Of a DNA stretch of 64,000 nucleotides, positions 1-64,000 are shown one piece after another. The stretch is from Euhalothece natronophila Z-M001 (GTDB lineage Bacteria > Cyanobacteriota > Cyanobacteriia > Cyanobacteriales > Rubidibacteraceae): NCBI RefSeq assembly GCF_007904085.1, contig NZ_CP042326.1, positions 3,100,001 through 3,164,000 of the forward strand, written 5' to 3'. The first letter of the stretch is position 1, and each line of letters opens with the position of its first letter. A program made the translations under genes and the position numbers. The notes below the pieces were generated by a model. It was not told where the DNA came from and searched no databases. It saw only the letters and a program-made list of their open reading frames with translations.

Positions 1-385
1 GGGGCTTTAGTTCCCTATTACTATTATCCTGTCTTTGTCCCCTTAACTGAGTCTGAGGCACTCGCTTATGCCAAACTAACCAAACGCATTGGCTGGGCGT
101 TAGCCGATGATCCCAATCTGAAAAGCAATGAAACAGTGACGAATTTACTGATGCAGCGATCGCGCTTAGTGGGAACTGCGGAAAATAAACTCCCCACCCT
201 AGCCCAACTCATGTCATCCCGTCTTAACACCAGTCATACCTTATTCTACTGTGGCGATGGCTCTCTTGATGGGATGTCTCGCCAAGTTAGCGCCGTCACT
301 CGGATGTTAGGAAAAGAATTGGGATTTCGGGTTCACAGTTACACCGCCGAAACTCCCCTCACAGAAAGGGAAACTTTGCGCCAAC
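1..385 (+). CDS. SF2 helicase, exon 1 (5' end outside window)
   Basis: The frame is open from the first base and encodes helicase C-terminal-lobe sequence (GALVPYYYYPVFVPLTESEA, later TLFYCGDGSLDG). The gene is interrupted after the first base of a Gln codon by a group II intron that starts with GTGCG. Reading on into the intron gives a stop after 19 bases, so the unspliced message is truncated. Joined to the second exon it reads [19 protein letters not shown], a normal SF2 helicase sequence leading to motifs V and VI. Cyanobacterial relatives include restriction-type helicases of DNA phosphorothioation systems; that assignment is from memory and weak. The N-terminal lobe with the ATP site lies upstream of the window. 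Confidence 0.8.
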
Positions 386-1097
386 GTGCGATTCGTTTAG
401 TCTAAACACGCTCAAAGAGTGATGGGGACGACTAGCTTCTGGTGAGGTAACCTGCAAGGGTTGAGTTCGCACTTTAAGTCCCACACCAGATGACAACTCT
501 ATAACCTTACAGGTGAGAGTGACCAATGTAGCGACAGCTAAGACCATTGGAAGGCATAAAGCCATAAAAACTCAAGTCCTGTCGCTGAGGCGCTCAGTTG
601 AAAGCATTTTCCCCACGGTAGCGAGTGGTCTTCAATCCGTGAAGCGGGAATAAAAGCGTTAAAAGGCTGTGGTTTTGGTAACCTGGACCCCCAGCCGCGT
701 GAGCAGGTCTCTACGGAGAACATGGACTAAGGGTATGACAGAATCATCGATATAAAGGACCAGGGAAATCAGGTTGCCCTGGATGAGCCAAAAGGCCAAG
801 GTCTGGTGACAGATGTGTGTTGGAACATCTGTCAGCGCCACCAAATGGACCCGGTGAATAATACCCCTCCTAAAGGAGACGAACCAATGGTTATAGGGAA
901 CGAAGTAACTCTTTTGCATACTCTTAGTTCTGGTCGATGAGCTAAGTAGTCAACCAAGACGCAAAATCTGCTTTCATTTGGCAGGTAGCAAGAGAGAGAG
1001 ATTGGGTCAGAAGCGAATGCCTTGAGTAATATCAGGGATATGCTGACGGACTCACGATTAGATGGAATGTAGAGGTACGAGTAGAGGTACAAATGTT

Positions 1098-2891
1098 ATG
1101 AACACGGGCAACAAACCGATGTATGAATGGGGCGATATCAATTGGCGTAAAGTCGAGCGTGTCGTCTATAAGCTTCAAAAGCGCATCTACAAAGCGTCTC
1201 TTCGTGGAGATGTCAAGACAGTTCGCAGACTCCAGAAACTTTTAGTTAAGTCCTGGTCAGCTAAAGTGTTAGCGGTGCGTAGAGTTACTCAGGATAATAT
1301 GGGCAAAAAGACGGCAGGAGTGGATGGGGTTAAATCCTTGTCCCCAGAAGCGCGTATGAAGCTCGTGAATCAGATGGACTTGGGTTCAAAGGTTAAGCCA
1401 GCTCGGAGGGTGAAAATTCCGAAGCCTAACGGGGAAATAAGACCTTTGGGAATACCTACCATGTATGACCGTGCACTTCAGGCGTTAGTCAAGCTGGCGC
1501 TAGAGCCAGAATGGGAGGCGGTTTTTGAACCGAACTCTTATGGATTTCGGCCAGGACGTTCAGCCCATGATGCTATAACAGCAATCTTCTTGGCCATCAA
1601 GCAAAGACCAAAATACGTGCTCGATGCGGACATCTCAAAATGTTTCGACCGGATCGATCACGAGAGACTTCTGGACAAACTAAACACCTTCCCCAAGTTT
1701 CGGAGACAAATCCGTGCTTGGCTCAAAGCTGGGGTAATGGAAGGCAAGAAGTTCTCTGCAACATCTAAGGGTACACCGCAGGGTGGAGTCATTTCTCCAC
1801 TCTTGGCGAATATAGCCCTCCACGGCATGGAAAATGAGATTAAATCTGTCGCCCGAGGTTTCGACATGAGACGTAAAAATGGGGGTCAGGTAAGTTGGCA
1901 AACAAAAGTAGGCTCTGTAAGCGTTATACGTTATGCAGATGATTTTGTCGTCTTACACAAAGACCTTGCCGCTGTCCAGAGATGTAAAGAGGTTTTGGAG
2001 AAGTGGCTTGGAGACATGGGACTGGAGCTAAAACCGAGCAAAACTAGAATCGCCCACACCCTCGAAACCCATAAAAACGAGGAAGCAGGATTTGATTTCT
2101 TAGGCTTCAATATCTGCCAGAAAAGGGTAGGTAAATATAATACAGGGAGGGTAAATGGGCAATTACTAGGGTTTAAAACGCTCGTTACCCCGAGTAAAGA
2201 TAGTCAGAAGAAGCACTACCAAAGGATGTGTGAGGTTATAGAAAAGCATAAGGGGTCGCCACAGAGGGCTCTGATTGCGGAACTGAATCCCATAATCCGA
2301 GGATGGTGCAATTACTTCAAGATAGGAAAAGGATGTTCTAGAGTGTTCAACCGATTAGACTATCTGATGTATTGGAGACTATTGAGATGGGGTGTAAAAC
2401 GCCATCAAAACAAAGGGAAGAAATTCGTACAAGGAAAGTATTTCCGGCGTGTAGGTGGTAGTAATTGGCGATTTGCAACACCGAAGAAAAAAGGCTCAAA
2501 TCAATACGTGCTTTTTAAACATTCAAGCACAGAAATCGTCGAGAAATATGTCAAAGTTAAGGGGCAATGTAGTCCTTATGACGGAGACGTAGTTTACTGG
2601 AGCACGAGATTAGGGGCACATCCTGAGATGCCAAAGCGAACAGCATCTTTGCTCAAAAAGCAAAAAGGGAAGTGTAACTACTGCGGACTGGCTTTCCGAG
2701 ATGGAGATGTATGGGAGGTAGACCACGTTATTCCCCGTTCTAAGGGCGGTAAGGATGACTATGAGAATCTACAACTACTCCATCGACATTGCCACGATGA
2801 AAAAACTACCATGGACGGAAGTACCACAGGGGCAGTTTCAGCTATACCATGGAACTATCGGTGGGAAAACGACATGTTGGTGACGTACTGA
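1098..2891 (+). CDS. ltrA: Group II intron reverse transcriptase/maturase with HNH endonuclease
   Basis: A multifunctional protein of about 597 residues that helps the intron RNA splice and retrohome. RT motifs are in order: KIPKPNGEIRPLGIP, SYGFRPGRSAHDA, DADISKCFDRIDH, GTPQGGVISPLLANIAL and the catalytic YADD at about residues 279-282. The maturase X domain follows (LNPIIRGWCNYFK). A C-terminal HNH nuclease at about 524-568 has CNYCG, EVDHVIPRSKGG and HRHCHD. The frame is open further upstream, but ATG at 1098 (MNTGNKP) is the first plausible start; the earlier one would lie in domain III. No frameshift or missing catalytic residue is visible. This domain order fits chloroplast-like group II proteins common in cyanobacteria. 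Confidence 0.95.
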   Translation: MNTGNKPMYEWGDINWRKVERVVYKLQKRIYKASLRGDVKTVRRLQKLLVKSWSAKVLAVRRVTQDNMGKKTAGVDGVKSLSPEARMKLVNQMDLGSKVKPARRVKIPKPNGEIRPLGIPTMYDRALQALVKLALEPEWEAVFEPNSYGFRPGRSAHDAITAIFLAIKQRPKYVLDADISKCFDRIDHERLLDKLNTFPKFRRQIRAWLKAGVMEGKKFSATSKGTPQGGVISPLLANIALHGMENEIKSVARGFDMRRKNGGQVSWQTKVGSVSVIRYADDFVVLHKDLAAVQRCKEVLEKWLGDMGLELKPSKTRIAHTLETHKNEEAGFDFLGFNICQKRVGKYNTGRVNGQLLGFKTLVTPSKDSQKKHYQRMCEVIEKHKGSPQRALIAELNPIIRGWCNYFKIGKGCSRVFNRLDYLMYWRLLRWGVKRHQNKGKKFVQGKYFRRVGGSNWRFATPKKKGSNQYVLFKHSSTEIVEKYVKVKGQCSPYDGDVVYWSTRLGAHPEMPKRTASLLKKQKGKCNYCGLAFRDGDVWEVDHVIPRSKGGKDDYENLQLLHRHCHDEKTTMDGSTTGAVSAIPWNYRWENDMLVTY

Positions 2892-2910
2892 TGACAACAG
2901 CCGTCTAATT

Positions 2911-2988
2911 GAGGAGCGGTATGAGGCGAAAGTCTCACGTACCGTTTTGAAGAGCAGCGGGGTGGGTGACCGCTTCGCTGACTTTAAT
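2911..2988 (+). ncRNA. Domains V and VI of the group II intron
   Basis: Domain V spans about 2913-2947: GAGCGGTATGAGGC, loop GAAA, then GTCTCACGTACCGTT, including the AGC catalytic triad. Domain VI follows with GTGA loop and an unpaired A (2981), the expected branch point, seven bases from the intron end. Confidence 0.85.
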
Positions 2989-3338
2989 AATTTGAAAAGG
3001 GAGACTTACAAGGCTTAGTTGCCATTCACTGCTTAGATGAAGGAGTGGATATTCCCGCCATTCGTCACGCCATCATTTTAGCCAGTACAGGAAACCCCCG
3101 CCAATTTATTCAACGACGGGGGAGAGTCTTACGTCCTCATGCTGGAAAAAGTGAAGCAACAATTTTTGATATGATTGTCATTCCGCCACTTTTAGATCGG
3201 GAAACATGGGAAGTAGAACGCAATCTGTTACGGAAAGAACTGAAACGCTTCTTAGAATTTGCCAAATTAGCGAAAAATGCCCCAGAAGCCAGTGAGAAAT
3301 TACTGAGCTTACAACAACAGTATCAGCTAGAAGCATGA
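2989..3338 (+). CDS. SF2 helicase, exon 2 (C-terminus)
   Basis: The first two bases complete the Gln codon begun in exon 1. The exon encodes [18 protein letters not shown], then [15 protein letters not shown] (motif V) and [12 protein letters not shown], the arginine-finger motif VI of SF2 helicases. A basic C-terminal helix follows. The stop overlaps the 3' end of the convergent amidase gene by 16 bases. Without splicing, this exon has no good start or ribosome binding site of its own, so function depends on the intron. Confidence 0.85.
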
Positions 3339-5098
3339 TTTTCCCACCACACTTCAATTCCTTCTGCTAGTTTTGCCGTCAGTTCCGCTTGCGCTTGGGG
3401 ATCAATAATCCATTCAAACTCATCAGGATTAATCATAAATCCTAACTCCAACAACACCGCTAAGGTGGTGTGAGGGCGCGTGAGGGCAAGGGTATTCCAG
3501 AAAATGCCATAAGAGGGGCGGTTTAACTCTTCTACCAGATAATTGTGGAGAAAGACTGATAAATCATGAGCAGGGGGGTTATACCAAAACATACCAACTC
3601 CCTTAGTATTAATAGCATCTCCATCATCAGGCAGGGCATTATAATGAACTGAAAGCGCGATCGTGGGCTTAATCTCATTAATCATCGCCATTCGTTCCTG
3701 TAAGGAAACATCTTTATCCGTTTCCCGAGTCATATAAACCGTTGCCCCTCGTTGTTCTAATTCCTCCTGTAGCAACTTAGACGTGACTAAAACCGCCTCT
3801 TTTTCAGGATAGCCCGTGGGCCCTTTTGCCCCTAAATCATCCCCACCATGACCGGGATCAATTAAAATACTCATACCAGCAAGATTTCCTGTTCTTTCAG
3901 GAGGATGTTTTAAGGATAAAATGAGATTCGTGTCTTCATAGTGTAAATCATATCCCCACTGTTGATCTGACTTGAGTTGAAAGGTATATTCGACAGTATC
4001 AGAATCAATCTGTTTCCAATCTAAGCGTTGAATCAGGGGATCATCATCAAGGTGAATATTATGGGTTTGTGCGGTAGTATGATGCAGTGTGAGACTAAAT
4101 TGATCATCCCCTTGTTTGACACTCACAGGAACTGGAACTTGTAAGGGAAAAATAATCTCCGTGGCTTCTGCTTTTTGTTCTCCTCGAATGCTACGAATCG
4201 TGGTTTGGACAGGGGAAATATTGGGTTTAAGTTCCGTGTCTTCCCCATCAATCCAAGCCCCATATTGTAACCGAAGCCAGTCTCCCTCTCTACCATTCAC
4301 TGTTGCCATTGTCCCTTTTGGTAGGGGCGTAAGACGAGTATAGCTAGTGTCGGGGCCAGTGCGCGCTATTCCTTCTTTCTCTGTTACTTCAATCACTTCT
4401 AACTCGTCACGGGAAAGAATGGTAATGTCTCCCGTCTCAGAAGCGGTAAAGGTTTCTTCTCCCAAGTTCATGGTATAAACAGGATTTCCGAGATTCTCAG
4501 GATTTTCAGCCGTGAAACATCCCTGATAAAGTTGATTAGGCTTCCCTAGAGGTTCATTATTGCCTGTTAAAACCCCATAATTAGGAGGAAGGAGGTTTTT
4601 CGGTTGAGGTTTGAGCGAAATAGCTCTATCATTAAGAGTGACTTGAACTTCTCCTTGAGGTGACCCGATAGCTTCTAAACAGATCAATTCTTCTGGCAAC
4701 CGCGCTATTGGTTGCGACGGAGTAACTGAGTCAGAAACAAATCCCCCTTCTTCTGGCGGTTCAGGGATGGCGGAAACTCTTGTGACTTCTACTGAGATTT
4801 CTTGATCATCATGGTGCAGGGTAAACTCATTCTCGCCCATTTCAAGGGGGAAACTAGGGGCAAAATGTCCAGCATCATTCTGTTCAATGGGGCTTCCGTT
4901 GACAGAGACAGCACCAGGGGCGCTTCCAATGAGAAAAATTTGTTCGGCTGCGGTTTCATGTTCAGAAGGAGGGTAAGCTAGGTAAAGTTCATCTTGATCT
5001 TCTCCCAAGGCTGGAGAAGTTCCACTATGAGTTAAAATCAAGGTCACGGTGGCAAGAAGAATTAAACTGAATAGTAAAAAATTGAACCAGTGTTTCAT
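3323..5098 (-). CDS. N-acetylmuramoyl-L-alanine amidase with SH3-like domain
   Basis: A periplasmic cell-wall hydrolase that cuts the bond between muramic acid and the stem peptide. An N-terminal membrane or signal segment ([16 protein letters not shown]) is followed by a long proline- and acid-rich region. A bacterial SH3-like segment lies around residues 235-290 ([20 protein letters not shown]). The Amidase_3 zinc domain fills roughly 400-585: [15 protein letters not shown] supplies the first His, EKEA a Glu, SVHYNA a second His and LLELGFM the catalytic Glu. At 591 residues it is longer than minimal AmiC proteins. Possible roles are daughter-cell separation and peptidoglycan recycling. It is divergent from the next gene. 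Confidence 0.9.
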
Positions 5099-5250
5099 CT
5101 TTATTTTCAGATCCTATGTCATGATAGTTATGTTTTGGAAAAAGGGCTTGCTTAGAACCGTTAAAATTTTTTTTAGTTAATTTGTGATTGTAACTATTAC
5201 TGTTATGCTCAGTGTTAAAAATCATACTGTAAATTAAAGGAGAAATATCA

Positions 5251-6387
5251 ATGGAATTTATTTTCGGTCTTATTATTGGTCTAATTCTTGCCGGTCTAGG
5301 GGTTTGGTTTTATAGAAGCCGCCAAGTTACCCAAATAAAACAGGATCAAGCCAAAAAGCTAGAAAACCAGCGCAAGCAGTTAGAAAAAGAACATGAAAGG
5401 CGTATTGAGGAAACGACACAACGCTTAAAGCAAGATTATGAAGGCAAAAAAGAACAAGAGATTGAGGCAAGAGTGCAACAAGAAGTCGCTGTTGCTCAAG
5501 AGAATGCCCAAGCAGAAGTTGAGCAATTACGACAACAATTAGAGCAAGCGCGTCAAGATTCAGGCTCTCAAGAACAGGTAGAAGCCTTACAAAATCAATT
5601 ACAACAGACCAATGCTGATTACCAAAGGCAAATTGATGCCCTAGAAGCCGAAAAAAGCGCGATCGCGCAAACTAAGGATGACTACGAGCAGCGCATTGAA
5701 CAGCTTAACCAAGAACTCACCAGAGCCCAAGAACGCATCGCAGAATTAGAAACTCAATCTGCCGAGACAGTTCAACCAAAAACTGAGCTAGAAACCCAAC
5801 AAAGGGAAACCTCAACTGAACAAACTACAGCTTTTGTCGAACCTGAAACAGACTTTACCCCCCAAACCACTGGGTTAACCGAACCAGAGGAAAGACCTAA
5901 CTTAGAAACTGAGACAGCTTTCCCTGAACCTGAAACAGACTTTACTCAAACTCAAGAGACAATCGAAACCCCCAGTGATGATTTCTCTCAGGATAGCCAA
6001 ACTTCTCAAAACATCACTGACGATGTTAATGAAGAGCTTGACGAATTCTTTTTTGAAGGAGAAGGAGAGAGTGCAGAAGGGGAAGAGGATGAATTTGAAG
6101 CCTTATTTGCCGATGTTGAAGAAGAAGAACCTGCCAGCCCCGCTACAGCGGATACAGAAAAAGACGAATTTGAGAGCTTTTTTAATGATGTTGAGGCAGC
6201 AGAAGCACAAATCGACCAAGAAGAAAGTTCCAGCTTTGATAATGAACTAGAAGAACTAGAGGACTTAGATTCTTTATTTTCTGAAGAGGAAACATCATCC
6301 AATCAAGCTGAGGATAAAAAAGAGGATGAGGAAGTAGAAAGCCTATTTGAACTTTTTGACGATGACGATGACGAAAAAAAAAAGTAA
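5251..6387 (+). CDS. Membrane-anchored acidic coiled-coil protein (probably frameshift-fused to the HEAT tail)
   Basis: The function is not known. A single N-terminal membrane segment (FIFGLIIGLILAGLGVWFY, residues 3-21) is followed by about 150 residues of Gln/Glu/Lys-rich heptads, clearly a coiled coil (QVEALQNQLQQTNADYQRQI). The rest is very acidic, with Glu/Asp stretches and repeated ETDF motifs, ending DDDDDEKKK. The start ATG follows AAAGGAG. The gene ends inside a run of ten A (6375-6384), just before TAA. A -1 shift on this run leads straight into an open frame with HEAT repeats, so the true product may be about 520 residues. It could be a scaffold protein at the membrane. Confidence 0.75.
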   Translation: MEFIFGLIIGLILAGLGVWFYRSRQVTQIKQDQAKKLENQRKQLEKEHERRIEETTQRLKQDYEGKKEQEIEARVQQEVAVAQENAQAEVEQLRQQLEQARQDSGSQEQVEALQNQLQQTNADYQRQIDALEAEKSAIAQTKDDYEQRIEQLNQELTRAQERIAELETQSAETVQPKTELETQQRETSTEQTTAFVEPETDFTPQTTGLTEPEERPNLETETAFPEPETDFTQTQETIETPSDDFSQDSQTSQNITDDVNEELDEFFFEGEGESAEGEEDEFEALFADVEEEEPASPATADTEKDEFESFFNDVEAAEAQIDQEESSSFDNELEELEDLDSLFSEEETSSNQAEDKKEDEEVESLFELFDDDDDEKKK

Positions 6388-6803
6388 TCGTTAAAAGGTT
6401 AGTAACCTGGGGAAAGCGTCAAAACTTAGCACAAATTCCTCAGATTACTTCTTATGTTTTAGATCCAGATGAGCGGATACGGGCTTCAGTTGCTCTAGTG
6501 CTGGGGAAAATTATTACCGGTCAACGTCTAAACTTAGAAGTCGAAGAAGCCATCAAAGCCCTAGAAACCCTTAGCCAAGATTCTTCTTCTGAAGTGAGAA
6601 AGCTAGCGATTAAATCTCTTGGAAGGGTCTTTTCTCCTAAAATTGTTCCCACTTTAGAATTAGCCTTAAAAGATGTTGATTTAGAGATCATCGAGATCGC
6701 GAGTGAGATTCTACAAAATTATAAACGTACCCTTCCAATAACCAGAGAAGAAGGAGAAAAAACACTACCAGAAAATATAGCGATTAAGGAAGCAGCGCAA
6801 TAA
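6372..6803 (+). CDS. HEAT-repeat C-terminal segment in the -1 frame
   Basis: This frame is open from 6372 and overlaps the end of the acidic coiled-coil gene. It encodes TWGKRQNLAQIPQITSYVLD, then PDERIRASVALVLGKI and SSSEVRKLAIKSLGRVF, which are three typical HEAT/PBS-lyase-like helical repeats. The only start codon is a GTG at 6498 that falls inside the second repeat and has no ribosome binding site, so translation on its own looks unlikely. The simplest reading is a continuation of the upstream protein through -1 slippage at the A10 run; a real frameshift mutation or a sequencing error in the run would give the same picture. Confidence 0.6.
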   Translation, partial: RKKKVIVKRLVTWGKRQNLAQIPQITSYVLDPDERIRASVALVLGKIITGQRLNLEVEEAIKALETLSQDSSSEVRKLAIKSLGRVFSPKIVPTLELALKDVDLEIIEIASEILQNYKRTLPITREEGEKTLPENIAIKEAAQ

Positions 6804-6825
6804 TTCAGACTATAGCAATCCTAAA

Positions 6826-6975
6826 TCAGTTGTAAATTTTTAGTTGGGATCCCCCCTTTAATTCCCCCCTTAGTAAGGGGGGTGGGGGGGAAGCCTTCGG
6901 CACGGCTTTCAGCCTACGTAAGGTTGAGTTAGTTTTTACAAATGAGATCATATTGCTATAGGTGCAAACTGACTT
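6826..6975. repeat. Intergenic C/G-tract repeat
   Basis: The stretch holds CCCCCC-TTTAATT-CCCCCC-TTAGTAA-GGGGGG, an imperfect palindrome of C and G tracts, then an AT-rich tail. Related C-tract text (TACCCCCCTTAG) occurs near 62.63 and 63.99 kb, so it is probably a dispersed cyanobacterial repeat. No gene is seen. Confidence 0.4.
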
Positions 6976-7010
6976 AGTCATTGGTTTACAAACAACAAAG
7001 GACAAATAAC

Positions 7011-7601
7011 CTAATGTTCTTTCATTTGTTTTAACTCCTCTTCTACTTCCCAATTTCTAAATTTCTCTTCTAAATCATCAAAAGCATACTTGCTTTGTCC
7101 AGTACCATAACCAAATCCCTGGTTGTAATAAGACTCACCAGCATTCCAGCCACTAGTAACATTACTATTGGTTGCTTGCTGGTTAGCTTGTGCTGCTCGT
7201 GCTTTTGCCTTAACTTCCTTTTGACGTTTTCTTACTTCTTCAATTAATTCCCTTGCTTTCTGAATTTTCTCCTGAACTGCTTTCATTTGCCCCCAGCGTT
7301 GATTACCTAAACGAAGGAGACTAGCTTCTTTTTCTTGGGCAGCTTGGGCTAAGTCTTCTCGATTCCCCGCTCTTGCCTTATCAATTCTGTGATGCCATAG
7401 TTTGACATCTTCAGCAATAGCAAGGATTTCATTTTCTAACTTTTTTTCCTGTTTTTGTAAGTCTAAAACTAAGCGAATTGCTTCTTTTTCTTCTTCTTTT
7501 AATTGTTCTTCTAAAGCTTGCAATTCTAAGTGAGGATTATTTTTTAGAAATTCATCTAAACGCGTTTCTAGAAATTTAGTGAGATCATCTAATAAACCCA
7601 A
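7011..7601 (-). CDS. TIGR04376-type coiled-coil protein
   Basis: A cyanobacterial conserved protein with no assigned biochemical role. It opens with MGLLDDLTKFLETRLDEFL and LQALEEQLKEEEKEAIRL, which I recognise from TIGR04376. Long charged helices between residues 25 and 135 form a coiled coil reminiscent of PspA/Vipp1 organisation. A Gly/Tyr/Asn-rich linker follows (NQGFGYGTGQSK) and a short terminal helix (LEEKFRNWEVEEELKQMKEH). The ATG is preceded by AAGGAGTTAAAG. The gene starts 12 bases after the stop of the upstream minus-strand gene, so the two are probably co-transcribed. Confidence 0.75.
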   Translation of the reverse strand: MGLLDDLTKFLETRLDEFLKNNPHLELQALEEQLKEEEKEAIRLVLDLQKQEKKLENEILAIAEDVKLWHHRIDKARAGNREDLAQAAQEKEASLLRLGNQRWGQMKAVQEKIQKARELIEEVRKRQKEVKAKARAAQANQQATNSNVTSGWNAGESYYNQGFGYGTGQSKYAFDDLEEKFRNWEVEEELKQMKEH

Positions 7602-7613
7602 AACTTTAACTCC

Positions 7614-8768
7614 TTAATTATTAATTAAACTTTCTCCAACAGACATTGCTCTTTCTTGATTCCCATTTTCAAAAACTGCCTTATTGTGAGAAACCTCTGC
7701 TAATTTCCACTCACTTTCAGGGACACTCTCTCCAATCATGATTCGTTGAGTAACCCCTTTCACTTTGACTAGGGCAGCCGAGTGGTCTCCCAATTCTAGT
7801 AACCCGACTAAGGTTTGATCAGACTGAGGAGAGGTGGAAGTGGATTCTTCTGTAGTGGGAAGGGGTGGTTCTTCTTCAAGATCTAAACGGGAATGTCTTT
7901 CAATTTCAGGAGAGCTTTCTTCAGTTTCAGTTGTTGTTTGGGTGGTTTCGCTTTTACTTTCTGTGGGAGGATTATTTTCGGCACTTGGGGAGGGGGGTTG
8001 ACTGGGCGTGGTACTAGTACCTGCTTCTGATTCGCTGGGAGGAGGCGGTGGCGGTAAAGCTGGCAGTGAGGCAATTTCTGTTTCTGATCCGCCCTGAGGA
8101 TTGGTTGAAGAAGCAGGTGAGGAAGCGGTTTGAGGTTGTGACGGAGAAGAAGGGGCAGTAGCAGTTTCTTCTTCTGATTTTGGGGTAGTTGAAACTGGGG
8201 GAACTTCCACTGAGGGAGTCACAGCAGGAGTTAAATCTTCAGCTCTGGCTTTGAGGGCTTCTTGACGATCAATTTCCGCTAAAGCCCGTTCCATATACCC
8301 AATAAACTCGGCAGTATTATCAGGGGGTTCGGGGGTTTCTGTTTCCGAAAGGTTAATCGAAGACTGTAGTTGGGTTAAAGTTACTCCTAAAAATTGCTGT
8401 TCTCTTTGCAGTAGAAATAATACCCACAACAGTAGAGAACAAGAAGATGCAAAAATAATTTTATCTAAGTTTCGGAGCCAGAGAGGAGGCTTGGCAGAAG
8501 TATAGTGACGAGGAGAGGGAGAAGTCCTAATTCCAACCCCCGAATCTTCATAAACTGACGAGACAGGAGGGTAATTAAATTCATCCGTCTGAATAGGCGA
8601 CCTTTTAGTTAAGGCGATAGGGCTTTTTCCTGTCTCTGATGAGGATTGCCAATAATGTTTAATTTCTAGGATGTCTTCTAACTCGGTCAATACACTATTT
8701 AGCATCTGATCAATATCAGATTCAACCGCTTTTTTCGGGGGGTGGGAGAGTGTCATAGCAACCTTCAA
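7614..8768 (-). CDS. Single-pass membrane protein with GspC-like C-terminal domain
   Basis: The exact family is not recognised. An N-terminal cytoplasmic part (about 100 residues) contains DIDQMLNSVLTELEDILEIK, then comes a membrane segment (IIFASSCSLLLWVLFLL). A low-complexity Pro/Ser/Thr/Glu linker of about 170 residues follows, and a compact C-terminal domain (LVGLLELGDHSAALVKVKGV, RIMIGESV, EWKLAEVSHNKAVF). That C-terminal pattern resembles the periplasmic domains of GspC/PilP proteins, which link inner-membrane machinery to secretins, but this is a resemblance only. It is followed by the TIGR04376-type gene in the same direction. Confidence 0.55.
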   Translation of the reverse strand: MKVAMTLSHPPKKAVESDIDQMLNSVLTELEDILEIKHYWQSSSETGKSPIALTKRSPIQTDEFNYPPVSSVYEDSGVGIRTSPSPRHYTSAKPPLWLRNLDKIIFASSCSLLLWVLFLLQREQQFLGVTLTQLQSSINLSETETPEPPDNTAEFIGYMERALAEIDRQEALKARAEDLTPAVTPSVEVPPVSTTPKSEEETATAPSSPSQPQTASSPASSTNPQGGSETEIASLPALPPPPPPSESEAGTSTTPSQPPSPSAENNPPTESKSETTQTTTETEESSPEIERHSRLDLEEEPPLPTTEESTSTSPQSDQTLVGLLELGDHSAALVKVKGVTQRIMIGESVPESEWKLAEVSHNKAVFENGNQERAMSVGESLINN

Positions 8769-8821
8769 CTGAGATGATTTTTACTTGTTCTTTCTGATCA
8801 ATAATTTTCCCATTTCTTAGA

Positions 8822-9649
8822 CTATAAGATGTTTTCTAAACCATAAACTAATGATTTAAGTTCTGTTACTTTGCGAATGGCGAGAATTACCCCAGGCATA
8901 TAGGCAGCGCGATCGCTGGTATCATGGCGTAAGGTATAAATTTGTCCACTTGCCCCAAAAATTACCTCTTGATGAGCAATCAATCCAGGCAAACGGACAC
9001 TATGAATATGAATATTATCATTGGCTAATGCCCCTCTTGCACCAGCTAAGGTTTCCTGTTCTTCTACTTGGGGAGGATTATAAGTTTCTTCTTTCCCACT
9101 TAGCATCTGAGCAGTTTTAATAGCAGTTCCACTGGGCGCATCAGCTTTTTGATTATGGTGGAGTTCAATGATTTCTACATGATCAAAGTATTTTGAGGCT
9201 TGAATCGCTGCTTGTTGTAGTAACACAATGCCAATGGAAAAGTTAGGAACTACTAACGCCCCTGTTGTTGCCTTTTCTGCAAAATCCTTTAAATCTGAGA
9301 GTTGTTTTTCACTTAAGCCTGTTGTCCCTATTACAGGGCGTACCCCATACGCGATCGCGGTACGAGTATTTTCATACACACTATCAGGGTGCGTAAAATC
9401 AACCATTACCCCTTGTGTGGGATATTGAGTTGCCATGACTAATGTTCCCTGTAACTCATTGAGCAAAGGAACTTCCAAGGGGCCACAGCCCACCACTTCT
9501 CCCACATCTTGCCCAATATAGGCAGGATTTTGATCCACCGCTCCGACCAACATCATTCCTTCGGCTTGAGACACTGCTTTGACGACTTCACGCCCCATTT
9601 TGCCTGCAGCGCCATTCACCACAACTGGAATTACCGACTCCTCACTCAT
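8822..9649 (-). CDS. dapB: 4-hydroxy-tetrahydrodipicolinate reductase
   Basis: The NAD(P)H-dependent reductase of the diaminopimelate/lysine pathway, which feeds both protein and peptidoglycan synthesis. The N-terminal Rossmann motif is [13 protein letters not shown]. The family signature [15 protein letters not shown] holds the catalytic His pair and the substrate Lys. Length (275) is normal for cyanobacterial DapB. Start at ATG ([13 protein letters not shown]). It lies downstream of, and in the same direction as, the tatA and CPP1-like genes. Confidence 0.95.
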
Positions 9650-9685
9650 TAATATTACGTTCCTTAACTACAACTGTTCAGCATT

Positions 9686-10285
9686 TTATCTGAGAAAGCT
9701 ACTACTTAACCAAAATAAAAATAAAACGGTAAGACTGGTAAACTGTTCTGCGGGCATTCCTGTGGCTACAATGTCAGCAATCGCAGATCCAATGCCTACC
9801 CCAATTAATAAACCAACTAAACTAATGAGCAAGGAGCGACCAAAACGATTTTCCTTACGGTTTAATAAATAAACACTCCCTGCAAACCCCAGTGATAACA
9901 TTAAGGAAGCATTGCCATTAGTCGTTAAGGTTAAAACGGCTAACAACACATAAATTCCCGAAGAAATTAATAAATCATTACGGGAGGGAGTATCAAGCAA
10001 CCGTTGTAACCAAGCAGGAGAACTAGACTGATTCACTTGTTGAGGACTGGGTTTGGGGGGCTTGGCGCGTTCAGGAAAGCGAATACGCTCAGGAACTTTA
10101 ATTTTTCCTTCTTGACGCAAACGCAACCGTTCCATAATTACTGAATCATACGCGGCTTCTACCGCATCTTTCTGCCGTTGATCATTTTCATATTCTTTCA
10201 TTAAGCGTAACTTTGCTTCTTGTATCTCTTCAAAAGAAGCATCTTCGGTTACGCCCAGTTGTTGATAGGGATTTTGCTCACTCAT
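9686..10285 (-). CDS. CPP1-like J-domain-related membrane protein (DUF3353)
   Basis: The N-terminus (NPYQQLGVTEDASFEEIQEA) is a J-like domain without an obvious HPD motif. Three or four membrane segments follow ([62 protein letters not shown]). This is the layout of CPP1/DUF3353 proteins, known in plants as chaperones of protochlorophyllide oxidoreductase. The frame extends upstream, but the ATG used here has AGGAGAG eight bases before it and gives the expected N-terminus. The neighbour bciB also concerns chlorophyll synthesis, which fits. Confidence 0.8.
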   Translation of the reverse strand: MSEQNPYQQLGVTEDASFEEIQEAKLRLMKEYENDQRQKDAVEAAYDSVIMERLRLRQEGKIKVPERIRFPERAKPPKPSPQQVNQSSSPAWLQRLLDTPSRNDLLISSGIYVLLAVLTLTTNGNASLMLSLGFAGSVYLLNRKENRFGRSLLISLVGLLIGVGIGSAIADIVATGMPAEQFTSLTVLFLFWLSSSFLR

Positions 10286-10313
10286 TCTTCTCTCCTTTTC
10301 TGAGGTTGGCGAT

Positions 10314-10622
10314 TTAGCTATTAACTTGAGATTGTTCTTTTTCCGAAGAGGCTTTTTCAGAAGTTGTGTCTGCTTGGGAAACTGTTTCTGCTTCAGACTC
10401 ACTCGGTTCAAGTTGAGCATTCATTTTCACAGACTCACTCTTTTGGGCTTTGCTGGTTTCGCGCTTAAATTCATTTTCAAACTCTCGGGAGGCATCTTGA
10501 AAACCACGAATGGCTTTCCCGAGACTGCTCCCAATTTCAGGGAGCTTTTTGGGGCCAAAGATTAAAAGGGCGATGACGAAAATTAAAGCCATTTCTGGTA
10601 AGCCAATGCCAAAAACATTCAT
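10314..10622 (-). CDS. tatA: Sec-independent translocase TatA/E-type protein
   Basis: A component of the twin-arginine export channel for folded proteins. A short N-terminal membrane helix (MALIFVIALLIFGPKKLPEI) with the conserved FGPKKLPE hinge is followed by an amphipathic helix (GSSLGKAIRGFQDASREFEN) and an acidic, disordered tail. At 102 residues it is at the upper end for TatA. The ATG is preceded by AAGGAGAAG. It may share a transcript with the downstream J-like gene. Confidence 0.92.
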   Translation of the reverse strand: MNVFGIGLPEMALIFVIALLIFGPKKLPEIGSSLGKAIRGFQDASREFENEFKRETSKAQKSESVKMNAQLEPSESEAETVSQADTTSEKASSEKEQSQVNS

Positions 10623-10668
10623 GGACTCTTCTCCTTAATTTATGAGGGCTATTTTCTAGTGTATCTTT

Positions 10669-11865
10669 TCACTCTTCCGGCAGTTCGTATTGTTCAACAA
10701 TCTTTTTCGCAAATTCGGGAACGTGATCGTCTAGTTTCTCAGGATAATTGCGTTTGACATAGAGGTAATTACGGGTAAAGTGAGAGTCAATGGAGAAACG
10801 AGCATATTCTAAGCCTTTGGGCCCAATTTTTTCAATCACCACTCCCATTAATTTCGCAGCCCACATGGGAAGTGTGACTCCTTTATCATAAGCTGGAATA
10901 CTCTGTTGGACGGCGTTTTTACGATCACCTTGGGAAGTCACTGCTTGCGTTTCCAGTTGATCTCGCACCAGATCTAACATTTCTTTTCCGATATCGTTAC
11001 GGACGACTAACCATTGATACTTAAATGGTGCGCCCATATAACCCACAACTAAATCAGCAAGGGAATTAACATAGTCAAAGCAACTCATGCAGGAAGGGGC
11101 AAAAACATCTTTTAATTCCTTGGTATTGAGTCCAAAGAAGGGAACTTTCTCAATGCTACCGTCTTCGTGCTTAAAGTGAACCCGAAAGTCTTGCATAAAT
11201 TCGTAGTGAACAACGGTTTCGGGAGATTTACTAGTAGTTTCGAGGAATTTTTGGAGTCCTTCCCGTGTCACATTATCCACACAGGGCGTTCCTAAGACAT
11301 AGAGCTTTTCTAAGCCAATTTTATCTTGCACAGCGCGGAGGGCTTGAATTTGACAGCCGACACCAATGGCTAAAAGTCGTTTAAAGCCTGATTGTTCTAC
11401 TTCTTCCAGAATAGAAAGGTTTGGGGAAAGGGTAGGTTTATTCACTCGCGCGGCTAGCACTTCTTCTGGGGTTCGTGCAATAATAGGCATAGGCTGAAAG
11501 CGATCATCTGGGCGATTTTGGACACAAACCACGCCTTCTACCTTGCCTTGTTTCAGCATTTCACACGCGATCGCGCTGACAATGCCTGTCCACTGTGCGC
11601 CTTCAATGGGCTCTTTTTTTCGAGCGGCGATCATCTCTTGATGAACCCCAAAATAGAGATCATCCTCTTTCTCTAAGTCACGACTCCGCCCATGGGCTTG
11701 GGCTTCCAACTCAGCAATTTGTTCATTGAGAAAGGCGCAGGCTTCTTTAACATAGTGAATATAGTGAGTGTCGCAGAGTCCGCATTCACTGCACAGTGCT
11801 TTCGCTGGACGAGGCTTACCAGGTGTGAGTCCTTTCGCTTTTTGATGGGGAGCAACAATCGTCAT
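10669..11865 (-). CDS. bciB: Divinyl chlorophyllide a 8-vinyl-reductase, ferredoxin type
   Basis: A flavin/iron-sulfur enzyme of the F420H2-dehydrogenase beta-subunit family that reduces the 8-vinyl group in chlorophyll synthesis (the slr1923 type). The N-terminal cluster motif CSECGLCDTHYI, the internal GVGCQIQALRAVQ and PCVDNVTREGL, and the later APSCMSCFDYVNSLADLVVG with further Cys ligands are all present. Length (398) matches the family. The related 7-hydroxymethyl-chlorophyll a reductase is the main alternative, but it is not expected in an organism without a chlorophyll b cycle. Confidence 0.85.
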   Translation of the reverse strand: MTIVAPHQKAKGLTPGKPRPAKALCSECGLCDTHYIHYVKEACAFLNEQIAELEAQAHGRSRDLEKEDDLYFGVHQEMIAARKKEPIEGAQWTGIVSAIACEMLKQGKVEGVVCVQNRPDDRFQPMPIIARTPEEVLAARVNKPTLSPNLSILEEVEQSGFKRLLAIGVGCQIQALRAVQDKIGLEKLYVLGTPCVDNVTREGLQKFLETTSKSPETVVHYEFMQDFRVHFKHEDGSIEKVPFFGLNTKELKDVFAPSCMSCFDYVNSLADLVVGYMGAPFKYQWLVVRNDIGKEMLDLVRDQLETQAVTSQGDRKNAVQQSIPAYDKGVTLPMWAAKLMGVVIEKIGPKGLEYARFSIDSHFTRNYLYVKRNYPEKLDDHVPEFAKKIVEQYELPEE

Positions 11866-12014
11866 TATCTATGCTTATTCATTACCAATTGAGACTACTT
11901 TTCTTAGGATAATTCACAGAGGCTTCCCTAGACTAGGATACTGCATTTCCCTTAACAATTGAATCTTATTGATTGATAAGATAGTAATTTAATAATGACA
12001 ACAAATTTCTCAGG

Positions 12015-12440
12015 ATGAGTAACTTACTCCGACCTTTATTTTTAGTAGTGATCGCAATTGCAATGAGTAGTTGCACAGTAGGAAGAAGCCAAGAATGTGC
12101 CAAAATTATTACCCTAGCTAATGAAACCGTTGATGAAACCAAAACTATCACTGATGGTCAAGAAACCACTGATCCTGAAGCCGCTTTATTAGCTTCAGAT
12201 ACCATGGAATTAGCGGCTAAAGAAATGGCAGATTTAAACATTAGTGATCCGCAGTTACAAACCTATCAAAATCAATTTATCCAAATGTATGAAGAGACAG
12301 CAGAAGCAACTCGCTCGTTTGTTCAAGCGTATAATAATCAAGAAATGAGTGAGCTAGAACTGGCTAGAGAAGAAGTTAAAAAAGCAACGGTTATTGACCA
12401 AGAATTAGTGACAAAAATTAATGATTATTGCTTAGAATGA
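12015..12440 (+). CDS. Small lipoprotein of unknown function
   Basis: The N-terminal signal (LLRPLFLVVIAIAMSSC) ends in a lipobox whose Cys at residue 20 would carry the lipid. The mature part is helical and acidic, with a Cys near the start (QECAKI) and one near the end (NDYCLE) that could form a disulfide. I do not recognise a family beyond similarity in style to small cyanobacterial lipoproteins. It ends 30 bases before pepA and may be read through into it. Confidence 0.65.
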   Translation: MSNLLRPLFLVVIAIAMSSCTVGRSQECAKIITLANETVDETKTITDGQETTDPEAALLASDTMELAAKEMADLNISDPQLQTYQNQFIQMYEETAEATRSFVQAYNNQEMSELELAREEVKKATVIDQELVTKINDYCLE

Positions 12441-12470
12441 AGAGGAGAGATTGTCGAGAAAATAGAAAGA

Positions 12471-13943
12471 ATGAAAGTACAAGCAACCGATAAAACAACG
12501 TTAACTTGGAATGGGGATACCCTTGCTGTCGGCTTATTTGTCGGTGGCGTAACCGTTACAGGTGAGTTAGCCGAACTGGATAAGAAGTTAGCCGGAACCA
12601 TTAAAGAATTAATTGCAGAAACCGATTTTGATGGGAAATTTGGCAATAACGTGATTACCCGTGTGGGAGGCGATTGCCCCGTACGGAAGATTATGTTAGT
12701 TGGTTTGGGAGATGCTGACGAGTTTAAATTGGATAGTGTGCGTTTAGCTGGAGGCGCGATCGCGCGGTTGGCAAAATCTCAACGCAGCCAAAATCTTGCG
12801 ATTAGCCTCCCCATTGTTAATAATAACCCCAGTCTCACCGCGCAAGCGATTACAGAAGGGATTACAATTGCCCTTTATGAAGATCGCCGCTTCAAGTCAG
12901 AGGAAGAGTCAACCCCCTTAAAACTCGAAACCGTAGAACTATTAGAATTAGGAGAACAACAAGAAGCCATCACCAAGGCAGAAAAAATTTGCGAAGGGGT
13001 TATTCTTGCCAAGCAGTTAGTCGATGCCCCTGCTAATAACGTTGATTCTGTTACCCTTGCCACTTTAGCCCAAGAACTTGCCTCTGAATATGGTTTAGAA
13101 ATTGAAATTTTAGAAAAAGAAGACTGTGAAAAAATGGGCATGGGGGCATATTTAGGCGTTGCTAAAGCCTCAGATGTTCCCCCGAAGTTTATTCATCTCA
13201 CCTATAAACCTCAAGGCACACCGCGACGAAAAGTTGCCATTGTTGGGAAAGGAATTACCTTTGATTCAGGAGGATTAAACCTTAAACCCAGTGGCAGTGG
13301 CATTGAAACCATGAAAATGGATATGGGCGGCGCTGGGGCAACCTTTGGGGCAGCCAAAGCGATAGCAGAACTTAAACCGGATGTAGAAGTGCATTTTATT
13401 AGTGCCGCTACTGAGAATATGATCAGTGGTCATGCGATGCACCCTGGGGATATTCTCACCGCCTCTAACGGCAAAACCATTGAAGTGAATAATACTGATG
13501 CTGAAGGACGATTAACCCTTGCTGATGCCCTTGTTTTTGCGGAAAAATTAGGGGTTGATGCAATTGTTGACCTTGCAACCCTCACAGGGGCTTGTGTGAT
13601 TGCTCTTGGGGATGATATTGGCGGATTATGGAGTAGCGATGATCTCCTTGCCGATCAATTGAAAAATGCTGCCGATCTTGCAGGGGAAAAAATGTGGCAA
13701 ATGCCTTTAGAAGACAAATATTTCGAGGGTTTAAAGTCGCAGATTGCAGATATGAAAAATGTGGGGCCCCGTCAGGCTGGATCAATTACTGCAGCCCTCT
13801 TCTTAAAGCAGTTTGTCAATGAAACCCCGTGGGCGCATCTAGATATTGCAGGGCCTGCTTGGATTGATAAGGAAAGTGGCATTAATAATGCTGGCGCAAC
13901 TGGTTTCCCTGTTCGTACCTTAGTAAATTGGGTTTGCAATTAA
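12471..13943 (+). CDS. pepA: Leucyl aminopeptidase (M17)
   Basis: A cytosolic two-metal exopeptidase that removes N-terminal residues in protein turnover. The catalytic C-terminal half has [23 protein letters not shown] and the M17 signature [15 protein letters not shown] with metal-binding Asp and Glu. Length (490) is standard. The start ATG is at the beginning of [18 protein letters not shown]; a GAGGAGAG sequence lies somewhat far upstream (about 24 bases). A strong hairpin follows the stop. Confidence 0.95.
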
Positions 13944-13952
13944 AAAATAAAG

Positions 13953-13976
13953 AGGTTGGGTGTCGTTGCCCAACCT
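13953..13976 (+). terminator. Hairpin after pepA, probable terminator
   Basis: AGGTTGGG and CCCAACCT form an 8-bp perfect stem around TGTCGTTG, followed by TTATTTG. Almost the same hairpin follows the response regulator gene at 14938, so it is a repeat as well. Confidence 0.65.
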
Positions 13977-14016
13977 TATTTGTCCTTTGTCTTTCGTCCT
14001 TTGTCCTTTGTAAAGC
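13977..14016. repeat. GTCCTTTG-type short repeats
   Basis: Four imperfect copies of GTCCTTTGT/GTCTTTCGT in a row, ending TGTAAAGCCATGACA. It is the same composite (hairpin, then CTTTG repeats, then TAAACCAATGAC) seen at several other intergenic sites. Confidence 0.6.
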
Positions 14017-14073
14017 CATGACACTTGAATATTCAAACAATTTGGTAGCAATCTGAATTCCTTAAAATAGGAT

Positions 14074-14180
14074 TATAGTCGTTCCAATTCAGTTCCGTAG
14101 TGCAGCCATCTTGGCTGCTACTAGGGAGCAAGATGCTCCCACTACTTTTAGGTTGCTGTTTTTTATTTGGAATCACTATA
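14074..14180 (+). mobile_element. 107-bp MITE, copy 1
   Basis: It begins TATAGTCGTTCCAA and ends TTGGAATCACTATA, imperfect 14-bp terminal inverted repeats with TA at the edges. Inside are two perfect 7-bp hairpins, GCAGCCA-TCT-TGGCTGC and GGGAGCA-AGA-TGCTCCC. The second copy at 31683-31789 has the same length and is inverted. There is no coding capacity. TA-flanked ends suggest mobilisation by an IS630/Tc1-type transposase. Confidence 0.8.
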
Positions 14181-14205
14181 ATTTAGCATTCCTGAGTTTA
14201 AACTT

Positions 14206-14880
14206 ATGACAGCCCAAATTTTAATTGTGGAAGATGAAGCCAAACTCGCCCAGTTTATTGAGTTAGAACTGAAGTACGAGGGGTATGAGGTAACAACCAC
14301 CTATGATGGCTTTGAAGGGTTAACACAAGCGCGAGAATTAAACCCAGACTTACTTATTCTAGATTGGATGTTACCTGGAATTTCAGGATTAGAAATTTGT
14401 CGGCGGTTACGTCAAACTGGAAGCACTGTTCCTGTCATTTTATTAACAGCAAAAGATGAAATCAGTGATCGCGTGGAAGGGTTAGACGCTGGGGCGGATG
14501 ATTATGTAGTAAAACCTTTTAGTGTTGAAGAGTTATTTGCCCGTGTTCGCGCCCATCTACGCCGTAATCAAGATGAACCGAGTGAGGTTCTACAGTTTGC
14601 TGATATTAGGCTCAATACTAGCACAAGAGAAGTTTATCGCAATAATCGCGCGATTGAACTAACAGCAAAAGAATTTGAACTATTACGCTATCTCCTGCTT
14701 CATCCCCGTCAAGTGTTAACCCGTGACCAAATTTTAGAACGAGTTTGGGGTTATGATTTTATGGGGGATTCCAATATTATTGAAGTTTATATTCGCTATC
14801 TCCGACTAAAATTAGAAGCAGAAGGGGAGTCTCGTTTAATTAAAACTGTGCGTGGGGTAGGCTATGCTTTACGAGATTAA
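14206..14880 (+). CDS. OmpR-family response regulator
   Basis: A two-component transcription factor. The receiver domain has the acidic pair EDE near the N-terminus, the phosphorylatable Asp in LLILDWMLPGISG, the switch Thr in VILLTAKDE and Lys in YVVKPF. A winged-helix DNA-binding domain follows (ELTAKEFELLRYLLLHPRQV, WGYDFMGDSNIIEVYIRYLR, KTVRGVGYAL). No histidine kinase lies next to it, so it is an orphan by location. The MITE inserted about 25 bases upstream of the start probably forms part of its leader or promoter. The length of 224 residues is typical. Confidence 0.92.
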   Translation: MTAQILIVEDEAKLAQFIELELKYEGYEVTTTYDGFEGLTQARELNPDLLILDWMLPGISGLEICRRLRQTGSTVPVILLTAKDEISDRVEGLDAGADDYVVKPFSVEELFARVRAHLRRNQDEPSEVLQFADIRLNTSTREVYRNNRAIELTAKEFELLRYLLLHPRQVLTRDQILERVWGYDFMGDSNIIEVYIRYLRLKLEAEGESRLIKTVRGVGYALRD

Positions 14881-14937
14881 TTAAATCTTTTCATCATCAG
14901 CGCGATCGCGCTAAATATTTTGCCGTTTATTAATAAG

Positions 14938-14961
14938 AGGTTGGGTGTCTTTGCCCAACCT
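14938..14961 (+). terminator. Hairpin after the response regulator
   Basis: AGGTTGGG-TGTCTTTG-CCCAACCT, an 8-bp stem differing by one loop base from the hairpin after pepA, and likewise followed by CTTTG repeats. Confidence 0.6.
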
Positions 14962-14965
14962 TAAT

Positions 14966-15022
14966 ATGTCCTTTGTTGTTTGTCCTTCGTCCTTTGTAAA
15001 CCAATGACTAATGACTAATCCT
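14966..15022. repeat. CTTTG repeats plus ATGACTA heptamers
   Basis: GTCCTTTGTTGTTTGTCCTT is followed by GTAAACCAATGACTAATGAC, a short version of the long array upstream of menD. It sits between convergent genes. Confidence 0.6.
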
Positions 15023-16190
15023 ATGAAAACTCCTCTAACTCTGCTGGATAAAGAGATAAAGTTTCTACGCGATCGCCGCGTCGCACCTTAAAAGTCAGTT
15101 TTTGACCCACATTACTATTTTCCACAACACGCTGTAATTGTTCACCACTAGTAATGCGAGTGCCATCAATTTGAGTAATCACATCCCCTCGTCTTAAGCC
15201 CGATCGCGCTGCTGGAGTATCTGCTTGAATTTGCATCACTAAAACCCCTTCTATTTCTGGAATCAATAAACCAGCATTAGGATCGCGATTAATTTCCTTT
15301 GCCAACTCAGGGGTAAGGCTAATCATGCGAATCCCAATATAGGGGTGAGAAACTTTTTTCCCTTGGGATAACTGGGCATAAATATCTTTGGCTTTATTCA
15401 CAGGAATGGCAAAACCAATCCCATTCGCATCAGCACGAATGGCGGTATTAATGCCAATCACTTCACCGCGATCATTGAGTAGGGGGCCGCCAGAATTACC
15501 CGGATTAATAGCTGCATCGGTTTGTAGGAAGTCTAACCGCTTATCAGGAATCCCTACCTTAGCACTAGGGCGGTTGAGGGTACTGATAATCCCTAATGTT
15601 ACCGTATTATCTAATCCTAAAGGATTGCCCACCGCGATCGCCCAATCTCCTACTCTTACTTGATCAGAATCTCCTAAGGGTACAGTAGGTAAATCATTGC
15701 CTTGCACTTTAATCACTGCTAAATCCGTGATGGGATCAGCCCCAAGCACCCGACCATCAAAGGTACGCCCATCTTTGAGATTTACACTCACCTGATCAGC
15801 TTGTTGCACCACATGGGCATTGGTGAGAATCATCCCATCACTATCAATAATAAAGCCTGAACCTTGCCCTCTTAACCGTCTTTCTCGCGGCATATTGGGT
15901 AAAAAGTCTTCACCAAAGAAACGGCGGAAAAAGGGATCATCCGCAAAGGGATTAGTTTGAGTAACCGTTCTCTCAGTATCAATACGAACTACCGCACCAC
16001 CGACTTTTTCTACTGCTTGACTAACAAAGCGATTGGTAATTGTTTGCGGGCTAGGGCTTTGAGCAATGAGATCGCTATTAGTAACGGTTTGTGCTTGCAC
16101 AGGAGCGGGATAAGAACCACCACCCCCGATAAAAAATCCAAAGCATAACACTAGAAAATAAGCGAAAAATTTACGAACATTCGCTTGCAT
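15021..16190 (-). CDS. HtrA/Deg-family serine protease
   Basis: An envelope quality-control protease. A signal or anchor segment (FFAYFLVLCFGFFIGGG) is followed by a chymotrypsin-fold domain with triad His126 (LTNAHVV), Asp156 (DPITDLAVI) and Ser233 (NPGNSGGPL). One PDZ domain occupies roughly residues 290-380 (PAARSGLRRGDVITQIDG). Length (389) matches the cyanobacterial HhoA/HhoB/HtrA set; I cannot tell which of the three this is. Confidence 0.93.
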   Translation of the reverse strand: MQANVRKFFAYFLVLCFGFFIGGGGSYPAPVQAQTVTNSDLIAQSPSPQTITNRFVSQAVEKVGGAVVRIDTERTVTQTNPFADDPFFRRFFGEDFLPNMPRERRLRGQGSGFIIDSDGMILTNAHVVQQADQVSVNLKDGRTFDGRVLGADPITDLAVIKVQGNDLPTVPLGDSDQVRVGDWAIAVGNPLGLDNTVTLGIISTLNRPSAKVGIPDKRLDFLQTDAAINPGNSGGPLLNDRGEVIGINTAIRADANGIGFAIPVNKAKDIYAQLSQGKKVSHPYIGIRMISLTPELAKEINRDPNAGLLIPEIEGVLVMQIQADTPAARSGLRRGDVITQIDGTRITSGEQLQRVVENSNVGQKLTFKVRRGDRVETLSLYPAELEEFS

Positions 16191-16227
16191 ATGTTTATTG
16201 ACTCCTCAATTAAAGTATTCTCTCTAT

Positions 16228-16578
16228 TTAGCCTAATTCGTCTTGGAAAAATTGGTTTAATATGCCAGCAATAAAGGAGAGAATTAAAGAACCAAATAGG
16301 GCGGGGAAAAAACCACTAACTGTAAACCCAGGGGTTAATGCGCCAACAATCCCAAAGGTAATGGCGTTTAAAACCAACAAAAATAAGCCGAGAGTGAGAA
16401 TGGTCAACGGAAGGGTAAAAAAGAATAAAATGGGTTTGACAATGGCGTTAACAAACCCTAACACCGCGGCTCCGATAATAGCGGCGACTACGCTATTGAT
16501 CACGAGACCAGGGACAATCCACGCTGTAATCAGAAGCGCGATCGCGGTTGCAATCCAAGTAATTATAAATTGTGGCAT
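16228..16578 (-). CDS. Phage-holin-like (4_2 superfamily) membrane protein
   Basis: A 116-residue hydrophobic protein with four predicted membrane segments: ITWIATAIALLITAWIV, VVAAIIGAAVLGFVNAI, FFFTLPLTILTLGLFLLVLN and FGSLILSFIAGILNQFF. The internal VNAIVKPILFFFTLPLTILT is the hallmark of this widely conserved bacterial family. It is chromosomal housekeeping, not phage: no phage genes are near. It reads in the same direction as htrA, 38 bases upstream of it. Confidence 0.8.
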   Translation of the reverse strand: MPQFIITWIATAIALLITAWIVPGLVINSVVAAIIGAAVLGFVNAIVKPILFFFTLPLTILTLGLFLLVLNAITFGIVGALTPGFTVSGFFPALFGSLILSFIAGILNQFFQDELG

Positions 16579-16924
16579 GATGCTTTTCTATCAGTATCGT
16601 CCAGTTTAAAGAGTTGGGAGTGAGAAATATCTATTCTCAGCGTAGCAGATTGGGGATTAGGGTTGATTCCTAGCAAGCCTATTGGAGAGGATTAGGTTCA
16701 TAAAGAGGAAAGAACATTAAGCCTAATCGGGAAAAATTTGCCCTCACTTCAGGGCAGTTAGTTGATATGCCAGCCCATGCCCTAGAGGCAACTACAAATT
16801 TAGCTTTCTGGCTCATTTTATCAAACGCAAACGGACAATAGTTACTTTCAAGTAAGGTCTAGACTGAAGAAAATAGGAAAAGTTATGATTGGGGGAGTTA
16901 ATTCCTTTCCTAGTAACAAAACTG
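16579..16924. other. Intergenic region without recognised features
   Basis: I see no gene. It contains CTCACTTCAGGGCAG and short imperfect hairpins, and must hold the divergent promoters of the holin-like gene and the nitroreductase gene. No element was assigned. Confidence 0.4.
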
Positions 16925-17590
16925 ATGAATCGCGAAAAACGTCCTTCCTTAGAACTCCCTGAAGTAATCAAGCAACGTCGTGCTGCCCGTGCTTTTAAAA
17001 GTGACCCAATCCCAGAAGACATCTTAGAAAGAATTTTACACTTAGGAATCCAAGCTCCCTCAGGATTTAACTTGCAACCTTGGCGGTTTATCTTAATCAA
17101 AAGTGCTGAAAATAAAGCGAAATTAAAAGAGTGTGCTTTTAACCAACGACAAGTAGAAGAAGCCCCTGTGGTATTAATTTGTTGCGGCGATCGCGCTGCT
17201 GTTTCTACCGAAAACATTGAAGCAGTAATTCGTCTTGGAGAAGAACATCAATCCATGAATGAGCAGTATGCTAATTATATGCGAAATACCATTCCTGGAT
17301 TTGTTGAAAATAGCCCTAGTTTTGGCAATCAAGAAGTATGGACAAATCGTCATACCATGCTGGCTGTTGATCACCTTATGTTAGTTGCTAAAAGTTATGG
17401 CGTAGATAGTTGCCCAATGGAAGGGTTTGTCACCAGTCAAGTAAAAAGTGCATTTAATATTCCAGACAAAGTTGATGTTTGTTGTCTTTTGCCTTTAGGT
17501 TACGCCGCTGAACCTGATAAAAACTATGGAGGGCGATTTGACTTAAGCCAAGTCTGTTACGCTGAAAGCTATGGTAACAAAGCATTTTAG
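16925..17590 (+). CDS. Nitroreductase-family flavoprotein
   Basis: An FMN-dependent NAD(P)H oxidoreductase fold. The FMN-binding N-terminal motif is QRRAARAFKSDPI, followed by LGIQAPSGFNLQPWRF. The dimer-swapping helices and the C-terminal VCCLLPLGYAAE with YGGRFDL are typical. The ATG chosen gives MNREKRPSLELPEVIKQRR; an upstream in-frame start would add twelve unlikely residues. The substrate cannot be inferred. Confidence 0.85.
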   Translation: MNREKRPSLELPEVIKQRRAARAFKSDPIPEDILERILHLGIQAPSGFNLQPWRFILIKSAENKAKLKECAFNQRQVEEAPVVLICCGDRAAVSTENIEAVIRLGEEHQSMNEQYANYMRNTIPGFVENSPSFGNQEVWTNRHTMLAVDHLMLVAKSYGVDSCPMEGFVTSQVKSAFNIPDKVDVCCLLPLGYAAEPDKNYGGRFDLSQVCYAESYGNKAF

Positions 17591-17593
17591 GGC

Positions 17594-17971
17594 TTATTTG
17601 AACGCGATCGCAGCTACAGCGAGACATCCCCAACCAATGAGAAACGCAACACCCCCCAAGGGAGTAATTGCCCCAAGCCATTTAAGACCTGTAAAACTTA
17701 ACCCATACAAACTCCCTGAGAAAATTATGACTCCTAAAATGAAGGCAAAACCAGTGGCAATTAAGAGTGTCTGTGAAGTTTCAGTCTGACCTAAAAGCAA
17801 AGCTACTCCAAACAGGGCTAGAGCATGATACATTTGATATCTGGCTCCTGTTTCAAAAATGTCTATAGCTCTTTCAGTAAGACGTTCTTTTAGGGCATGA
17901 CTAGCAAAAGCTCCTGCTGCAACTGATGTGCCCGCTAAAATGGCAGCAACTGCTAAAAAAATCCGACTCAT
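17594..17971 (-). CDS. DUF423-family membrane protein
   Basis: About 125 residues with four membrane helices. The signature GAFASHALKERL near the N-terminus and YQMYHALALF define the DUF423/YgdD family, whose role is unknown. ATG at 17971 (MSRIFLAVAAILAG) fits the family better than the upstream in-frame start. The stop lies three bases from the convergent nitroreductase stop. Confidence 0.85.
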   Translation of the reverse strand: MSRIFLAVAAILAGTSVAAGAFASHALKERLTERAIDIFETGARYQMYHALALFGVALLLGQTETSQTLLIATGFAFILGVIIFSGSLYGLSFTGLKWLGAITPLGGVAFLIGWGCLAVAAIAFK

Positions 17972-18022
17972 AAGTAAGTTTGTGTAATTAATCAATCCTA
18001 TTCTGTTATAGCAGGACTTAGT

Positions 18023-18065
18023 GAGCTACTCCCGTTAAATCGAAGATTCTAACGGGAGCTTCCTA
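18023..18065 (+). repeat. IS200/IS605 right-end-type hairpin, copy A
   Basis: GTGAG precedes the stem CTCCCGTTA / TAACGGGAG, whose apex AATC-GAA-GATT is shared with copies near 19.24 and 51.73 kb although the stems differ. In copy C the same layout follows a tnpB C-terminal scrap, so I read it as the 3' hairpin of a tnpB-linked guide RNA or right end. No tnpB remains here. A separate hairpin AGCTCGG-CTC-CCGAGCT lies at 18129-18145. Confidence 0.5.
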
Positions 18066-18229
18066 CCCAATCGGTTGCTTTTCTAATCATAGGAAAAGGG
18101 AAGTCTTACACCAAGGCGATAGGCGAACAGCTCGGCTCCCGAGCTTTATAGATAATTGGATGGAAGAGAATCAAAAAATTCTTTTATCTCCTGGCTTGGT
18201 TTTCGCCGAAAAAGTTCCCCATCCGCCGG

Positions 18230-19133
18230 GTAGGTCAGGGAGATTGCTCTCCCCCTCCCCCCTCAGAACCGTGCGTGCGACTTTCACCGCACACGGCTCA
18301 AGCAAACTCAGACCCTAATAGGCTGTCTTCGTATTCACCTAGGTTAGACCTCTCGCGCTTACGATTACCCCGCGAGGCATTTATCTTTTAACGCGACATT
18401 TAAGGTTTTCCGATTAACCGTTCGAGTTACTGGTTCACCCGTGCTTAAGTCTGCTCCTCTTTCGAGTGGGGCAAATTTTGAACCCCTATCCGTCAGGTTA
18501 TACCCGTAGGCGTTCCCTTTGCTTTCACAGGTTCTTGCTAGTTACTCCCTTGGTTTTATCGGTCGATTCCGATAAGGGCGCGACAACAATCTGTCAACTA
18601 TCCCCTTTGAAAGGGTATCCAAGAGAGACCGCTCGAATCAGCAGACGGCTTTTGCTTCTTAAGCTGTCCTATGCCCACTAGGGAATTGTGCCTTCCTTGC
18701 GGTTAGCCTACTGGGACGAACCCAGACCCCATTGGGTTTACCACGTTTCGCATTCGAGAGATACGCTCAGGTTAGGTGGTGTCCTGTCCGCCGAGGGTGC
18801 TACGGTGTGCTAGCTAACTCAAGTTGGGGGAGTTAACCTTTGTTGTACCAAGTTTCGGGGTACAACCTGACCATCGCCCTTAACGACCAGCTACTTTCTC
18901 TCGATTTCACTGCTAACCCCCTGTTTTACTACCTGCTCGGTAATTAGCCTTAGCTTACAGGGACTTGAATAACGACAGCTCATCGGACACTTCACTTTTG
19001 TTCACCGTGCTGAACTTCCTCTTTGCACCCGCCCGTTCTAGCAGGTTATACTTGAACAGGTTACATTTGACTCCTTGCTTTCCACCTTACCGTTACCAGT
19101 GACGCAGTTAGGAGCGAGGATACCCTTGCACAC
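18230..19133 (-). mobile_element. ORF-less group II intron
   Basis: Read on the minus strand, the element starts GTGTGCAAGGG at 19133 and contains a clear domain V at 18299-18266: GAGCCGTGTGCGG, TGAAAGTCG, CACGCACGGTTC. Domain VI follows, with GGGAGA-GCAA-TCTCCC stem-loop and an unpaired A, ending in TAC about 18230. At roughly 0.9 kb it is too short for a reverse transcriptase; domain IV carries no open frame. It lies between genes, flanked by inverted-repeat DNA, so it splits no recognised gene. Mobility would need a maturase supplied in trans; the 386-2988 intron protein belongs to a visibly different intron. Confidence 0.75.
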
Positions 19134-19170
19134 TTGGGTAGAGACTTTCTGAGGGTCTCACTCTCAAAAT

Positions 19171-19188
19171 GCGACATCGTGTCGCAAG
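19171..19188. repeat. Small perfect hairpin beside the ORF-less intron
   Basis: TGCGACA-TCG-TGTCGCA forms a 7-bp stem about 40 bases outside the 5' end of the intron. On the minus strand it is followed by TTTTGAG, terminator-like. Some group II introns insert just after terminator hairpins, which would fit the position. Confidence 0.45.
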
Positions 19189-19213
19189 AAACTGATTCAA
19201 TTATATCATAACT

Positions 19214-19268
19214 GTTCTCATTCATCTCACCGACAAATCAAAGATTCTGTCGGGAGACTTCTGAGAAC
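19214..19268 (+). repeat. IS200/IS605 right-end-type hairpin, copy B
   Basis: Nested stems: outer GTTCTCA (19214-19220) pairs with TGAGAAC (19262-19268), and inner CTC(A)CCGACA pairs with TGTCGGGAG. The apex AATC-AAA-GATT is nearly identical to copy A, while the inner stem pairs differ in a compensated way. Confidence 0.5.
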
Positions 19269-19528
19269 GGCTAGTTAAACTTAGGAGATTTTAATTACTT
19301 GTAAGTTCTCCCTTAATAAGAATTGATTACTGCTTACAGCTTATAAGAGTTTGGTAGGAAATAAAGCAAGAAAAAAGGAGTTGCCAATGAACTATGTTAC
19401 AAGCTAAAAGCGAAAGGAAACTGTAATTTCATCTGCTGAGAGAATAGAATGCTTGGTTCGGCATTTTGGTTCGAGGTTTACTCAGATAAGGTAACTTTAC
19501 TTCTACTGATGATCTAAAGTCGCAAATT

Positions 19529-19680
19529 GAACAATTTATTTATGGACAAGTCTGGATAATATAATGGTTCAAACTTTTATCCAAAATTGGATGGAGAAAT
19601 TGATGAGGTTAAATCAGAATCAGTTGCCATTCTCTGAAAGGGGTTTAAGAGCTATGGAAGTTATACAGCAAGGGGTTTAG
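19529..19680 (+). pseudogene. C-terminal scrap of an IS4-type transposase
   Basis: Reads EQFIYGQVWII, then after a stop and a 5-base shift QTFIQNWMEKLM, RLNQNQLPFSERGLRAMEVI and QQGV. It matches the C-terminus of the intact transposase at 22.3 kb (FPFYQKGLRAMELIQQGA). The rest of the gene is gone, so it is an old relic of a related element. Confidence 0.75.
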
Positions 19681-19768
19681 CTTACTTATCACCTTCTGAG
19701 AAATTTTTCCTAAATTCCCCCTAGGGTTGATCAGTCAAAACTAATAAAAGTGAACAATAGAGTCAGGT

Positions 19769-20395
19769 GTGGTTATGGAGTGCCAATCAAATCAAATGCA
19801 AAACCTAGAAACTGAGACCAAAATTAAACAGCCAACTTCGTCTCCCTTAGAATTCCGTAATCAATTTGAAGGGAAAATGACCATGCTGAGTGATGCAGAA
19901 ACCGTCCAGGAGTATCTTGATGCCCATCAGGGATGGTTTGTGCGCTGTGCCTCTCCCATGACAGTTGAGCCCATTGGAGAAAATAGTTATGCCTTAACCA
20001 TTGGTCGCTTTGGCGCATTAGGCTTTGAGCTAGAGCCAAAAATCGGTGTAGAATTACTCCCTGAAAACAATGGGATTTATCGCATGGAGACTGTTCCCAT
20101 AGCGAGAAATGATGATCACTTATACGAAGTTGATTATCAAGCCGAATTACAACTAGCGGAAAACCCAGAAAAAGCTGAACCTAAAAATTGTGACACAATT
20201 ACAGAGGTAGAATGGACTCTAGACTTAGGCGTTGCGATTTATTTTCCTCAGTTTATCTATCGCTTTCCGAAACCTGTAATACGGAGAACAGGGAATCGAG
20301 TTTTAGCCCAAATTGTTCGCCAAGTGTCTCGTCGTCTTACCTATAAAGTACAGCAAGATTTTCATCGTACCTATAATTTACCGTTTCCCTCTTGA
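19769..20395 (+). CDS. DUF1997-family protein
   Basis: A conserved phototroph protein of about 208 residues without known activity. Recognisable features are GWFVRCASPMTVEPIGENSY, IGRFGALGFELEPKIGVELL and the C-terminal ALAQIVRQVSRRLT-like helix (VLAQIVRQVSRRLTYKVQQD). A start at GTG 19769 or ATG 19775 is possible. The transposase scrap ends less than 100 bases upstream, so the promoter has probably been replaced by transposon-derived DNA. Confidence 0.75.
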   Translation: MVMECQSNQMQNLETETKIKQPTSSPLEFRNQFEGKMTMLSDAETVQEYLDAHQGWFVRCASPMTVEPIGENSYALTIGRFGALGFELEPKIGVELLPENNGIYRMETVPIARNDDHLYEVDYQAELQLAENPEKAEPKNCDTITEVEWTLDLGVAIYFPQFIYRFPKPVIRRTGNRVLAQIVRQVSRRLTYKVQQDFHRTYNLPFPS

Positions 20396-20472
20396 AGTTC
20401 TCGAAATTATGTCATCATTGAGAAAATCCCCCTAAATTGCATTCAATCTATGTGGCAAGGATTTTCCGAACC

Positions 20473-21840
20473 ATGAGCAAAAACTCTTCTTCCCAACAAG
20501 CCCATATTAACCAAGCCCGAGCTAGTTTGAGCCAGGCGTTATCTTGGTATGGGAATATGCGTCGTCATGGTAAGGCGACTCCGAATAGTGAACTTCAAGC
20601 TGCGGTTAAACAAGACTTACAAACTCTAAAAGCGGCGTATGATAAGCTCGATGAAACTGTAATTCGCATTGCCACATTTGGCTTAGTCAGTCGCGGTAAA
20701 TCAGCGGTCATTAATGCCCTAGTGGGGAAAAAAGTTATGACCACTGGCCCCATTCATGGTATCACCCGATGGCCCCAAACCATTCGCTGGAGTCCCCCTA
20801 GTGGGAAGGTACAAATTGAATTGATTGATACGCCAGGCTTAGATGAGGTAGAAGGGGAAGAACGGGCGCAAATGGCACAAACCATTGCCCAACAGGCGGA
20901 TTTAATTCTCTTTGTGGTTGCTGGGGATATCACTCGCACGGAATATCAAGCTCTCTGTGAACTGAGGCAAGCGAAAAAGCCTCTGTTATTAGTCTTTAAT
21001 AAAGTCGATCTTTATCCTGAGAAAGATCGCCAAGTTATTTATGAACAGTTGCGCCAGTTGGGAACAGGGAAAGAAGGGGAACAGTTACAGGAACTTTTAT
21101 CTCCTCGTGAAATTATCATGATTTCCGCTGAACCTCCTGCGATGCATGTGCGCGTGGAACAACCTGATGGCGAGATTACCTATGAGAGAGAGCCACAACC
21201 ACCAAAAGTAGAGCCTCTGAAAGAAGCTATTTTAGAAATTTTAAATCGGGAAGGACGATCGCTGTTAGCCATTAATGCCTTGTTACAAGCCCAAAATGCT
21301 GAACTGCACCTTGCCCAAGAAACAATTCGGTTACGCCAAGAAGAAGCAGAAACCCTGATTTGGAACTATGCGAAATATAAGGCGATCGCGGTAGCTATTA
21401 ATCCTCTTGCCATTTTTGACCTAATTGGCGGCACGTTTGCCGATTTAGCTTTAATTCGGGGGTTAGCGCAATTATATGGCTTACCCATGACTAGCTATGA
21501 AGCTGGAAAACTCTGGCGGCGGATTCTCATTAGTTCGGGAAGTTTACTATTAGGGGAAATTGGCACGAATTTTTTACTGGGTGTGGGAAAAAGTAGTGCT
21601 ATCATTGGCGCAAGTTGGGGCAGCCCCAGTGCGATTATCTCTTACTCCGGTTTGGCAGCTACTCAAGGCGCGATCGCGGGGTATGGGGCTTACACGGTTG
21701 GACAAACGGCCCAAGAGTACCTAAAAAATGGCTGCAGTTGGGGACCGTTGGGGCCAAGTACTGTTATTAAAAATATTCTCTCGCAAATTGATGGTGATAC
21801 CATTATCTATCGCTTGCGACAAGAACTCGGCAATGTCTAA
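20473..21840 (+). CDS. Dynamin/Era-like GTPase with DUF697 membrane domain
   Basis: A GTP-binding protein of about 455 residues. G1 is GLVSRGKSAVINAL (a variant P-loop), G3 DTPG in LIDTPGLDEVEGEERA, and G4 NKVD in LLLVFNKVDLYPEKD. The C-terminal third has the DUF697-like hydrophobic helices (AVAINPLAIFDLIGGTFADL, ISSGSLLLGEIGTNFLLGVG). Members of this group sit at membranes; the role is unknown. ATG at 20473 (MSKNSSSQQAH) is preferred to the longer frame, whose extra twelve residues have no sign of selection. Its stop overlaps the truncated tyrA fragment tail to tail. Confidence 0.85.
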   Translation: MSKNSSSQQAHINQARASLSQALSWYGNMRRHGKATPNSELQAAVKQDLQTLKAAYDKLDETVIRIATFGLVSRGKSAVINALVGKKVMTTGPIHGITRWPQTIRWSPPSGKVQIELIDTPGLDEVEGEERAQMAQTIAQQADLILFVVAGDITRTEYQALCELRQAKKPLLLVFNKVDLYPEKDRQVIYEQLRQLGTGKEGEQLQELLSPREIIMISAEPPAMHVRVEQPDGEITYEREPQPPKVEPLKEAILEILNREGRSLLAINALLQAQNAELHLAQETIRLRQEEAETLIWNYAKYKAIAVAINPLAIFDLIGGTFADLALIRGLAQLYGLPMTSYEAGKLWRRILISSGSLLLGEIGTNFLLGVGKSSAIIGASWGSPSAIISYSGLAATQGAIAGYGAYTVGQTAQEYLKNGCSWGPLGPSTVIKNILSQIDGDTIIYRLRQELGNV

Positions 21841-21980
21841 GAAAAATCCCCAAACCGTAATCGGGCTTCTTGGGTAGTTTCTAAAATTTGTTCTACAGCC
21901 TCCCAATTGTCATCGTCAATGGCGGTAAGGAGAGTATCTAGTTGTTGACGGTAGAGACGTAATGATCGCGCCCCCGAGGA
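21837..21980 (-). pseudogene. tyrA: C-terminal fragment of arogenate/prephenate dehydrogenase
   Basis: The minus strand encodes RSLRLYRQQLDTLLTAIDDD and NWEAVEQILETTQEARLRF before a stop. This is the C-terminal helix region that I recognise from cyanobacterial TyrA. Upstream the frame runs into a stop and into sequence belonging to the opposite-strand chorismate lyase fragment. A deletion has therefore fused the two gene ends. Tyrosine synthesis would need another tyrA copy elsewhere. Confidence 0.55.
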
Positions 21981-21984
21981 TATT

Positions 21985-22262
21985 ATGGCAGTTCCTACAC
22001 CACGATTGCGCCGTCAAGTTTGGTTACGCACGGCTTCTGGGCAACGATTAGCTTATGCCGTGTCTTGGTGGGATGCCCAAGAAGTGGATGAATACTTGCA
22101 AAACCGTTCTCTTCCCATTTGGGATAATCTGTCGCGCTTACACAAGGAATTGTATCGTGATATTCAAGGGCTTTATTATGGGCATTCGCCAGAATTGGAA
22201 ACCGCTTTTCAGGAAAAGGGACCATTTTGAGGACGACATTATTTGTTTTGGCATAATGGGCA
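21985..22262 (+). pseudogene. Broken chorismate lyase (4-hydroxybenzoate synthase)
   Basis: The frame encodes RLRRQVWLRTASGQRLAYAV and SWWDAQEVDEYL, then GLYYGHSPELETAFQEKGPF, stop, GRHYLFWHNGQ. In intact cyanobacterial chorismate lyases a Trp joins GPF and GRHYLFWHNGQ, so the TGA at 22228-22230 is a TGG-to-TGA nonsense change. The N-terminal half is missing at the junction with the tyrA fragment, and the C-terminus is cut by transposon DNA at about 22251. Intact enzymes make 4-hydroxybenzoate for plastoquinone. Confidence 0.7.
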
Positions 22263-22283
22263 GCTCAAGGGGTGACGACTGGC

Positions 22284-23423
22284 TTAAGCCCCTTGCTGTA
22301 TAAGTTCCATAGCTCTTAACCCTTTCTGATAAAAGGGAAACTTATTGCGATTAAGACTCATCAATTCTTCTACCCAATCTTTGACAAAAATCTGAGTGAT
22401 GATCCAAGTTTGACCATATAAGCCGATTAAGAAATTACTATTTTTCGTCATTTTTTGCTTCACTGTTCTCAGACGACCAAGATATTCTTGTTGACCTTTG
22501 AACCGAATGGATTGCCCCTTTAAACTGGAGACCGTGTACGCGATCGCGCACAACAAAACCAAATTACTTAGTCTTTTTACTGAAGCCTTAGAGCCTTCTA
22601 AATTATAACCTCCGATCTTACAATCCTTAAACATGGCTTCGATTCCCATACGCTTTTGATAAGCTTTGATTGCCGAGTCGAGATCGGGAAGATTAGTCAG
22701 AAGATACCAAGGCTCTTTTTCGACACTTCCTCGGTATTTCTTTTTCCATTTAACGGCAACAGAAAATTGACCGAATCCGTTTTTACCCACTTTTATATTA
22801 GGAAAGAAATGAGAGTCTCCTGGTTGAAAGTCGAAGCAACTAAGAGATTGACAATCTTTTCCTTTGACTTGAATGTTTCGGTCTTTTTTCTGACGCAGAA
22901 CAAAGCCCACTTTCTCTCTCCGTAACCATTTAGCCAGCTCGATGCTATGAAATTCACGGTCTCCTAAAATGATTAATCGATAACCTCTCAGAAGTTTCAA
23001 AATCGGTTTGAGTAAAGCTTTTTGTTCTTTTAAATTACTGGCTCCTTTCTTTGATAAAAATTGCCAATAAATGGGAAGAGCTCGTTTCTGATGAATGAAG
23101 GCGACAACAAACAAGTTTTTATCTTGCCACTGCGTTCTGTCTAAAGCTAAGTAAAGAGGTTGATTACTTGGGTGAATGAGTTTAATAATTTCTTTAATGA
23201 TTGGAAACCAAATTAGGGCCATGGACAGGGAAGGAAGCACTAGAAATCTTTGAAGACGACGGCGACGACTTTCATACTTAATCGGTAAAGGATAGTACGC
23301 AGCTAGTTTTTCGATTTTCACATTTTTATGAACTTGTAACAGCCATACCCAGATTTCTAGGCTTAATAATTGGGCACGAGTGAGTCGATTAGCAAGGTGA
23401 TTGCGATATAATTTTGGTAGCAT
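22284..23423 (-). CDS. IS4-type DDE transposase, intact
   Basis: A full-length transposase of 379 residues. DDE residues are visible in LYLALDRTQW, RLIILGDREFHS and RMGIEAMFKDCKIGGYNLEG, the last being the family's YREG-like region. It ends PFYQKGLRAMELIQQGA, which matches the scrap at 19.6 kb. The element inserted into the chorismate lyase fragment. I could not fix its terminal repeats by eye. Confidence 0.85.
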   Translation of the reverse strand: MLPKLYRNHLANRLTRAQLLSLEIWVWLLQVHKNVKIEKLAAYYPLPIKYESRRRRLQRFLVLPSLSMALIWFPIIKEIIKLIHPSNQPLYLALDRTQWQDKNLFVVAFIHQKRALPIYWQFLSKKGASNLKEQKALLKPILKLLRGYRLIILGDREFHSIELAKWLRREKVGFVLRQKKDRNIQVKGKDCQSLSCFDFQPGDSHFFPNIKVGKNGFGQFSVAVKWKKKYRGSVEKEPWYLLTNLPDLDSAIKAYQKRMGIEAMFKDCKIGGYNLEGSKASVKRLSNLVLLCAIAYTVSSLKGQSIRFKGQQEYLGRLRTVKQKMTKNSNFLIGLYGQTWIITQIFVKDWVEELMSLNRNKFPFYQKGLRAMELIQQGA

Positions 23424-23463
23424 TTTTTAAGTTCATTTTGGTTTCTGCGATCGCACAGTTAGC

Positions 23464-24639
23464 GTGATCGCGCAGCCTGATCTGTTTATTATAAAAGGCT
23501 ATCTACGTCAGCGCTTGAGGCGATTACAACACGATTGTCACCCCGTGAGGCTCATCTATCAATTGGTACAATTGATGGAAAGCGACTATCAAAAACAAAG
23601 TCTTCAAGCTTTCTTGGAACTGTTTCTAAAAGCTCAAGGAACACACCGCCCCCAACACTCAGCACTTAAATCAGCCAGTGCTCTCAGTCGTTTTCTCAAT
23701 CATTACATCTGGTCAGCGCGATCGCTCATCCGCCAAGTCAGACGGATGATTAAGCAACAACTAAGCCACTACCATCCCCGAGGTCGGCGTCCTCACTTAC
23801 AAGTAATCATTGACTTAACAACTTTGGAAAAACGGGGAAAGTTTAAGGGCTATCAAGACCTAGTTCATGTGTTTGATGGCAAAAGAGGATTGCATCTAGT
23901 GGTCATCTATCTGGTAGTGGGAAGGTGGCGTCTTCCATGGAGTTTTCGCATCTATCGAGGAAAAGGACATTCCACTCCAGCACAGTTAGGATTGAAGTTA
24001 GTACGGCAACTACCGCGATGGCTGAAACGCCAGTTTCAGGTCATGGTGTTGGCAGACACAGCTTTTGGTAGCGTCGAATTTCTCAAAGGAATCCGCTCTC
24101 TGAAGCTTCATGCTATTACTGGTGTTCGTCGTGACCGTCTCCTCCAAGATCATCGCCCTCTATGGCAATTACATCAGCCTGGCCAACAAGTCAGGCTTCA
24201 AGGACTTAATTTTCCGGTTAGTGTAGCTTGGTTCTATCTCAAACGAGATGGAGAAAAGAAACGCTCTAAGCGTTATGTTCTCTCCACCAAACCCTTAAAA
24301 GCCAGTACCATTGTTTGGTGGGGAAGACATCGCTGGCAAATTGAGGGATTTTTTAAGACCGCTAAATACCGTTTTGGTCTTCATCGGTTTGCTCAAAAGA
24401 CTCTCAAGGGAATGTATCGTTGGTTGATCTTGTCCTTAGTGGCTTTTTTGCTTGCTCATTGGGGTTATCTTTCTCTTGATACCAAAGAGCTCCCCGATTG
24501 GGGAGTGGCTGCAACCATTATTCTTGAAACTTGCTTGGTGGAATTAGTTATTGCTCTATTGTTAGCGGAAGTTGAGCGTCAACGACCTTTACTGAAACAG
24601 CAGGGATTAGATGTTCAAATTACCAGGTGCAAGATCTGA
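23464..24639 (+). CDS. IS4/IS701-type DDE transposase, intact
   Basis: A second, unrelated transposase of 391 residues. DDE residues lie in VIIDLTTLEKRG, VMVLADTAFGSVEF and WWGRHRWQIEGFFKTAKYRF. It probably starts at GTG 23464. Its 3' end overlaps by 20 bases the truncated end of the IS630-type orfA on the other strand, so this element inserted into that older one. HIP1 sites lie immediately upstream of its start. Confidence 0.8.
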   Translation: MIAQPDLFIIKGYLRQRLRRLQHDCHPVRLIYQLVQLMESDYQKQSLQAFLELFLKAQGTHRPQHSALKSASALSRFLNHYIWSARSLIRQVRRMIKQQLSHYHPRGRRPHLQVIIDLTTLEKRGKFKGYQDLVHVFDGKRGLHLVVIYLVVGRWRLPWSFRIYRGKGHSTPAQLGLKLVRQLPRWLKRQFQVMVLADTAFGSVEFLKGIRSLKLHAITGVRRDRLLQDHRPLWQLHQPGQQVRLQGLNFPVSVAWFYLKRDGEKKRSKRYVLSTKPLKASTIVWWGRHRWQIEGFFKTAKYRFGLHRFAQKTLKGMYRWLILSLVAFLLAHWGYLSLDTKELPDWGVAATIILETCLVELVIALLLAEVERQRPLLKQQGLDVQITRCKI

Positions 24640-25123
24640 GTCTAGGAACTTTCAGTTTCGCTTTTAGTTTATATTTCACCAAATGGTATAGCGTTTTATA
24701 GTTGAGGAAAATCTGGTAATTATCTTCTAACCATTTTTGGATTTCTCCGTAGCTTCTAAATCCTTGTTCTTCTTGTGATAGTCTTTCTTGTAGCTCTGCG
24801 ATATGGCTCTGCCATTTGCCGAAGGCAATCGCGCTTCCTTCTATTTTTGGTGGTCGCCCTCCTTGATCCTCTGGTTCGGTTAATAATCCGTTTACTCCTT
24901 CTTGGCGATAGCTCTTTAACCATCTTTGAATAGTTACCCGATGCACTCCTAAATAAGTCGCTAGATGAGTCACTGTTTTTACTTCACCGGTTTTTAGCAA
25001 ATATAAACCTTGCATTTTCCGAAATTTTGAAAGCTCTTTCTGCTGGGTTTGAAGTTTTTTCAGTTGTGAGGGAGTTTCTTGAATGACGCATTGATAGTTA
25101 ACTCTCATGGCACTTAACTCCAA
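24620..25123 (-). pseudogene. IS630-type transposase N-terminal part, truncated
   Basis: It encodes the helix-turn-helix part of an IS630-family transposase: KTVTHLATYLGVHRVTIQRW and LTEPEDQGGRPPKIEG, then YGEIQKWLEDNYQIFLNYKT. The frame stops after KAKLKVPRLRSCTW; the last residues come from the neighbouring element. The DDE half is missing. Confidence 0.75.
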
Positions 25124-25158
25124 GTCATTTTACTTCCGAGGCATTGTAGCATAAGTTA

Positions 25159-25965
25159 TCAGAGATGGTATAAGGCTTCACTAAATGTATTCAAAGGTCG
25201 ATTTGACCAGATGCGTCTGAATCCTCCTGTCAGTTGATGCCAAACGATGAAGGTATAGGCACAGAAAACTAAAATGAAATGTCTTAAAAGACTTCGTTTG
25301 TCTCTGACTTGATATTCCTTCAGTCCTAAATTTCCCTTCGCTTCTCAGTAGAAAACTTCTACCCAATTTCTTTGGGAATAAGTTTTAACGACCCATTGAG
25401 GAGTTGCTTGGTTAGGTGGAACATTCGTAAGAAAGTAGTCAACTTCTGTTGCTTCAGAAAAGCTAGAAGCATTCATGACGATCGCGATGCTTTTCTTTCC
25501 TTCTAAGCGTGAAATTTCTCCTTCTACTACCGCTACCCAAAAAGTTTTGGGTTTTTCTATTGTCAGTTGAACTTCTGTAAAATCGCTTTTTGAGAGCGAT
25601 GCAGCTAGTTCGTCAACCCGAATGGTTTCCTTAGCATTTCCTGTTTTCTCTAGTTTGACCTTTCGATTTTTGGCAATTCCTCCTAAATAGTTCAGATTTC
25701 TTTCTTCTAGTTGGGAGAGGAAAGTTGTGTTGTTTCCATAACCAGAATCAATCAAAACCATTCCTGGTTTGTTCCCTCTGGGTAAACTACTCCAATTGCG
25801 TTTTTTGCCATCTCTGATAGTTTTTTTCGCCGACTTTCCCCCAATAATTCCCCCAAATATTGTCGAAATCCCTGTTTTTCGGCTTTGGTCTTCAAGACAT
25901 TGTCGAAACGACGACACCATCTTTCAAAGCACGCTGCGCCTCGCAGAAGGAGTAGTTTGTTTCAT
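25159..25965 (-). pseudogene. IS701-type transposase, broken
   Basis: The pieces are in order but damaged. An N-terminal piece lies in one frame (CFERWCRRFDNVLKTKAEKQ, then YLGELLGESRRKKLSEMAKN). The middle jumps to another frame (NKPGMVLIDSGYGNNTTFLS) with internal sequence lost. After WVEVFY an Arg codon has become TGA at 25345-25347, followed in frame by EAKGNLGLKEYQVRDKRS and the normal C-terminus NTFSEALYHL. It cannot make a working protein. Confidence 0.8.
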
Positions 25966-26035
25966 GGGTTAACTGACAACGTAATTTAATTATCATGCAA
26001 GCAGTTTAGCACAATTTATTTTATTTTCTTGTTTA

Positions 26036-26281
26036 AGTCCCGTTAAACGCATGAAAACCAAATGGGGAACTTGTAATATTCAAGCGCAAAGGATTTGGTT
26101 AAATTTAGAATTAGCGAAAAAACCTCCCTCCTGTTTAGAATATGTCATTGTCCATGAAATGACTCATCTTTTTGAACGACATCATAACGAACGCTTTCGG
26201 AGTTTAATGGATCAGTTTTTACCCCACTGGCGGCGCTACAGAGATGAATTAAATCAAACGTCCATTGAAATGGATTCTTAA
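26036..26281 (+). pseudogene. YgjP-like metallopeptidase, C-terminal half only
   Basis: It encodes MKTKWGTCNIQAQRIWLNLE and the zinc motif HEMTH (VIVHEMTHLFERHHNERF) of the SprT/YgjP (DUF45) family. Complete members have about 230 residues; here the N-terminal two-thirds have been removed by the IS701-type element that ends just upstream. The ATG at 26051 is internal to the family alignment and not a natural start. Confidence 0.75.
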
Positions 26282-26316
26282 GGAAAAATTAGCGCGATCG
26301 CGTAATATCCTTGATT

Positions 26317-29276
<2,960 letters not shown>

Positions 29277-29287
29277 TTTTAACAAAA

Positions 29288-29938
29288 ATGGATACTCAGA
29301 TTGTTATTTTTGATTTTGATGGCACAATTGCCGATACAAAAGAATTAGTAATTAATATTATTAATCGCCTTGCACCAGAATTTGGTTTTGTCGCTTTAGA
29401 CGAAACAAAAATTGCTCATTTTCAAAAATTAACAGCAAAGGAAGTGATTAAGCAGTCTCGGGTTCATTGGTGGCAATTACCATTTTTAAATAAACGAGTG
29501 CGGGAAGAATTTCAAAAAGAAATTAGTAATATCTCTCTAATTGAAGGAATGATGGATGTTTTAGAATCTCTAAAACAAAATAATTGTCACCTTGGCATTA
29601 TTACCTCTAACTCTGAAGATAATGCTAGCCAGGTGTTAAGGGAACATGGCTTCTTACATTGCTTTAATTTCATTGAAAGCAGCTTTCATCTTTTTGGCAA
29701 AGATAAGGTGATTAAACGAATTTTAAAAGATAAAAATATACCTCCTGAGAGGGTTACTTATGTTGGGGATGAAACTCGTGATATTGAAGCCGCCAGAAAA
29801 AGCGGGGTTAGATCAGTCGCTGTCAGTTGGGGGTTTAATACGGCTGAGGCTTTAGCCAAGTGTCAACCTGATATTTTAATTCATCATCCTAGTGAGCTAT
29901 TATCCCTAATACAGCCAATTTGTCAGCAAAGAGTTTAA
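29288..29938 (+). CDS. HAD-superfamily hydrolase (phosphoglycolate phosphatase-like)
   Basis: A small-molecule phosphatase. Motif I is IFDFDGTIADT, motif II GIITSNSEDN, motif III the Lys in LFGKDKVIKRILK, and motif IV TYVGDETRDIEAA. The helical cap between motifs I and II (about residues 15-85) is of the C1/HAD-IA type. The substrate is not evident; 2-phosphoglycolate is one option. Confidence 0.88.
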   Translation: MDTQIVIFDFDGTIADTKELVINIINRLAPEFGFVALDETKIAHFQKLTAKEVIKQSRVHWWQLPFLNKRVREEFQKEISNISLIEGMMDVLESLKQNNCHLGIITSNSEDNASQVLREHGFLHCFNFIESSFHLFGKDKVIKRILKDKNIPPERVTYVGDETRDIEAARKSGVRSVAVSWGFNTAEALAKCQPDILIHHPSELLSLIQPICQQRV

Positions 29939-30016
29939 TCATGTGCTGATGGAGGGTAAAATTTAGAGATAAGTTTGCTATACGTAATATAGGCTCATAA
30001 TTAAGGTGATTTTCCG

Positions 30017-30457
30017 ATGACACCCACAACATCTTCCAGTTCTTCTCAGGAAGCGACAACTTTAGCCCCAAGTTACCGTTTGCCCATTATAATCTTTATT
30101 ATTGGGCTAGGCTTGATATTCTTGGGTAATGCACTAGTGTTTGAGAGTCGTATTCTCGCATTGATGGGAATCTTATCAGGAATGGTAATCGCTCTCTTCT
30201 CTTTCTTCTTAATTTTGCAAGCAGTGATAATTCGTCTAAAGTTTACAGAAACTGCTTTGGAAGTTTATCGCTCGGAAAAGATGATTCGTCGCTTTCCTTA
30301 TTCTGATTGGATTAATTGGAAAATCTTTTGGCAATCTGCTCCCATCTTATTCTACTTTAAAGAAGTTAACAGCATTCATTCTATTCCTATATTATATGAT
30401 CCAAAATCGCTCCGAGATTGTCTAGAAAAGTATTGCCCTCAGCAGTTAGGAAGTTGA
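30017..30457 (+). CDS. DUF3119-family membrane protein
   Basis: A cyanobacterial protein of 146 residues with two membrane helices (LPIIIFIIGLGLIFLGNALV, ILSGMVIALFSFFLILQA), a PH-like segment (TALEVYRSEKMIRRFPYSDW) and a terminal part reading SIPILYDPKSLRDCLEK. It stands directly before the DUF3086 gene, an arrangement I have seen in other cyanobacteria, which suggests a common role. Confidence 0.8.
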   Translation: MTPTTSSSSSQEATTLAPSYRLPIIIFIIGLGLIFLGNALVFESRILALMGILSGMVIALFSFFLILQAVIIRLKFTETALEVYRSEKMIRRFPYSDWINWKIFWQSAPILFYFKEVNSIHSIPILYDPKSLRDCLEKYCPQQLGS

Positions 30458-30491
30458 TCATCTTAGCCAATAACTAATAATTAAAGTATTT

Positions 30492-31565
30492 ATGCCAGAA
30501 GATTCCAAGTTTCAAGTGTCAATTGATCAAAGCAAAAGAATTATCCACGAACTTGCCCTACTCAAAGAGGAAGAACAAGGGTCAAAAAAAGAAATAAAAA
30601 CTGAGTTAGAACAATTAAAGGCTCAAAAAGCTCAGTTAGAAGAAGAGATCCAAGCCTTAGAAGCCGAAAAACAGGAACGACTTAATCGCGAGACGGCAGA
30701 AATTAAAGACGTGATCGCGCAAATGGTTCAACAAGGATCACAAGATCTACAGGACAAACGCCAAGAGTTACAGCAAGCAGTTGAGCAGTTAGAACGGCGG
30801 CGCGATCGCGCTCAGGAAGAAATGCGAACCACTTTTGCTGGGGTATCTCAAGAGTTAGCGGTACGACTTCAAGGGTTCAAAGACTATCTTGTTGGTAGCT
30901 TACAAGACTTAGCAGTGGCTGCCGAACAATTAGATTTACCTAGTCTAGAAGCAACCCCAACCGAATCTAATCCCCCTCCTGCAGAAACTCCTCCTGAAAA
31001 GCAAGCAATTTCCCCCCAATTTACGCAACAAGAATGGCAGGAAGAAGCCAACCAAATTCGTACCCTTCTTGACCAGTATCGCACCTTTCCCGACTATTAT
31101 GGGCCCCCTTGGCAGTTAAGACGGACTTTTGAACCAATACACGCCGATCGCGCTCGGGATTGGTTTTTTAGCCTTGCTGGAAGAGGCGCAATTCCAACTA
31201 TGGGCAGTCGCTTACAGAATATTCTCGTTGCTTCTTCTATTATTTCCGTTTTGCGAGAACTGTATATTGAGCAATTACGGGTACTAGTGCTAGCTGATTC
31301 TCCAGAAAAGCTCGGAGAATGGCGACGAGGGCTACAGGATTGTTTAGGCATTTCTCGGAGTGATTTTGGCCCCACTCGAGGAGTCATTTTATTTGAAAGC
31401 CCAGAATCTCTAGTGCAAAGAGCAGATCGCATTATTGAAAATGAAGATTTACCCCTGATTATTATTGATCAAAGTGAAAATGAAGTTGACTTGTCGTTAT
31501 TACAATTTCCACTCTGGCTAGCGTTTGCTAAAGATTTTCAAGAAACTGATAACTATACCTTTTGA
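30492..31565 (+). CDS. DUF3086-family coiled-coil protein
   Basis: A cyanobacterial protein of unknown function. Residues 20-120 form a long coiled coil (LEQLKAQKAQLEEEIQALEA). After a Pro-rich linker comes a globular C-terminal domain (YYGPPWQLRRTFEPIHADRA, FGPTRGVILFESPESLVQRA) ending in LLQFPLWLAFAKDF. The stop is followed within three bases by the ~117-bp repeat, so the mobile element sits where a terminator would be expected. Confidence 0.8.
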   Translation: MPEDSKFQVSIDQSKRIIHELALLKEEEQGSKKEIKTELEQLKAQKAQLEEEIQALEAEKQERLNRETAEIKDVIAQMVQQGSQDLQDKRQELQQAVEQLERRRDRAQEEMRTTFAGVSQELAVRLQGFKDYLVGSLQDLAVAAEQLDLPSLEATPTESNPPPAETPPEKQAISPQFTQQEWQEEANQIRTLLDQYRTFPDYYGPPWQLRRTFEPIHADRARDWFFSLAGRGAIPTMGSRLQNILVASSIISVLRELYIEQLRVLVLADSPEKLGEWRRGLQDCLGISRSDFGPTRGVILFESPESLVQRADRIIENEDLPLIIIDQSENEVDLSLLQFPLWLAFAKDFQETDNYTF

Positions 31566-31682
31566 TGTTTATACGCCCCGTCTAGCGACTAAATTAAAAT
31601 TGATGAGTTATCCTGCGTCGTCGTAGGGCGCAAAGGAACGCGCCAGTTGTAGTCCTAGGATTCTGAGCCTTCCTGCTAAAAA
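31566..31682 (+). repeat. ~117-bp structured repeat, copy 1
   Basis: It matches the reverse complement of 51395-51512 along its length, at about 90 percent by eye. It starts GTTTATACGCCCCGTCT and ends near CTTCCTGCTAAAA. The central hairpin is TGCGTCGT-CGT-AGGGCGCA here and a perfect TGCGCCGT-CGT-ACGGCGCA in the other copy. No gene is encoded. Confidence 0.7.
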
Positions 31683-31789
31683 TATAGTGATTCCAAATAA
31701 AAAACAGCAACCTAAAAGTAGTGGGAGCATCTTGCTCCCTAGTAGCAGCCAAGATGGCTGCACTACGGAACTGAATTGGAACGACTATA
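31683..31789 (-). mobile_element. 107-bp MITE, copy 2
   Basis: An inverted copy of the element at 14074-14180, with the same ends (TATAGTGATTCCAA and TTGGAACGACTATA) and the same two internal hairpins. It abuts the ~117-bp repeat, so two different small elements are stacked behind the DUF3086 gene. Confidence 0.8.
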
Positions 31790-31867
31790 AGCATCAATTC
31801 CTTGGGCTGTTTTCCGTTGCAGAATAAAGCCAAAAACAACAATGAGCTAGTCTAGAAACTCCATAAG

Positions 31868-32866
31868 CTAGGATAATTTTTCTTTAATTTCTGGTAAGGC
31901 TTGTTCGGTACAGCGATACCCTTCTTGGATTAAAGCCTCTGCTTTATGAAAATCAAAGATGCCATATTGTGAGAGACGAGGTTGTAATAAAATATCAGGT
32001 TCATGCACTTGTAAGTTAATTTGGGTAACTTGTTGCTCCATAATATTAATGGCACTGCCAATGACATCAAATATGTTTGGGGTTTTCGGTTGATCTTCTT
32101 CTTCGGGAAGCCAATTATTTACTTTTTCCGCGAGGGTTTCTTGCATATCGTTGTAACGAGATTTTAGATTATGGAGAAATTCAAGACGAGTGGCTTGAGT
32201 GTCTTCATCTGTGCTTACTTCTGATTCTTCTGACGCTTTAATGGCGGATAAAATTTCTTTATTTTGGGCTTTAACTTTTTCTTCTTCTTGATTTTCTGAT
32301 GGTTGAGGAGGCGGAGAATAAGGGGAATTAAGATTAATAGCAATTACAAGATCACTCCCCATGGCTTGAACAATATCCACAGGAACAGGATTAATCACGC
32401 CGCCGTCAACTAAATAACTATCGTCTTTTTGAAAGGGGGTAAATACGCCCGGAATGGAAATACTAGCGCGAATTGCTTCTACCATTGAGCCTGTTTTTAG
32501 GACTACTATTTTTTGCGTTAATAAATCTGTAGCGACACAATGAAAGGGAATCTTTGTTTCTTCAAGGTTACAGTCAAGAACATGACTATAAATTAAGTCA
32601 TAAATTTTATCACCATCGAGTAAACCACGAGTCGGAAATTCCACATCTAAGAGAGAAACAATGGTTTTCCAATCAATTTCTTTAACAAAAGTCTCTAACT
32701 CTTTAAGTTGATTAACGGCATAAATCCCGCCGACAAATGCACCAATACTGGTTCCAGCAATGTAATCTACTTTTATTCCAGAGTCTTCTAAAGCTCGAAT
32801 TGCCCCGATATGCGCCCAACCTCTTGCCCCTCCACTGCCGAGGGCTAAACCAATTTTCTGTGCCAT
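31868..32866 (-). CDS. Patatin-like phospholipase (RssA type)
   Basis: A lipid acyl hydrolase with a Ser-Asp dyad. LALGSGGARGWAHIG forms the oxyanion hole, AGTSIGAFVGGIYA carries the nucleophilic Ser and YLVDGGVINPVPVD the Asp. The second half has an acidic linker and a tail (PDILLQPRLSQYGIFDFHKA) common in cyanobacterial RssA-like proteins. Length 332. The physiological substrate is unknown. Confidence 0.9.
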   Translation of the reverse strand: MAQKIGLALGSGGARGWAHIGAIRALEDSGIKVDYIAGTSIGAFVGGIYAVNQLKELETFVKEIDWKTIVSLLDVEFPTRGLLDGDKIYDLIYSHVLDCNLEETKIPFHCVATDLLTQKIVVLKTGSMVEAIRASISIPGVFTPFQKDDSYLVDGGVINPVPVDIVQAMGSDLVIAINLNSPYSPPPQPSENQEEEKVKAQNKEILSAIKASEESEVSTDEDTQATRLEFLHNLKSRYNDMQETLAEKVNNWLPEEEDQPKTPNIFDVIGSAINIMEQQVTQINLQVHEPDILLQPRLSQYGIFDFHKAEALIQEGYRCTEQALPEIKEKLS

Positions 32867-32871
32867 TTTTA

Positions 32872-32932
32872 ATTGTTTTGTCCTTCGTCCTTTTGTTACT
32901 TATAAACTAATGACCAATGACTAATAACTTCG
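32872..32932. repeat. CTTTG repeats plus ATGACYA heptamers
   Basis: TTTTGTCCTTCGTCCTTTTG, then AACTAATGACCAATGACTAA, in the leader of the patatin gene. Confidence 0.55.
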
Positions 32933-32979
32933 TGTGTCCCTCAACAGACTAAGAAACGCTATAGGATAATTATTAAAGA

Positions 32980-33834
32980 TTAATCGGCATCTGTCAATTC
33001 AAATTTGCTGGTGAGGTTTGGATATTTTAAGCCCATTTGCTTAAAGGCTTTTTTACTGCGACGGGTTAAGTCAGTTTGATAAATAAATTCATCCCTAGCA
33101 TCCATGGGATAAGCTCTTAATTTGAAATGAGTTCCCCAAGACTTTTCGGAAACAATAACAACAATAGGTAATTTAAGTTGAGTGTATTTGCTACTGTAGG
33201 CGGCTTGGTAAAGAATCTCAATAATGGCTTCTGTATCTTCTTCATGGTGGAAATAAAAGTTGGTGACAACTTGTGCTTCTAATTTGCCACTGTTGCTGTT
33301 AGAAATGGCTTCACTAAAAATTTTACTATGAGGAATTGTAATTAAATCATCATCAGGGGTTTTAAGCCGAATTCCCCTTAGCCCAAAGTCCGTTACTTCT
33401 CCATAATGCTCGTCAATTTTAACGCGATCGCCCACATGATAGGGGGCTTCAAATAAGGCAACTACTCCAGCAATAATTGAGGTGGTGTAATCTTTGAAAG
33501 CAAACCCCAAAGTTAGCGCGATCGTTCCTGTTAACGCTAATAAATTTTGTCCTGATAAGTTAAGAAATAAATTAATTAAATAGCTGATAGTAATAATTAA
33601 AACTAAGCCTTTCCAAAAAGGAACAGACTGCTTAATTAACAACCGATAGCGACGGGGAACTTTTTCGGAACTCCAAGTTGTAAGAAATTGAATGGAGACG
33701 AGTAATAGATAACTGAGCGCGATCGCGCTAATAGCATATAATATTTTTTCGAGAGTAATTTCTGTAATTAACTCTTCTGATAACTCTTCTCCTTGTTCAG
33801 CAAAGAGATAAAAATAACCTGACAATTTAGTCAT
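32980..33834 (-). CDS. MscS-family mechanosensitive channel
   Basis: A 284-residue small-conductance channel that releases osmolytes on hypo-osmotic shock. Three membrane helices occur (ILYAISAIALSYLLLVSIQF, GLVLIITISYLINLFLNL, ALTGTIALTLGFAFKDYTTS), the last being the pore helix. The beta domain follows with VGDRVKIDEHYGEVTDFGLR and LITIPHSKIF. It is followed by no partner of its own, but GST and an unknown protein lie upstream on the same strand. Confidence 0.9.
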   Translation of the reverse strand: MTKLSGYFYLFAEQGEELSEELITEITLEKILYAISAIALSYLLLVSIQFLTTWSSEKVPRRYRLLIKQSVPFWKGLVLIITISYLINLFLNLSGQNLLALTGTIALTLGFAFKDYTTSIIAGVVALFEAPYHVGDRVKIDEHYGEVTDFGLRGIRLKTPDDDLITIPHSKIFSEAISNSNSGKLEAQVVTNFYFHHEEDTEAIIEILYQAAYSSKYTQLKLPIVVIVSEKSWGTHFKLRAYPMDARDEFIYQTDLTRRSKKAFKQMGLKYPNLTSKFELTDAD

Positions 33835-33858
33835 AAATTATCTCCAAATTATAATTAG

Positions 33859-34503
33859 TTAAGCAACTGTTTTATAAATATTAATTTCATCATGAGCTCT
33901 TTGAAAAGCAGGACGTTCTATTAATTGCATTAAATATTTTTTTATTGGCGTTTCTTCCTTAATCAAACCTAATTTATAAGCCCAATATAAAACACCGCCT
34001 GTTACGACATCAACTGTAGTTAATCGATTATCAACTAAATAATCATTATTTTTTAAAGCCCTTTGTAAAGGTTCACAGACTTTCGTGAACCATTGAAAAA
34101 TTTCCTCTTTAGAAAATTTGGTATGTTCACTATTGGGTAAAACTTGCTCTGGTAAATCAGGGGCTACCTGAAAAATATATCGCTCTACAGGTGGCTCTAA
34201 ACTGGTTTGAGCATAAAATAACCACTGATAATAATATCCTCGGGAGGGGCTGTTTAAGGAAGGAGCTAATTCTTTTTCAGGATATTGATCTGCTAAGTAA
34301 CTACAGATAGCCGCCGATTCAAAAATAGTTACATTATCATCAACCAAAACAGGGACTTTATTATGAGGATGGAGGTTTTGATATTCAAATTTATTCGCCA
34401 TTTCTCCTGAACCCACTCTCACTAATTCGTAAGAAAGTCCCATTTCTTCTAATAGCCAACGTGGGCGAGTGGCTCGTGTTAAAGGAATATAAAATAATTT
34501 CAT
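33859..34503 (-). CDS. Glutathione S-transferase family protein
   Basis: An N-terminal thioredoxin-fold domain (MKLFYIPLTRATRPRWLLEE, NKVPVLVDDNVTIFESAAIC with the cis-Pro and the Glu-Ser glutathione contact) and a C-terminal all-helical domain (TTVDVVTGGVLYWAYKLGLI). The ATG used here follows AAAGGATTGATT; an upstream TTG would add two residues. It probably has a role in detoxification or redox defence. The substrate is unknown. Confidence 0.88.
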   Translation of the reverse strand: MKLFYIPLTRATRPRWLLEEMGLSYELVRVGSGEMANKFEYQNLHPHNKVPVLVDDNVTIFESAAICSYLADQYPEKELAPSLNSPSRGYYYQWLFYAQTSLEPPVERYIFQVAPDLPEQVLPNSEHTKFSKEEIFQWFTKVCEPLQRALKNNDYLVDNRLTTVDVVTGGVLYWAYKLGLIKEETPIKKYLMQLIERPAFQRAHDEINIYKTVA

Positions 34504-34540
34504 AATCAATCCTTTTTATATTGTAATTACTTCTTCTTTT

Positions 34541-35638
34541 CTATGATAACTCATATCCAATTAAAAAATTATTCTGCTTTAATTCTTGCTTAATTTTAGG
34601 ATAATGAATAGGATTAATCATTAACTGCTCTGCTTTTTGTTGAATTAAGTCTTCTTTTAATAAAATTTGTATTTCTGCTTGTATATTATCTTCCTTTTCC
34701 CCTAAACTAAGAGCCAGAGAGTAGCGAGTAATTGCCCCATGTAACAAAATTGCTTGTAAAATATACCGATTGGATGCCGATAAAGCAGGTAATTTTGGTA
34801 AACTTGGGGTCATTAATTTTAACTGTGCGCTTTCTTGTTCTTCTGAGATGACGAGCTTAATAGAGTTTAACCATATTTGAGTAGCAATTTCACTTTTTCC
34901 TTCGGATGAAGAGGCTAATGTTTGCCAAAATAAAGGTAGTTTTTCTTGAATCTCTTTAGTGATGCTTTCATGAACTGGATTTAGCCATGTTTCTAATTCA
35001 CTTTCTTCTAAGAGAGGAAGTTTCACTATTGTTTCTAAATAAGCGTTAATTTGACAAGCATAATCTAAAAAATGCCATGACCAATCATTACAACCCAGTA
35101 ACCAGAAATGCTCAGGAGTATTTACAATGTATTCCCGTAACCAAATAATCCCATCCCAACCCCCAATACAACGCAAGAAAAATTGTTCTAAGTTGGGAAT
35201 TACAATGATTATCTTTTGCTGATGACTGGATGAGACAGCCTTGTCTATAGCGAGTTTTAATTTTTGAGTAATTTGTAATGGCTTATTTCGTAGATCGAGA
35301 TCAGAAAAAGGATAAACAACAGCTACATTCTTTAATTGATTATCAGGAACACAGCGAGGAATTAAAGTAGAAAGCTCACTAATTGGAGAAGCTAAAATAA
35401 CTAAGCGATTGGCAAATTTATCTGCTTCCCAATTTTTTAAGCTAGAAAGGATTGCTTCTTGGATAGTTGCTGAATAAGTGGGTGGAGCAGGTAATTTTCT
35501 AATAATTTTTTCTAATTTGATCAGAATTTCGGGAGGAAGATCTTCTAAAGTTTCTTCGGTTGCGGTGGCTTCTGCATGGGAAAACCAAGATTGAATGCGA
35601 TGAAAAAAGGAAATCAGTGATAACATTTTAAATATCAT
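34541..35638 (-). CDS. Unknown protein, ATPase-like fold without P-loop, C-terminal winged helix
   Basis: I do not recognise a named family. Residues 60-240 look like a RecA/AAA-type core: FANRLVILASPISELSTLIP, KIIIVIPNLEQFFLRCIGGW (a Walker-B-like strand) and WLLGCNDWSWHFLDYACQIN (a sensor-like strand). No GxxxxGK motif is present. The C-terminus (NRYILQAILLHGAITRYSLA, QIEIQILLKEDLI-like AEIQILLKEDLIQQKAEQ) resembles a winged helix. It stands two genes upstream of mscS on the same strand, which may mean a shared role in osmotic response. Confidence 0.5.
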   Translation of the reverse strand: MIFKMLSLISFFHRIQSWFSHAEATATEETLEDLPPEILIKLEKIIRKLPAPPTYSATIQEAILSSLKNWEADKFANRLVILASPISELSTLIPRCVPDNQLKNVAVVYPFSDLDLRNKPLQITQKLKLAIDKAVSSSHQQKIIIVIPNLEQFFLRCIGGWDGIIWLREYIVNTPEHFWLLGCNDWSWHFLDYACQINAYLETIVKLPLLEESELETWLNPVHESITKEIQEKLPLFWQTLASSSEGKSEIATQIWLNSIKLVISEEQESAQLKLMTPSLPKLPALSASNRYILQAILLHGAITRYSLALSLGEKEDNIQAEIQILLKEDLIQQKAEQLMINPIHYPKIKQELKQNNFLIGYELS

Positions 35639-35710
35639 GAGGCTTTTGTTATTAGTCCTTTGTCCTTCGTCGTTTGTAAACCAATAACTAATGACTAATG
35701 ACCAAGTTTA
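35639..35710. repeat. CTTTG repeats plus ATGACYA heptamers
   Basis: AGTCCTTTGTCCTTCGTCGT, then GTAAACCAATAACTAATGAC and more units. The array lies between the divergent genes at 35638 and 35872. Confidence 0.55.
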
Positions 35711-35871
35711 TATCTCAATAGACTAAGAAAAGCTATACAACAAGATTTTCTCAAAATGAGATTAACTCATGGGCAAACCAAGCAAAATCGAGTTCAAAAC
35801 AGGATTTGTTACAATCACAACCAGAGACTTGGTAAATCGAATAGCCAGAGTTATGGAAAGGAGTTAGAGGT

Positions 35872-36963
35872 GTGGCAAAGTCTGCCAAATCATTAATTAT
35901 TGCTTCTCTAGAAGCCTATAGTGGAAAGTCAGCTATGATTATTGGGGTTGCTCACCAACTCCAACAAAAAGGAGTTAACCTCAGTTATAGTAAGCCAGTA
36001 GGAAATTATTTTGATCAAGAAAACAATAACCTTGTAGAAAATGATGTGCAGTTTATTGCACAGGCTCTAAACTTATCACCCCAGCAAGTGGGAACCCCCC
36101 TAGTTGGTTTATCTTCCCAAAGTATTCAAGCCCTTCTCAAAACGAAACAGGAGCAGAATTATGCACAGGCTCTAAAAGAGTCTGTCGCGCAATTTGATCA
36201 AAGTGACTTGCTTTTGGTAGAAGCTCCTCCTACCTATGAAGAAGGAAGTTTATTTCATCTTTCTACTGAGCAAATGGCAACCACCCTTGATGCTCCTATT
36301 TTAATGGTAGTCCGCTATCATTCTTTATTAGTGGTGGATCAGATTATTGGCGCTAAGAGAAAACTGGGAAATCAGTTATTGGGCATTGCCATTAATGACG
36401 TTCCCCCAGAAATGGAAACTGAGGTCAATGATGAAGTAAAACCATTTCTAGAAGCGCAAGGAATCCCCGTCTTGGGCATTTTACCGCAAAGTTCCTTATT
36501 ACATAGTGTCAGTGTTCGAGAATTAGCAAAAGAATTAGAAGCAAAAGTTCTTTGTCGGCGCGATCGACTAGACTTGATGGTAGAGAAGCTAACCATCGGT
36601 GCAATGAATGTTAACTCCGCCCTGAAATATTTTCGGAAGGGAAAAAATTTAGCAGTAGTTACAGGCGGCGATCGCAGCGATTTACAGTTAGCCGCTCTTG
36701 AAACCTCTGCTCACTGTTTAATTTTAACTGGTCATGTTCCCCCGCAAGACTTTGTTTTATCTCGTGCTGAAACTTTAGAGATTCCCATTCTTGCTGTTGA
36801 ATTTGATACCCTAACCACAGTAGAGATTGTTGAACGCACATTTAAACAGGTTCGGATCCAAGAGCCGATTAAAGTTCAATTCATTCGTGAGTTAATGACG
36901 CAACACTTTGATATTGAACGTCTGATTAATAAACTTGAGTTAAACCCTGCCTTAACTAACTAA
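35872..36963 (+). CDS. BioD-like/DRTGG-domain protein (phosphotransacetylase N-terminal family)
   Basis: The N-terminal half is a dethiobiotin-synthetase-like P-loop fold ([20 protein letters not shown] with Gly-Lys-Ser, [26 protein letters not shown]). The C-terminal half is a DRTGG domain ([40 protein letters not shown]). The catalytic Pta domain is absent, so it is a stand-alone regulatory-type protein of 363 residues. It starts at GTG after GGAGTTAGAG. It ends six bases before ispG and is probably co-transcribed with it. Confidence 0.8.
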
Positions 36964-36968
36964 TTGCT

Positions 36969-38195
36969 ATGCAAACCTTATCAAATCCACAACTAACTAG
37001 CCCTGAGTCAAATTCTGAGTTAGATACTACCATTCACCGCCGTAAAACTCGCCCTGTGCCTGTCGGTAACGTGACCATTGGCGGTGGGCATCCTGTAGTG
37101 GTTCAATCCATGATTAATGAAGATACCCTTGACATTGAAGGCTCTGTTAATGGCATTCGTCGGCTTCATGAAGAGGGGTCGGAAATTGTGCGCGTTACAG
37201 TGCCTAGTATGGCTCATGCCAAAGCTCTGGCGCAAATCAAAACCCGTTTGCAAGAAACTTATCAGGATGTCCCCTTAGTAGCTGATGTTCACCACAATGG
37301 CATGAAAATTGCCCTGGAAGTTGCCAAGCACGTTGATAAAGTGCGGGTTAACCCAGGGCTTTATGTGTTTGAAAAGCCAAAATCTGATCGCGAAGAATAT
37401 ACCCAAGCTGAATTTGACCAAATTGGGGAAAAAATTCGGGAAACCTTAGAACCTTTAGTGGTTTCCCTGCGCGATCAAGGGAAAGCGATGCGAATTGGGG
37501 TCAATCATGGCTCGCTTGCAGAAAGAATGCTTTTCACTTATGGCGATACCCCAGAAGGGATGGTGGAATCGGCACTAGAATTTATTAAGATTTGTGAATC
37601 CTTAAACTTCTACAACTTGATTATTTCTCTCAAAGCCTCACGAGTGCCAGTTATGCTTGCCGCTTACCGCCTCATGGTAAAGCGGATGGATGAATTAGGA
37701 ATGGACTATCCCCTTCACCTTGGTGTAACCGAAGCGGGTGATGGCGAATATGGGCGTATTAAGTCCACTGCTGGTATTGCTACTCTCTTGGCACAAGGCA
37801 TTGGCGACACCATTCGTGTATCTCTCACGGAAGCCCCAGAAAAAGAAATTCCTGTTTGCTATAGTATTCTGCAATCCTTGGGCTTACGGAAAACCATGGT
37901 TGAGTATGTGGCTTGTCCTTCCTGTGGTCGTACTCTCTTTAATTTAGAAGAGGTATTAGAAAAAGTTCGTGCAGCTACCAGTCATCTCAAAGGCTTAGAC
38001 ATTGCCGTTATGGGCTGTATTGTCAATGGACCTGGGGAAATGGCTGATGCTGACTATGGCTATGTGGGTAAGCAAGCGGGCTATATTGCCCTCTATCGCG
38101 GACGAGAGGAAATCAAGCGCGTTCCTGAAGAAAGAGGAGTAGAAGAGTTGATTAATCTCATTAAAGAGGATGGACTCTGGGTTGATCCAGAATAG
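36969..38195 (+). CDS. ispG: 4-hydroxy-3-methylbut-2-en-1-yl diphosphate synthase (ferredoxin)
   Basis: The [4Fe-4S] enzyme of the MEP isoprenoid pathway. The N-terminal TIM barrel has [35 protein letters not shown] and [11 protein letters not shown]. Cluster Cys residues are in [10 protein letters not shown] and [19 protein letters not shown]. Length (408) matches cyanobacterial GcpE. It converges on the PatA-N/ComFB gene with a two-base gap. Confidence 0.97.
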
Positions 38196-38197
38196 GT

Positions 38198-39463
38198 TCA
38201 ATGAGAGTTTTGCTCCTTTGATTGAATGGGGGTTGTATTCCGAAATGGATTCCGTCTAACAGTAGCAATTGCCTGTTGAACTGCCATTTTGATATCCTTT
38301 TCATGGGTATCTTTAGCAATTTGGGTTTGATAGGCAATTCCTTCTTCACTTGATGCGTATAAGGGCGGAACTTGATTTAAAGCAAAAGTAATCACATCCA
38401 GTTTTCGCACATCCTTGGTAATGCTAGGAGGATAGGCTTTCATCTGGCGATTGGTTTCCTCTGCTACTAATTTTTCCATAACGTTAATTTTAATTCCTTC
38501 TTCTTCAGGTTGGGATTGTCTGCCAACGTGTTTACGCCATCCTGAAAGGGGAGTGCTTAGAGTTCGAGGAGAAGAAGACTGAAATTGACTAACTTCTCCT
38601 AAAGTTTCATGACTCGTATGGTAGTCAGAGGTTTTGCTATTCAATTGACTTTGATTCCAAGATAAGGGTTCTGTTTGGGCTTTTTGTACTGATTGCCACA
38701 AGTCAGGAACTTCTTTAAATGAAATCAATCCTTGGTTCAAGTAGCGGTGGAGGGTACGCATGATACTGAGAACAGGTTTTTCATTTTCAATGGCGAGATC
38801 CCGCAGAGTTTTTTCGTCTTTCTCAATTGCAGAAAGGTAGTTGGCTAAAGAATACAGTTTTTTAGCTTGTAATTCTTCTTGATTCACGATAATTCCTAAA
38901 TTGGGGGAGTATTTAGTAAACCCTGAGATTACCCACTTTTGCCATAATTGAAATGTCTGTTTTTGAGCTTCTTCTGCTGAACAAGTGGCAGTCCGTAAGA
39001 GGAGATCCTTCCGACAAGGACTTGCCTCCTGTTTTTTGAACATTTGGACTTGACTGATGTTATTAGATGGTAGTTGAGCAAGACTGTACACAATATCAAA
39101 GAGAATTTCTATGATAGTACCTTGAACAATACTTTGAGCTTGATCAGGTGTGATCTGTTTGTCGTGCGTAAAAATAGCAAGAGCAAAATAATCCCAACAC
39201 TCGTGGGAAGATGATAATAATTCTTTTGTGGTCATTCCTTGAGGAATTGCAATTTCACAACCACAGATTTCTAGTTGTCGAAGCCAACGTCGCACCGGGT
39301 GAATTCCGCCCTTTGCCCAAATAATTGAGCCACTGTTGAAATAAATTCCCCAATAGGCAGTATTATCAATTTTAATGTTTAACCGTCCTGTAAATTGAGT
39401 TTGGGCATACTTATTCAGTTTTAGAAATAAATGGCGGTAGTTTAGGGATTGATTCTCACTCAT
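38198..39463 (-). CDS. PatA-N (DUF4388) protein fused to a ComFB domain
   Basis: Residues 8-120 match the PatA/PixG N-terminal domain: QTQFTGRLNIKIDNTAYWGI, HPVRRWLRQLEICGCEI, HECWDYFALAIF and IVQGTIIEILFDIVYSLAQ. A middle region continues the PatA pattern (LSAIEKDEKTLRDLAIENEK, ILRTLHRYLNQGLISF-like MRTLHRYLNQGLISFKEVPD). Where other PatA-type proteins have a receiver, residues 329-405 form a ComFB domain (MEKLVAEETNRQM, KLDVITFALNQVPPLYASSE). ComFB/CdgR proteins have been described as c-di-GMP receptors. The protein may therefore give phototaxis signalling a second-messenger input. It lies about 2 kb from a chemoreceptor gene, separated by an MFS gene. Confidence 0.8.
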   Translation of the reverse strand: MSENQSLNYRHLFLKLNKYAQTQFTGRLNIKIDNTAYWGIYFNSGSIIWAKGGIHPVRRWLRQLEICGCEIAIPQGMTTKELLSSSHECWDYFALAIFTHDKQITPDQAQSIVQGTIIEILFDIVYSLAQLPSNNISQVQMFKKQEASPCRKDLLLRTATCSAEEAQKQTFQLWQKWVISGFTKYSPNLGIIVNQEELQAKKLYSLANYLSAIEKDEKTLRDLAIENEKPVLSIMRTLHRYLNQGLISFKEVPDLWQSVQKAQTEPLSWNQSQLNSKTSDYHTSHETLGEVSQFQSSSPRTLSTPLSGWRKHVGRQSQPEEEGIKINVMEKLVAEETNRQMKAYPPSITKDVRKLDVITFALNQVPPLYASSEEGIAYQTQIAKDTHEKDIKMAVQQAIATVRRNPFRNTTPIQSKEQNSH

Positions 39464-39633
39464 TATTTAGGATTTAGGAGGATAGCTAATTATGCAAAAA
39501 TAACTACGTACAATTCAAGAGTAACTAATTATTAGTGATTAATCTTGATACTACTGATCTCTAATTTTAGTATAACCTGTGATTAAAATCAAATTCACAG
39601 TCAAGTTGTATAGATGATATTACTTAACTTACT

Positions 39634-41250
39634 ATGGCTTCTTCTACCCAGAAATTAAAAACAATTACGAAACTAGCTTATGGGGCTGGGGATTTAGGAC
39701 CAGCCATGACTGCCAATATTTTGGTTTTTTTCCTGATGTTCTTTTTTACACAAGTAGCAGGATTACCACCGGGGTTGGCAGGAAGTATTTTAATGATTGG
39801 TCGTATTAGTGATGCGATTAATGATCCCATTATTGGGGTGCTCAGCGATCGCGCTAATACTCGTTGGGGAAGGCGACTTCCTTGGATGTTTTTCGGTGCA
39901 ATTCCTTTTGCCCTCATTTTTATTTTATTATGGCTTGTTCCTGAATTTTCTGAGAATGAAACGCTTAATAATTGGTTACTATTTAGCTATTATGTTGTGA
40001 TTGCAATTTTATTCCATATTGCTTACACCGTTGTTAATTTACCTTATATTGCCCTCACTCCAGAACTAACCCAAGATTATGATGAACGAACTGGATTAAA
40101 TAGTTTTCGGTTTGCCTTTTCTCTCGGGGCAAGTATTTTATCTTTAGTTTTAGCAGGGGTTGCAGAAGCCACTTATGCTGATGATCCCAGACGACAATAT
40201 GTCATGTTAGGAAGCGCGATCGCGCTGTTATCAGTATTTGCCCTGTTATGGTGTAGTTTAAGTTTACAAGAACGAGAAAAACGCCCCCTTGCTTCCCCGT
40301 CTCGTAAAAAACAGTTAACATTTTTCTTTATTTTTCTAACTGTTATCTTTCTCATTTCTAGTGTGACGGAATTATTGATTGTTGATAATCTTCTTTGGGG
40401 AATAACTAGCTCTTTGCTAACCATTATTACTGCTATGATTGCCATTAGCTTGTGGTTTCATCGCACCCATTTACCGTTTGCTGTTTCTGATGTTCCTTTA
40501 CCGAAAACCCAAAGTGATGAAAGGTCATTTAAAGAGAAACTAAAAATTGTCTGGAATAATCGTCCGTTCTTATATATCGTTGGCATTTACTTATTTTCTT
40601 GGTTAGCAGTACAGTTAACGGCTTCCATTCTTCCCTACTTTGTTGTTAGCTGGATGGGGTTGTCAGAGCAAGATTTTATTCAAGCAGCTTTAGCCGTCCA
40701 AGGTACTGCCCTAGTGATGTTATTTTTCTGGGTTCAAGTGAGCAAACGGTTTGAGAAAAAAGTGGTTTATACCATGGGAGTTTTGCTTTGGATGATTGCT
40801 CAAATTGGGTTAATTTTATTACAACCCGGTCAAGTGATGCTCATGTATGGATTAGCTGTATTAGCGGGAACAGGGGTTTCTGTTGCTTACCTAATTCCCT
40901 GGTCAATGCTTCCGGATGTGATTGAATTAGATGAATTGAGAACCGGGGAGAGACGAGAGGGAATTTTCAGTGCCTTTATGGTGTTCTTGCAAAAAATGGG
41001 GTTAGGACTGGGTTTATTTCTTGTAGGTCAGGCGTTAGAACTGGCTGGTTTTGTTGAGACTGTTCCTGGAGAACCACCACCCGATCAACCCGAAACAGCC
41101 CTATTAGCAATTCGAGCCACAATTGGAGTTTTACCCATGTTAAATCTTTTAGCAGGACTGGTTTTAGCCTATTTTTATCCTCTCACTCGAGATGTGCATA
41201 AACAAATTTGTCTCGATTTAGCTGAGAAACAAAATCAGGAAAAAGAATGA
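39634..41250 (+). CDS. MFS transporter, GPH (glycoside-pentoside-hexuronide:cation symporter)-like
   Basis: A 12-helix permease of 538 residues. The N-terminal signature LAYGAGDLGPAMTANIL and GRISDAINDPIIGVLSDRAN with TRWGRRLPWMFFGAIPFALI are those of the MelB/GPH family. The C-terminal half has LIPWSMLPDVIELDELRTGE-type RREGIFSAFMVFLQKMGLGL. The substrate is probably a sugar or glycoside but cannot be told from sequence. Confidence 0.88.
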   Translation: MASSTQKLKTITKLAYGAGDLGPAMTANILVFFLMFFFTQVAGLPPGLAGSILMIGRISDAINDPIIGVLSDRANTRWGRRLPWMFFGAIPFALIFILLWLVPEFSENETLNNWLLFSYYVVIAILFHIAYTVVNLPYIALTPELTQDYDERTGLNSFRFAFSLGASILSLVLAGVAEATYADDPRRQYVMLGSAIALLSVFALLWCSLSLQEREKRPLASPSRKKQLTFFFIFLTVIFLISSVTELLIVDNLLWGITSSLLTIITAMIAISLWFHRTHLPFAVSDVPLPKTQSDERSFKEKLKIVWNNRPFLYIVGIYLFSWLAVQLTASILPYFVVSWMGLSEQDFIQAALAVQGTALVMLFFWVQVSKRFEKKVVYTMGVLLWMIAQIGLILLQPGQVMLMYGLAVLAGTGVSVAYLIPWSMLPDVIELDELRTGERREGIFSAFMVFLQKMGLGLGLFLVGQALELAGFVETVPGEPPPDQPETALLAIRATIGVLPMLNLLAGLVLAYFYPLTRDVHKQICLDLAEKQNQEKE

Positions 41251-41265
41251 ACCTCTCCCACTAAG

Positions 41266-41399
41266 TAGGGCTGTTTCATTCTCGGGGTTAAAAAGTTATT
41301 AGTCATTGGTCATTAGTCATTTGTTAACAAAGGTGTTCCTGAACCCCATCTCCCTATTTCCCCACCTGAGGGGGATTTCAGAAGAATGAAAAGACCCTG
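41266..41399 (+). mobile_element. Candidate MITE with ISAs1-like ends
   Basis: The left end TAGGGCTGTTTCATTCTCGG is almost identical to the left end of the ISAs1-family element at 62672. The right end AGAATGAAAAGACCCTG matches that element's right end with three mismatches. The 134-bp interior holds TAGTCATTGGTCATTAGTCA heptamers and no gene. It looks like a non-autonomous derivative. Confidence 0.55.
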
Positions 41400-41428
41400 C
41401 ACCCCCTAAGGGGTGAGGAGAAAGTGAA

Positions 41429-44400
41429 TTAAATGGTGAATTTATCCACGGTGTTTTCTAGTTGTTGAGCGGTTTCTAGGGCTTCTTGGAAGGAAGCTGA
41501 AAGGGCAGTGGATTGTTCGGAAGTGGCATTGGCGATCGCTGCGACTTCTTTCATGGTTTCCGTCACGGACTGAGATTGTTTAAGTTGTCCTTGACTGGCT
41601 TCGGTAATCCCTGCAACCAGTTGGCTAATTTCCGAGGTAGCTGCCGCGATCGCGTTTAACTCTTCTTTAGCTTCTTGCACTAAGTTGGTTCCCGCACTTA
41701 CTTGGGCAATGGCGCGTTCAGTGACTTTAATCGCTTCACTGGTTTGATTGCGAATTTCTGCAACTAAGTCTTCAATTTCTTTGGTTGCATCTGCCGATTG
41801 TCGGGCAAGGGAACGCACTTCATCAGCAACCACAGCAAAGCCTCGTCCATATTCCCCAGCACGAGTCGCCTCAATAGAGGCATTGAGAGAGAGTAACTGA
41901 GTCTGTTTTGAGAAGTCACTAATGAGGTTAACCACGCGGGAAATTTTCTGAGAAGATTCTCCCAGTTGTCGGATATTGCGACTGGTTTCAGACACCGCAT
42001 CCCGAATGCCTTGAATCCCATCAACAGTACGGTTCATCGCCGCATCCCCAGAAGAAACGGTTTTATTGGATTTTTGCACCGCTTCGTTAATAGCCTGAGC
42101 ATTATTGGCAACATCTTGAGTAGCGTGACTCATTGACTCCACTTGGTTTAAAGCGCCTCCTAAGGCTTGGGATTGTTGGTTTGCCTTCTCAGAGAGTTGT
42201 TTAATCGCGCGATCGCTGTCAGTAGAAGTTTGAGAGACTTTTTCTACAGCTTTCTGCACTTGCACCACAATTTGTCGCAGTCCTTTCAGAGTATTATTAT
42301 AAGCATCCGCGATCGTTCCCAATTCATCATCGGTTACAGGCGCACGGACGGTTAAATCCCCATCTAAAGCAGGACGGACTGCCGTTAATAGTTCAATCGC
42401 TCGTTGTTGTAGGAGTTCTTTCGCCTTTCTTTCCCGTTCGGCAGCTTGGGCTAACTGTTCCGACTGTTCCCGAATTTGCTCTAAAAACTCGGCTTGTTTC
42501 AAAGCAATCCCTAACTGGACTCCAATTTGCCGTAATAGCTTGACCTCCTGTTCTTGCCATTGTCGAGAACCACTATTCTGATAAACCCCTAAAATTCCCC
42601 ACAGTTTTTGGTCTTCAAAGACAGGAACAAGAATATAAGCGCGACATTGGAAGGCCTCTAGCAATTCCAAGTGGCAAGAATCAAACCCCTCTTTGTAAAT
42701 ATCGGGAACAACATGGTTTTCCCCACGGGCATAACGACCGCCTTTATTTTCTTGTAGGTAGGTATCTTTCACCGTCGCTTCATCAGTTCCCACTAGCGCT
42801 TTCCAACCTGTAGCCACTGACTCAGCAACAAATTCACCACTCCAGTCTTCTTTAAATTGATAAATCCCCACGCGATCCGCTTTTAATAAGGCTCGCACTT
42901 CTTGAGTCGTCGTATTAAAAATGTCATCCACTTGTTGAGAACGACGGATTTTATCCACCACCTTAGACACGGCTTGTTCTCGTTCCGCAGCTTCGGCGAG
43001 TTCATTCGATTGATTCTGAATTTGCTCTAGATATTGAGCTTGTTTAAGGGCGACTCCAAATTGGGTGCCCACTTGTCGTGTGAGTTGAACTTCACTATCA
43101 AGCCACTGGCGAGGGCCACTATTTTGATAAACGCCTAGAATGCCCCAAAGCACATCATCTTGAAAAACGGGAACGAGAATATAAGCGCGACATTGGAAGG
43201 TTTCTAATAATTCCACGTGACACTCATCAAAGCCTTCTTGGTAAATATCGGGAACTACATGATTTTGCCCAAGGGCATAACGTCCTCCTTCATTTTCCTT
43301 AAGATAAGTATCTTTAACTTGTGCGTCCTCGGTTCCCACTAAGTCTTTCCAACCTGTAGCCACTGACTCAGCAACAAATTCCCCACTCCAGTCTTCATAA
43401 AACTTATACAGGGCAACGCGATCGGCATTAAGAACGCTTCGCACTTCTTTAGTGGTGTTATCAAAGACGGCGTTAACTTCGGGAGTGCGACGAATCCGAT
43501 CAACCACTTTAGAGACGGTTTTTTCCCGTTCTACCCCTTGGGCGAGTTGATCATTTTTCTCTTGCAGTTCCTCGACAAATTCGGCTTGATTCAGAGCTAC
43601 ACCGAGGGGATCAGCTACTTCCACCATTAAGTCTTTTTCCCCTTCCGTCCATTGTCGGGGGCCACTATTTTGATAGGCGGCAAGGAGTCCCCAAAACTTA
43701 TTGCCTTGAAAGATGGGAACATTAATATAGGCGCGACATTGATACTTTTCTAGTTGGTCGAGGTAGCAACGAGAAAAGCCCATTTCGTAAATGTCATTAA
43801 CGACGCTATATTTTTTCCCTTTGGCGTAACCACCCCCTTTAGTATCTTGGAGATAGGTATCTTCGCTGTCACGGGTGCGTTTATTGCCGCTTAACATTCG
43901 GAAGCTACAATCATTTTTAAGATCTCCAGCCGGATCATTCCCCTCAGGGTTAACCACGGGAGTCCAACCTGTGGTAACGGCTTCAGCGACAAAACCACCA
44001 CTCCAGTCGTCGTTAAAGCGATAAATTGCCACGCGATCGCAGTTTAGGGCGCGTCGAATTTCTTGGGTCGCCACATCAAAAATACTTTCTAAATCCTGAG
44101 ATTGGCGAATCCGAGAAATGAGGGTAACTTTGGTTTGCTGGCGATTTTTTTCTTGTTTAACTTGTTCTTGATAGTCAAAGCTAGCAATTTTGAGAGCCAA
44201 TTCGGTGCTAACCTGGTAAAGCAAGTTTACTAAATCTTCTGACCAGGGTTGACCTGCTTGGGTGCGGTGAACTACTAATAACCCCCATGGCTTGCCATCG
44301 ATGCGGATGATAAAGGCGAGACTGCTTTTAACTTGATATTTCTCTAAAAGTTGTTGTTGATAGGGGGTAGTGCTATTTGGGTCACTGATAGCTACAATTC

Positions 44401-44923
44401 CAGATTCAGTGTATTCAGTGGCTTTATCTTGTCCAAATAGAGTTGCTGGAAGGGTTTCTCCTTTAGCAGGAGTCCAACCGCGCTCAACAACTTCGGCGAT
44501 GACTTTCCCCTGTTCTTCCCCTTCAAAGCGATAAACCAGGCTACGTTGAGAGCCACTTAATTTCATCACCTCTTGACAGACTAAGTTAAGGAGACTGTCT
44601 AAAGATTTGCTATTTTGAATTTCATTGGCAAGGTTTAATAATTCTTCCCGTTGTGCTGGGGCATAGCTTTGATGTCCATTTCCCTCACCATTGTTACTAT
44701 TGGGCTCTTCTAGCCATTGTTCAAAGTTGTGACTAAATTTTTCAATTTCTTGTATTTTATTTAGAACCTCAGTGCGTTTTAATCCTCTCACCCTAGAGAG
44801 TTCTTGCTTTAGCCCTTGTAGGGTTTGCTGAAAAGTTTTTAGTTCAGGATGAGATGATTCAGAATTCGAGAACTCGGAGGACTGCTGTTCTGGAGTTGGG
44901 GAGGAAGTTTCTTTTGTGTACAT
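41429..44923 (-). CDS. Soluble methyl-accepting protein with four GAF domains, three cyanobacteriochrome-like
   Basis: A probable phototaxis receptor of 1164 residues without membrane segments. GAF1 is at about 95-250 and lacks a chromophore Cys. GAF2 (280-450), GAF3 (480-635) and GAF4 (665-815) have the red/green cyanobacteriochrome pattern DRVALYKFYEDWSGEFVAES and YILVPVFQDDVLWGILGVYQ. The bilin site is Cys568-His569 in GAF3 (FDECHVELLE) and Cys750-His751 in GAF4 (FDSCHLELLE). GAF2 has Cys386-Tyr387 (FSRCYLDQLE) plus an insertion with Cys339. A HAMP-like linker (845-895) leads to the signalling domain with the hairpin tip EATRAGEYGRGFAVVADEVR. It is close to PixJ/TaxD1. The CheW-like gene lies 30 bases upstream on the same strand. 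Confidence 0.9.
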   Translation of the reverse strand: MYTKETSSPTPEQQSSEFSNSESSHPELKTFQQTLQGLKQELSRVRGLKRTEVLNKIQEIEKFSHNFEQWLEEPNSNNGEGNGHQSYAPAQREELLNLANEIQNSKSLDSLLNLVCQEVMKLSGSQRSLVYRFEGEEQGKVIAEVVERGWTPAKGETLPATLFGQDKATEYTESGIVAISDPNSTTPYQQQLLEKYQVKSSLAFIIRIDGKPWGLLVVHRTQAGQPWSEDLVNLLYQVSTELALKIASFDYQEQVKQEKNRQQTKVTLISRIRQSQDLESIFDVATQEIRRALNCDRVAIYRFNDDWSGGFVAEAVTTGWTPVVNPEGNDPAGDLKNDCSFRMLSGNKRTRDSEDTYLQDTKGGGYAKGKKYSVVNDIYEMGFSRCYLDQLEKYQCRAYINVPIFQGNKFWGLLAAYQNSGPRQWTEGEKDLMVEVADPLGVALNQAEFVEELQEKNDQLAQGVEREKTVSKVVDRIRRTPEVNAVFDNTTKEVRSVLNADRVALYKFYEDWSGEFVAESVATGWKDLVGTEDAQVKDTYLKENEGGRYALGQNHVVPDIYQEGFDECHVELLETFQCRAYILVPVFQDDVLWGILGVYQNSGPRQWLDSEVQLTRQVGTQFGVALKQAQYLEQIQNQSNELAEAAEREQAVSKVVDKIRRSQQVDDIFNTTTQEVRALLKADRVGIYQFKEDWSGEFVAESVATGWKALVGTDEATVKDTYLQENKGGRYARGENHVVPDIYKEGFDSCHLELLEAFQCRAYILVPVFEDQKLWGILGVYQNSGSRQWQEQEVKLLRQIGVQLGIALKQAEFLEQIREQSEQLAQAAERERKAKELLQQRAIELLTAVRPALDGDLTVRAPVTDDELGTIADAYNNTLKGLRQIVVQVQKAVEKVSQTSTDSDRAIKQLSEKANQQSQALGGALNQVESMSHATQDVANNAQAINEAVQKSNKTVSSGDAAMNRTVDGIQGIRDAVSETSRNIRQLGESSQKISRVVNLISDFSKQTQLLSLNASIEATRAGEYGRGFAVVADEVRSLARQSADATKEIEDLVAEIRNQTSEAIKVTERAIAQVSAGTNLVQEAKEELNAIAAATSEISQLVAGITEASQGQLKQSQSVTETMKEVAAIANATSEQSTALSASFQEALETAQQLENTVDKFTI

Positions 44924-44953
44924 GGTTAATGATTAGATAGTAAATTGCTTACC

Positions 44954-45814
44954 TTATGAGGAAAATGCTTTGACAAGAGATTGTGCGTCTAAGATAATGC
45001 TACTGGCTTGGGTTAAATAGCCTTGAACATAAGACAATATGTGATCAGGAAATAACCCTTCTGGGGGTTGCAGTTTTTGCCAGTTGTGCTCTTCAATGGT
45101 TTCTACTTGGCGCACCGCAATGCCAATTTCTTGGTTTTCTACTTGCAGAACAATAATGTTGATATTGGTTGCGATGTTTTCAATCTCCCAGAGAGGTGAG
45201 AACCCTAACATATAGTTTAAATCAACAAGCCATAACATTTCACCCCGCCAATTATGAATCCCTAAGACACTTGCCGGGGTATCTGGAACCGCTAAAATTT
45301 TCTCACCTGAGACACTTAATACTTCTTTAACCGTATTAACGGGTAATAAAGCTGTGTCCTCTAACCCTAAGTGAAACCGCAAAAACCTCTGTCCTTGCTT
45401 ACCTTTAGGGTCTGTTTCTTGATCAGAATCAGAAAATAAAGAGGGAGTAATTTTAACAGAATCTAGCCACCCCTTAAGCTGCCCTTCTGGCTTTATGTTA
45501 TCCCTGACTTGTATCACTTGTAGCCAGCTTGGTATGTCTTCTCCCTTCTGTCGTCCAGAAACTCGAATTTTTTCTACTTGGGTTGGATCGAGTTTAGAAG
45601 CAATTTGCTTGAACAAGTTCAGCATTGATTGCTGATCTGGGGAGTTTTCCTGACCTTCTAGCAATACCAATAGATGTTGTTGCTTTTTGGTGACTCGTGC
45701 CTCAACCCCCTGAGGCTGAAGTTTATAGTTTAAAAATGTGGCAATTAAGTCTGGTTCCCCCTGTTTAGCAAGAGCAATGGCATCTCGTTGACTAATAGAT
45801 TTCGACTGAGGCAT
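44954..45814 (-). CDS. CheW-like adaptor with extended N-terminus
   Basis: The C-terminal 150 residues form a CheW domain that couples receptors to a CheA kinase: LPVNTVKEVLSVSGEKILAV, SVLGIHNWRGEMLWLVDLNY, VLQVENQEIGIAVRQVETIE. The N-terminal 130 residues are unusual for CheW; they have two similar halves with DLIATFLNYKLQPQGVEARV and LLVLLEGQENSPD, a domain seen in PixI/TaxW-type proteins of cyanobacteria. It is the first gene of a two-gene unit with the multi-GAF chemoreceptor. Confidence 0.85.
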   Translation of the reverse strand: MPQSKSISQRDAIALAKQGEPDLIATFLNYKLQPQGVEARVTKKQQHLLVLLEGQENSPDQQSMLNLFKQIASKLDPTQVEKIRVSGRQKGEDIPSWLQVIQVRDNIKPEGQLKGWLDSVKITPSLFSDSDQETDPKGKQGQRFLRFHLGLEDTALLPVNTVKEVLSVSGEKILAVPDTPASVLGIHNWRGEMLWLVDLNYMLGFSPLWEIENIATNINIIVLQVENQEIGIAVRQVETIEEHNWQKLQPPEGLFPDHILSYVQGYLTQASSIILDAQSLVKAFSS

Positions 45815-46151
45815 GGAGTTGAGTCAATTTTCCGTTTAGGGCTTTATTAACCAATTTAACTTGTTTATTTTTAAATTGGAAGCGTAATTTTGTCTATTTT
45901 AAAACAAAAGTGGGAATTTAACTTCAGTTATTTCACTAATAAATAATGTGAGACACCCCTTTATTAGCTAAAATTGATTCTTTATTAAATTTAACATTCA
46001 AGATTTAACATAAATTGTTAAAATTAAAATAAATGATTAATGATATTGAAACTTAATAAATGTGAAGAATTATAAAAATTAAGCCCAATCAAGTTCTAAA
46101 ATACATTTTTAGAGAGCCTTATCATTGTAAAATTTTCAAGATTTAAGTCCC
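45815..46151. other. AT-rich divergent intergenic region
   Basis: About 337 bases of AT-rich sequence between the divergent CheW-like and PatA-type genes. It contains tracts such as TTAAAATTAAAATAAATGAT. It must hold both promoters. I see no gene, hairpin or repeat that I can name. Confidence 0.5.
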
Positions 46152-47477
46152 ATGATTAGAAAAGAAGAAGATCAAATTACCGCAGGATCTAATTTAAGTG
46201 ACCAGTTTTTTTTATTAATCCATGAGCTTTTACAAGAAATTGTTGAGTACAAAAAAAAGCAATTTACAGGGGCTCTAATTATTAACACACCTCAACAAAA
46301 GCAATGGTGTTTGTACTTTGGGATGGGACAATTACTCTGGGCAAGTGGTAGCGAACATCCGAGAAGACGATGGCGAAGACAACTAGCGCGGGCGTTTCAG
46401 CAAAATTCCTTTGACAATTATTATTCAGAAGAGTATTTGCGAGGAAAAGATAGTTATGAATGTTGGGATTTTCATCTCCTTTTAGCTTTACACAAACGTA
46501 AAATCATTAGTGCTGAACAAGTAAGAGCAGTTATGAGTGGAGTAATTGCTGAGGTTATTTTTGATCTCAATCGTCAAGGAGTTGCTTTATGTAATAGTGA
46601 AAAAGCTTATCCTAATGAGCCAAATAACTGTGGAAAACAGGTTTTTACTAGAGAATGGAAAGCAGGCCTACGACCATCTCAACAAATGGTAATTCCTCCG
46701 AGTTGGGGAACAGAGACAATAGCGACTCTTCGTGCTGGTGTAGATAGCTGGAAGCAGTGGCAAAACGCAGGACTGTTGAATATTTCTCCTGACCAGGCAC
46801 CGCGTCTATTACGATTAAAAGAGTTAGAAGAGAAAACTTCTCCTGGGGTTTATAAAAACTTAGTGAAATTAGTTACAGGGGAGCAGACTTTACGTGATTT
46901 ATCCGTATTAATGAAAAAAGAACCGATCAAAATTGCGCGATCGCTGCAGCCTTATATCCGTGAAGATATTATTTCCCTAGAAACCGTTTCCGACTTAGCC
47001 ACTCCTGAAGCAACAGCTGAAACTATTACTCAAAAACAAAATCTAAACCGACGCGCTGAAGATGATGAAAAAACTGGTTCAAAAGATTATTCTACTCCCT
47101 CGAATCAACGCCCTCTGATTGCCTTTGTTGATGATAGCGAGCAAAGTCTGCAAATTATGGAAAATATTATTACCAAAGGTGGTTATGAGTTTCTTGGAAT
47201 TAATAATCCAACAGAGGCTATCCCTTGCTTATTAGAGAAAAAACCGCAATTGCTTTTTCTTGATTTAATTATGCCCAATACGAGTGGCTATGAATTATGT
47301 AGCCAACTCCGTAAAATTTCCTCTTTTAAGAATCTTCCGATTGTTATCGTGACAGGAAATGATGGAATTGTTGATCGGATGCGAGCCAAGGTAGTGGGAG
47401 CTAGTGATTTTATTTCCAAACCCATTGATCGCTCCCAAGTTCTAACTTTAGCTCTACAATATATTCAGGGTAAGTGA
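46152..47477 (+). CDS. PatA-type response regulator (DUF4388 plus receiver)
   Basis: The N-terminal PatA domain (KKKQFTGALIINTPQQKQWC, GQLLWASGSEHPRRRWRRQL, YECWDFHLLLAL) matches the paralogue at 38.2-39.5 kb. A helical middle (KNLVKLVTGEQTLRDLSVLM) precedes a C-terminal receiver domain at about residues 322-440 with the phospho-Asp in LLFLDLIMPNTSGYELC, the Thr in PIVIVTGNDG and Lys in ASDFISKPID. PixG, PilG and PatA share this order; they act as the first response regulator of motility or heterocyst-pattern pathways. It is divergent from the CheW/receptor pair, so all four proteins probably belong to one pathway. No CheA or CheY gene is in the window. Confidence 0.9.
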   Translation: MIRKEEDQITAGSNLSDQFFLLIHELLQEIVEYKKKQFTGALIINTPQQKQWCLYFGMGQLLWASGSEHPRRRWRRQLARAFQQNSFDNYYSEEYLRGKDSYECWDFHLLLALHKRKIISAEQVRAVMSGVIAEVIFDLNRQGVALCNSEKAYPNEPNNCGKQVFTREWKAGLRPSQQMVIPPSWGTETIATLRAGVDSWKQWQNAGLLNISPDQAPRLLRLKELEEKTSPGVYKNLVKLVTGEQTLRDLSVLMKKEPIKIARSLQPYIREDIISLETVSDLATPEATAETITQKQNLNRRAEDDEKTGSKDYSTPSNQRPLIAFVDDSEQSLQIMENIITKGGYEFLGINNPTEAIPCLLEKKPQLLFLDLIMPNTSGYELCSQLRKISSFKNLPIVIVTGNDGIVDRMRAKVVGASDFISKPIDRSQVLTLALQYIQGK

Positions 47478-47487
47478 GGTTAGTTTC

Positions 47488-48975
47488 TTATTTCTCTCTG
47501 AGAGCTTTTCTTGCCTCTTCGCGATCATCAAAATGGACTTTTTCAGTTCCTAAAATTTGATAGTCTTCGTGACCTTTTCCTGCAATTAAAATGCCATCCC
47601 CTGGTTGTGCCATTTGAATTGCTTCTTTGATTGCCATTGCCCGATCGCGCTGTATCATGAGTTCTGTCCCTTGAGTCATTCCTTGCACAATATCATCAAT
47701 AATACGTTGGGCATCTTCAGTGCGAGGGTTATCAGAAGTAACAACAGGAATATCGGCTAAATCCGCAACAATTTTTCCCATAATCGGACGTTTAGCGCGA
47801 TCGCGATCGCCACCACAACCAAACACACAAATCAGGCGATTGGGAATAAAGGGGCGAGCAGCCTTTAATAAATTTTCAAGGCTATCAGGAGTATGGGCAT
47901 AGTCAACAATCACACTAATTTCTTGATTAGGATCAATTTCTACTCGCTCCATGCGTCCCGGAACCCCTGGGAATTTGGGGAGAGACTGCGCGATCGTCTC
48001 TAATTTTACTCCTAACTGTAACGCTGCTCCTACGGCGGCTAACAAATTAGAGAGATTAAATTCTCCGACTAACGGGGATCGAAACGGGATCTCTCCTTCA
48101 GGCGTTTTTAATGTCCCTTTTACCCCATTAGCTTCATAACTTAGGTTTTGAGTAGATAAATCTGCATTGGGATCTTCAGTACTGTAACGCCATACTCGTT
48201 CACGGGGCAATTCTGAGATTAAGCGTTGACCATAGGAGTCATCTTGATTAATAATAGCGCGATTTTTTAAGTATTCTGGGCGAAATAGCAACGCTTTAGC
48301 TTGAAAATAGTCTTCCATCGTTGGATGAAAATCAAGGTGATCTTGAGTAAGATTGGTAAATACTGCCACCTCAAATTCACAGCCTTTTACTCGCCCTTGG
48401 GCTAAAGCATGAGAACTCACTTCTAACACGGCGTACTCATTTCCCGCTTTTAAGGCTTGGGCAAGTTGTTCTTGTAGTTCTACCGCAAAGGGAGTGGTAT
48501 GGGTTGCTACTTGATTATAACCTTGCCAGCGAGCATAAAGTGTCCCAAATAAGGCTGTGGGGCATTGGGCTTGGGAGAGGAAAAACTCGATCAAATGGGT
48601 GGTAGTGGTTTTGCCATTGGTTCCCGTAACGCCTACTAGATTAAGTTTTTGAGAGGGATAGTCGTAAAAAGCTTTTGCTAGAGAAGCACAAGTAGCAGTA
48701 ATATTTTCCACAGGGAACACAGAAGCCTCAGTTGGAGGAGGATAGCGTTTTGCTGCCTCAGGACTAATAATGGCTGCTACAGCCCCAGCTTCGATCGCGC
48801 TTCGCCAGAAATCTCCCCCATCTACTCGTGTGCCAGGTAAGCCCACAAATAGGGTTCCTTTTTCACATTTATGAGAATTTGTGGTAATAGAAGAAACTTG
48901 CTCATCGAGTGTGGGAGAATTGGGAAGGGAAGATAAGCTCGGAACTCTTGCTAGTAACTCACGCAATTTCATCAT
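47488..48975 (-). CDS. murE: UDP-MurNAc-tripeptide synthetase (mDAP-adding)
   Basis: It adds meso-diaminopimelate to UDP-MurNAc-L-Ala-D-Glu in peptidoglycan synthesis. The ATP site is GVTGTNGKTTTTHLIEFFL. The Mur-ligase middle domain has HALAQGRVKGCEFEVAVFTN and the C-terminal domain the meso-DAP-specific DNPR in VTSDNPRTEDAQRI. Length (495) is typical. It links with dapB, murA and the amidase as cell-wall genes of this window, though they are not in one operon. Confidence 0.96.
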   Translation of the reverse strand: MMKLRELLARVPSLSSLPNSPTLDEQVSSITTNSHKCEKGTLFVGLPGTRVDGGDFWRSAIEAGAVAAIISPEAAKRYPPPTEASVFPVENITATCASLAKAFYDYPSQKLNLVGVTGTNGKTTTTHLIEFFLSQAQCPTALFGTLYARWQGYNQVATHTTPFAVELQEQLAQALKAGNEYAVLEVSSHALAQGRVKGCEFEVAVFTNLTQDHLDFHPTMEDYFQAKALLFRPEYLKNRAIINQDDSYGQRLISELPRERVWRYSTEDPNADLSTQNLSYEANGVKGTLKTPEGEIPFRSPLVGEFNLSNLLAAVGAALQLGVKLETIAQSLPKFPGVPGRMERVEIDPNQEISVIVDYAHTPDSLENLLKAARPFIPNRLICVFGCGGDRDRAKRPIMGKIVADLADIPVVTSDNPRTEDAQRIIDDIVQGMTQGTELMIQRDRAMAIKEAIQMAQPGDGILIAGKGHEDYQILGTEKVHFDDREEARKALREK

Positions 48976-49103
48976 TTTTATTCCTCAAACCACCTTTTTG
49001 CTTATTTATAACTTGAACTGCTAATTTTAGCCACTAAACCTTCACCACTCAGAAATGATATTAGAATTTCCTTAAGTATTAAATTATTAGTAACGGGAAG
49101 TTT

Positions 49104-50822
49104 ATGAGTTATCGCATGGAACGGCAAGCCTACGCTGAAACCTTTGGCCCCACAACAGGCGATCGCGTGCGTTTGGCAGATACAGAATTATTTATTGAAG
49201 TAGAACAAGATTTTACCACCTACGGTGAGGAAGTCAAATTTGGCGGTGGAAAAGTCATTCGCGATGGGATGGGGCAATCTCCTATTTCCCGTGAAGATGG
49301 TGCAGTAGATGTTGTGATTACTAATGCTTTAATTCTTGATTGGTGGGGCATTATTAAAGCCGATGTGGGTATTAAAGACGGTCGCATTTTCAAGATTGGC
49401 AAAGCAGGGAATCCTTATATTCAGGATAATGTAGATATTATTATTGGCCCTAGTACCGAAGCGATTGCTGGGGAAGGGATGATTCTCACGGCTGGTGGGG
49501 TGGATAGTCATATTCATTTTATTTGTCCGCAATTAGTCGAAACCGCGATCGCGTCTGGAATTACTACCCTATTTGGCGGTGGAACTGGCCCCGCTACAGG
49601 AACTAATGCCACCACTTGTACCCCAGGATCATGGAATATTCAGATGATGTTAGAAGCAGCGGAAGCCTTTCCCGTGAATTTAGGTTTTTTAGGTAAAGGT
49701 AATAGCGCCCAACCGCAAGGGCTAGAGGAACAAGTCAGAGCAGGGGCAATGGGCTTCAAACTCCATGAAGACTGGGGAACGACTCCTGCAACCATTGATA
49801 CTTGTTTAAGTGTAGCTGATGATTATGATGTACAAGTGGCGATTCATACCGACACCCTCAACGAAGCAGGGTTTGTAGAAGATACGATTAATGCTTTTAA
49901 AAACCGTACCATTCACACTTACCATACTGAGGGAGCTGGCGGGGGTCATGCTCCTGATATTATCAAAGTTTGTGGATTAAGCAATGTTCTCCCCTCTTCT
50001 ACGAATCCCACTCGCCCTTATACCGTCAATACTTTAGAAGAACACCTCGATATGTTGATGGTGTGCCACCACCTTGATCGCAATATTCCTGAAGATGTTG
50101 CCTTTGCTGAATCACGGATTCGCCGAGAAACCATTGCTGCTGAAGATATTTTACATGATCTGGGAGCATTTAGCGCGATCGCGTCTGACTCTCAAGCCAT
50201 GGGGCGCGTAGGAGAAAATATTATTCGCACCTGGCAAACCGCCCATAAAATGAAAGTGCAACGAGGCTTACTTCCTTCTCCTGAGAATGCCAGCGAAACC
50301 CATGATAACTTTCGGGCAAAGCGGTATGTTGCCAAATATACAATCAATTCGGCAATTATGCACGGAATTGCTGATTATGTCGGCTCTATTGAAGAGGGAA
50401 AACTGGCTGACTTGTGTTTATGGAAACCCAGTTGCTTTGGCGTTAAACCTGAGATTGTCTTAAAAGGAGGCGCGATCGCGTATGCTCAAATGGGAGATGC
50501 TAATGCTAGTATTCCCACCCCACAACCGATCGAAATGCGTCCGATGTTTGGCAGTTATGGACGAGCCATTAATCGCACTTGTTTAACGTTTGTCTCCCAA
50601 GCAGGGATGGAAGCAAAGGTGGGAGAACAATTAGGCTTAGAAAAAACTGTAGTTCCCGTCTCTAATACCCGCAATATTGAAAAAGCAAATATGAAACTCA
50701 ATACAGCAACTCCCGAGATTGAAGTGGATGCTGAAACCTATGAAGTTAAAGCCGATGGTGAACTTTTAACCTGCGAACCAGCAACTAGCTTACCCATGGC
50801 GCAACGTTATTTCTTGTTTTAA
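49104..50822 (+). CDS. ureC: Urease subunit alpha
   Basis: The catalytic nickel subunit of urease, converting urea to ammonia and carbamate. Features are the N-terminal [20 protein letters not shown], the nickel ligands in [13 protein letters not shown], the carbamylated Lys in [26 protein letters not shown] and the flap Cys-His pair in [20 protein letters not shown]. Length (572) is full. ureA, ureB and accessory genes are not adjacent; dispersed urease genes are common in cyanobacteria. A rho-independent terminator follows the stop. Confidence 0.97.
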
Positions 50823-50831
50823 GAAAAAATG

Positions 50832-50875
50832 AAAGGAGGCAACCTCTTTTTAGAGCTTGGTTAGGCCTCCTTTTT
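50832..50875 (+). terminator. Rho-independent terminator of ureC
   Basis: AAAGGAGGC pairs with GCCTCCTTT and AACC with GGTT inside; the stem is followed by a T-run ending the ureC transcript ten bases after its stop. Confidence 0.85.
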
Positions 50876-50895
50876 ACACCATTTGAAGAAAAAAC

Positions 50896-51357
50896 CTATT
50901 CTTCTTCTTCAACAATTAATGTGCCATACATACCTTCCTCGCGATGATTCCCAACACTGCAGTAGTATTCAAATTCACCAACTTGATCCGCAACAAATGA
51001 TACGGTGCTACATTCGTCATCCTCTCCAATTTGATCAGTAGCAGCATCAAATTCATCAACCACCCAGTCATGAGTCCCGCCGGTGACACAAAGGGTAACT
51101 TCTACCATAGAACCTTCTTGCACCACTAAATCAGGATTTTCTTCTTCTTCTCCGTCAATATAAAACTCTCTTCCTTCTGCGGTTAAGTCAAGGGTTGTTT
51201 CTTCTCCAACTTCATCTTCCTCAGGCATTTCTTCATCAGGCATATCATCAACTGGAGCATCCTGATCATTGATTTCAGGTTGACAAGCCATTAACCCAAC
51301 AATAGCCATTAAACCTAATAAACGTAATCCTGTTTTGATTGAGATAATATTTAACAT
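50896..51357 (-). CDS. Cupredoxin-like lipoprotein
   Basis: The signal LLGLMAIVGLMAC ends in a lipobox. A very acidic linker (about 30 residues) leads to a plastocyanin/azurin-type beta domain. Type 1 copper ligands are visible: His in GGTHDW, then Cys and His in YYCSVGNHREEGM, with Met at the end. An extra Cys pair (LCVTGG and DECSTV) could form a disulfide. It may be a periplasmic or outer-surface electron carrier or copper-binding protein; a partner is not evident. It converges with ureC. Confidence 0.75.
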   Translation of the reverse strand: MLNIISIKTGLRLLGLMAIVGLMACQPEINDQDAPVDDMPDEEMPEEDEVGEETTLDLTAEGREFYIDGEEEENPDLVVQEGSMVEVTLCVTGGTHDWVVDEFDAATDQIGEDDECSTVSFVADQVGEFEYYCSVGNHREEGMYGTLIVEEEE

Positions 51358-51394
51358 TTTAACTTCTCCTTAAATTAGATTAAGAAATTATAAA

Positions 51395-51512
51395 GCATTT
51401 TAGCAGAAGGGCTGAGAATCCTACGACTACAACTCGCGCGTTCCTTTGCGCCGTACGACGGCGCAGGGTCACTCGTCAATTTTAATTTAGTCGGTAGACG
51501 GGGCGTATAAAC
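51395..51512 (-). repeat. ~117-bp structured repeat, copy 2
   Basis: The minus strand matches 31566-31682. It contains the perfect 8-bp hairpin TGCGCCGT-CGT-ACGGCGCA. It ends next to a further 9-bp hairpin CATCTGGGG-AGA-CCCCAGATG at 51512-51532, which is absent from the other copy. Confidence 0.7.
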
Positions 51513-51572
51513 ATCTGGGGAGACCCCAGATGACAGCCCCTCATGAATCAGCCCAGTTGTGGTAAGATAAAT

Positions 51573-51671
51573 CAAGTAGGCCTTATATTCAAGAGCTAAT
51601 CGCCACCTACTAATTGATACAGAATTAATTTCTGAGAAACCTTCAACCGAGGGGCATCCGGTAGAAGTAAA
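51573..51671 (+). pseudogene. Probable tnpB C-terminal scrap
   Basis: A short plus-strand frame reads NRHLLIDTELISEKPSTEG then HPVEVK and a stop, similar in style to the variable C-terminal tails of IS605-type TnpB proteins. It leads directly into the right-end hairpin region. A stop lies just upstream, so the rest has been lost. Confidence 0.4.
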
Positions 51672-51689
51672 ATAAAGCTCCGACTCGTA

Positions 51690-51758
51690 TCCGAACCGAT
51701 AGGTGGAGTTGGTGAGAAGCCCCAACCACATCGAAAGATTGGTTGGGGAGTATGTCAC
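51690..51758 (+). ncRNA. Probable right end / guide-RNA 3' hairpin of an IS605-type element, copy C
   Basis: GTTGGTGAGAAG precedes a perfect 9-bp stem CCCCAACCA / TGGTTGGGG (51720-51748) with loop CATCGAAAGAT, followed by AGTATGTCAC. I recognise the layout GTGAGAAGCCCC...GGGGAGTATGTCA as the common right end of cyanobacterial tnpB elements, where the RNA scaffold ends. Whether it is still transcribed is unknown. Confidence 0.6.
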
Positions 51759-51835
51759 CTTAGGTTTGTGTAATTGGGCAGAAAAGAACCAGAAATTTTC
51801 GTATTTCCAATGGATTGCACGAAACAAAGGAGCAA

Positions 51836-52279
51836 TTACAAGAAATCCCCCTCCTGAAGGTTGGGGGTCCCTTGAATACAGTCTGGTTTGACTTGGGGAA
51901 ACACAAAGCTCCTCATCCTTTTCTTGAATCTAGGAAAACCAAATCCTCGATTCCACATCTTAACAAAAGCCTCTTCCAAGACCTTTATAGTTTGTTGGAG
52001 GACTTGAGATTGTGGAACTTTTAAGCGAGGAAACTTTTTCTTCGCTTGTCCTAAACTTTTACACTGGTTGGCATAAGTCGGTCTAGGAGCTTCAGCAGGA
52101 ATGATATACTCGGAATCAAGAGAGCAACGGTCAATTGGACATTTTCTAGAATTAACCCAGTCTTTACGCTCTCTCAAAGCATAGTTATAAACCGACTTAC
52201 AGACATCTAACCATTCATCAATGGTAGAAGCCTGCTGTTTATTGACTTTGAGCTTAAATTGGTAGTTGAGACTGAGCAT
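51836..52279 (-). pseudogene. tnpB: Truncated IS200/IS605-family tnpB (N-terminal third)
   Basis: It encodes the TnpB N-terminus: LSLNYQFKLKVNKQQASTID, VYNYALRERKDWVNS, GQAKKKFPRLKVPQSQVLQQ, VKMWNRGFGFPRFKKRMRSF and VFPQVK, then diverges and stops. The RuvC-like nuclease domain and zinc finger are gone. It points toward, and against, the plus-strand relic next to it, so two different elements or an inversion are involved. Confidence 0.85.
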
Positions 52280-52406
52280 TTTAAGAAACCCACCGTTGCT
52301 TTCTAAAGTCTAGCACCAGATGATTTAGGATGTCCTGTCGGAATGAAAGTTTGTTTGGTGACAATTCATCCCTCATTAACCTAGCGGTATAATGATTGCC
52401 TTCTTG

Positions 52407-53816
52407 TCACATTATCGGTAAAGGAAGATCAGCTTCGTCAACAGTGACTCGTTCTAAGTTTGCCCCTAATTGTCTTAATTTACCTTCTAAGTTATCATAG
52501 CCGCGATCGAGATGATGCAAGCCTTGAATGGTAGTTGTACCTTTTGCCGCTAGTCCAGCCACAACTAAAGCAGCAGAGGCTCGTAAGTCCGTTGCTACTA
52601 CTGGTGCACCCGTTAGCATTGAAACTCCCCGAATAATTGCCTGTTGCCCTTTTAAGCGAATATCAGCCCCCATTCGTTTTAATTCGGCAACATGACGGAG
52701 GCGGTTTTCAAAGACAGTTTCGGTGATGACACTATCCCCTTCACTAATCGCCAGTAAAGCCATTAACTGAGCTTGCATATCCGTGGGAAATCCTGGATAA
52801 GGTAAGGTTTCAATATCAGTTCCCTGAAGTGACCCTGGAATGACCCGCAAGCAATTTGGCTCTTCCATCAGGATTTTAACGCCCATCGCTCTCAGTTTTG
52901 CAATCACAGGGATTAAATGTTCTGGAATCACAGGCGATAAGGAAATTTCGGAGTGGGTAATTGCCCCGGCTACTAAAAAGGTTCCAGCTTCTATGCGATC
53001 AGGAATGATGGAATAATCCACACTATGAAGAGATTTAACACCAGAAATGGTAATCGTATTGGTACCAGCCCCTTGTACGTTTGCCCCCATGGCATTGCAG
53101 AAGTTGGCTAAATCTACCACTTCGGGTTCACGGGCAGCGTTTTCAATTTTGGTTTCTCCCTCAGCAAGGGTGGCTGCCATTAAAATGGTTTCTGTTGCGC
53201 CCACACTAGGATAATCTAAATAAATTTCTCCTCCCTGTAAGCGATTTTTATAACCCGGAATATCAGCATGAACAATGCCATGCTCGATTCTGACTTTTGC
53301 TCCCATGGCTTCTAAACCACGCACATGAAGGTCAACGGGACGAGCGCCGATGGCACAACCGCCTGGTAAAGGAACGCGAGCCACTCCTAAACGGGCTAAT
53401 AGGGGGCCAATGACGAAAAAACTGGCTCTGAGGCGAGAAACCAACTCATAAGGAGGTTTAGAAGTGGTAATCTCTTGGGTATCAAGGTCGAGGATATCTT
53501 TCTCGCGATGTAATTTGGGGCCAACGCTAGCTAATACGTCTCCCATATGGTTAATATCCACTAGGGAGGGGATATTTCGTAAACGACATTGACCTGAGCA
53601 AAGCAGAGTTCCAGCCATTATTGCTAACGCTGAGTTTTTAGCGCCACTAATAGTGACATTGCCCTGTAATTTACTTTCGCCAGATATTTTTAGTAGGGAA
53701 GGGGTTTGATTGTGGGTTGGTAAATTAATGATTCTATCCTCCAAGAAAACACACCACTGGTTATAGCTGAAAATTTGTTCTGATTGTATCGGATTCAGGG
53801 AAATTGTAGGTAACAA
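52407..53816 (-). CDS. murA: UDP-N-acetylglucosamine 1-carboxyvinyltransferase
   Basis: First committed step of peptidoglycan synthesis, the fosfomycin target. The fold shows [20 protein letters not shown], the catalytic Cys in [20 protein letters not shown], and [18 protein letters not shown]. The longest frame starts at a TTG without a ribosome binding site and has no ATG or GTG in the first 60 residues. A clear GGAGG lies eight bases before an ATT codon at 53729, which would give a 440-residue protein of normal length, so the start is uncertain and may be non-canonical. Confidence 0.9.
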
Positions 53817-53902
53817 ATTCTACTTTTTCCACGGGAGTTGATTTTTAGTCTAATTTCTAGGAAGCTAGATGTGGCAATTTAACAGACAGCAAGGATTATT
53901 AA

Positions 53903-54652
<750 letters not shown>

Positions 54653-54655
54653 GTT

Positions 54656-54899
54656 TTTTGTCCTTTGTTGTTTGTCCTTTGTTGTTTGTAAACCAATGAC
54701 TAATGACTAATGACCAATGACTAATGACTAATGACCAATGACTAATGACCAATGACTAATGACTAATGACCAATGACTAATGACCAATGACTAATGACTA
54801 ATGACCAATGACTAATGACCAATGACTAATGACTAATGACTAATGACTAATGACTAATGACTGATGACCAATGACTAATGACCAATGACTAATAACAAA
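54656..54899. repeat. Long CTTTG plus ATGACYA heptamer array
   Basis: Two GTCCTTTGTTGTTT units are followed by GTAAACCA and about 29 tandem heptamers of ATGACTA/ATGACCA, with one TGATGAC variant. The array fills the whole space between fabG and menD, so it is part of the menD leader. It is the largest of at least seven related arrays in this window. Confidence 0.9.
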
Positions 54900-54903
54900 T
54901 ATA

Positions 54904-56601
54904 ATGAATCTAGATTTTCGGAATGTGAATACGCTATGGAGTTCCGTGTTAGTGGAAACTCTCTTTCATTTGGGGGTAACCACAGCGGTAGTGTGTCCGG
55001 GTTCTCGTTCGGGGCCATTAACTACTGCTTTTGCAAAACATCCCGAAATTGAGACAATTCCGATTTTAGATGAACGATCAGCAGCGTTTTTTGCTTTAGG
55101 GAGAGGAAAAATAACAGGGATTCCTGTGGCGTTGGTTTGTACTTCAGGAACGGCTGGGGCAAATTTTTATCCTGCGGTGATCGAAGCTAGAGAAAGTGGC
55201 GTTCCCTTGTTAATTTTAACTGCGGATCGCCCCCCTGAGTTACGTCATTGTCACAGTGGACAAACGATTGATCAGCAGAAACTCTATGGTAATTATCCCA
55301 GCTGGTATGCGGAGTTAAGTCTCCCGAGTGAGGAGATGGATCAGTTACGATATTTGAGACAGACTGTGGTGCAAGCAGTGACGCGATCGCGCTTTCCTTT
55401 TTCGGCAGCGGTTCACCTGAATATTCCCTTTCGTGATCCCCTTGCTCCGATTCCAGAAACCATGAAGAGAACCTTAGCTGACTTTGACGGGTTTTTCTCC
55501 CATTTAGTTCCCCCTATCAACCCCACAATCCAACAGCCGTTACCTTGGGAAACATGGAAAAACAGCGATCGCGGAATTATTATTGCTGGCGTAGATCAGC
55601 CTCTCGATGCAGAAAAATACTGTCGCGCGATCGCGCATCTTTCTAATCTTTTGGGATGGGTGGTTTTAGCAGAAGGACTCTCTCCTGTTAGAAATTATGC
55701 CCATTTAGTTCCTAATTTAGTCTCTACTTATGACTTTATTTTGCGTAGTCGGGAAAGCGCAAACGCCCTCACCCCAGAGATGGTTATTCAAATTGGGGCA
55801 TTTCCTACCAGTAAAACCCTTCGCAGTTGGTTAAGTGAGATTTCCCCCCTCTCTTGGATCATTGAAACCGCAGGGGAAAATGTTGATCCGCTTCATCAAA
55901 AAACTATTCCCCTCCACCTCACCTTGTCTGATATTTTCCAAATTAATGCCACTTTTCCGCCTTTATCTAACTATCAACAAAAATGGCTTTCTTTAGAAGC
56001 CAACACGCGCCAAAGTATTGATAACAAACTTACCAAGACAGAAGAATTAATTGAACCGAAAATCCCTTGGTATTTATCTCAAATTCTTCCCCAAGAAACT
56101 CCCATTTTTATTGCGAATAGTCTTCCTGTGCGTGATGTAGAATGGTTTTGGCAACCGAATGAAAGACAAATCTATCCCTTATTTAATCGTGGGGCAAACG
56201 GCATTGATGGTACACTTTCTACGGCTTTAGGGATTGCCCATCAGGGAAAACCTGCTATTTGTTTAACAGGCGATTTAGCCCTTCTTCATGACACTAATGG
56301 CTTCTTACAGCGTCAACAATTACAGGGACATCTTACCATTATTTTAGTTAATAATAACGGCGGTGGCATTTTTGAAATGTTACCGATTTCAGAATTTCAA
56401 GAAGTTTTTGAAGAGTTTTTTACTACACCACAAAATCTAGACTTTTCTGCCTTATGTGCTACTTATGGGATTGAGTATCAATTAATTTCTAGTTGGGAAC
56501 AATTTCCCTCCCTATTAAGTGAGCTTCCAAAAAGCGGAATTAGAGTTTTAGAAATTAACAGCGATCGCGCTCAAAGTGCTCAATGGCGAAAAAAAACTTA
56601 A
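54904..56601 (+). CDS. menD: SEPHCHC synthase (menaquinone/phylloquinone pathway)
   Basis: A thiamine-diphosphate enzyme joining 2-oxoglutarate and isochorismate; cyanobacteria use it for phylloquinone. The N-terminal VCPGSRSGPLTTAFAKHPEI and ALGRGKITGIPVALVCTSGT form the substrate and cofactor sites. The C-terminal ANGIDGTLSTALGIAHQ and the diphosphate-binding GDLALLHDTNG and VNNNGGGIFEMLPI follow. Length 565. ATG starts four bases after the heptamer array; only ACAAATATA lies before it, so no ribosome binding site is seen. Confidence 0.95.
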   Translation: MNLDFRNVNTLWSSVLVETLFHLGVTTAVVCPGSRSGPLTTAFAKHPEIETIPILDERSAAFFALGRGKITGIPVALVCTSGTAGANFYPAVIEARESGVPLLILTADRPPELRHCHSGQTIDQQKLYGNYPSWYAELSLPSEEMDQLRYLRQTVVQAVTRSRFPFSAAVHLNIPFRDPLAPIPETMKRTLADFDGFFSHLVPPINPTIQQPLPWETWKNSDRGIIIAGVDQPLDAEKYCRAIAHLSNLLGWVVLAEGLSPVRNYAHLVPNLVSTYDFILRSRESANALTPEMVIQIGAFPTSKTLRSWLSEISPLSWIIETAGENVDPLHQKTIPLHLTLSDIFQINATFPPLSNYQQKWLSLEANTRQSIDNKLTKTEELIEPKIPWYLSQILPQETPIFIANSLPVRDVEWFWQPNERQIYPLFNRGANGIDGTLSTALGIAHQGKPAICLTGDLALLHDTNGFLQRQQLQGHLTIILVNNNGGGIFEMLPISEFQEVFEEFFTTPQNLDFSALCATYGIEYQLISSWEQFPSLLSELPKSGIRVLEINSDRAQSAQWRKKT

Positions 56602-56611
56602 TGGCAGAACT

Positions 56612-57361
56612 CTAAACACGTTGCGGTAAACCATTCCTTAAGTAATCTAAATTTAAAAAGTAAACTGTAAAAATAATGACAAATAAATAATTAATTGCTA
56701 CTATTATCAAGCTAGAAATAACTGATATTATAAAACTGATAATAGGTAAATTATTTAATACAACAGAAATAAATCCGATAGGAACTGTAATAAATAACAC
56801 CAAAATTACTAAAGAAACCCCCAAAATTAATAACCGACCAAAGACTTTCCAAAATTGACCTTTGACTAAGTTTCGACTATAGTTAAAGGCATCTAATTGA
56901 CAATTGCGAAGCGCGATCGCCTCAGTAAAGAAAGCAAAAATAACACCCAAGTAAATTCCGGGTATGAGAAAAAATAAAGATCCGAGAAAAACCATTATGA
57001 AAAATAAAATTCCCGTGAGTAAAGCTATCAATACTTTAGAAGAAACTTTTTTTAAAGTAAAAATAGCCTGACTGCTTTCTTGCATAATACTTTTTTCGGT
57101 GAGGATATGAATAGCTAAATTAATAATAATGCCAATCAGCATAGCCACAATAAAAAAAGGAATGATAAATGGAGAATCAAATCCTCCCTGTGGATCAGGA
57201 TCAGGCACAAATTGTTCAATAATAGCTATAGGTAAATTTAAAATCAATAAAAACCATAATAAATTATTCTTTTGCTCCAAAAAAATATTCCATCCTATTT
57301 CAAAATTATCACTAATATCAAGATAGCTATTTTTGAGTCTTTCGAGTTTTTGCTGTGACAT
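56612..57361 (-). CDS. Multi-pass membrane protein of unknown role (DUF975/GDPD-membrane-like)
   Basis: About 249 residues with five or six hydrophobic helices (LLWFLLILNLPIAIIEQF, IIPFFIVAMLIGIIINLAIH, VLIALLTGILFFIMVFLGSL, LLILGVSLVILVLFITV). The central FLIPGIYLGVIFAFFTEAIA and ALRNCQLDAFNYSRNLVKGQ are typical of the YciC/DUF975-type membrane domain. ATG at 57361 (MSQQKLERLKNSYLDI) is preferred over the upstream one. Function unknown. Confidence 0.65.
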   Translation of the reverse strand: MSQQKLERLKNSYLDISDNFEIGWNIFLEQKNNLLWFLLILNLPIAIIEQFVPDPDPQGGFDSPFIIPFFIVAMLIGIIINLAIHILTEKSIMQESSQAIFTLKKVSSKVLIALLTGILFFIMVFLGSLFFLIPGIYLGVIFAFFTEAIALRNCQLDAFNYSRNLVKGQFWKVFGRLLILGVSLVILVLFITVPIGFISVVLNNLPIISFIISVISSLIIVAINYLFVIIFTVYFLNLDYLRNGLPQRV

Positions 57362-57448
57362 AACTAAAGAATAAAAAAATACTTGCACAATACTCATTCA
57401 TTAATATAATATTATCAGGAATCAACTAGGATAATTCATAAAGAATAG

Positions 57449-58600
57449 ATGAAACTTGTTTGCAGCCAAAGCGACCTCAAAACTAACCTTTCTCTCGTCA
57501 GTCGCGCTGTTCCCTCACGCCCGACTCATCCTGTTTTAGGGAATGTTCTCTTTCAAACCAACGCCGAAACCCAACGCATCACCCTCACCGCATTTGACTT
57601 GAGTTTAGGGCTACAAACGAGTTTTCCTGCCCAAGTCAGTGATAATCATACCTTTACTCTACCCGCTAAACTTCTCAGTGATATTGTTAGCCGTCTCCCA
57701 GAAGGAGAAATTACCTTGTTGGGAATGGAAGAGGAAGAAGAAGACAATGACAGTTTTAGTGCGACTCTTATTTCCGCATCAGGGCGATTTCGGCTTCGGG
57801 GGATGAATGCCGACGAATATCCTAACTTACCTGAAATTAACACAGAAGAAGCCTTACAAGTGCCTGTAGAAGCCCTCATTGATGGCTTAAGTTCCACGCT
57901 ATTTGCTGCTAGTACCGAAGAAGCAAAACAAGTTTTAACTGGGGTTCATTTAACACGCAAAGAAGACAGTCTCGAATTTGCTGCCACCGATGGACACCGT
58001 CTCGCAGTGCTAGAAACCACCCAAGAAGGAATTGAAGGGGCAAGCGAAGGCTTTGCTGTCACTATTCCTGCACGGGCGTTACGAGAATTGGAACGGATGA
58101 TTAAAACCCAAAAAGAAGATGCAGTGGTAACAATGAACTGCGATGAAGTGCAAGTTGCCTTTGAACTAGACTCCCAACGCTTGACTACTCGCAAATTAGA
58201 AGGGAATTATCCTGCTTATAATCAGTTGCTTCCCAATCAATTTTCTCGCCAACTTTCCTTGGAACGAAAACGCCTCTTAAATAGTCTTGAATTAGTAGCG
58301 GTTTTAGCCGACCAGCAAAATAACGTGGTTAAATTTAGCATTGATAGTGAAAACCAACAATTATCGTTATCTGTAGATGCTAAAGAAGTGGGTAGCGCCC
58401 AAGAATCAATATCAGCAGAAGTAACAGGAGATAGCATTGATATTGCTTTTAATGTTAAATACTTAATGGATGGACTCAAAGCCTTTAAGGGAAATGAAAT
58501 CCAGATGCAGCTTAATGAAGCAAGCCAGCCAATTATTTTTACTCCCTTAGGAGGCTTAAAAATGACTTATTTAGTAATGCCAGTACAATTGCGAGATTAA
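57449..58600 (+). CDS. dnaN: DNA polymerase III beta subunit (sliding clamp)
   Basis: The ring-shaped processivity factor of replication. Three repeated domains are visible, starting MKLVCSQSDLKTNLSLVSRA, ALQVPVEALIDGLSSTLFAA and RQLSLERKRLLNSLELVAVL. It ends ITFTPLGGLKMTYLVMPV-like IIFTPLGGLKMTYLVMPVQL. Length 383. dnaA is not adjacent, so this is not an obvious origin region; dnaN away from dnaA is usual in cyanobacteria. It ends four bases before the next gene. Confidence 0.97.
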   Translation: MKLVCSQSDLKTNLSLVSRAVPSRPTHPVLGNVLFQTNAETQRITLTAFDLSLGLQTSFPAQVSDNHTFTLPAKLLSDIVSRLPEGEITLLGMEEEEEDNDSFSATLISASGRFRLRGMNADEYPNLPEINTEEALQVPVEALIDGLSSTLFAASTEEAKQVLTGVHLTRKEDSLEFAATDGHRLAVLETTQEGIEGASEGFAVTIPARALRELERMIKTQKEDAVVTMNCDEVQVAFELDSQRLTTRKLEGNYPAYNQLLPNQFSRQLSLERKRLLNSLELVAVLADQQNNVVKFSIDSENQQLSLSVDAKEVGSAQESISAEVTGDSIDIAFNVKYLMDGLKAFKGNEIQMQLNEASQPIIFTPLGGLKMTYLVMPVQLRD

Positions 58601-58604
58601 AACT

Positions 58605-59255
58605 ATGAAAATACATAAAACAGCCCTCATTATTCTTCTTGCTTTCGTCGGTTTAGCTGGTGCAGGTGCTTATTATTTTTGGAGACAATTTACAGCAGTT
58701 CCTGATTGGTACACAGCAGAAATGAATCTCCAATCAGAGACCACCTATAATAATAGTGAAGACACTAAAGGAGATGAACAGAAACCTGAAGAGAATTTTT
58801 CATCTTCTTCGGACTCTGGTGAAAGCCCTTCCAAACAACAAGAATTAGATCAAATTATTAATCGCGAATTATCCAATAATCAAAGAATTCAACCTTTTTT
58901 AAAAGCCAGCCAAGGAGTTCGCACTAAAGTTGAAAACAATCAGTTAGAAATTGGCACAGTTATTCAACCGAGTGCGATTTCTAAAGATGAACTAGAAGGT
59001 TCTGAAAAGAATATATTAGAACGAGCAATGGATTCTTTTCCCCGATTCAATCAGCAGCAAGTGTATGTGGGACTTAGTGGTAATTTTGAAGTTGATGCTA
59101 ATGGAGAATTAATCTTAGATGAAAACACAAAAGTTCGCATTGGTAATATGCACCTTTCTTTAGCAGAAGCCTCTCGCCGCTTAGGGGTTAATCCTGAAAT
59201 GGTACAACAAAAATTACAAGAGAATATCCAGCACTTGGAATTAGAACAACAGTAG
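58605..59255 (+). CDS. Single-pass membrane protein, cyanobacterial, unknown function
   Basis: An N-terminal membrane segment (ALIILLAFVGLAGAGAYYFW) is followed by PDWYTAEM, a Ser/Glu-rich linker and a C-terminal domain with VRTKVENNQLEIGTVIQPSA, RFNQQQVYVGLSGNFEVDAN and VRIGNMHLSLAEASRRLGVN. I do not recognise a named family. It follows dnaN by four bases and is probably translated from the same message. Confidence 0.65.
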   Translation: MKIHKTALIILLAFVGLAGAGAYYFWRQFTAVPDWYTAEMNLQSETTYNNSEDTKGDEQKPEENFSSSSDSGESPSKQQELDQIINRELSNNQRIQPFLKASQGVRTKVENNQLEIGTVIQPSAISKDELEGSEKNILERAMDSFPRFNQQQVYVGLSGNFEVDANGELILDENTKVRIGNMHLSLAEASRRLGVNPEMVQQKLQENIQHLELEQQ

Positions 59256-59321
59256 GCTATCACGACAAAACCGCCACTTCCTGATAAATTAAGGATTGTT
59301 ATTGTTGCAGGAGTTGTTCTT

Positions 59322-59573
59322 ATGCCTCGCACCCCAGATGAGTATGCCGTATATTTGTTTTTAAGCAGTGGTCATCGTGAGGAAGTGCGTTTTCCCACAA
59401 TTCAGGATTTTCAGAAATGGTACAAGGGAGAATTAAAGCCTAATGGGGAGTCTAATGAGTTTATTACTGTTCCCATTAAGAATATTCAGGGAGAATACAT
59501 GGTGGTACGCCCTTCTAGTATTATTGCAATTCGCGTAGAACCTTTATTTGCAGGGAGTGTAGAACGGTTTTAA
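59322..59573 (+). CDS. Small conserved cyanobacterial protein
   Basis: An 83-residue protein reading MPRTPDEYAVYLFLSSGHRE, EVRFPTIQDFQKWYKGEL and EYMVVRPSSIIAIRVEPLFA. This type occurs in many cyanobacteria; no function is known to me. It is soluble, with a mixed alpha/beta pattern. It follows the membrane protein gene at a distance of 66 bases. Confidence 0.7.
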   Translation: MPRTPDEYAVYLFLSSGHREEVRFPTIQDFQKWYKGELKPNGESNEFITVPIKNIQGEYMVVRPSSIIAIRVEPLFAGSVERF

Positions 59574-59583
59574 AGAAAAAAAT

Positions 59584-59605
59584 GGGATGAGGCAAACCTC
59601 ACCCC
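59584..59605 (-). terminator. Terminator of hsp20
   Basis: On the minus strand GGGGTGAGG-TTTG-CCTCATCCC forms a 9-bp stem with one mismatch, followed by a run of seven T, about 25 bases after the hsp20 stop. In the plus direction it has no T-run. Confidence 0.8.
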
Positions 59606-59630
59606 GCTTTCTGCAAACTAATTGTTAGGA

Positions 59631-60098
59631 TTAGTTATTGGCGTTCAGTGCAGGATTAGATTGACCGCCAATATTTACTTTTACTGAACGATTCATTGCT
59701 TCTTCTACTTTGGGAAGTCGTAGCGTTAGGATGCCGTTGTTATAGTCGGCTTCGACTTGATTTTGTTGGATGCCGACGGGTAAGCCGATGGTGCGATGAA
59801 ACTTACCGTATTGGAACTCCGAGTGATAGATGTTTTGAGGTTTGTTCTCTTGTTCGTGGCGATATTCACCGCTGATGGTGATGGAGTCGCGAGAGGCATT
59901 AATGTCTAAGTTGTCAGGGTGAATGCCCGGCAGTTGCACTTTTAGAACTAAGTTTTCTCCTGCATCATTAAGTTCTACAGCTGGTTGCCAAAGCTGATCG
60001 GTCAATCCATTGTAGTCCCCTACTTCATCAAAGAGACGATCCATTTGACGACGAAGGGTTTCTAATTCTGCATAAGGATTCCAGCGAACTAGTGCCAT
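59631..60098 (-). CDS. hspA: Small heat-shock protein (Hsp20/alpha-crystallin)
   Basis: A holdase chaperone of 155 residues. The N-terminal arm is MALVRWNPYAELETLRRQMD. The alpha-crystallin domain has VLKVQLPGIHPDNLDINA, SITISGEYRHE and the GILTLRLPK motif, and the C-terminal extension ends in NPALNANN. It matches cyanobacterial HspA. AGGAGGTGAAG precedes the ATG. No CIRCE-type inverted repeat was seen upstream. Confidence 0.94.
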   Translation of the reverse strand: MALVRWNPYAELETLRRQMDRLFDEVGDYNGLTDQLWQPAVELNDAGENLVLKVQLPGIHPDNLDINASRDSITISGEYRHEQENKPQNIYHSEFQYGKFHRTIGLPVGIQQNQVEADYNNGILTLRLPKVEEAMNRSVKVNIGGQSNPALNANN

Positions 60099-60194
60099 AC
60101 AGCTTCACCTCCTAAATTAAGGTTTCTCACTGCTTTACTTTTCAATTTCTATATTACAAAAAGAAGTGTAATCGTCGGTGAGGTTTACCCGAAA

Positions 60195-60446
60195 TCAAAA
60201 AGGTGAGGTTTCCCAACAATTCATGCCAATTCTGATACCCTTTTCGCGACCCGAGGATTTATCCCGGACATTCTCAAACGTATCATCATCAAAACTTTCT
60301 AAATCGGCTCTTGCTCTAAACTCCTGTAAAGCTGACCAAAAATTTTTAGGTTCTTGAATTTCGATTAACACCTCTTGGTTATCAGGGAAATCTATTTCTT
60401 GCAACAACTCAATGGTTTTTCCTTTTTTAATTCCTTTAATCAGCAT
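60195..60446 (-). CDS. AF2212-like/DUF104 antitoxin, orphan
   Basis: The N-terminus LIKGIKKGKTIELLQEIDFP and EVLIEIQEPK are typical of the PF01954 antitoxin family, followed by FWSALQEFRARADLESFDDD and FENVRDKSSGRE. Functional members end soon after GRE and are followed by a PIN-domain RNase toxin. Here the last residues (KGIRIGMNCWETSPF) look out of frame with that pattern, and no toxin follows before hsp20. It is probably a leftover of a VapBC-like pair. Confidence 0.7.
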   Translation of the reverse strand: MLIKGIKKGKTIELLQEIDFPDNQEVLIEIQEPKNFWSALQEFRARADLESFDDDTFENVRDKSSGREKGIRIGMNCWETSPF

Positions 60447-60588
60447 TAACTGACTCCCTTGTTAATCTCACCGACTCTTTAATGTTATACCATGTCAAAA
60501 AGTCAAATCATAGCAGATTCCCCCTAAACAATTGACAACTGGCGAAGAAGGATTAAGAATTAGGGAGAAGGTTAAGTTGAGGTGGTCA

Positions 60589-61218
60589 GTGACAGATTCG
60601 GTAATTATTTCTCCTCAGGTGTCTTGGGAAGAACTGAAATTATCCAAGCCTTTGTCTTTAGGGGTAATGGCTTCGGGAAAGGGTAGTAATTTTATTGCAG
60701 TGGCAGACGCGATCGCGCAAGGAAAACTTAACGCAAAAATTCAAGTGGTCATCTACAATAAGCCACAAGCGAAAGTCAAAGAAAAGGCAGCAGAATTTGG
60801 TATTCCCACGGTTTTCTGTAACCATCGGGATTATGCCACCCGAGAGGAGTTTGATCAGGTGTTAGTAGAAACTCTCAAAGCCCATCAGGTAGATTGGGTA
60901 ATTATGGCAGGGTGGATGCGAGTGGTTACTCCAGTGTTAATTAATGCTTTTCCGGATCATATTATTAATATTCATCCTAGTTTATTGCCTAGTTTTAAGG
61001 GGATCAATGGGGTGGAAAGCGCCTTAAATGCAGGGGTTAAAATTGCAGGTTGTACTGTGCATTTAGTTCGCCCGGAAGTAGATAGTGGCCCCATTTTAAT
61101 CCAAGCCGCTGTTCCCGTATTAGAAGGAGATACCCCCGAAACTCTCCATCAACGGATTCAACCGCAAGAACATCATATCTTGCCGATCGCGATCGCGCTG
61201 GCAGCTCAACGCTCATAA
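60589..61218 (+). CDS. purN: Phosphoribosylglycinamide formyltransferase
   Basis: The third step of purine synthesis, formylating GAR with 10-formyl-THF. The N-terminal MASGKGSNFIAVADAIAQGK binds substrate; the catalytic region has MAGWMRVVTPVLINAFPDHI, NIHPSLLPSFKGINGVESAL with Asn-His and GCTVHLVRPEVDSGPILIQA with the Asp. A frame extends upstream, but GTG at 60589 has GAGGTGG seven bases before it and gives a normal 209-residue protein. It may be followed by the NADAR gene on the same transcript. Confidence 0.93.
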   Translation: MTDSVIISPQVSWEELKLSKPLSLGVMASGKGSNFIAVADAIAQGKLNAKIQVVIYNKPQAKVKEKAAEFGIPTVFCNHRDYATREEFDQVLVETLKAHQVDWVIMAGWMRVVTPVLINAFPDHIINIHPSLLPSFKGINGVESALNAGVKIAGCTVHLVRPEVDSGPILIQAAVPVLEGDTPETLHQRIQPQEHHILPIAIALAAQRS

Positions 61219-61254
61219 TTCGATACAATTGAGTTAGACCTAATAGCAAGCTCT

Positions 61255-61719
61255 ATGGCGATTTATTTCTATAAAGCCGATCAACCTTATGGTTGCTTTT
61301 CTAATTTTTCTCCTCATCAGATAATTATAGACGGCAAAGAATGGCCAACTGTAGAACATTATTATCAAGCCCATAAGCTATTAGGAACTCCTGATGAGCC
61401 TCTAATGGAGGTGATCCGTCATTTGCCAACTCCAGAACAAGCAGCGGCAACAGGGCGAGATCGCGATCGGATTATCCGCCCTGACTGGGGTACAGCCAAG
61501 CGAGAGGTAATGTGGCAAGCAGTCTTAACCAAGTTTCTCACCCACAAAGATGTGCAAAAGGCTTTACTAGAAACAGGCGAAGAATTATTAGTAGAAGACT
61601 CCCCAAGGGATTATTATTGGGGACGCGGAAAAGATGGCAGCGGAGAAAACCAACTCGGGAAAATGCTAATGGAAGTTCGGAGTTATCTGCGAAATCAATT
61701 CTGGCAATCTCAACTATAG
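61255..61719 (+). CDS. NADAR-family (YbiA-like) glycosidase
   Basis: A 154-residue protein with the family pattern YGCFSNFSPHQIIIDGKEWP, TVEHYYQAHKLLG, the GRGKDGSGENQLGKMLMEVR C-terminal motif and DYYWGRG. NADAR proteins cleave N-glycosidic bonds: YbiA removes damaged riboflavin intermediates, and others reverse ADP-ribosylation of guanine. Which applies here is open. It follows purN by 36 bases in the same direction. Confidence 0.88.
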   Translation: MAIYFYKADQPYGCFSNFSPHQIIIDGKEWPTVEHYYQAHKLLGTPDEPLMEVIRHLPTPEQAAATGRDRDRIIRPDWGTAKREVMWQAVLTKFLTHKDVQKALLETGEELLVEDSPRDYYWGRGKDGSGENQLGKMLMEVRSYLRNQFWQSQL

Positions 61720-61735
61720 CAAGTTTTTACTCTCA

Positions 61736-61868
61736 TGGCGTTTTTGTCCTTTGTCCTTTGTTGTTTGTAAACCAATAACCAATGACCACTGACCAATGAC
61801 TAATGACTAATGACCAATGACCAATGACTAATGACCAATGACTAATGACCAATGACTAATGACTAATG
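61736..61868. repeat. CTTTG plus ATGACYA heptamer array
   Basis: GTCCTTTGTCCTTTGTTGTT, GTAAACCAATAACCAATGAC and then about 13 heptamers, between the convergent NADAR and cyanoexosortase-associated genes. The layout is the same as in the array before menD. Confidence 0.85.
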
Positions 61869-61869
61869 A

Positions 61870-62511
61870 TTAAAATAACCGCTGCCACTTCGGAAACCCC
61901 TCCTCAAAAGCCTCTTCCAAAACTTCTTCCCTCGCCTCTGGTGATTCCCCTTGTAAAGGCGTGGATAAATGCACCCACAAACACCGCCGCTCTCGCAAAC
62001 TTCTTTGGGCTAAAACTCTAGGAATCACTCCCTGTGGTGAAAATACCGTGGCATTGGTTTGATTAACATAGTCAGAAACACTAACAGTGCTTTCCCCTTC
62101 TGGGGCAACACAAGCGGTTAAATAGGCAGTTTCCTCATCATGAAACACCCGATAATTGCCGATTCCTGATAAATAGCGATCTTCCCCTTCCCGATAGGCT
62201 TCTCGGTGAGAACTTCCATAAATTCGACGCACATAACTTTCCACATTGCCGAAAGTCGGGCTATACAACCGAAGCGCGATCGCGATTTCATTATCTCCCT
62301 GTTGATATTCATATTCTTGCCCAGAACGTAGGCGATGTAAACTTAACTCCGTCTCTGGTTCATCCACTAGAGGCTCACTATTTTCTAAATTCCAACCAGC
62401 GAGAGTAATTTGAGAAGGAAACCGTAACGGCGACATTTCCCTGCGCCCTACCTCTGGCACAATCACCGTCACCGCAGTAACAATTAACATCGCTATCCCT
62501 GCCAATGGCAC
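61870..62511 (-). CDS. Cyanoexosortase A system-associated protein
   Basis: An N-terminal hydrophobic segment (LAGIAMLIVTAVTVIVP) is followed by FPSQITLAGWNLENSEPLVD, YSPTFGNVESYVRRIYGSSH and LWVHLSTPL near the end. I recognise this EpsI-like pattern from proteins encoded next to cyanoexosortase A, a membrane peptidase for surface-protein sorting. The start is a GTG five bases after the stop of the upstream frame, which suggests translational coupling with the lost exosortase gene. Confidence 0.7.
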   Translation of the reverse strand: MPLAGIAMLIVTAVTVIVPEVGRREMSPLRFPSQITLAGWNLENSEPLVDEPETELSLHRLRSGQEYEYQQGDNEIAIALRLYSPTFGNVESYVRRIYGSSHREAYREGEDRYLSGIGNYRVFHDEETAYLTACVAPEGESTVSVSDYVNQTNATVFSPQGVIPRVLAQRSLRERRCLWVHLSTPLQGESPEAREEVLEEAFEEGFPKWQRLF

Positions 62512-62514
62512 TAA

Positions 62515-62610
62515 CTAAGAGCGAGGCTGATTCAGGGCAAAAGTGCTAATACGATTCTGCTCAACAGCATCTACCTCCCCAACACTCCCATCTGAGCCAT
62601 CATCAGAAGT
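62515..62610 (-). pseudogene. 3' end of the upstream gene, possibly cyanoexosortase
   Basis: The minus-strand frame ends GSVGEVDAVEQNRISTFALN and QPRS, directly before the GTG of the next gene. By position it should be the C-terminus of cyanoexosortase A, but no membrane helices or catalytic residues remain; farther upstream are a tandem repeat and an ISAs1-type element. The identity is therefore only inferred from context. Confidence 0.4.
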
Positions 62611-62670
62611 AGAGTTCTCATCCCTACCCCCCTTAGAAGGAGAGTTCTCATCTCTACCCCCCTTAGCAAG
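62611..62670. repeat. 30-bp tandem repeat, two copies
   Basis: Two direct units starting AGAGTTCTCATCCCTACCCC and AGAGTTCTCATCTCTACCCC, three bases different in 30, ending one base before the left end of the ISAs1-type element. Confidence 0.85.
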
Positions 62671-62671
62671 G

Positions 62672-63872
62672 CAGGGCTGTTTCATTCTCGGGGTAAAATT
62701 GTAAAAGTAAAGCGCGATCGCGCAACTTGAACCATGAGCGCGATCGCGCATTTTTAGAAAAATTTCTAAGATGTCTAGCTTAATCAGTTACTTAAAACAA
62801 GTCAAGGACTGGCGAGATTCCAGTGGACAAAGACATCCCCTATGGTGGATACTCTTAATTGTTATTTTAGGGCTAATGGTAGGTTGTTTAAGCTATAGAG
62901 ATCTATCTGCTTTTGCCAACAATCATCATGACTATCTTCTTCGCCTTGCGAAAAATCCGCAACTTAAAGTCCCATCCTATTCCACCATTAGAAGAATAAT
63001 GATGGGAATAGAAAACGACAATTTAATTCCAATTTTTAATCAATGGGCAACTCAATTATCCTCAAAAGAAGAAAATCCAGATTGGATCGCGATCGATGGC
63101 AAGAGTATCAAATCAACTTTAACTGATTACTACGGAAATAAACAGAATTTTGCTTCAATTGTCTCTTGGTTTTCTCAAGAAAATGGACTCGTTTTAGCTT
63201 TGGAAAAATTGGAAAATAAAAAGACTTCAGAAATTCACTGTGTTCGAGAAATGGTGGACAACACACTTTTATCAAATCAAGTTTTGACCCGAGATGCTGT
63301 CCACTGTCAAAAAGAAACAATTAAAACAATTAATCGCTCTCATAATGATTATGTAATTGCCGTTAAGAAAAATCAACCTAAATTGTACAACAGTTTAGAA
63401 GAAATCGCTCATAATCAAATTTCTTATCAGGAAGATATCCGAACAGAAACCAGTCACGGACGACGAATTACTCGAACTGTATCTATCTTTAGAATTCCAG
63501 AAACTCTTCAAGAAGTTTGGGTCAATAGTCAGTGTTTTATCAAAGTAGAAAGGAAAGGCCCTCGAAAAAATAAGCCTTATCATCAAATTGTTTATTATTT
63601 GAGCAGTTGCTACCAAACTGCGCAAGATTTTAGCCAAAAAATTCAGGGACATTGGACAATCGAAAATCAGCTACATTGGGTAAAAGATGTAATTTTTAAG
63701 GAAGATATCTCCCCCCAAAGAGCCAAAATTCCTGCGGTGAATTTTTCGATTTTAAAAACCATTTGCCTTAATATTTTCCGACTTTTAGGCTTTTTATCAA
63801 TTACCGAAGGGCGAAGATGGCTTGGACAGAGGCTTTGGCTACTCCCCATTTTGATAGAATGAAACAGCCCTG
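62672..63872 (+). mobile_element. Complete ISAs1-family insertion sequence
   Basis: Perfect 17-bp terminal inverted repeats: CAGGGCTGTTTCATTCT at 62672-62688 and AGAATGAAACAGCCCTG at 63856-63872. The element is 1201 bp with one transposase. I could not find a clean target duplication (left flank CTTAGCAAGG, right flank CTTCCTGAAA), so the flanks may have rearranged. Its left end is duplicated at 41.27 kb. Confidence 0.9.
62771..63862 (+). CDS. ISAs1-family transposase
   Basis: A full-length 363-residue transposase of the DDE_Tnp_1-associated type. The N-terminal domain has DWRDSSGQRHPLWWILLIVI and LSYRDLSAFANNH. DDE residues lie in WIAIDGKSIKST, VLTRDAVHCQKETI and HWTIENQLHWVKDVIFKED. No internal stop; ends RLWLLPILIE within the right inverted repeat region. 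Probably active. Confidence 0.92.
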   Translation: MSSLISYLKQVKDWRDSSGQRHPLWWILLIVILGLMVGCLSYRDLSAFANNHHDYLLRLAKNPQLKVPSYSTIRRIMMGIENDNLIPIFNQWATQLSSKEENPDWIAIDGKSIKSTLTDYYGNKQNFASIVSWFSQENGLVLALEKLENKKTSEIHCVREMVDNTLLSNQVLTRDAVHCQKETIKTINRSHNDYVIAVKKNQPKLYNSLEEIAHNQISYQEDIRTETSHGRRITRTVSIFRIPETLQEVWVNSQCFIKVERKGPRKNKPYHQIVYYLSSCYQTAQDFSQKIQGHWTIENQLHWVKDVIFKEDISPQRAKIPAVNFSILKTICLNIFRLLGFLSITEGRRWLGQRLWLLPILIE

Positions 63873-64000
63873 CTTCCTGAAAGGGGGGCTAAGGTTACCC
63901 AATCTCTTCCCTCTGGCGCGAGTGAGCCGATCTTTACAGGAAATTCTAACTTTTATTGTCCCTTTTTTTGAAGGAAATTCAACTCTTATTCCCCCCTTTT
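63873..64000. other. Right flank of the insertion sequence
   Basis: It holds GAAAGGGGGGCTAAGG, then AGGAAATTCTAACTTTTATT and AGGAAATTCAACTCTTATT as two near-identical units, and a terminal C-tract. It resembles the C-tract repeat at 6.83 kb. No gene is seen before the window ends. Confidence 0.4.

Follow-up and report, generated by a model that had tools for sequence, protein, structure and literature searches.

A probable PixJ/PtxD-type photoreceptor with an insert-Cys domain in Euhalothece natronophila

AnPixJ of Anabaena/Nostoc PCC 7120 has a four-GAF architecture, and PixJ1, from the tax1 locus of Synechocystis PCC 6803, is a cyanobacteriochrome (CBCR)-MCP receptor that goes with CheW, CheA and PATAN-CheY. 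PtxD (NpF2164) of Nostoc punctiforme joins tandem GAF domains to an MCP domain and has its Che genes alongside (PMC5812497). Insert-Cys cyanobacteriochromes are marked by a Cys-bearing insertion loop, a CXXR/K motif, a DTYL motif and Leu at position VII, and the four that are characterised in PMC5240096 come from two filamentous species.

The receptor described here is encoded within the window, a stretch of 64,000 nucleotides from contig NZ_CP042326.1 of Euhalothece natronophila Z-M001. Its CBCR GAF domains are fused to an MCP domain, and it is best read as a PixJ/PtxD-type photoreceptor with an insert-Cys domain, a new member of an already known family. We consider it very probable that the protein is a soluble photoreceptor in which an insert-Cys, near-UV-sensing GAF2 and red/green-sensing GAF3 and GAF4, beside a non-sensing GAF1, act through the MCP domain on CheW/CheA signalling.

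Receptor gene and domain layout

The receptor gene and its parts lie at the following positions of the window:

41429..44923, minus strand: CBCR-type chemoreceptor gene, 1164 aa (GAF1-GAF2-GAF3-GAF4-HAMP-like-MCP), from the ORF and Pfam
44156..44635, minus strand: GAF1, residues about 97-256, lacking the canonical bilin Cys (sequence; 23-26% identical to GAF2-4)
43568..44149, minus strand: GAF2, residues 259-452, insert-Cys cyanobacteriochrome domain (motifs, alignment, model and tree)
43862..43963, minus strand: residues 321-354, the GAF2 segment in which the 22-residue insert lies (comparison with GAF3 and GAF4)
43907..43909, minus strand: codon of Cys339, candidate second bilin ligand, in C-S-F-R (conservation and CXXR/K motif)
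43763..43768, minus strand: codons of Cys386-Tyr387, the canonical bilin Cys followed by Tyr (both residues present in all 50 aligned rows)
43013..43534, minus strand: GAF3, residues 464-637, single-Cys red/green type, C568-H569 (sequence and tree)
42476..42988, minus strand: GAF4, residues 646-816, single-Cys red/green type, C750-H751 (sequence and tree)
42272..42364, minus strand: HAMP-like stretch, residues 854-884 (Pfam match under the cut-off)
41534..42001, minus strand: MCP signalling domain, residues 975-1130 (PF00015, E 9.9e-41)

The original prediction had the ends of the gene exactly; its strand, which had been left out, is minus. A Pfam search finds four GAF stretches, and the translated ORF has Cys at 116, 295, 339, 386, 396, 568, 578, 750 and 760, with the Cys-His pairs of GAF3 and GAF4 and the Cys-Tyr pair of GAF2 in the domains predicted to have them. 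The claim that the receptor has no transmembrane segment also holds: its 19-residue hydropathy peaks at 1.41, against 2.51 in the adjoining MFS transporter, which served as control. The receptor gene abuts this convergent transporter gene, and several transposase genes are found in the window. Full-length matches to the receptor occur in two same-genus genomes at 83% and 79% identity; the 83%-identical copy carries one in-frame stop.

GAF1 is predicted not to bind bilin and not to be a light sensor. GAF3 and GAF4 are 73% identical to each other and 44-47% identical to GAF2, and a genus-level GAF3+GAF4 group has support of 98/95, which supports the duplication that had been proposed for them. 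Both have Phe at positions III (beta2) and X (alpha4) and a short loop; the sequence and alignment reveal in neither a second Cys in an insert or a DXCF motif, and the tree sets both within a single-Cys group (support 81/85). Judged by sequence, their colour should be red/green.

The insert of GAF2 and its place in the tree

From the conserved Trp to the DTYL motif, GAF2 has 34 intervening residues where GAF3 and GAF4 have 12, so the GAF2 insert, predicted at about 20 residues, is 22 residues long and contains C339. Of the 50 rows aligned, 47 (that of GAF2 included) have Cys in the C339 column and, together with the full-length same-genus matches, this conservation argues that the features of the receptor are not due to chance. 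GAF2 C339-S-F-R342 agrees with the published insert-Cys motif CXXR/K, which is present within the insert loop in 32 of the 50 rows; D355-T-Y-L358 agrees with the published DTYL, and position VII is Leu. A DXCF identity for GAF2 is excluded, the motif being DTYL without Cys. The Cys loop, CXXR/K, DTYL and Leu at VII are common to GAF2, Mbr3854g4 (UG1), Mbl3738g2 (UG2), NpR1597g2 (UB1) and NpF2164g3 (VO1) as these are described in part of PMC5240096. Insert length and Cys-to-Tyr spacing differ among them, the spacing being 18 in GAF2 but 28 in UG1 and 16 in UG2, the last two by published residue numbers only.

The original prediction took GAF2, GAF3 and GAF4 to be cyanobacteriochrome-like, and in the trees all three fall among the cyanobacteriochromes. 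The tree built without the insert columns places GAF2 in an 18-row, all-insert-Cys group with moderate support (89/71), two of the 20 insert-Cys rows falling outside that group. A placement of GAF2 among the insert-Cys GAFs is thereby favoured. By AU tests, neither a GAF2+GAF3/GAF4 grouping (p 0.179) nor one of GAF2 with single-Cys red/green GAFs (p 0.203) is rejected, and in a 92-row tree the former had the higher likelihood. It could be that GAF2 descends locally from the GAF3/GAF4 ancestor and acquired its insert and Cys-Tyr separately, by new origin or by copying; it might then bind bilin through Cys386 alone and be a single-Cys domain that fluoresces or absorbs red light. The unrejected GAF2+GAF3/GAF4 clade speaks for such a reading, as does NpF2164g5, a Cys-Tyr single-Cys domain reported in part of PMC9378818 to be strongly fluorescent with photoconversion undetected. 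We nevertheless think this reading very unlikely, because the insert sits at the same place as in relatives and shares their C-x-x-R/K loop, the unconstrained careful tree has GAF2 within an all-insert-Cys group, and Cys, insert and Tyr are all retained in same-genus orthologues.

Under the favoured insert-Cys assignment, Cys339 is the candidate second ligand. For UG1 and UG2, loss of the second linkage is reported to give a red-shifted form (590-620 nm) that switches poorly. The GAF2 model matches the fold of AnPixJg2 (3w2z; Z 24.1, rmsd 1.8 over 172 residues). The insert is a low-confidence loop in this model (domain residues 82-96, pLDDT <50), so the reach of Cys339 to the bilin is putative in the model. 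The best structural matches are single-Cys or other CBCRs. A solved insert-Cys structure was looked for, and among five PDB profile-search matches viewed residue by residue, none aligned over the insert.

Tuning residues and the Cys-Tyr pair

The tuning residues of GAF2 are A299 (position I), F311 (III) and Y394 (X), the same as in the near-UV/blue types NpR1597g2-like and NpF2164g2-like; F/Y at III/X is also common to GAF2 and UG1. Since these residues match near-UV/blue types and not NpF2164g3, we predict for GAF2 a near-UV dark state and a blue or green photoproduct. A/F/Y is not the sole near-UV set, because UG2, another near-UV/green type, carries L/Y/L at these positions in the published description. 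Of the earlier expectation for GAF2, a colour different from that of GAF3 and GAF4 is upheld as a prediction; a shift to the blue gives way to the near UV, as expected from the tuning residues.

It is conceivable that GAF2 is instead an insert-Cys domain of the violet/orange, NpF2164g3-like kind. GAF2 and NpF2164g3 have lineage and motifs in common, and the careful tree unites GAF2 with the NpF2164g3-like GAF in one 15-row group, leaving the NpF2164g2-like GAF outside (89/84). NpF2164g3-like orthologues, however, carry V/V/F at I/III/X (three of three proteins), against A, F and Y in GAF2. Moreover, in UG1 the F684V change alone is reported not to give a normal photocycle, and violet/orange states were obtained by combining it with Y777F or V (PMC5240096, in part). 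We therefore regard a violet/orange GAF2 as unlikely and retain the near-UV prediction.

The Cys-Tyr pair of GAF2 had been read as an altered chromophore site. It proves to be the regular state: Tyr follows the canonical Cys in 174 of 174 classified insert-Cys GAFs, in a sample biased towards the relatives of GAF2, versus 27 of 223 other GAFs having that Cys. This count drew on 525 rows, including four window rows and five typed PDB rows, from which 65 partial rows and 63 rows without the canonical Cys were left out beforehand. Exact duplicate locus rows were removed from it; a recount that also removed near-copies gave 147 of 147. A second sample, with the Cys-His domain GAF3 as query, gave Tyr in 18 of 18 insert-Cys GAFs, a set that contains the row from the window and three from the same genus. 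A cruder pattern scan scored one row (L102) as non-Cys-Tyr and left L090, L131 and two in L127 unreadable; by alignment, L102, L090 and L131 are Cys-Tyr, and L127 gave no classified row. A decayed site is ruled out by this constancy.

Likely orthologues of the characterised NpF2164 (g3) and NpR1597 (g2) both combine the insert Cys with CY. The likely NpF2164 orthologue has seven GAFs, its insert Cys at 549 versus the published 546 and CY in g5 as published; in the likely NpR1597 orthologue the insert Cys is at 298, as published. For NpF2164g3 the available text of PMC5240096 mentions 'CH motifs', and the evidence for Tyr here comes from these likely orthologues.

Independent-pairs tests of insert against Tyr on the tree had just one pair to draw on among starred branches, and the hypothesis that insert-Cys GAFs arose once is not rejected (p 0.285), so the perfect association may be mere shared ancestry. 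A bolder proposal, which we hold tentatively and think rather doubtful, is that Tyr is an obligate partner of the insert Cys across cyanobacteria, for example by stacking on the C ring during the attack of Cys339 on C10, and that one chemoreceptor with dispersed signalling genes weighs a near-UV hazard against red/green light. A supposed anomaly becomes a simple, testable rule, that Tyr follows the bilin Cys in all classified insert-Cys GAFs. The rule offers a possible means of finding and classifying insert-Cys domains, and it singles out a residue with a possible role in the dual-Cys photocycle.

Putative signalling partners and known receptors

Two further genes lie near the receptor:

44954..45814, minus strand: CheW-domain protein, 286 aa, 30 bp upstream of the receptor and likely in the same operon (PF01584)
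46152..47477, plus strand: divergent PatA-type response regulator, DUF4388/PATAN + receiver (PF00072; DUF4388 match under the Pfam cut-off)

In three relatives (G001, G002 and G004) CheA and a second CheW come directly after the receptor, as in pix/ptx-like clusters, and one of the three, G001, has the complete CheW/CheA/PATAN-CheY cluster. Immediately upstream of the receptor, the first CheW gene is found in G001 (73% identical) and in G004 (70%, clipped by the contig start), where the order is first CheW, receptor, CheA, second CheW and the contig begins before the PatA position. In G002 PatA, the receptor, CheA and the second CheW are present, but the first CheW matches over no more than its final 89 residues; the divergent PatA-type gene is 63-64% identical in G001 and G002. 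The genome of the window has the first CheW and the PatA-like gene next to the receptor, and CheA and CheW2 lie elsewhere on the same contig, about 174 kb and about 221 kb from it. We assign the receptor to this set of Che genes, part of which is at a distance.

With CheA and the second CheW moved so far away, the receptor might be unwired here from a working phototaxis pathway, and the MFS transporter now beside the MCP gene and the transposase genes of the window would fit such a loss. We find this highly improbable, however, because CheA and CheW2 are intact ORFs, well conserved (77% and 66% identical to their G001 homologues), and Che proteins can work in trans. In favour of the main reading, the genome encodes one bilin reductase, two heme oxygenases and three T2SSE-family (PilT/PilB-type) ATPases.

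In the mechanism that we propose for a wired, near-UV-sensing receptor, Cys386 would hold phycocyanobilin in GAF2, and in the dark state Cys339 of the insert would add to bilin C10, shortening conjugation to give near-UV absorption. Light would isomerise the bilin and the Cys339 bond would break, as in most characterised relatives, yielding a photoproduct that absorbs in the blue or green. GAF3 and GAF4 would serve as single-Cys red/green sensors derived by duplication. The MCP domain could then relay the combined colour signal to CheW, from which it would reach first a PixL-like CheA and then the PatA/CheY regulators that act on type IV pili, with phototaxis as the expected outcome.

GAF2 adds an insert-Cys domain from a lineage other than the two filamentous species that supplied the four characterised earlier; Euhalothece is presumably a unicellular genus of a hypersaline lineage. 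PDB searches with GAF2 and GAF3 came closest to NpR6012g4 and to AnPixJg2 from AnPixJ. AnPixJg2 (3W2Z) is a single-Cys red/green domain with Cys-His, whereas the second GAF of the present receptor is insert-Cys with Cys-Tyr. PixJ1 differs in its two transmembrane segments and single bilin-binding GAF (PMC5812497), the present receptor having no such segment and probably three such GAFs. PtxD, as partly described, has seven GAFs, at least six of them bilin-binding, and two second-Cys domains among them (PMC5812497), whereas the Euhalothece receptor has four GAFs, one insert-Cys domain and split Che genes.

The receptor and its insert-Cys domain

The gene at 41429-44923 on the minus strand is genuine and encodes a product of 1164 aa, in which Pfam recovers four GAF stretches, an MCP signalling domain and a HAMP match below threshold. 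GAF1 has no Cys at the bilin attachment site and is 23-26% identical to the remaining GAFs. The original prediction gave GAF2 a Cys-Tyr pair and a Cys-bearing insertion, and described GAF3 and GAF4 as closely similar Cys-His domains in a receptor that lacks a transmembrane segment. These descriptions hold: GAF2 has C386-Y387 and an insert of 22 residues containing C339, Cys-His is present in both GAF3 and GAF4, which are 73% identical, and the top 19-residue hydropathy is 1.41 versus 2.51 in the adjacent MFS transporter. The identity of GAF2 to GAF3 and to GAF4 is 44-47%.

In insert-Cys cyanobacteriochromes, as described in PMC5240096 (in the sections consulted), the second Cys sits on an inserted loop, there is a loose CXXR/K motif, Asp and Tyr are conserved and position VII is occupied by Leu. 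GAF2 carries the corresponding motifs C339-S-F-R and D355-T-Y-L358. When GAF2 is aligned with 49 public relatives, 47 of the 50 rows have Cys at the C339 position, 49 have a Cys somewhere in the loop and 32 have CXXR/K; all 50 have both the canonical Cys and its following Tyr.

This Tyr is characteristic of the lineage. GAF domains from 170 loci gave 525 classified rows, including 9 typed window and PDB rows; exclusion of 65 partial rows and 63 without the canonical Cys left 397. Tyr directly follows the canonical Cys in 174/174 insert-Cys GAFs, and the residue at this position in the 223 others is His (191), Tyr (27) or something else (5). A recount without PDB rows and rows at least 90% identical (318 left) returned Tyr in 147/147 insert-Cys GAFs versus 24/171 others; an earlier tally (161/161 insert-Cys GAFs with canonical Cys) and a sample drawn by a GAF3 (Cys-His) query (18/18) agree. 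The view of the GAF2 site as altered must thus be abandoned, as Cys-Tyr is the norm for its lineage. A single origin of insert-Cys GAFs was not rejected (p 0.285), with too few independent pairs for testing. The association probably reflects inheritance from one event, which makes it a strong label rather than proof of functional coupling. No statement of the rule was found in the portions of the literature searched, and we do not claim novelty for it. In other proteins of ~1570-1600 aa (L195-L198, L201 and L078), the insert-Cys GAF has a third Cys directly before DTYL (e.g. QEICDTYL) besides the insert Cys, and retains Cys-Tyr.

Tree placement and structure of GAF2

Our careful tree comprised 45 rows and a core alignment of 156 columns, from which both the insert and the Tyr/His column had been removed. 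GAF2 and its three orthologues fell within an 18-row group of insert-Cys GAFs only (89/71), with 2 of the 20 insert-Cys rows outside it. GAF3 and GAF4 joined AnPixJg2 and NpR6012g4 in a single-Cys Cys-His group (81/85), and the GAF3 and GAF4 domains of the genus formed one supported group (98/95). Constraining GAF2 with GAF3/GAF4 was not rejected (p 0.179), nor was grouping it with the single-Cys members of the set apart from one Cys-His row (p 0.203); in a larger quick tree the arrangement uniting GAF2 with GAF3/GAF4 was likelier than the freely found tree (p 0.692). The phylogeny suggested with the original prediction thus favours a position of GAF2 among insert-Cys GAFs, yet does not reject its union with GAF3/GAF4. 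The core alignment is too short to decide the placement of GAF2, and the assignment rests on the Tyr and on the insert with its motif.

An AlphaFold2 model of GAF2 (50 sequences; mean pLDDT 81.1) has cyanobacteriochromes as its nearest solved folds, the top match being AnPixJg2 3w2z (Foldseek E 1.9e-18; Z 24.1, rmsd 1.8, 172 aligned). The part of the insert that follows Cys339 (domain residues 82-96) has pLDDT <50, and none of the five PDB matches that the profile search reported in full covers the insert, so Cys339 stands as a candidate second bilin ligand.

Predicted colours

Three Nostoc proteins (L115, L133 and L139) each have seven GAFs, of which the second and third are insert-Cys domains, the latter with its insert Cys at residue 549, and the fifth is a single-Cys Cys-Tyr domain. 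Judged by sequence, this fits the published layout of NpF2164 (PtxD), with seven GAFs, two of them with a second Cys (PMC5812497), the NpF2164g3 insert Cys at C546 (PMC5240096) and Cys-Tyr in the fifth domain (PMC9378818). The insert Cys lies at 298, the number published for NpR1597g2 (PMC5240096), in L080, L117 and L118, and at 288-295 in four more proteins of that type. All NpF2164-like and NpR1597g2-like insert-Cys domains compared have Cys-Tyr.

The colour-tuning positions I/III/X are V/V/F in 3/3 NpF2164g3-like (violet/orange) domains, and A/F/Y in 3/3 NpF2164g2-like and 7/7 displayed rows of NpR1597g2-like domains (both near-UV/blue). GAF2 has A/F/Y. By published numbering, Mbr3854g4 (C/F/Y) and Mbl3738g2 (L/Y/L) are near-UV/green (PMC5240096), and the A/F/Y set is therefore suggestive rather than unique. 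For GAF2 we lean towards a dark state in the near-UV and a photoproduct that absorbs blue or green. The second Cys of insert-Cys domains is reported to add to bilin C10, a bond broken by illumination except in NpR1597g2 (PMC5240096).

Gene neighbourhood, relatives and proposed role

The Z-M001 genome (3.5 Mb, 5 contigs, the window being a stretch of one of them) was compared with others of its genus, G001-G005. The receptor is matched full-length in G002 (83% identity) and G004 (79%). The longer G001 form (L187 7188-11858; 1557 aa, six GAF stretches) has an additional insert-Cys GAF and an additional GAF3 copy, showing a gain of colour-sensing units. Best matches in the remaining genomes searched are far weaker (G003, E 1e-58; G005, E 7e-121, spanning receptor residues 661-1163 only). 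The G002 orthologue (L002) contains one in-frame TAA, its open frame starting within the N-terminal region; the interruption may be real or may stem from a sequencing error. G001 also encodes a second cyanobacteriochrome-MCP receptor (L190 6098-9508) with, as judged by eye, two insert-Cys Cys-Tyr GAFs, one DXCF and one Cys-His; after it comes a CheA relative that shares 36% identity with the Z-M001 CheA. Among the matches listed when Z-M001 was queried with the receptor, one other extends as far as the MCP end, where it covers just residues 820-1163.

A CheW protein lies 30 bp upstream of the receptor on the same strand, with a PatA-type response regulator divergent from it. G001 has both upstream genes; G002 has the PatA-like gene, and its first CheW, matched in the last 89 residues only (83% identical), seems truncated (L188); in G004 the first CheW is cut by the contig start and the PatA position lies beyond the sequence. 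After the receptor, G001 (L187), G002 (L188) and G004 (L189) have a CheA homologue and then a short second CheW, identified by Pfam in G001 as a CheA hybrid (Hpt, HATPase, CheW and receiver domains) and CheW; the G002 and G004 copies are 74% and 72% (CheA) and 64% and 61% (CheW) identical to those of G001. The Z-M001 homologues lie elsewhere on contig C1, CheA at 2963947-2967033 (77% identical to that of G001; ~174 kb from the receptor) and the second CheW at 2919965-2920429 (66%; ~221 kb). The receptor operon is thus broken up in Z-M001, whereas three relatives keep CheA and the second CheW beside the receptor.

In Z-M001 the receptor adjoins a convergent MFS transporter. The window also encodes:

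38198-39463, minus strand: PATAN (DUF4388) and ComFB fusion protein, the DUF4388 match below the Pfam cut-off
1062-2891, 22284-25920, 51836-52279 and 62771-63862: an HNH-containing group II intron reverse transcriptase, along with several whole or fragmentary transposase genes, as identified by Pfam

In G001 and G002 the PATAN-ComFB gene, with both domains above the cut-off, is flanked by the MFS transporter (66% and 86% identical) and a gene that we take to be ispG-like (93% and 91%), at sites apart from the receptor cluster. Rearrangement in Z-M001 has therefore fused two unrelated neighbourhoods, with the breakpoint between the MFS and receptor genes (window 41251-41428). The intron reverse transcriptase and transposases are consistent with a rearranging genome. 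Among the matches listed from 60 genomes, PATAN-ComFB is full-length only in Z-M001, G001 and G002. ComFB is described as a c-di-AMP receptor required for pilus biogenesis (PMC12313861, as far as consulted), and the fusion may link a second messenger to pilus control.

Z-M001 encodes one ferredoxin-dependent bilin reductase, two heme oxygenases and three T2SSE-family ATPases, a gene set in keeping with a supply of bilin and with type IV pili. Beyond the established architecture, motifs, conservation, orthologues and gene order of the receptor, we propose that GAF2 would sense near-UV against blue/green and GAF3/GAF4 red against green, and that the balance of near-UV and red/green could set movement. 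The receptor belongs to an already known kind of protein; PixJ/PtxD receptors are thought to act on type IV pili via CheA/CheW and CheY-like regulators (PMC5812497).
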